This document shows, in pieces, positions 1 through 21,697 of a DNA stretch of 21,697 bases (within the stretch, counting starts at the first letter, position 1; every line of letters starts with the position of its first letter). The position numbers were made by a program, and so were the translations under genes. Origin of the DNA: a virus; the IMG/VR virus record IMGVR_UViG_3300045973_000471, positions 1-21,697 of that record. The stretch is one strand, 5' to 3'. Below the pieces are notes generated by a model that searched no databases, had not been told where the DNA came from, and was given only the letters and a program-made list of their open reading frames with translations.

Positions 1-54
1 AAAACTTAATTCACCTGCAACAACAAACCGACATGACCCAAAAACTTCGCGACC

Positions 55-294
55 TCATTGCACTGGCTCTTCTTCGGGTGCTGTATCCGAAAGAGCTTCG
101 CTCAGCTCCAGCAGTAGCTGTAGCGCCGCTGGTGGCGTCAGAGCCACCGCTACGCGGTGCAACTGGCCACCTTCCTGCCCGACGGCTACTTCCACCACTA
201 CTGATTGACCCAGCGCATCCCACGTTACCTGGAGAACCTCCCGGACAGTGGCTAGGGTCTGTATCGGTTCGTATTCCAAAGCGCTCCCTCTCAT
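55..294 (-). CDS. Small hypothetical phage protein
   Basis: A 79-residue leftward reading frame beginning MRGSALEYEP. I do not recognise its family. The translation looks protein-like rather than a shadow: a beta-type middle section (around VVVEVAV) is followed by a leucine-rich amphipathic C-terminal helix (LQLLLELSEAL) and an acidic tail. It diverges from the rightward regulator that starts at 316, with only 21 bases between start codons. No good ribosome binding site precedes the chosen ATG; a longer frame with an upstream start at 456 exists but would run over the regulator. It would belong to the leftward, probably lysogenic, gene group. The opposite strand is also open over 33-302 but gives an arginine/proline-rich, non-protein-like translation. 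Confidence 0.45.
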   Translation of the reverse strand: MRGSALEYEPIQTLATVREVLQVTWDALGQSVVVEVAVGQEGGQLHRVAVALTPPAALQLLLELSEALSDTAPEEEPVQ

Positions 295-315
295 CTCAAT
301 AACCGGAGGCCACCA

Positions 316-513
316 ATGACCGTCCAGACTTTCAAATCCCGGCTCCGCAGCCAGGGCAAAACCATCCGCCAGTGGGCGGAAGAAAACGGCTTCCCGCCGA
401 CTTCCGTCTATCGCGTCCTCAACGGCGTCGACAAGGCCAACTTCGGCCGCGCCCACGATATTGCCGTCAAGGCCGGTATCAAAGTCGTTGATCCGGAGCG
501 GCTGGCAGCATGA
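316..513 (+). CDS. Helix-turn-helix regulator, BcepMu gp16-like
   Basis: A 65-residue DNA-binding protein. The stretch IRQWAEENGFPPTSVYRVLNG (residues 17-37) reads as a helix-turn-helix with a recognition helix that resembles the phage-associated BcepMu gp16 family; the following RAHDIAVKAGIK completes the small fold. Family members sit in the control region of transposable phages and are thought to act in the lysogeny/lysis decision; the exact operator is unknown here. A strong ribosome binding site, GGAGG at 305-309, fixes the ATG. The gene is rightward but lies between two leftward genes, so its promoter must be in or near the 55-294 gene. Confidence 0.8.
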   Translation: MTVQTFKSRLRSQGKTIRQWAEENGFPPTSVYRVLNGVDKANFGRAHDIAVKAGIKVVDPERLAA

Positions 514-519
514 GCCTAT

Positions 520-792
520 TCACTCGCACTCCCTTTGGTGGGCTACGCGCTGATGCTCCGCTGATCGGGTCAACCGTGCTTGTTCAAGCTCCCCGGCAAT
601 CTCCTTCATCACCCCCGCAGACACAACCAGGTGCGGCTGTTGATCGCGAACAGCAGCCATCAGGCGGAGGTCGCGGCAATACGCAACACCGTCCAGATTC
701 CCTCGCTGCTCCTGCTCCGTGACAAACAACATGAAAGCCCTCGCTACCCCGTCCAGCTTTCCGAGCAAGACCTCGTATTGGTCGTCATTCAT
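520..792 (-). CDS. Hypothetical phage control-region protein
   Basis: A 90-residue leftward gene beginning MNDDQYEVLL. The start at 792 is preceded by AAGGGG on the minus strand, a good ribosome binding site, so I prefer it to the longer frame that begins at 882. The protein looks all-helical and charged (for example GKLDGVARAFMLFVTEQEQR, then KEIAGELEQARL) and has no motif I can name. It converges on the gp16-like gene, with six bases between their stop codons, and diverges from the regulator at 899. Its likely promoter is therefore in 793-898. A rightward frame over 510-722 overlaps it, but is proline/glutamine-rich and less convincing. Confidence 0.55.
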   Translation of the reverse strand: MNDDQYEVLLGKLDGVARAFMLFVTEQEQRGNLDGVAYCRDLRLMAAVRDQQPHLVVSAGVMKEIAGELEQARLTRSAEHQRVAHQRECE

Positions 793-898
793 GGTTTTCC
801 CCTTGCGTTGCGATGACTGAAATTTAGCCACACGCAACACGTTTGCATAGTAGCAAAACATCACTTTTTTTGGATACCCCATTTTTAGGACTTTCCAA
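793..898. promoter_or_regulatory. Divergent control region with inverted repeat (candidate operator)
   Basis: This 106-base gap lies between the leftward gene ending at 520 and the rightward early operon starting at 899. It is markedly AT-richer than its surroundings. It contains the perfect inverted repeat TTTGC-ATAGTA-GCAAA at 842-857, a suitable shape for a dimeric repressor. The rightward early promoter of a Mu-like phage is expected here; I could not pick a convincing -35/-10 pair. A weak AGGA at 887-890 serves the gene at 899. Confidence 0.45.
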
Positions 899-1375
899 AT
901 GCCTAGTAGAAATTGGAAACACCCGCCGCAAAGCCTTCAGGAAGCACTTGAAGCCTGCCTTAACCACGCCCGCACCAAGCACCGCCAGTCGATTGAGCGC
1001 ATCGCCGCCGATATGGGCCTGGCCAATCACTGGAATCTCTACAAGTGGGTCGAGTCCGGCCGCCTGCCAGCCGTGCTGATTCGCCCGTTCGAACTGGCCT
1101 GCCGGTGCAACTACGTCACCCGATTTCTGGCGCATGCCTCGCATCACCTGGTAATCGATATCCCAACCGGAAAGCTACCAGCAACCAGCGACCTGCAGAC
1201 TGTTCAAGCCGCGGCCAATGATGCCATGAGCGCCCTGATCGGCTTTGCCACAGGCAAGGTCGGATCGTTGGCCGTGATCGATGCTGTCACCGAAGCCATG
1301 GAGCACTTGGCCTACCAGCGCGAGAACGTGAAGCACGCTGCACAGCCCGAGCTGGAACTGGAGGGTGAAGAGTAA
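899..1375 (+). CDS. Phage regulatory protein, CII/CP76-like HTH
   Basis: A 158-residue protein and the first gene of the long rightward early operon. Residues about 12-80 (LQEALEACLNHA, then IERIAADMGL and LYKWVESGRLP) read as a helix-turn-helix that discriminates a DNA site, followed by a helix that includes FELACRCNYVTRFLAHA. This layout resembles the phage regulatory CII (CP76) type, but I assign it by pattern only. The C-terminal half is helical and ends in an acidic tail (ELELEGEE). The stop codon overlaps the next start as TAATG, so the two are translationally coupled. Its position downstream of the divergent control region suggests an early regulator. It could instead be a different HTH family. 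Confidence 0.6.
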   Translation: MPSRNWKHPPQSLQEALEACLNHARTKHRQSIERIAADMGLANHWNLYKWVESGRLPAVLIRPFELACRCNYVTRFLAHASHHLVIDIPTGKLPATSDLQTVQAAANDAMSALIGFATGKVGSLAVIDAVTEAMEHLAYQRENVKHAAQPELELEGEE

Positions 1376-1677
1376 TGAGCGACTACATCAATGCCGCCCA
1401 GCAGCGCCTGCTCAAAGTGGTTGTGCTGCTTGCCGGCAACGAGTTCAACGGCCTGGCGCCGTCTGACCTCGCCAAGGCCCTGAACACGAACCCCAGCAAC
1501 ATCACCCGTGACCTGGCCAACCTCAAGGAAGCCGGCCTGGCCGAACAGCTGACCGATACCGGCCGCTGGCGCCTCGGACCGAAGCTGGTGCAGATCGCGC
1601 TGGCATTCTCAGATCACATGTCGCGCTCCAGCTCACGGATGGACGAGCTGCAGCAGCGCTACACCCGCCAACCGTAA
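1375..1677 (+). CDS. IclR-like winged-helix transcriptional regulator
   Basis: A 100-residue protein with one winged-helix domain. Residues 7-70 show a first helix (AQQRLLKVVVLLAG), a helix-turn-helix pair (LAPSDLAKALNTNPSNITRD, then LANLKEAGLAEQ) and a wing (TGRWRLGPKLVQIA). This is the N-terminal half of an IclR-type regulator without the ligand-binding domain, as is usual in transposable phages. It overlaps the previous gene by one base. It probably binds DNA in the early control circuit; the target is unknown. Confidence 0.7.
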   Translation: MSDYINAAQQRLLKVVVLLAGNEFNGLAPSDLAKALNTNPSNITRDLANLKEAGLAEQLTDTGRWRLGPKLVQIALAFSDHMSRSSSRMDELQQRYTRQP

Positions 1678-1689
1678 AGGGAGAAAAAA

Positions 1690-2667
1690 ATGACCCGAGG
1701 ACGCAAACCTCTGCAGCCGAATATCAATACCACCGAGGTCAACGAAGACCTGGTGCGTAGCGACCTGGAGCGCATCGACCAACTTCCCGCCTTGGAACTC
1801 AGCATCCAGGAGAATGCCCTGGCACTGGCGAAAGAGCTTTCCTACGAAGGCGCACTGACTGTCGAGTCCCTGGAAGAGGAAATCAAGTTCTACCAGCGGC
1901 GGAGTGTTGAGGCGGTCCTAGAGCTTGGGAAACGCTTGAAAATGCTTAAGGTAGTAGCTGGGCATGGCGGATTCATTGAAAGTCTTGATCGGCTTGGAAT
2001 TGAGCAGTCAATGGCCCGGCGATTTATTTCTGCCATGGAGAAATTCTCAAATCGTGCGTCGACGCACGTTTTGGGACTTCCCGGCCTTAATCAAACGAAA
2101 TTGCTTGAACTGCTCGTCCTTGACGACGGCGAGATTGAGTCTCTCGACCAGGGCGACACCATTCGCGGAATCACCCTCGACGATGTCGACTGCATGTCCG
2201 TCTCTGAACTCCGCCGCGCCCTGCGCCAGGAAAAGGCTGATAAGGAAGCCGACGTTGCCAAGGCACACGCCAAGGTATCCGGCGACATGGCTGCCAAGGA
2301 TCGTCTGATTGCTGAAGGAAAAAAGCGGATCGCTGATCTGGTCGAAGAGAAGAACAAGCGAGAGTGCATGACCGATGGCGAGCGGATCGCTGATCTGGAA
2401 CGCCAGTTGATGGAGCACACACTGGTTGCCGCGGGTGCGCTGATCCCGGTGCGCAAGGTAGTACTTGCCGCGCGCTCCCTCGACCATTGCCCGCAAGGTC
2501 TCTATGTCGCCATGCAAGGCGCACTTGACCGGGTGATCGCCGAGGCAATGTCGATTGCCACTGACTACGGCATCCAGCTCAACCTGGGCATGTGGCCGGA
2601 CGACGACGAGTTGGGCGACCCGAACGAGGGCGAAGTGATTGACACGATCTTTCCGGCTAGCGAGTGA
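1690..2667 (+). CDS. DUF3102-like coiled-coil phage protein
   Basis: A 325-residue protein. Residues about 60-125 (EEEIKFYQRRSVEAVLELGK, later GGFIESLDRLGI and MARRFISAMEKF) match the style of DUF3102, a family found just upstream of transposases in Mu-like phages; the role is unknown. A charged coiled coil follows (about 180-240, rich in Lys, Asp and Glu) with the repeated phrase RIADL. The C-terminal part is helical and ends in an acidic segment. GGGAG about six bases upstream supports the ATG at 1690. The DNA for residues about 75-140 is clearly lower in G+C than the rest of the gene, which suggests a recombined patch. The stop overlaps the first potential start of the transposase gene. 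Confidence 0.6.
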   Translation: MTRGRKPLQPNINTTEVNEDLVRSDLERIDQLPALELSIQENALALAKELSYEGALTVESLEEEIKFYQRRSVEAVLELGKRLKMLKVVAGHGGFIESLDRLGIEQSMARRFISAMEKFSNRASTHVLGLPGLNQTKLLELLVLDDGEIESLDQGDTIRGITLDDVDCMSVSELRRALRQEKADKEADVAKAHAKVSGDMAAKDRLIAEGKKRIADLVEEKNKRECMTDGERIADLERQLMEHTLVAAGALIPVRKVVLAARSLDHCPQGLYVAMQGALDRVIAEAMSIATDYGIQLNLGMWPDDDELGDPNEGEVIDTIFPASE

Positions 2668-2678
2668 TGGAGCAGATC

Positions 2679-4487
2679 ATGGCACTCACCCCGGACCGTA
2701 TCATCGCCCTGAAGGCGGCGCACGACGTCCTGCAGACGGCAGCGCACGGCGGCAAGGGACAGATCGCCGCTGATCAGGCGCGACTGCTCGGCTGCGACGT
2801 CAAGACGCTGTATCGGCAATTCGACGAGGCCGGTCTTGGCCGCGCCCGAAAGCGGCGTTCTGATGCCGGCCAGCTGTCGGTCAGCCGGGCCGAGGTCATG
2901 GCGCTGATGGCGATCAAGACCGCTGCCGTGCGCGCCAATGGCAAGGACAACCTGGCCATCGGCAACGCCGCCATGCTCTGCCGGGCCAACGGCCTGGCCG
3001 CCATGGGCAAGCTGGACAAGGAATCCGGCGAGCTGGTGCCGGTCACCGACGCGACCATCCAGCGCGCCATCCGCCATTACGGCCTTGACCTCAAGACGCT
3101 GACCAAACCGGCGACGCACCGCGGCGCCAAGAGCCTGCATCCGAACCATGTCTGGCAGATCGACGCTTCGGTGTGCGTGCTGTTTTACCTGGACAACGGC
3201 GGGCTGGGCGTCATGGAGCACGACGAGTTCTACAAGAACAAGCCGGAGAACTTTCAGAAAAAAGCCAAGGCGATGGTCATTCGCTATGTCTGTACCGACC
3301 ACTACACCGGCACCGTGCATTTTCGTTATTACCTGGGTTCCGAGTCGGGCGAGATGCTTTGCGAGTTCTTCATCGACTGCATCCAGGGCAAGGGCAACGA
3401 CAAGGAACCGTTCCACGGCGTGCCGATGATTATCGTGCTCGACCCGGGCAGCGCCAATAAGGGGGCGCTGTTCAAGAACATGTGCCGGCTGCTCGGAATC
3501 AAGGTCATCATCCATCGGCCGAAGAACCCGCGCGCCAAGGGCAGCGTCGAGAAACACAACGACCTGATCGAGCGCGGTTTCGAGGGAACGCTGATCGGTA
3601 TCGTTGTCACCAATCTGGAACAGCTGAACGCCGAAGCCGCGATCTGGCGCCGCTACTTCAACGGTGTGCGCAAGCACAGCCGGCATGGCCACACCCGCTA
3701 CGGACTGTGGCAGACCATACGCCAGGAACAGTTGCGCCTGGCCCCGGCCCCGGAAATATGCCGGGCGCTGATGGCTGGCAAAACGGCCAGCCGCGACGTG
3801 CGGGGTGACCTGACCGTGCCTTTTGAAGGCCAAAGCTATTCGGTACGTGACGTGCCCCACCTCAACATCGGCCAGAAGGTCATGGTAGCCCGCAGCCCCT
3901 ACCGCGAGGATGCCATCCTGCTCATCGAGCTGGACGAGCACAAGCGCGATGTGCACTGGGTTTGCCCACTGGTGGAGGTCGATGCCGCTGGATTCCGGAA
4001 GGATGCGCAGACCTGGGGCGAAGATATCAAGGTCTTTGCCGACACACCGGCCATGCGCGACATGAAGGCCATCGAGCAGCTGGCTTACGGTGTAGACGGA
4101 AAGTTGGCTGTTGATGCGGCCCGAAAGGCACGCCAGCCTGTATTCGGCGGGATCAATATCAGCAGGCACTTGGACGAAGCCACCCCCGCCAGTTACATGC
4201 CGCGGCGCGGCACCGACATGGATGTCGCATCACCGGTGGCAGGCCCGACCAAGTCGGACCTGCTGAGCAGCCCGGCAGCCGTGGCTGTCGAAGCCCGCCA
4301 GCTCAACCTAGTTCAGTTGGCCAGCCGACTGGCCGGCGCCATGCCCGGTGAGTGGACACCTGCGCATTACCAGCAACTGACGACCTGGTACCCGAGCGGT
4401 GCGCTGGAAACAGATGTCGGGGCGATTGTCGATCGCCTCAGAGGTTTCACGGAACCACCACGCCTGCGGGCAGTGGGTGGGGCCTGA
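2679..4487 (+). CDS. Mu-type DDE transposase (A protein)
   Basis: A 602-residue transposase, the enzyme that joins the phage ends to target DNA during integration and replicative transposition. N-terminal residues contain a helix-turn-helix (DQARLLGCDVKTLYRQFDEA) for end binding. The rve/RNase H-like core has all three acidic residues: D162 (HVWQID), D255 (IIVLD) and E291 (KGSVE), with exactly 35 residues between the last two. The C-terminal part, from about residue 380, has the beta-barrel-like section expected of Mu-type transposases and ends with a helical region that would contact the B ATPase. Starts at 2664 (GTG) and 2667 (ATG) are possible, but GGAG at 2669-2672 favours 2679. A 534-codon frame on the other strand is only a shadow. 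Confidence 0.93.
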   Translation: MALTPDRIIALKAAHDVLQTAAHGGKGQIAADQARLLGCDVKTLYRQFDEAGLGRARKRRSDAGQLSVSRAEVMALMAIKTAAVRANGKDNLAIGNAAMLCRANGLAAMGKLDKESGELVPVTDATIQRAIRHYGLDLKTLTKPATHRGAKSLHPNHVWQIDASVCVLFYLDNGGLGVMEHDEFYKNKPENFQKKAKAMVIRYVCTDHYTGTVHFRYYLGSESGEMLCEFFIDCIQGKGNDKEPFHGVPMIIVLDPGSANKGALFKNMCRLLGIKVIIHRPKNPRAKGSVEKHNDLIERGFEGTLIGIVVTNLEQLNAEAAIWRRYFNGVRKHSRHGHTRYGLWQTIRQEQLRLAPAPEICRALMAGKTASRDVRGDLTVPFEGQSYSVRDVPHLNIGQKVMVARSPYREDAILLIELDEHKRDVHWVCPLVEVDAAGFRKDAQTWGEDIKVFADTPAMRDMKAIEQLAYGVDGKLAVDAARKARQPVFGGINISRHLDEATPASYMPRRGTDMDVASPVAGPTKSDLLSSPAAVAVEARQLNLVQLASRLAGAMPGEWTPAHYQQLTTWYPSGALETDVGAIVDRLRGFTEPPRLRAVGGA

Positions 4488-4492
4488 AAGGG

Positions 4493-4524
4493 GATCGCCC
4501 CACCGTTGGAGCGGCAGGGCGATC
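4493..4524 (+). promoter_or_regulatory. Inverted repeat in the A-B intercistronic region
   Basis: The arms GATCGCCC (4493-4500) and GGGCGATC (4517-4524) are exact inverted copies, with a 16-base loop that itself contains CCG/CGG. It lies just after the transposase stop codon. There is no T-tract, so it is not a typical terminator. It could be an mRNA structure that tunes the A to B ratio, or a protein site. Only the sequence symmetry is certain. Confidence 0.35.
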
Positions 4525-4557
4525 GATTTGAAGCACAACTAGCGGGGAGATTTAACC

Positions 4558-4620
4558 ATGAAAGTTTCTCGTAACCAAATCCAGGGGGTGCGCTATGAGC
4601 GCTGTTCCCAAGGAATATAG
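4558..4620 (+). CDS. Possible 20-residue leader peptide before the B gene
   Basis: A 20-codon frame, MKVSRNQIQGVRYERCSQGI, starts at an ATG preceded by a strong ribosome binding site (GGGGAG at 4544-4549). Its stop lies inside the start region of the B gene, which begins at 4595 in another frame, so ribosomes reading it would cross the B ribosome binding site (AGGGGG at 4583-4588). This layout suits translational coupling. It may equally be a chance frame with a misleading Shine-Dalgarno-like sequence. Confidence 0.35.
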   Translation: MKVSRNQIQGVRYERCSQGI

Positions 4621-5866
4621 AGGATCGCCGTTTATGCCCACCAACCTCAAAGGCGTACTCATTCGCCACGGCATCTCGATTCGCGCCTTCGCGCCGGAGA
4701 TCAAGCAGGCCAAGGGTGTTCCGTTGTCGTCGGCGTCGCTGAGCCAGATCGTCAATTACAGCTATTTCCCAAAGAGCCTGCCCGAGGCTGACCTCAAGGG
4801 GCAGATCGAAAGACTGCTCTCTGGTCGCGGCGTTTCTGCCGATGAACTGGCCAGCCTGTGGGATGAGGAAACAGATGCAGATAGCCGGCCCAAGCACCCG
4901 ATAGGCGTCCACGTTGGACAGCCTTCACCCAAGCCGCCCGGCTTCGGACAGAAACGCACCCTACGCCTTGTCGAACCCGATTTCAAACCTTTGGAGATTC
5001 ATATGCTGTCACCCCTGGCCAAGCGCCATTTCAAGCTGTTCCGCGATCCGTTTCTCGATGACATCAATGGCCCGGACGATGTGTACATGTCGGAGTCGCA
5101 GCATTACGTCGTTGAAGCAATGATCCAGACAGCGCTGGTAGGTGGCATCACGGCTGCGATAGGCGAATCTGGCAGCGGCAAGACCACGCTGCGCAAGCTG
5201 TTGCAGCATCGCATTAGCCGTGATCGGCAAAACATTCGACTGATTTTTCCGCAGACGTTCGACAAGAGCAAGTTGAATACGCAGGGTATCGGTGCGGCCA
5301 TCGTCAATGATATCCAGCCGGATACGCCCATTAAGCTGAAGAATGAGGCTATTGCCCGGCAGGTGAAAGAGGTGCTGCTGCGTTCTGCCCGCGCCGGGTT
5401 CAAGCATGTCCTGATGATCGAAGAAGCGCATGACCTGTCGATCACGACGCTGAAGTATCTGAAGCGATTCAACGAAATCGAAAGCGACGATGGATTCGGC
5501 AAGGTGCTGTCGATTGTGCTGATCGCGCAGCCGGAAATGAAGATCAAGCTGGATTCCAATCGCTACCCGGAAGCCCGTGAGTTCATCAACCGCTGCGAGG
5601 TGGCAACGCTTGATCCACTGCACCAGAACGTTGGCGCCTACCTCAAGCACAAGTTTTCCCGTGTCGGCATCGAGATCAGCGCCCTCATTAGCGATGACAC
5701 CTACGAGGCGATCCGCACCCGCTGGACGAAGGTTGATCCGGCTACCCGTGAGGTCAAGACCAACCTCTACCCGCTGATCATCAACAACACCGTTACCCGT
5801 GCGCTCAACCGTGCAGCCGAACTTGGCCTGCCGATGGTCACTGGCGACCTGATAAAGGAGCTGTGA
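4595..5866 (+). CDS. AAA+ transposition ATPase (B protein)
   Basis: A 423-residue ATPase that would select target DNA and activate the transposase, as MuB does. Residues about 17-76 form an N-terminal DNA-binding domain (LKGVLIRHGISIRAFAPEIK, then SLSQIVNYSYFP). The ATPase core has a Walker A motif, GESGSGKTT (190-198), a Walker B motif, HVLMIEEAHD (271-280), and a sensor strand, IVLIAQPE. This is the ExeA/MuB-type arrangement. The C-terminal helical domain includes the conserved-looking NNTVTRALNRA segment. AGGGGG six bases upstream supports the ATG. Location directly after the transposase is diagnostic. The gene at 5868 follows after one base. Confidence 0.92.
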   Translation: MSAVPKEYRGSPFMPTNLKGVLIRHGISIRAFAPEIKQAKGVPLSSASLSQIVNYSYFPKSLPEADLKGQIERLLSGRGVSADELASLWDEETDADSRPKHPIGVHVGQPSPKPPGFGQKRTLRLVEPDFKPLEIHMLSPLAKRHFKLFRDPFLDDINGPDDVYMSESQHYVVEAMIQTALVGGITAAIGESGSGKTTLRKLLQHRISRDRQNIRLIFPQTFDKSKLNTQGIGAAIVNDIQPDTPIKLKNEAIARQVKEVLLRSARAGFKHVLMIEEAHDLSITTLKYLKRFNEIESDDGFGKVLSIVLIAQPEMKIKLDSNRYPEAREFINRCEVATLDPLHQNVGAYLKHKFSRVGIEISALISDDTYEAIRTRWTKVDPATREVKTNLYPLIINNTVTRALNRAAELGLPMVTGDLIKEL

Positions 5867-5867
5867 T

Positions 5868-6221
5868 ATGTCCGTTATCCCTCACCCGGCCTGCCCGGAG
5901 TTCCTTGCCCCGTCACTGAACCCGCCAACGCGCGGGGCGATCAATCGCGGTGACGCACGCGGAGATATCAAAGCGCTGCTGGCTGACCAGAAAACCGCCT
6001 GGGATTTCGCTGTCGCCCACAATCTGGCCATCCTGTCGACGGCAGCCGACCGTAATGGTGCCTATCTGGTTGTAGCGCCCAGCCCGGATATCTACAAGCT
6101 TTTTGGAGACGAGTGCGGCATGTGGCGCCGTGTCGTCGACCACAGCCTCACTACCGAGCACTGGGTCGGTTGCATCGGCCACATCCGCGTCTTCTGGCGG
6201 GAGGTCAAATGCGTGCATTGA
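5868..6221 (+). CDS. Hypothetical early phage protein
   Basis: A 117-residue protein I do not recognise. The N-terminus is proline-rich, followed by a charged helix and a beta-type central section (NLAILSTAADRNGAYLVVAP), and a Trp/Cys-containing C-terminus (GCIGHIRVFWREV). No membrane segment is seen. AAGGAG at 5855-5860 is a strong ribosome binding site for the ATG at 5868. It is part of the early operon directly after B, and its end overlaps the next small gene. Confidence 0.6.
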   Translation: MSVIPHPACPEFLAPSLNPPTRGAINRGDARGDIKALLADQKTAWDFAVAHNLAILSTAADRNGAYLVVAPSPDIYKLFGDECGMWRRVVDHSLTTEHWVGCIGHIRVFWREVKCVH

Positions 6222-6313
6222 TCCGTCCTGTACAGCGCCTGGTGCTGGCCGTGAAGTTCCATGTACGTCTCGGCTACAGCTGGCGGCTGGCGTGGGTGAA
6301 AGCATCCCAATGA
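6209..6313 (+). CDS. 34-residue basic phage peptide
   Basis: A very short gene encoding 34 residues, MRALIRPVQR to VKASQ. It has GGGAGG at 6199-6204 as ribosome binding site, overlaps the end of the previous gene and shares ATGA with the start of the next, all signs of a genuine operon member. The protein is basic and aromatic, and the phrase GYSWRLAWVKA resembles the short GYS-R-AW peptides that are common in proteobacterial phages. No function is known to me. Confidence 0.6.
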   Translation: MRALIRPVQRLVLAVKFHVRLGYSWRLAWVKASQ

Positions 6314-7374
6314 AACCGCTCACTGTCGACAACGCCGATGGCCGCACCTTGCTTGCCCTTCGATCTGGGCCGATGACGGCGGGCGAACTATCCGCCCGTA
6401 ACGGCACCGGCGTTGCTCGCTGGCTGATCAAGGCCGGCTACATCACGCAAGACGACAGATACTTCCGCATCACCGAGGCAGGCCGTGCGGTCTGCCCATA
6501 CCGTAATCCACTGGCCGCGCCTGGGCTTGTTCCGCCGGCCACCTACAAACCGGAGATTGATATGTCCCGAGAAAACATTGTTTCACGTCAGCAGGTGCTG
6601 GCGGCTGTTCGAGAAGGCGGAGAAGCCGGCATTAGCAAGCTCGACCTGATCACCAAGTTTGAACACCTGGTGAATGAAGCGGCTGTCACCAGTCACCTTG
6701 TCATGCTCAAAAAGGATGGCGCTGTTACCAACCCCAGCCGCGGTACCTGGGTGGCTACCGATGCACTGAAGGAACCTACCCGCACCGTTGCTGTATCGGT
6801 CAAGGGAAAACAGCTGCACGCCACCCGCGAAGTCGTTTTGAAATGGCTGGATGGTGGCTCAGCCGCTACAGCTAGCACAATTGCCGATGCCATTGGCTGC
6901 ACAGAGGACAGTACCGAAGCTGTACTGCGGGGGCTCTACGCAGGCCTGAAGGTCAATCGCGCCCACGACGCCGATGTTGATGATTACCGCTACTTCATCA
7001 TGGCAGGGGAAGCGGAAAGCCAGCATGAAACTGCAGGAAAAGCGCCAGCAGTCGCCAAATTGCCCGAAGGTACGAAAACGGGCAACATCCTGCCTGGTGG
7101 GGAACTTCAAGTCGTAGCGCTGCCGGAAAACCTCAGCGAATTCCACATTCCACCTGAAGCCTTCGAGACAATCGAGGTCAAGGGAATATTCGATCGGACG
7201 GCGCCGATTGCCATGGCCATTGATGAAGAAGCCGAATTTGAATGCGGCGTCTACTCGGACGGAACATTCCACCTGGTGATTGATGACGGTCTGCAGGATG
7301 CCGTGATTGAGTTTTCGCCGGGGGCTTTTAAGAAGCTGCGCGGCTTTCTCGGCCGGATTCAGGAAGTCGCGTGA
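6310..7374 (+). CDS. Multi-winged-helix phage regulatory protein
   Basis: A 354-residue protein that appears to contain three winged-helix modules. The first (residues about 9-60; LLALRSGPMTAGELSARNG, then WLIKAGYIT and ITEAGRAVCP) closely resembles the separate protein encoded at 7374. The second is at about 95-150 (VLAAVREGGEAGISKLDLIT) and the third at about 175-235 (EVVLKWLDGGSAATASTIAD). The C-terminal 90 residues form an acidic beta-rich domain of unknown role. The ATG at 6310 overlaps the previous stop as ATGA; a longer frame upstream has no support. Probably a DNA-binding early regulator. Confidence 0.65.
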   Translation: MKPLTVDNADGRTLLALRSGPMTAGELSARNGTGVARWLIKAGYITQDDRYFRITEAGRAVCPYRNPLAAPGLVPPATYKPEIDMSRENIVSRQQVLAAVREGGEAGISKLDLITKFEHLVNEAAVTSHLVMLKKDGAVTNPSRGTWVATDALKEPTRTVAVSVKGKQLHATREVVLKWLDGGSAATASTIADAIGCTEDSTEAVLRGLYAGLKVNRAHDADVDDYRYFIMAGEAESQHETAGKAPAVAKLPEGTKTGNILPGGELQVVALPENLSEFHIPPEAFETIEVKGIFDRTAPIAMAIDEEAEFECGVYSDGTFHLVIDDGLQDAVIEFSPGAFKKLRGFLGRIQEVA

Positions 7375-7673
7375 TGGCCCGCCCGCGTTCAGACGCCCCC
7401 AGGGCCATCGGCGGCGTCGTGCCGGGCAGCTCCGCCCACCGCCTGATGCTCGCCCTGCGCGCCGGGCGCATGACCAGCGAACAGGTCGCCGAGCGCTTCG
7501 GCCGCTACATGAATGATGCTGCCTGGCGCTTGCAGCGGCGTGGCTACGTCACGACGCCGGCTATCGGTAAGCGCGACGAGCTGCTTGCCCTGACCGAAGC
7601 CGGCAAGGCCCTGGTTTCCCCCGACGGTGCCCTGTCGCGCCGTCATTCTGAAATCGTCTATTGCCAACTATAG
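7374..7673 (+). CDS. Small winged-helix protein, paralogue of the preceding gene's first domain
   Basis: A 99-residue DNA-binding-like protein. Residues 21-85 read as a winged helix: LMLALRAGRMTSEQVAERFG, LQRRGYVT, then LLALTEAGKALVSP. The shared phrases LALR-G-MT, GY-T and TEAG-A--P show that it is related to the N-terminal domain of the 6310 gene, so one probably arose by duplication. Its start overlaps the previous stop (TGATG), with AGGAA at about 7361-7365 as ribosome binding site. Target unknown. Confidence 0.65.
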   Translation: MARPRSDAPRAIGGVVPGSSAHRLMLALRAGRMTSEQVAERFGRYMNDAAWRLQRRGYVTTPAIGKRDELLALTEAGKALVSPDGALSRRHSEIVYCQL

Positions 7674-7681
7674 GAGACACC

Positions 7682-8200
7682 ATGGCAAGCATGAACGACA
7701 TCCAGCGCGCTGCGCAAAAGTACAGCGAAGCCCGCGACTCCCTCGCCGTCATCGTTGGCGCTATGAACGCCGGCATTGAGGAAATAAAGCGCGACAACAT
7801 GAAGCGCCTCAAGAAGGCCGTGGCCGAAGCTGCCGAGAAGCACGATACCCTCAAGGCGCTGATCGAAACCTCGCCTGGCTGTTTCATCAAGCCGCGCTCA
7901 ATCATCCTCAACGGCATCAAGCTTGGCTACCAGAAGGGAAAGGGCAAGATCGAATGGGACGACGCTGACCAGGTCGTGCGCCTGATCAAGAAGCACTTCC
8001 CCGAGCAGGCTGATGTGTTGGTGGCCACCAGCGAGCGTCCGGCTAAGGAAGCCCTGGCGCAACTCAGCGCCGCTGACCTCAAGCGCCTCGGGATCAGTGT
8101 CACAGATGGTGGCGACGCAGTTTTCATCAAGCCTGCAGATAGCGCAGTCGACAAGATGGTCGATGCTCTGCTGAAGGATGCGACGGCGGAGGTAGCGTGA
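7682..8200 (+). CDS. gam: Gam-like host-nuclease inhibitor
   Basis: A 172-residue protein resembling Mu Gam. Gam binds double-stranded DNA ends and shields them from RecBCD-type exonucleases. The N-terminal half is a long charged helix pair (about 8-62; AAQKYSEARDSLAVIVGAMN, then EEIKRDNMKRLKKAVAEAA). The C-terminal part has the strand IKLGYQKGKGKIEWDD and the ending GGDAVFIKPAD, the same plan as Gam C-termini that end in a -VFIKP-like strand. AGGAG at 7672-7676 fixes the start. It is followed, with overlap, by an RdgC homologue. The family call rests on pattern and context, not on a search. Confidence 0.75.
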   Translation: MASMNDIQRAAQKYSEARDSLAVIVGAMNAGIEEIKRDNMKRLKKAVAEAAEKHDTLKALIETSPGCFIKPRSIILNGIKLGYQKGKGKIEWDDADQVVRLIKKHFPEQADVLVATSERPAKEALAQLSAADLKRLGISVTDGGDAVFIKPADSAVDKMVDALLKDATAEVA

Positions 8201-9102
8201 TGTGGTTCCATAACCTTCAGATTTACCGCCTGCCCACCCCCTGGGCGATCACCGCCGAGCAGCTGCTCGAGCAGCTCGCCCGTGGCCCGTTCTTCAGTTG
8301 CCCCAGCAGTCAGCCGCAGTCCCGTGGCTGGTCGGCCCCGCGCAACGATGGCGAGCTGCTGCACGCCATGAACGGCGCCTGGATGATCCGCCTCGATGTC
8401 GAAACGCGCCTGCTGCCGTCGTCGGTCATCAACGCCGAGGTGCGCGAACAAGCCGAAAAACTGGAAGCAATACAAGGCTACGGCCCCGGCCGCAAGCAGC
8501 TCAGGGATCTTCGCGAAAAGGTCACGAGCGAACTGATGCCGAGGGCCTTCACCAGTCGCCGCGCCACCCATGTCTGGATTGACCCGAAAGCCGGGTGGTT
8601 CTGTGTCGATGCCGGCACGCCGGCCAGGGCTGAGCAGGTCATCGAGCACCTTCGTCACTGCCTCGATGACTTCCCGCTGACCATGCTCCATACCCAGATT
8701 TCACCACAATCGGCGATGGCCGACTGGCTGGCCGCTGGCGAAGCGCCGGCTGGCTTCACCGTCGATCGCGACTGCAGCCTCAAGGAGATCGGCGAGGAGA
8801 AGTCACAGGTCAGCTACAAGCGCTGCCCGCTCGATGATGCCAAGGACGTCAAGGAACATCTGGCCGCTGGCAAGTTGCCTACCAGCCTGGCGCTCACCTG
8901 GGATGACCGGATCTCGTTCGTTCTCGACGAAAAGCTCAGCATCAAGCGCCTCACCTTCCTCGTCCTGCTCAAGGAAGAAGCCGAGCAGAACGCTGAGACA
9001 GCGGACGACCAGTTCGACGCCGACTTCGCGCTGATGACCGGCGAGCTGTCGCGCTTTCTGCCGGCCTTGGTCGCAGCGCTGGGGGGGGAGGTGCATCCAT
9101 GA
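8200..9102 (+). CDS. rdgC: Recombination-associated protein RdgC
   Basis: A 300-residue protein matching cellular RdgC over its full length: the start MWFHNLQIYRL compares with MLWFKNLMVYRL of E. coli, and the middle LMPRAFTSR and the end FDADFALMTGELSRF agree with LLPRAFSRF and FDADFILMTGELAAL. RdgC forms a ring-shaped dimer around duplex DNA and restrains RecA. A phage copy next to Gam suggests protection or channelling of phage DNA away from host recombination. GGAGG at 8188-8192 supports the ATG at 8200, which overlaps the gam stop. A run of eight G bases (9081-9088) near the 3' end could allow slippage but leaves the frame intact here. Confidence 0.92.
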   Translation: MWFHNLQIYRLPTPWAITAEQLLEQLARGPFFSCPSSQPQSRGWSAPRNDGELLHAMNGAWMIRLDVETRLLPSSVINAEVREQAEKLEAIQGYGPGRKQLRDLREKVTSELMPRAFTSRRATHVWIDPKAGWFCVDAGTPARAEQVIEHLRHCLDDFPLTMLHTQISPQSAMADWLAAGEAPAGFTVDRDCSLKEIGEEKSQVSYKRCPLDDAKDVKEHLAAGKLPTSLALTWDDRISFVLDEKLSIKRLTFLVLLKEEAEQNAETADDQFDADFALMTGELSRFLPALVAALGGEVHP

Positions 9103-9365
9103 ATCTGGCTCCATCGTCTTCATTCGGCAGTATTTCCTACTCATGTCGAAACATTGAGCCGCCACCGAAACGCGTCACGGCCGACACCTTTGACTACGAC
9201 CAGTTGCTTGGCGCGGTCAGGGATGAGTGGGAGTTGGCCGGGGTCATTGGCGCACGACTCAGGATGCGCGGCCAGCATGTCGGTCGGCGCCTGGCAACTT
9301 TGTGCAGTCGCGGTCTGGTCATACGCGCCATGGTCAAAACCGACATTTACTGGCGGCTGGCATGA
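9099..9365 (+). CDS. Small winged-helix-like phage protein
   Basis: An 88-residue protein whose C-terminal two-thirds (residues 30-88; YDQLLGAVRDEWELAGVIGA, VGRRLATLCSRGLVIR, then TDIYWRLA) reads as a compact winged helix. It overlaps the rdgC stop (ATGA), and the G-rich end of rdgC supplies its ribosome binding site (GGAGG at 9087-9091). It resembles the other short winged-helix proteins of this early operon. Function unknown; DNA binding is inferred. Confidence 0.6.
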   Translation: MNLAPSSSFGSISYSCRNIEPPPKRVTADTFDYDQLLGAVRDEWELAGVIGARLRMRGQHVGRRLATLCSRGLVIRAMVKTDIYWRLA

Positions 9366-9415
9366 AACCGCAGCCCATCACCTTTTTCTCAACCCTCCGA
9401 AAGGAAAGCAACACC

Positions 9416-9691
9416 ATGAATCAATCTGAACTGATCACCAAGGTCGCCAGCATTTCTGGCGAATCCCGCAAAGCTGTCGAGGCTGTTCTCAAGACTGCTG
9501 GCGATGTCATTGGCAGCACGCTGGGTGAAGGTGGCGAAGTTACGCTGCCCGGCATTGGAAAGCTGTCGGTGACCCACACCACGGCTCGCACCGGCCGTAA
9601 CCCGAAGACTGGCGAAGCGATCGAGATCCCGGCCAAAAAGAAACCGCATTTCAGCGCCGCCAAGGCCCTGAAGGACGCGACATCTTCTTAA
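9416..9691 (+). CDS. HU-family DNA-bending protein
   Basis: A 91-residue histone-like protein. The start MNQSELITKVA, the turn LPGIGKLSV and the signature GRNPKTGEAIEIPAKKKPHF (about 61-80) are those of HU; the proline at the tip of the DNA-intercalating arm is in NPKTG. Mu transposition needs host HU to assemble the end complex, so a phage-borne HU may supply or replace it. AAGGA at 9401-9405 marks the ATG at 9416. An in-frame ATG at 9362 would add 18 residues that HU proteins lack. A weak hairpin follows the gene. Confidence 0.95.
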   Translation: MNQSELITKVASISGESRKAVEAVLKTAGDVIGSTLGEGGEVTLPGIGKLSVTHTTARTGRNPKTGEAIEIPAKKKPHFSAAKALKDATSS

Positions 9692-9704
9692 AAACTCTCA
9701 CTTC

Positions 9705-9723
9705 AAGCCCGCTACGCGGGTTT
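9705..9723 (+). terminator. Weak hairpin after the HU gene
   Basis: A stem CCCGC/GCGGG (9708-9712 and 9716-9720) with a TAC loop is extended by a G-T pair and two A-T pairs, ending in only three T residues. It could be a leaky terminator or an mRNA 3' stabiliser that lets part of the transcription pass into the gemA-mor genes. Confidence 0.4.
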
Positions 9724-9752
9724 CTGGAGATGGTTTTAACGAGGATCTATTG

Positions 9753-9929
9753 ATGACCGAACAATCAGCCTGGACGCAGCTCAATCTGGCCGCCAAGCGC
9801 GCTGCTTTCCCCCTACGCGGGCCGCGCAACCTGACGCTGGCCTGGTGGCCGGTGCATGTATTCGCCGCGGCAGTTGAGGGCTATCACGAAGCCTGCCTGG
9901 CAGTCCTGAACCCACGAGGCAACCCGTGA
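9753..9929 (+). CDS. 58-residue hypothetical phage protein
   Basis: A short gene of 58 residues, MTEQSAWTQL to NPRGNP. GAGGA at 9741-9745 is its ribosome binding site. Its stop overlaps the GTG start of the GemA gene as GTGA, which supports translation. It is rich in Trp and Ala (LTLAWWPVHVFAAAVEGYHE) but is too short and polar for a clear membrane segment. Unknown function. Confidence 0.55.
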   Translation: MTEQSAWTQLNLAAKRAAFPLRGPRNLTLAWWPVHVFAAAVEGYHEACLAVLNPRGNP

Positions 9930-10345
9930 GCAGCATTGGCCTGCGCAAGGCCGCCCGCATTAAGGCCATTCACGCGGCCTGCCGCTCGGCCGGAATCGAC
10001 GAGGCCGAGCGCAAGCGTCTGCAGCTGCAGATCACGGGCAAGGACAGCCTGACGGCGATGAGCTACGACGACGTCAATCGTGTACTCGACCACCTGAACA
10101 AGGCGGCTGGCTATACCGAGCATGCCGGCAAGCCTAAGACGGTCGACGCCGATCCGCAGCTGCAGAAGATTGAGGCGCTGCTTGCGGACATGAAGTTGCC
10201 CTGGGCTTACATCCACAAGTCGAAGTTCGGCCCGACCATGGTCAAGCGACTGACCGGCAAGGACCGCATCGAGTGGGCCGATGCTGCCGGCAAGCAGGCC
10301 GTCATCACCGCGCTGGTCAAGCGCCAGCAGAAAGCTGAAAAATAA
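9926..10345 (+). CDS. GemA-like regulatory protein (DUF1018, Mu gp16-like)
   Basis: A 139-residue protein of the GemA/DUF1018 type. Its N-terminal half (IKAIHAACRSAGIDEAERKR, then QITGKDSLTAMSYDD) and C-terminal half (PQLQKIEALLADM, LTGKDRIEWADAAGKQAVI) show the two repeated phrases, TGKDS and TGKDR, typical of the family. In Mu, GemA affects host gene expression and DNA supercoiling. The start is GTG, with GAGG at 9916-9919. It is translationally coupled to the gene before and shares TAATG with mor, as in Mu where the two are neighbours. Confidence 0.85.
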   Translation: MSSIGLRKAARIKAIHAACRSAGIDEAERKRLQLQITGKDSLTAMSYDDVNRVLDHLNKAAGYTEHAGKPKTVDADPQLQKIEALLADMKLPWAYIHKSKFGPTMVKRLTGKDRIEWADAAGKQAVITALVKRQQKAEK

Positions 10346-10758
10346 TGGCGCTGCCGCCAGTCATCCAGATGTTGATCGAGATCATCGGTCATCGGGCGAC
10401 GATGTCTTTGGTCCGGGAGTTTGGCGGTCAGGAGTTACGTATTCCGCGCGAAGAGGGCAGCGACACCTGGGCGGCTCTGGTTGAGGTCATTGGCGAACGC
10501 GCCATGAAGCGTCTGGCGGCCGAGATCGGCGTTGAACGCGAGATCTACATCGCAAAGTGTGAGCGGGCGCTGAAACAGGATCGTAACCGCAAGATCATTG
10601 TGCGTTACGAAAAGTTGTTGCGCGATGGACATAGTGGCCGAGGCGCCGTGTCGATGCTGGTCCGCGAGTACAAACTCAGCTACCGACAGATAGAGAATAT
10701 CGTTAATTCCATTCTTCCCGAGCCGTCAAATACAGCGGTTCAGGCGCAGTTGTTTTGA
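10345..10758 (+). CDS. mor: Mor-family transcription activator
   Basis: A 137-residue activator of the Mor/C family, which turns on middle or late transcription in Mu. The dimerisation region has the typical phrase FGGQELRIPRE (residues about 26-36), matching the GGGQVYIPRG-like strand of Mu Mor. The C-terminal helix-turn-helix is GAVSMLVREYKLSYRQIENI (about 99-118). It is the last gene of the early operon and is followed by a terminator and control region, which are its probable targets. No second member (C) is seen in the window. Confidence 0.85.
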   Translation: MALPPVIQMLIEIIGHRATMSLVREFGGQELRIPREEGSDTWAALVEVIGERAMKRLAAEIGVEREIYIAKCERALKQDRNRKIIVRYEKLLRDGHSGRGAVSMLVREYKLSYRQIENIVNSILPEPSNTAVQAQLF

Positions 10759-10848
10759 CCGTAAGGCAAAACCGCGTTGGCCGAATATCGCGGATAATCA
10801 CCAGGGGATAGCCATGAATAATTAACCTCAACCCGAACAGTTACCCCC
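10759..10848 (+). promoter_or_regulatory. Candidate Mor-responsive region
   Basis: This gap follows mor. It holds the inverted repeat CCGCG (10772-10776) / CGCGG (10789-10793) with 12 bases between, directly before GATAAT (10793-10798), a good -10 hexamer. No matching -35 box lies at the right distance, as expected for an activator-dependent promoter. The terminator at 10849-10869 lies downstream of it, so any transcript would need to read through. Inference from pattern only. Confidence 0.3.
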
Positions 10849-10872
10849 AGACCCGCCTCGAGCGGGTCTTTT
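10849..10872 (+). terminator. Rho-independent terminator after mor
   Basis: The stem AGACCCGC (10849-10856) / GCGGGTCT (10862-10869) is perfect over eight pairs with the loop CTCGA, and the tail is TTTTCTTT. It separates the early operon from the lysis and head genes, as expected where a new activator-driven transcription unit begins. The 60 bases after it carry no clear promoter elements. Confidence 0.8.
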
Positions 10873-10934
10873 CTTTGGTTCCGCCGAAACCCTTCCCCCC
10901 AGAGCGCCCATGCGCGCCTGCGTAGCCTTGCGGC

Positions 10935-11117
10935 ATGCCCTGCCGTGATTGCCAAAATTTCCTGCCATCCAACGAAGCCAACAAGCCACGCCCTGGCCTT
11001 GTTGGCTATGGCTATTGCAAAGCTCCTCCAGAAGTAGAGCAACGCGCGCGGTTTTTTCACGAATCGCAAGACCCTTGCTGGCTGGCGATCAATCATTTCC
11101 AGAAGAGACGCTCATGA
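10935..11117 (+). CDS. Small cysteine-rich phage protein
   Basis: A 60-residue protein with four Cys residues: the pair in MPCRDCQNF (3 and 6), then YGYC (28) and DPCWL (48). The spacing could bind a metal ion. Short proteins beginning with a -CRDC- motif and containing GYG-C and CWL are frequent between mor and the lysis genes of Mu-like phages; their function is unknown. No good ribosome binding site is seen. The stop overlaps the next tiny gene (ATGA). Confidence 0.6.
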   Translation: MPCRDCQNFLPSNEANKPRPGLVGYGYCKAPPEVEQRARFFHESQDPCWLAINHFQKRRS

Positions 11118-11206
11118 CAATCAAGCGCATTCATGTGATTTACGCCTTTCTGCTGCTCTACGCCGCGACCGGTGCGGTCGCCATCATCGGCGCATTCATA
11201 GCATGA
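11114..11206 (+). CDS. 30-residue membrane peptide
   Basis: A tiny gene, MTIKRIHVIY to GAFIA, that is almost entirely one membrane-spanning segment (FLLLYAATGAVAIIGAFIA) preceded by a basic N-terminus. It overlaps both neighbours as ATGA, typical of a real operon member. It sits immediately before the holin candidate and might be a holin partner or antiholin; this is inference from position and hydrophobicity. Confidence 0.55.
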   Translation: MTIKRIHVIYAFLLLYAATGAVAIIGAFIA

Positions 11207-11385
11207 ACCAGTTCACCTCCCGAAAATTCATTCTGGCGCTCCTGGCACTGATCAGTGCCAGCGGGCTGGTATTCACGGGGCGCATAGCGGATGGCGTCTA
11301 TTCGGCTGTTGTCATTGCCACGGTTGGGGCGTACCTCACCAGCAATGTCGGGCAGAAAGTATGGGCTAAAGATGCTCAACAATAG
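11203..11385 (+). CDS. Probable holin
   Basis: A 60-residue membrane protein with two hydrophobic segments (about 8-25, KFILALLALISASGLVF, and 30-47, DGVYSAVVIATVGAYLTSNV), short loops and a charged C-terminus. Size, topology and position directly upstream of an endolysin fit a small class II-type holin that lets the endolysin reach or become active at the cell wall. The family is not recognised by name. The endolysin start lies inside its last codons. Confidence 0.6.
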   Translation: MNQFTSRKFILALLALISASGLVFTGRIADGVYSAVVIATVGAYLTSNVGQKVWAKDAQQ

Positions 11386-11866
11386 CCTGCGCCGTGCCAT
11401 TGCAGTTCTCGTCCTGTCTGCTGCCGGGTTAGTCGGTATTGTCAGCCAGGAAGACTATACCGACCGTGCTGTCATCCCGCTCCCTGGCGATGTACCGACC
11501 CTTGGCTTTGGCGCTACCGAAGGCGTCAAGTTGGGTGACCGAACGACCCCACCCAAGGCGTTGGCACGGGCGCTGTCGGATGTCGGTAAATACGAAGGGG
11601 CGATGCGCCAGTGCGTCACCGTTCCATTGAACCAGCATGAGTATGACGCCTTCGTCTCACTGGCTTACAACATTGGACCATCCGCTTTCTGCAAGTCCAC
11701 GCTGGTCAGTAAGTTGAATGCGCTTGACTACGTCGGCGCATGCACTGAAATCCTGCGCTGGCGTCATTTCAAGGGCAAGGATTGCAGCGACGCGCAGAAC
11801 CGCTGCAGCGGCCTTTGGCTACGCCGCCAGGCGGAATCTAATGCTTGCCTAGGGCTGAATCCATGA
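11372..11866 (+). CDS. GH24 endolysin with N-terminal signal-anchor
   Basis: A 164-residue lysozyme-like endolysin (glycoside hydrolase 24) that would cut the glycan chains of peptidoglycan. Residues 9-25 (AIAVLVLSAAGLVGIVS) form a weakly hydrophobic, Ala/Gly/Ser-rich segment like the signal-arrest-release type of R21, so export may not need a holin. E27 is the likely catalytic acid and T43, in VPTLGFG, the family threonine. The usual middle Asp position is not Asp; D40 (PGD) lies three residues before T43 instead. The later core motif LNQHEYDAFVSLAYNIG is typical. A longer frame from 11291 runs inside the holin gene; the ATG at 11372 is preferred. Confidence 0.88.
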   Translation: MLNNSLRRAIAVLVLSAAGLVGIVSQEDYTDRAVIPLPGDVPTLGFGATEGVKLGDRTTPPKALARALSDVGKYEGAMRQCVTVPLNQHEYDAFVSLAYNIGPSAFCKSTLVSKLNALDYVGACTEILRWRHFKGKDCSDAQNRCSGLWLRRQAESNACLGLNP

Positions 11867-12354
11867 GCCCGCAAACAATCGCCGCGTCTGCTATTGCCGT
11901 CATTTGCTTTGCCGCTGGCTGGGTTACCGAGGGCTGGCGTAAAGATACTGAAATATCTGACCTGAAAACCACGCAGGCTGCTGCGGAATCTCGTGATGTG
12001 CAAGCAGCGATAGGGCGCCTGACAACCGCCAATAAACGGGCGGACGAATTGCAGAACCGCCTGGCAGCCGCCCAGGTCACCATCGATTTACTTGCCGAGG
12101 AGAAGAGCCTTGCCACACGTCAGCTTACTGTTGGGCGGCGCTGCCTTGATGGCGCTGCTGTCCGGATGCTCAACAACACGGCCAGCCTCGAGCCTGCAGC
12201 CGTGCCCGCAGCCGCCGGCGAATCTTTACGCGCCGATGCCGCCTTTGCCACCGATACCGATGTCGGGCTCTGGGTCATCCAGTGCCAGCGCGGCTACAAG
12301 ACCTGCAGCGGCCGGCTTGACGCGATAGCCGATTTTTACGGGGAAAAAGAATGA
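11863..12354 (+). CDS. Rz-like inner-membrane spanin
   Basis: A 163-residue i-spanin. It begins with one N-terminal membrane segment (IAASAIAVICFAAGWV, about 5-20) followed by a long charged coiled coil (about 24-90), the plan of Rz. With its outer-membrane partner it would fuse the two membranes in the last step of lysis. It overlaps the endolysin stop (ATGA), and AGGG at 11851-11854 serves as ribosome binding site. The partner gene is nested in another frame at 12110-12328. Confidence 0.8.
   Translation: MSPQTIAASAIAVICFAAGWVTEGWRKDTEISDLKTTQAAAESRDVQAAIGRLTTANKRADELQNRLAAAQVTIDLLAEEKSLATRQLTVGRRCLDGAAVRMLNNTASLEPAAVPAAAGESLRADAAFATDTDVGLWVIQCQRGYKTCSGRLDAIADFYGEKE
12110..12328 (+). CDS. 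Rz1-like outer-membrane lipoprotein spanin, nested in Rz
   Basis: A 72-residue frame lies wholly inside the Rz gene in the next frame. It has a signal segment (VSLLLGGAALMALL), a lipobox LSGC with the modified Cys at residue 20, and a proline-rich mature part, exactly the make-up of Rz1. The best start is TTG at 12110, with GAGGAG at 12096-12101 upstream; another TTG at 12092 lacks this spacing. The nested layout is the rule for lambda-type spanin pairs, and strongly supports both genes. Confidence 0.85.
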   Translation: MPHVSLLLGGAALMALLSGCSTTRPASSLQPCPQPPANLYAPMPPLPPIPMSGSGSSSASAATRPAAAGLTR

Positions 12355-12521
12355 GTTTCACCATGGTACTTGCCTGGTGGTATGTCCCAACTGCGATAAC
12401 CATCTTCGGTCTTTTCTGGGCGCTGTTCGTCGTCAAAGGCGTCCTAGAAAGTATGTTTTCACTTGCCGGAGCAGCCATGATGTCTGCCGTCGCATGGGCT
12501 ATTTTCGGGTTTCTCAAATGA
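12351..12521 (+). CDS. 56-residue membrane protein
   Basis: A short gene coding for two hydrophobic segments (about 5-28, MVLAWWYVPTAITIFGLFWA, and 36-54, MFSLAGAAMMSAVAWAIFGF). It overlaps the Rz stop and, at its own end, the DksA/TraR-like gene. A GGGGA ribosome binding site lies about eight bases before the start. Its place at the end of the lysis genes suggests a lysis-related membrane role (for example a second holin or holin partner), but nothing proves this. Confidence 0.55.
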   Translation: MSFTMVLAWWYVPTAITIFGLFWALFVVKGVLESMFSLAGAAMMSAVAWAIFGFLK

Positions 12522-12757
12522 CCGATGTCTTTGATCGTGCCTCAGAGCGCGAAGAAGAAATGCGCAGCGATGCGCTGGCCGAGCGTGATCGCCGGGCACA
12601 TGGGCATGCCCCGCGCGTTTCGGCCATGGCCTGCGTCCATTGCGACACGCCAATCCCCGAGGGGCGCCGACTAGCGGTACCGGGCGTGCAGACCTGCATC
12701 GAGTGCCAGACCGACATCGAGCGCCAAGGCGTCGCTGACTGGGGGATGGCGGAATGA
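12518..12757 (+). CDS. DksA/TraR-like zinc-finger protein
   Basis: A 79-residue protein. The C-terminal half has the four-cysteine motif CVHCDTPIPEGRR followed by CIEC, the zinc finger of the DksA/TraR family; the helical N-terminus (DRASEREEEMRSDALAERDR) is short, as in TraR. TraR-like proteins bind RNA polymerase through its secondary channel and mimic DksA with ppGpp, shifting host transcription. Placement between lysis and packaging genes is known from other Mu-like phages. Starts at the ATG overlapping the previous stop. Confidence 0.88.
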   Translation: MTDVFDRASEREEEMRSDALAERDRRAHGHAPRVSAMACVHCDTPIPEGRRLAVPGVQTCIECQTDIERQGVADWGMAE

Positions 12758-13116
12758 TGGTGCAAATGGAGTTGTGGCATCTGATTACCTTGCTTCTGGC
12801 CTTTTTCGGGTGCGTTGGCGCCTTCGGCAAGATCCTGCTCAGCCAGTTCGAAAAGCGCCAGGGAGAACGCTTCAAGGCGTTGGAGGCGGCACGGCAGACG
12901 GCCTCCGAGCATTGGGACAAGCGATTTTCATCGCTGGAAAACTCTGCTAAGGACTGGGTCCGCATAGAGCGGGACTTCCTCGCATGGAAGGCCGAACTAC
13001 CCATGACCTACGTGATGCGCGATGACTACGTGCGTAACCAGACGGTAATCGAGGCCAAGCTGGACGCGATCGCTGTTCGACAAGAAAACATTTTGCTCAA
13101 GGGAGCCCTCAAATGA
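12754..13116 (+). CDS. Mu gp25-like (DUF2730-type) membrane protein
   Basis: A 120-residue protein with one N-terminal membrane segment (LWHLITLLLAFFGCVGAFG, about 7-25) and a charged helical remainder (FEKRQGERFKALEAARQTAS and so on). The plan and place, just before the terminase genes, fit DUF2730 (Mu gp25). The function is unknown. It overlaps the zinc-finger gene by ATGA and the next gene at its end. Confidence 0.55.
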   Translation: MMVQMELWHLITLLLAFFGCVGAFGKILLSQFEKRQGERFKALEAARQTASEHWDKRFSSLENSAKDWVRIERDFLAWKAELPMTYVMRDDYVRNQTVIEAKLDAIAVRQENILLKGALK

Positions 13117-13424
13117 ACATCGATGCCGCCAAGGTACGCCGTGAAAGCCTGCGCTGGTACCTGATCCTGGCACTTTACAACGCCCGGCCGGAGGAGCTTT
13201 GCGAGGAGATCATCCAAGGCACCATGCGCGCCATCTACCCGGACGTGACGCCCATGGAAGTCCGCCAGCAGCTGGAGTACCTGGCTGACCGGGATCTGAT
13301 CAAGTTGCGCAAGGAACCAAGCGGGCGCTGGTGGGGTGACCTCACGCGGATCGGCACGGACCTCGCGGAATACACGGTCGACTGTGAGCCGGGCATTGCA
13401 CGGCCTGTGAAGTACTGGAGCTGA
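13113..13424 (+). CDS. Winged-helix protein, Mu gp26 position
   Basis: A 103-residue protein with a winged-helix-like core: a first helix (SLRWYLILALYNARPEELCE), a second (VTPMEVRQQLEYLADRDLIK) and a wing (RKEPSGRWWGDLTRIGTDL). It lies at the place of Mu gp26, between the gp25-like protein and the small terminase. GGGAG at about 13100-13104 supports the start, which overlaps the previous stop. Role in packaging or regulation is not known. Confidence 0.6.
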   Translation: MNIDAAKVRRESLRWYLILALYNARPEELCEEIIQGTMRAIYPDVTPMEVRQQLEYLADRDLIKLRKEPSGRWWGDLTRIGTDLAEYTVDCEPGIARPVKYWS

Positions 13425-13425
13425 C

Positions 13426-13980
13426 ATGGGCCGCCAGTCGAGCATTACTGCACTGCCGGAGGAGGTCCGCCGCTGGCTTGAGCGGGCACTGAGCCAGCAG
13501 AACTTCAGCGGTTACGAGCAGCTGGAAGAGATGGTGCGCGACAAGGGTTTCAGCATCAGCAAGAGCGCCATCCACCGGCACGGCCAGAAGATCGAGCGCC
13601 GCATGGCGGCGATCAAGGCCAGCACCGAAGCGGCGAAGATGATCACCGAGGCCGCCGGCGACGACCAGGACGCCCGCAGCGAAGCAGTCATTGCCCTGGT
13701 ACAGACGGAAATGTTCGATTCGATCATCGCCATCCAGGAGGCGAACGACGAGGAGCTGAGCGCTTCCGATCGCCTGGGTCTGATGTCCAAGGCAGCCAAG
13801 AACATTGCCACGCTGGCTCGGGCCTCGATCGTGCAGAAGAAATTCAAGGTTGAGGCCGAGGAGCGAATCCGCGCCCAGCTGCTCGCCGAGCAGAAGGAAG
13901 CGCTCGATGCGATGGGCAACAAGAACGGGGTGACGGAAGAAACTAAGCAGGCGATCCGCCAGGTATTGGGGATCGCCTGA
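13426..13980 (+). CDS. Small terminase subunit (DUF3486, Mu gp27-like)
   Basis: A 184-residue protein of the DUF3486 type. The N-terminus (PEEVRRWLERALSQQNFSGY, then SISKSAIHRHGQKIE) is a helix-turn-helix for recognising phage DNA, followed by long helices for oligomerisation and a C-terminal tail. In Mu, packaging starts from the integrated phage end, and this subunit guides the large terminase there. Directly upstream of the large subunit, with a TGATG overlap. Confidence 0.9.
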   Translation: MGRQSSITALPEEVRRWLERALSQQNFSGYEQLEEMVRDKGFSISKSAIHRHGQKIERRMAAIKASTEAAKMITEAAGDDQDARSEAVIALVQTEMFDSIIAIQEANDEELSASDRLGLMSKAAKNIATLARASIVQKKFKVEAEERIRAQLLAEQKEALDAMGNKNGVTEETKQAIRQVLGIA

Positions 13981-15359
13981 TGGGCAACGCCAAGATCATC
14001 CCGGCCAATCCGGAAGGGATTTTCCTACCCTATCAGAGCCGCTGGATCACCGACGCCAGCCGCCTTAAGCTCATGGAGAAGTGCCGGCAGATCGGCCTTT
14101 CCTGGAGCACGGCGTATGCCTGCGACGAGCGCACTTCAGCGGCCGGCTCCAAGCACGACCAGTGGGTTTCCTCACGCGATGATCTGCAGGCTCGGTTGTT
14201 CATTGAAGACTGCAAGATGTGGGCAAAGATCATGAACATGGCCGCCAACGATCTGGGCGAGCAGGTCATCGATCCCGAGAAGCGCCTGTCGGCCTTCGTG
14301 CTGCAGTTCGCCAGCGGCCGGCGCATTCACAGCATGTCGAGTAATCCGGATGCCCAAGCTGGCAAGCGCGGATCGCGCGTGCTCGACGAATTCGCCCTGC
14401 ATCCGGACCCGCGCATGCTGTGGTCGATTGCCTATCCTGGTATTACCTGGGGTGGGCAACTTGAAGCGATATCGACTCACCGAGGCAGCCACAACTTCTT
14501 TAACCATCTGATCCGAGAAGTCCGCGAGCACGGCAATCCGAAGAACATCAGCCTGCACCGCGTCACCCTGCAGGACGCGCTCGACCAGGGCTTTCTCTAC
14601 AAGCTGCAGCAGATGCTGCCGGCCGACGACGAGCGCCAGGGCATGGACGAGGCGGCTTATTTCGACCTGGTGCGCTCTGGCTGTGCTGACGAGGAATCGT
14701 TCCAGCAGGAGTACATGTGCAACCCGGCCGACGACGATGTCGCCTTCCTGGAATACGACCTGATCGCCTCGGCCGAGTACGCCAGCGGGGTCGATTGGCA
14801 GACCTGCTCGACCGGCCGCCTATACGCCGGCATCGACATTGGTCGCAAGAAGGATCTGACCGTGCTGTGGATCTTCGAGCTGCTGGGCGATGTGCTGTAT
14901 ACCCGGGCGGTTATCCGACTGCAGAACATGCGCAAGTCCGACCAGGAGAAGGTGTTATGGCCGTGGATCGCGCGTTGTGACCGGACCTGCATCGACGCCA
15001 CCGGCCTCGGTATCGGCTGGGCCGACGATGCCCAAGACAAGTTCGGCGTCAATCGCGTCGAGGCGGTGACCTTTACACCCCGTGTAAAGGAGGAACTTGC
15101 CTATCCGATCCGCAGCGCCATGGAAGACAAGAAGCTGCGCATCCCCTACGACCCGCAGACGCGCGCGGCGCTGCGCATGGTCACCAAGCAGGTGACAGCT
15201 TCCGGCAACGTGCGTTTCACGGCTGAGCGCACGCCGGATGGCCACGCTGACGAATTCTGGGCGCTCGGTCTGGCCAAGCACGCCGCATCAACTCAATCTG
15301 GTCCTGTCTTCGCTGACAGCCGGCCGCGCCGCAACCGCGTCGATCTTATGGGCTACTGA
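13980..15359 (+). CDS. Large terminase subunit (Mu gp28-like)
   Basis: A 459-residue packaging motor. The ATPase half has a Walker A-like phrase CRQIGLSWS (35-43) and a Walker B motif VLDE (134-137). The RNase H-like nuclease half keeps its acidic residues: D286 (YAGIDIG), D339 (CIDATG) and D424 (HADEFW). It would cut phage DNA with flanking host DNA and drive it into the head. The portal gene follows after one base. A perfect 9-bp inverted repeat (15070-15078 / 15082-15090) inside the gene hides a good Shine-Dalgarno sequence. Confidence 0.93.
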   Translation: MGNAKIIPANPEGIFLPYQSRWITDASRLKLMEKCRQIGLSWSTAYACDERTSAAGSKHDQWVSSRDDLQARLFIEDCKMWAKIMNMAANDLGEQVIDPEKRLSAFVLQFASGRRIHSMSSNPDAQAGKRGSRVLDEFALHPDPRMLWSIAYPGITWGGQLEAISTHRGSHNFFNHLIREVREHGNPKNISLHRVTLQDALDQGFLYKLQQMLPADDERQGMDEAAYFDLVRSGCADEESFQQEYMCNPADDDVAFLEYDLIASAEYASGVDWQTCSTGRLYAGIDIGRKKDLTVLWIFELLGDVLYTRAVIRLQNMRKSDQEKVLWPWIARCDRTCIDATGLGIGWADDAQDKFGVNRVEAVTFTPRVKEELAYPIRSAMEDKKLRIPYDPQTRAALRMVTKQVTASGNVRFTAERTPDGHADEFWALGLAKHAASTQSGPVFADSRPRRNRVDLMGY

Positions 15360-15360
15360 T

Positions 15361-16887
15361 ATGAAATTCTCCGACCACATTGCCCTGCGTGGCCGTTCCA
15401 TCGACTTTTCGGCGCTGGGCTTCTATCTGCCCAACCCCGACCCGATCCTGAAAACACGCGGAGGGCGCATCGAGTTGTATCGCGAGCTGCGCACCGACGC
15501 TCACGTCGGCGGCTGTATCCGCCGTCGCAAGTCGGCAGTCAAGGCGCTGGAATGGGGCGTCGATCGCGACCGGGCCAAGTCCCGCGTCACCCGCGAGATC
15601 GAGGCGATGTTTGCCGACATGGACCTTGAGCGCCTGATTGGCGAGGCAATGGATGCCGTGCTTTATGGCTACCAGCCAATGGAAATCCTCTGGGAGAGAC
15701 GCGGCAGCCTGGTAGTACCTGGTGAAGTGATCGGCAAGCCGCCGGAGTGGTTCCATTTCGACGCTGAGAATCGCCTGCGCTTCAAGACCCGTGAGAATCC
15801 GATGCACGGCGAGGAGATCCCGGCAATGAAGTTCCTGCTTCCTCGGCAGGATGCAACGTACCAGAATCCCTATGGTTTCGCTGATCTGTCGATGTGCTTC
15901 TGGCCCATCGTGTTCAAGAAGGGCGGCGTCAAGTTCTGGCTGGCCTTCACCGAGAAGTTTGGCAGTGCTTTTTCTCTCGGCAAGCTGCCGCGCGGCGCCA
16001 CGGCTGAAGAGCGGGCAAGCATGCTCGACAGCCTGGAGTCCTTGATTCAGGATGGCGTGGCCACCATCCCCGACGACGGCAGCGTCGAACTGGTCGAGAT
16101 GGCGGGCAAGAGCGCCAGCGCCGACCTCTACGAGAAGCTGGTGATGTATTGCCGCAGCGAGGTCAGCATTGCCCTCACCGGCACCAACCAGACGACCGAG
16201 GCCAGCAGCAATAAGGCTAGTGCCAGCGCCGGGCTGGAAGTCGCTGATGACCTGCGCGATGGTGATGCCGAGATTGTGGCGGCTGCGATCAACCAGCTTA
16301 TCCGCTGGGTGGTCGAGATTAACTGGGGCAACGCAGCGGCGCCGGTATTTGAGCTGTGGGACCAGGAAGCCCGTGACAAGATCCAGGCTGAGCGCGACAA
16401 GTCGCTGAAGGATGCTGGCGCCAACCTGACCCGGGCCTATTTCATCCGCTCCTACAATCTGCAGGAAGGTGATATTGCCGAGCCACCGCCGGCGCTGGTG
16501 AATCCTGCGGCCACTTCGGAAAACACGCCCAAAACGCAGGCAGACCAGGTCGCCTCCAATATGGCTCAGCAGGCTGATGCGGCGAAGGCTGAGTTTTCCG
16601 AAGTGCAGGCCGTCGAGATCCCGCAGGCGGACGATTCCGACCGGCTGTCCACGGCCACACAGCCCACCGTCGACGATCTGCTCGGAACCATTTCCGAAAT
16701 GGTTAATTCCGCTGGTGATTTGACCGAACTACAACGCAACCTTCTCAATGCCTATGGCGATTTGGACAGCGCTGAGCTGACAAGCCTGATGGCTGCCGCA
16801 TTCGCCCTGGCCGAGCTGAAGGGCATAGCTGCCGTCAGGCTTGAATCAGGGTTTTCAACTTCAACCTCCCCAATGGAGAAATCATGA
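15361..16887 (+). CDS. Portal protein (DUF935, Mu gp29-like)
   Basis: A 508-residue portal, the ring at the head vertex through which DNA passes. Typical DUF935 phrases are seen: HVGGCIRRRKSAVKALEWGV (about 50-70), LYGYQPMEILWE and TGTNQTTEASSNKASAS (about 275). The Asp/Gln-rich C-terminal part is helical. The ATG at 15361 has no strong ribosome binding site but follows the terminase stop by one base; a longer frame begins inside the terminase gene. The last residues (ESGFSTSTSPMEKS) differ from usual portal ends, consistent with a junction to the next, foreign-looking gene. Confidence 0.92.
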   Translation: MKFSDHIALRGRSIDFSALGFYLPNPDPILKTRGGRIELYRELRTDAHVGGCIRRRKSAVKALEWGVDRDRAKSRVTREIEAMFADMDLERLIGEAMDAVLYGYQPMEILWERRGSLVVPGEVIGKPPEWFHFDAENRLRFKTRENPMHGEEIPAMKFLLPRQDATYQNPYGFADLSMCFWPIVFKKGGVKFWLAFTEKFGSAFSLGKLPRGATAEERASMLDSLESLIQDGVATIPDDGSVELVEMAGKSASADLYEKLVMYCRSEVSIALTGTNQTTEASSNKASASAGLEVADDLRDGDAEIVAAAINQLIRWVVEINWGNAAAPVFELWDQEARDKIQAERDKSLKDAGANLTRAYFIRSYNLQEGDIAEPPPALVNPAATSENTPKTQADQVASNMAQQADAAKAEFSEVQAVEIPQADDSDRLSTATQPTVDDLLGTISEMVNSAGDLTELQRNLLNAYGDLDSAELTSLMAAAFALAELKGIAAVRLESGFSTSTSPMEKS

Positions 16888-18425
16888 GCCATCAATCTTC
16901 CCCGCTGATGACCGTTACGGTCCGACTTGCCGGAGCATGTACCCGCGGTCGCCTGATCAATTACCAGAAAAAACAGGCGATCCCTGGTGAAGTCTGTTTG
17001 GGTGTCTCTGTCGCCGACGGCAAGGTGAATGAACAGGTTCAGATCAATGTTCTGGGCAGCGCAACAGTGCAAACTGGCGGCATTTTCGCTGCCGGTGATC
17101 CTCTTGCATCCGATGCAAGCGGCCAAGTGGTGCTTTTCACTGGGGCTGGATATTGCGTCGGCCGCGCCATGGAGCCATCGACGGTTTCTGGCCAGTTCGT
17201 GGAAATGCTGCTGAATACGACTGCGCAAGAAAATCAGGTCAATGCAATTAAGACCGTCACCGGGAGGATTGAAGTTTTAGCCGGATCGGTTATTGACGGC
17301 ACTATCTACAATTTCGATCCGAAGAATTACAAGAATGCTCGCGCTGCGCTTGCAGACGTGAAGGCCGGGCTTGGTCACATGAACGTACTGTGTCTCGGTG
17401 ACTCAACAACTGCCGGCGTGAATGAAAGCGGTAACGCGAACGAGGTTGCTAGTTCGTGGGTGCGCCGACTTTCTGACCAGATGACTTCTTCGGGCATTCC
17501 ATCTAGCTGGCAAAACGTGATGGGCGACCACGCATGTAATAACAGCGGCGGTCTGCCTGATACTCGCGGCGTTGCTACCCTCGATACCCGAGTAGGCGCA
17601 CTCTCAGCAAACTGGGGGCCGCTCGGTGGATCAACAGGCTTGGCTCTTGGATTCAATCTTTTCATGACCAACACGGTGGATCAGATCACTTTCACGCCGT
17701 CAGGAAGCACAGACACGCTTGAGTTGTTCTACGTAGATCAGCCGGGTTATGCGGCAATTTCGGCCTTCGGTGGCGCTGCTGGAGCGACAGCTTCAACTCC
17801 GGCAACCGTTGTTCCTGCTGGCGATGGCAGAATTAAAAGTGCTGTATTTACGTGCGCCGGAACGTCAGTGTGGAAATTCGGCGGTGCTGGCGGTGCAAAT
17901 ATTATCCTTATTGGCTGGAAGGCGTACAACGCAGCGACTAAAGAAATCAGTTTCTTGAACTGCGGAAATCATTCGCAGAAATCAAGTCAGCCGCTTAGTG
18001 GTCCGCAGTATTACAGCGCCCTGAAAACCATTACAGATTCAACTAGCGCGTTGAAAAGCCCGCTCGCCTTTTACAGTTTTGGTATTAACGAGTGGCTGAA
18101 TAACTACTCTGCGGCTCAAACGCTGGCGAACATTCAAGGGCTGATCGCTCCTGCTCAGGCTGTAGGAACGGATGTTGTGCTGATTGTTCCGCCACCGTCT
18201 CCAACATCGCTTGCCACAGATGCCGCTCAACAGGCCCAAATTGCATCAATTTACGCAGCGGCAAGCCAATACAACTGCGCAGTCATTGACCTGTCAATGC
18301 GATGGGGTTCTCAGGCTGTCAGTTATCCGCTCAATATGTATGCAGGGCCGGGCGATGTCCATCCGTCTAAGCGTGGATACGCGGACATTGCTTCAGCAGT
18401 TCGCCGCTTCATGATTGCACTGTAA
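16884..18425 (+). CDS. Capsid-decoration (DUF2190-like) / SGNH-hydrolase fusion
   Basis: A 513-residue two-part protein. Residues about 10-110 resemble DUF2190-type capsid decoration proteins (LAGACTRGRLINYQ, ALGV-like CLGVSVADG, QINVLGSATVQTGG, GYCVGRAMEPS, FVEMLL). Residues about 165-513 form an SGNH/GDSL hydrolase with all key blocks: GDS (S174), GIN (N402) and DVH (D491, H493). The stretch about 230-350 is probably a beta-sandwich insert. Such hydrolases remove acyl or acetyl groups, often from sugars. If the first domain binds the head, the enzyme would be displayed on the capsid. GGAG at 16875-16878 supports the start, overlapping the portal stop. G+C is lower than in neighbours. Confidence 0.8.
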   Translation: MSHQSSPLMTVTVRLAGACTRGRLINYQKKQAIPGEVCLGVSVADGKVNEQVQINVLGSATVQTGGIFAAGDPLASDASGQVVLFTGAGYCVGRAMEPSTVSGQFVEMLLNTTAQENQVNAIKTVTGRIEVLAGSVIDGTIYNFDPKNYKNARAALADVKAGLGHMNVLCLGDSTTAGVNESGNANEVASSWVRRLSDQMTSSGIPSSWQNVMGDHACNNSGGLPDTRGVATLDTRVGALSANWGPLGGSTGLALGFNLFMTNTVDQITFTPSGSTDTLELFYVDQPGYAAISAFGGAAGATASTPATVVPAGDGRIKSAVFTCAGTSVWKFGGAGGANIILIGWKAYNAATKEISFLNCGNHSQKSSQPLSGPQYYSALKTITDSTSALKSPLAFYSFGINEWLNNYSAAQTLANIQGLIAPAQAVGTDVVLIVPPPSPTSLATDAAQQAQIASIYAAASQYNCAVIDLSMRWGSQAVSYPLNMYAGPGDVHPSKRGYADIASAVRRFMIAL

Positions 18426-18449
18426 ATCTAATCCCCTCTTCACGTTCCC

Positions 18450-19373
18450 GTGAGCTTAGCTACTACCTTACTCGCCTCGACCATTGGCCGGGTGTCCCCA
18501 AAATACAGGACCCTCGACCAGTGGGCTGAGACATATCGCAAAATTATTGCTGCTCGGCAGATCAGCGATAAGACGAAAGCGAATCGTCGCAGCAGCCTCG
18601 CGCACATCATTTGTTCTCTGAGTGGTGACCGGATCATCTCAAGCATTAAGCCGCATGAGGTGGCTGGGATGGTTCAAGAGATAGGAAAACGCCAGCCACA
18701 CACTGCAAAACGAGTCTTGATCGAAGCAAAAGACATGTTTTCAGAGGCAATAAACTATGGCTGGCTTGATCGGAATCCTGCGACACCAATCAAGGCTCCG
18801 CCAGTTCGTGTTCGCCGTCATAGGCTAACTATCGATCAATGGTGGGCAATTCTCCAATACTCCATAGAGAACATGCCTGCATGGGTTCCACGGATGCTTG
18901 CCCTGGCGCTGGTAACCGGTCAACGCAGGAGTGACCTTAGCCGGATGAAATTTTCAGACCTGTGGGACGGTCATTTGCATGTCGAGCAGGCGAAGACCGG
19001 AGAGCGCATTGCAATTCCATTGGCACTAAAACTGAATGCGATCGATTTGACCGTTGGAGAAATTATTGATGATTGCAGGGGTTACTACGTACCAGGCGAT
19101 GGGTTTCTGTTGAGAAAACATAATGGCATGCAGCTGGGTGATGCCTCTCTTTCTGCGAGGTTTGAAGAGGCGCGTGAAAATGCGTTGCCAAAAATTGGAG
19201 CAAATCCTCCATCACTTCACGAGTGCCGTTCGCTTTCAGAAAGGCTGTATCGCGATCAGGGCATCAATACAATGATTTTGCTCGGCCATAAACATCAGGC
19301 GATGACCGACATGTATAACGACGACCGAGGACTTACTCGGGGCAAGTGGCGAACAGTAGAGCTGGCAACCTGA
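18450..19373 (+). CDS. Tyrosine recombinase (phage integrase family)
   Basis: A 307-residue site-specific recombinase with a SAM-like N-terminal core-binding domain (about 20-110, TLDQWAETYRKIIAA and so on) and a catalytic domain with all residues in place: R159 (TGQR), K182 (AKTGE), H257 and R260 (HECR), H280 (LLGH) and the nucleophile Y289 (DMY). The ending resembles DLP12-type integrases. It starts with GTG and no clear ribosome binding site. Such a gene is not expected within the head operon of a transposable phage, which integrates by its DDE transposase. No attachment site was found around it. The local G+C is about 42-55%, lower than the flanks. gpF begins two bases after its stop. Confidence 0.9.
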   Translation: MSLATTLLASTIGRVSPKYRTLDQWAETYRKIIAARQISDKTKANRRSSLAHIICSLSGDRIISSIKPHEVAGMVQEIGKRQPHTAKRVLIEAKDMFSEAINYGWLDRNPATPIKAPPVRVRRHRLTIDQWWAILQYSIENMPAWVPRMLALALVTGQRRSDLSRMKFSDLWDGHLHVEQAKTGERIAIPLALKLNAIDLTVGEIIDDCRGYYVPGDGFLLRKHNGMQLGDASLSARFEEARENALPKIGANPPSLHECRSLSERLYRDQGINTMILLGHKHQAMTDMYNDDRGLTRGKWRTVELAT

Positions 19374-19375
19374 TA

Positions 19376-20881
19376 ATGATAAATATCGGTTTCAATACGC
19401 CGTTCGACGAGCAAATCACTTTCTTCCGGCAAAAACTGAATCTTCCGACCGAGCGTTGGGATGACATCATGCGCGCCGCGCATGACCGCTCGTTCGTCGT
19501 CGCAGGAGCGATGAAAGCAGACCTGTTGGCTGATCTCAATACCGCGGTCGGCACCGCAATTGCAGATGGAAAATCGATTGGATGGTTCCGCGATAACTTC
19601 AAGGCTATCGTCAAAAAACATGGCTGGACGGGCTGGACCGGTGAGGGCACTCCAGCTGGTGAAGCATGGCGTACTAAGGTCATTTACCAGACCAACCTGT
19701 CGACCAGCTATGCCGCCGGCCGTTATGCCCAGTTGAACGATCCGGAGCTGCTGAAAGTTCGCCCGTACTGGCGCTACAAGCACGCTGACGGCGTCGCCAA
19801 TCCACGTCTGCAGCACGTCGCCTGGAATGGCTTGACGCTACCGCATGACCATCTTTTCTGGCAGACGCATTTTCCGCCTAATGGCTGGGGCTGTCATTGT
19901 TCTGTACAGGCTGTCAGCAAGCGCGAATACGTCAAGGCACAGGCCGCAGGACTTGATTCCCCGCCAGAAGGTTGGGATGCGATAGATGAGAAAACCGGGG
20001 CCCCTCGGGGTATCGCCAAAGGCTTTGATTACGCCCCCGGAGCCAGCCTCAGTGACGAAATTGGACGCTTCGTTGAAAGGAAGGCGATCGACCTTCCAAA
20101 AAGTATTGCCAAAGTACTCCAGGATGATGTGGCCAGACTTTCAAAGCCTGTATTTGCCGAGGCGCCAACAGTGAAGGCAGCAGCCGAATGGGCTGTCAAA
20201 AATAACCTGGCCGACTTCGCCGACTATTCTGGCATCAAGCCGGAAGTGGCCAATGCATGGAATAGGAGTCTGTTCGATCACCTTCAGGAATTTCCCGAGC
20301 TGCGCGCCAATCAGAAATTTGTGGGAACGTGCCAGGCACAGTTCTCTCGCTGGCGTGAAATCGAGATCGATCGCTATATCACCAGGCTGCGGGCTCAAAA
20401 CAAACACCTCCCGGATGATTTCGACTTTAGGCTTCATGCGGAACGCCATATCGGATCGAGGAAGGTGGGAGGATCGACCTGGGCGCATTCATGGGCGAAT
20501 GGCGACGTGTCTGGAATCTCCGTCAACAAGAAGTGGGGATCAGCGCTGGACGAATTTAAGGCCTCTCTACTGCGGAATGTGGATACCAAATACCACCCGA
20601 TCGGATGCGACAGCATCAGAAGCGTGGTCGACCACGAATTGGGTCATCAAATCGATGATTTGCTTAGACTTCACCTTGACGCTGCTGTCATTGCCGCCTA
20701 TAAAGAGGCGAGAGCTTTAGGAATTACAGAAAAGGTTTCCGCCTATGCCAACAAGAACATCAAGGAATTCATCGCCGAGTGCTGGGCAGAGTCGCTCAAC
20801 AACGCGAGCCCGCGCGCCTTTGCCACAAGGATCGCCGGAATCATTCGCCAGCGATATTCAGATAAATTTGGTGCCGTATGA
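19376..20881 (+). CDS. gpF-like head morphogenesis protein with C-terminal zincin-like domain
   Basis: A 502-residue protein. Residues about 1-190 are the MuF (gpF/SPP1 gp7-like) domain, with YQTNLSTSYAAGRYAQL (about 104-120) and the typical LFWQTHFPPNGWGCHC (about 160-175). In MuF proteins this part associates with the portal and is packaged in the head. The C-terminal part (about 330-502) is unusual: it has HELGH (H420, E421, H424) followed by EFIAECWAE (464-472), a zinc-protease pattern like that of lethal-factor-type zincins. The DNA of this part is lower in G+C than the MuF part. The ATG at 19376 is preferred to an upstream GTG at 19346. Related MuF proteins carry variable toxin ends. 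Confidence 0.87.
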   Translation: MINIGFNTPFDEQITFFRQKLNLPTERWDDIMRAAHDRSFVVAGAMKADLLADLNTAVGTAIADGKSIGWFRDNFKAIVKKHGWTGWTGEGTPAGEAWRTKVIYQTNLSTSYAAGRYAQLNDPELLKVRPYWRYKHADGVANPRLQHVAWNGLTLPHDHLFWQTHFPPNGWGCHCSVQAVSKREYVKAQAAGLDSPPEGWDAIDEKTGAPRGIAKGFDYAPGASLSDEIGRFVERKAIDLPKSIAKVLQDDVARLSKPVFAEAPTVKAAAEWAVKNNLADFADYSGIKPEVANAWNRSLFDHLQEFPELRANQKFVGTCQAQFSRWREIEIDRYITRLRAQNKHLPDDFDFRLHAERHIGSRKVGGSTWAHSWANGDVSGISVNKKWGSALDEFKASLLRNVDTKYHPIGCDSIRSVVDHELGHQIDDLLRLHLDAAVIAAYKEARALGITEKVSAYANKNIKEFIAECWAESLNNASPRAFATRIAGIIRQRYSDKFGAV

Positions 20882-20994
20882 GCCTGACCTTGGCGTCATC
20901 ACCTCTGGCCTGTGTGCCACGCCGGAAGCCCAGGCTGATTTCGACGCTAATACTGCTGGCCAACCGCCAGGCTGATCTGCTTTCCGTCCAAGAG

Positions 20995-21019
20995 AGCCCG
21001 CTATCACGCGGGCTTTTTT
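20995..21019 (+). terminator. Rho-independent terminator between gpF and gpG
   Basis: A perfect 7-bp stem AGCCCGC (20995-21001) / GCGGGCT (21008-21014) has the loop TATCAC and six T residues at its end. The gpG ribosome binding site (GGGAG) follows at once. A strong terminator inside the head operon implies partial read-through or a second promoter for gpG and later genes. The 151-base gap holds no promoter that I can see; its first part is coding-like in another frame (see findings). Confidence 0.75.
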
Positions 21020-21032
21020 ATTGGGAGATGCC

Positions 21033-21545
21033 ATGAGCCAATTTTCCATCGCCGTCGACGACGCTGCTGTTATGGCCGCCCTGCAGCGCATTCGGGCGCG
21101 CACTGAAAACCTCGGCCCAGTTCTCAAGGCGATCGGTGAAGACCTGGTTGGAAGCACCAAGCAGCGTTTCGCAACCGCGACCTCACCAGATGGAACGCCA
21201 TGGGCAAGGAATAGCGATGTCACCATCTCGCGCTACCTTGGGTTGAGTAGCGCCAATTTCAAAAAGGATGGATCTCTGTCTAAGAAGGGCGAGGCTCGAC
21301 TGGCTGGAAAGAAACCGCTCACCGGTGAAACTGGCGCACTTGGCCAGCAAATACACTACCAGGTGAATGGAAATGTCCTCGAAGTCGGATCGACCATGGA
21401 ATACGCCGCCATGCAGCAATTCGGTGGAAAGCGGTCTGATTTTCCGAACCTCTGGGGTGACATCCCGGCCCGCCCATTTTTGGGCCTGTCTGAACAGGAT
21501 ATTTCGGGCATCAACGAGACTGTTTTGGACTACCTGGAACTCTGA
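21033..21545 (+). CDS. gpG-like virion morphogenesis protein
   Basis: A 170-residue protein of the phage virion morphogenesis family (Mu gpG). Typical phrases are KQRFATATSPDGTPWA (about 45-60), LTGETGALGQQIHY (about 97-110), STMEYAAMQQFGG (about 121-133) and the ending IPARPFLGLSEQD. In Mu, gpG is a minor tail/head-completion factor linked to tail assembly. GGGAG at 21023-21027 supports the ATG at 21033; the TTG at 21021 is not needed. It is followed by a terminator. Confidence 0.9.
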   Translation: MSQFSIAVDDAAVMAALQRIRARTENLGPVLKAIGEDLVGSTKQRFATATSPDGTPWARNSDVTISRYLGLSSANFKKDGSLSKKGEARLAGKKPLTGETGALGQQIHYQVNGNVLEVGSTMEYAAMQQFGGKRSDFPNLWGDIPARPFLGLSEQDISGINETVLDYLEL

Positions 21546-21555
21546 TTTTTTTCCT

Positions 21556-21590
21556 AAAATTGGGCCGCTTTTTTCATGCGGCTCAATTTT
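21556..21590 (+). terminator. Terminator-like hairpin after gpG
   Basis: The arms AAAATTGGGCCGC (21556-21568) and GCGGCTCAATTTT (21578-21590) pair over 13 positions with one G-T pair and a nine-base loop. The AT ends let it work in both directions: T-rich DNA lies on each side. It probably ends the operon that includes gpG. Confidence 0.8.
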
Positions 21591-21653
21591 CGTCACACGA
21601 AACTAATTTTCAGTGCGGCCGCCCGGAAAATCCCGCTTCTTCCCGGCCTATCC

Positions 21654-21688
21654 CATTTATCTCGTCACTACCGTTTCATTTATCTCGT
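21654..21688. repeat. Two 12-bp direct repeats at the right window edge
   Basis: CATTTATCTCGT occurs at 21654-21665 and again at 21677-21688, a period of 23 bases, close to two helical turns. The region 21591-21697 has no gene. Helix-phased repeats upstream of the next operon could bind an activator or repressor, and more copies may follow beyond the window. They could also be transposase-type end sites, but no end structure (terminal TG with target duplication) can be shown. Confidence 0.6.
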
Positions 21689-21697
21689 TCCTCTTCA

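Follow-up and report, generated by a model that had tools for sequence, protein, structure and literature searches.

A capsid decoration domain fused to a predicted SGNH esterase in the head operon of a Mu-like phage

Enzymes that remove or alter host glycans are usually regarded as tail equipment. On phage heads, some decoration proteins, including Hoc, gp8.5, and others, are known to bind glycans or to help in attachment (PMC7602432). In phi29, the base of gp8.5 forms a trimer at quasi-threefold sites, its C-terminal part protrudes, and the protein is present in 165 copies per virion (PMC6542822). The archaeal virus HFTV1, whose turrets were described in 2025, has a turret head protein, gp31, that presents deacetylase-like and carbohydrate-binding-like domains on the head surface, as well as a capsid protein, CSP, that binds MCP trimers and resembles gp8.5; according to its authors, proteins such as gp31 are mostly located in the tails of bacteriophages (PMC12494034). 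Among the SGNH enzymes, NmApe1 has a carbohydrate-binding module inserted within its SGNH domain, and many CE2 SGNH esterases, as well as SsEst, are active with a Ser-His dyad and without the Block V Asp (PMC9487903). Here we describe P0001, a protein that joins a decoration domain to an SGNH domain, encoded on a 21.7-kb viral contig (the window, i.e., the whole stretch of 21,697 nucleotides that we analyzed).

A decoration domain and an SGNH domain in one gene

The window belongs to a Mu-like transposable phage, as identified by its MuA and MuB homologues and Mu-type head genes (Pfam/PHROG). The head genes lie on the + strand in the order gp27-type small terminase, large terminase, Mu-type portal, gpF, and gpG, and the contig stops 152 bases past gpG, with the capsid module outside. 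Some Mu-like relatives (L077/G001, G411, and G413) have a permuted layout, with the protease-cement-capsid-tail module in reverse orientation to the left of MuA. These genomes likewise terminate shortly past gpG, so the end of the window may be the true right end of the genome. Two extra genes, P0001 and then a tyrosine integrase, separate the portal from gpF (Table 1). The integrase shares ~37–41% identity with phage integrases, and its catalytic R, K, HxxR, H, and Y are apparently there, judged by eye; a phage bearing MuA and MuB here has a lambda-type integrase within its late head operon. We found no convincing att-like repeats flanking the two-gene insert.

The P0001 open reading frame is real, and the first-pass annotation had its coordinates and frame right (513 aa, ATG at 16884). 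This ATG overlaps the portal stop codon by four bases (ATGA), GGAGAA lies a few bases 5' of it, and no promoter-like site was found on the + strand in the P0001 region. P0001 is therefore probably co-expressed with the late head genes.

Table 1 Features of the P0001 locus (positions in the window)
Feature	Position	Strand	Basis
Portal gene (Mu gp29-like)	15361..16887	+	PF06074, 304 bits; start set by alignment with relatives
P0001, 513-aa fusion: Phage_cement_2 decoration domain and SGNH/GDSL hydrolase	16884..18425	+	Pfam and AF2 fold
Decoration/cement domain, aa 1-112, complete	16884..17219	+	PF09956, stand-alone cement alignment, 6qyy profile, fold
Linker between domains, aa 113-145, low confidence	17220..17318	+	pLDDT <50 at aa 113-138
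SGNH part 1, Block I GDSTTAG (S174 codon 17403-17405)	17319..17600	+	AF2, family alignment
Beta module inserted in SGNH fold, ~aa 240-350, as in Ape1	17601..17933	+	AF2, structural match
SGNH part 2: Block II G361, Block III N402 (18087-18089), Block V G490-D491-V492-H493 (18351-18362)	17934..18422	+	
Tyrosine integrase (lambda type), the second insert gene	18450..19373	+	PF00589, 52.6 bits
Mu gpF-like minor head gene	19376..20881	+	PF04233, 43 bits
Mu gpG-like virion morphogenesis gene	21021..21545	+	PF05069, 84.5 bits

The N-terminal domain of P0001 was recognized by PF09956 (Phage_cement_2/DUF2190) at aa 6-108, with 35.8 bits against a cut-off of 24 (E 1e-8) and profile positions 4-101 of 103 covered, and by the PHROG head family phrog_673 (E 3e-18). 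Residues 1-112 can be aligned end to end with stand-alone decoration proteins of 108-123 aa from Mu-like relatives. An iterated profile built from these residues retrieved ~100 proteins among relatives, and since nearly all of them are 108-123 aa long, P0001 begins with a whole decoration protein. The stand-alone cements that we examined adjoin the major capsid gene. When run against PDB sequences, the decoration-protein profile matched phi29's capsid fibre protein at E 2.8e-5 (6qyy) and E 1.3e-4 (6qvk). The AF2 model of this domain (pLDDT >90) matched 6qyy with a TM of 0.72 and HFTV1 8qsy chains with a TM of up to 0.72 (Foldseek). The DUF2190-type decoration identity proposed for the N-terminal ~110 residues was thus borne out by profile, family, and fold alike. 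In a tree, the domain groups with cements of Rhodocyclales Mu-like phages, which argues that it is native to Mu-like phages. By position, P0001 itself is no orthologue of the housekeeping cement of Mu-like phages, as it comprises 513 aa and lies between portal and gpF, versus ~110 aa beside the capsid gene. ORF h of PaMx73, whose gene lies between the protease and capsid genes, is a virion protein by mass spectrometry (PMC4378225). We considered it as virion evidence for the cement family, but it has no PF09956 match and is therefore only a positional analogue.

The C-terminal domain matches PF13472 with 54.4 bits (cut-off 32.9). For this domain and for the decoration domain, the match is much stronger than chance would give. 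Our AF2 model of the full protein, built from 22 sequences, reached a mean pLDDT of 80 and a pTM of 0.71, with both cores mostly at ~90; a model made without an alignment (pLDDT 35) was discarded. The fold prediction suggested by the first-pass annotation for the two parts returned a decoration fold and an SGNH alpha/beta/alpha fold, the latter with Z of 17–26 against many SGNH structures. The best structural matches were Ape1 peptidoglycan O-acetylesterases (4k3u, Z 26.5 over 319 residues; 8gkd, Z 24.3 over 326 residues), with the beta module included, while non-Ape1 SGNH structures scored Z ~21 or less, over ~175–205 residues only. Ape1 was absent from the PDB sequence matches of the SGNH family profile at E 0.01, so the link between P0001 and Ape1 is structural only. 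This closest structural analogue of the model suggests that the substrate is an O-acetylated glycan, peptidoglycan or another, and not lipid. The domain had been annotated as a sugar or lipid deacylase; the near-complete SGNH set supports a deacylase, and the Ape1 match favours sugar over lipid.

To define the SGNH family, we combined a GDSTTAG pattern search with a family alignment, yielding 14 rows in all with whole-domain coverage. An initial mixed alignment, which placed SGNH Block I opposite the cement domain, was set aside. S174, G361, N402, and H493 are invariant in all 14 sequences. The Block V Asp of SGNH enzymes usually lies three residues before the His (DxxH), yet it is outside the four residues that give these enzymes their name. 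In P0001, this column (H minus 3) holds G490, versus D in 12 of the 13 relatives, and D491 is found at H minus 2, after a two-residue insertion. The catalytic set, which had been read as full, thus stands for S174, N402, and H493, with D491 one residue out of register; the invariant Block II glycine, G361, had not been named. Since active SGNH enzymes without the Block V Asp exist, activity of P0001 is likely, though not certain.

An accessory slot and fusions in related prophages

We surveyed 149 related loci (some of them overlapping) in which both portal and gpF could be placed. The portal was followed directly by gpF in most of these, and the gap exceeded 700 bases in only 7, whose inserts encode Mtd-like (PF21916), laminin-G-like (weak), and gp80-like fibre (PF23140) proteins, as well as unknown proteins. 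Given that the gap is closed in most relatives and filled by varied inserts in others, P0001 occupies an accessory slot. The Mtd-like proteins in this slot (L106 3911-5005 and L143 10797-12215) are possibly targets of diversity-generating retroelements. The GC content of the insert is 0.49–0.56, versus 0.60–0.62 in the terminase region, and is low in the downstream genes too, including gpF. Whole-protein searches of phages, viral contigs, genomes, and plasmids recovered no relative of the whole fusion.

We saw no second PF09956 gene within the window, which ends before the capsid module. A stand-alone decoration gene is found in nearly all relatives whose sequence extends far enough (none was found in G410, a 37.8-kb record), and one is therefore expected in this phage as well.

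Long cement fusions were rare among ~1,160 genomes, surveyed in three overlapping draws, and comprised P0002, a fusion in G954, one 316-aa protein, and one tandem cement. P0002 (582 aa; locus L077 of the Rhodocyclaceae MAG G001) has the decoration domain nearest to that of P0001, with 43% identity. The two domains are sisters in the tree (support 99/96), both on long branches. The C-terminal domain of P0002 has DDG, NH, and HD motifs by eye and is weakly similar (E 7.5e-4) to PF01522 polysaccharide deacetylase (the Pfam call being on the matched protein); no homologues of this domain were found in viral contigs. The gene lies upstream of the small terminase, in a region of G001 (~124–163 kb) that can be read as a single Mu-like prophage whose capsid-tail module is inverted. 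This region also carries a stand-alone cement beside the capsid gene. The G954 fusion (621 aa) starts with PF09956, followed by a stretch with GHSLTD and DDIHPG that is SGNH-like by eye only. Its gene is at the end of the tail operon, and a stand-alone cement adjoins the capsid gene of that prophage. The search for further phages with the same fusion, as proposed in the first-pass annotation, thus found none for the whole protein and, in G001 and G954, fusions of a cement to a deacylase-like part.

As for the two other proteins, the 316-aa one (L275 1983-2933, in G857) joins a phrog_673 decoration-like N-domain to an unknown C-domain of ~200 aa, and the tandem one (L276 2105-2923, in G537) has two Phage_cement_2 copies in one open reading frame of 272 aa. 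Three long open frames considered as fusions were rejected: in L274 and L278, the extra length is an N-terminal extension on a stand-alone cement, and in L174, the match is weak and the protein itself unclear.

The nearest relatives of the SGNH domain (L236 and L237, 42–44% identity) are encoded directly 3' of a P22-like portal gene, in L236 also upstream of the major head protein gene. In Gordonia phage Kewpiedoll, the SGNH gene comes after the major tail gene, and most of the remaining family members form the C-terminal domain of a tail fibre or minor tail protein. With relatives encoded in both, the family moves between tail and head modules. Another enzyme of this family (L239 4536-6059) lies directly after the major capsid gene; its unrelated N-domain, of the phrog_916 type, might be another capsid anchor.

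Possible location and role of P0001

Overall, P0001 is probably an accessory head protein, with its decoration domain on the capsid and an Ape1-like SGNH O-acetylesterase held out by the linker. By analogy with phi29 gp8.5 and HFTV1 CSP, the decoration domain would assemble as a trimer at quasi-threefold capsid sites, probably mixed sub-stoichiometrically with the ordinary stand-alone decoration protein of the phage. The flexible linker would project the esterase from the head, and the esterase may strip O-acetyl groups from a host envelope glycan when the head encounters a cell or cell debris; candidate glycans are the O-acetyl-MurNAc of peptidoglycan and the polysaccharides of the capsule or surface. 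Since nearly all complete relatives have stand-alone decoration genes, P0001 is probably an extra, minor head protein rather than the main cement. A head location is further favoured by the closest SGNH relatives, found after the portal gene (L236/L237) or the major capsid gene (L239), and by the G001 and G954 prophages, each of which carries a cement fusion together with a stand-alone cement.

Against a head enzyme, we counted the SGNH kin, found mostly in tail proteins, the Mtd-like adhesins in the same slot of L106/L143, the position of the G954 fusion at the end of the tail operon, and the Block V Asp being out of register. The first three of these, as well as the separate decoration protein that very likely exists, speak for the main rival explanation, in which a decoration-type domain has taken on a new use as an adaptor or in trimerisation and P0001 is located on the tail or baseplate, as other phage SGNH enzymes are. 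We consider this unlikely because the N-domain is a whole decoration protein with no adaptor added, the two homologues of known structure form trimers on the capsid surface, P0001 is coupled to the portal gene and not to tail genes, and head modules also encode its closest SGNH relatives. The first-pass annotation took a second, stand-alone decoration gene as a sign of a tail or non-virion protein; the relatives do carry such a gene, but this does not show either status, and a minor head protein mixed in with the ordinary cement is the likeliest outcome.

It is quite improbable that the C-domain is catalytically weak or dead and was kept as a glycan-binding head adhesin comparable to T4 Hoc or the head fibres of phi29. 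None of S, G, N, and H varies, D491 may still serve, and many CE2 SGNH esterases and SsEst work by a Ser-His dyad (PMC9487903), as opposed to G490 in the Asp column with a two-residue insertion before it, a beta module that resembles an inserted carbohydrate-binding module, and the precedent of glycan-binding head decoration proteins (PMC7602432). Slightly less likely still, in our estimation, is P0001 as the sole decoration protein, with hundreds of esterase copies per head. No other PF09956 gene is on the contig, but this ends 152 bases past gpG without the capsid module, most relatives that are covered far enough carry a stand-alone cement, and the two types occur together in G001 and G954; the many copies first envisaged are at odds with these relatives. 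Finally, a host-directed moron (a non-virion gene acquired with the integrase) or a chimeric contig would fit the adjacent lambda-type integrase, the GC shift of the insert relative to the terminase region, and the lack of a close relative of the whole protein in the collections searched, but is highly improbable given the four-base portal overlap, the lack of an own + strand promoter, the intact downstream gpF with its similarly low GC, and an N-domain that, falling among Rhodocyclales Mu-like cements, is native.

The decoration domain may have been duplicated as a general head socket for swappable glycan-deacylating enzymes in tailed phages, mixed into the decoration lattice, a proposal that we make tentatively. 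Just as tentatively, the enzyme part (SGNH O-acetylesterase, polysaccharide-deacetylase-like, or other SGNH-like) could be swapped like the tip of a tail fibre. Were such sockets to exist, heads too, besides tails, would be armed against host envelope glycans. P0001 makes the idea of a head enzyme directly testable with a single protein, and it would be a natural case of a large enzyme shown on a phage head via a cement domain.

Comparison with known systems

Searching the open-licence literature, we found no description of a cement domain-esterase fusion, and this direct fusion appears to be new. Ape1 (4K3U, 8GKD) matches P0001 over 319-326 residues, in the SGNH fold and in the beta module inserted there, but is a cellular enzyme without a decoration domain and with only 15–16% identity. 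The SGNH esterases of phage tail fibres (phrog_15881 type; found in Gordonia and Arthrobacter phages, among others) are homologous over the whole length of the SGNH domain, whereas they have tail-type N-termini or are free-standing, with no capsid decoration domain. Conversely, P0002 has a sister decoration domain, the same kind of architecture, and a Mu-like prophage context, yet its C-domain is unrelated to SGNH and its gene is located upstream of the small terminase.

The phi29 head fibre gp8.5 (6QYY, 6QVK) resembles P0001 in its ~110-aa N-terminal capsid-binding base, which is related in profile and fold; its C-terminal part, however, is a helical fibre and no enzyme. The concept of a head-mounted deacetylase-like domain is not unprecedented, as illustrated by HFTV1, and this virus's turrets, together with P0001 and the similar prophage fusions, suggest that capsids can bear glycan-modifying enzymes. 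The ~130-aa HFTV1 capsid protein in 8qsy, most likely CSP (gp18), shares the fold of the P0001 N-domain, and the HFTV1 head carries a deacetylase-like domain. In HFTV1, however, the enzyme-like part is separate, located on a hexameric turret base on hexamers, and has the fold of a zinc polysaccharide deacetylase, whereas in P0001 it is an SGNH deacylase fused directly to the cement domain.
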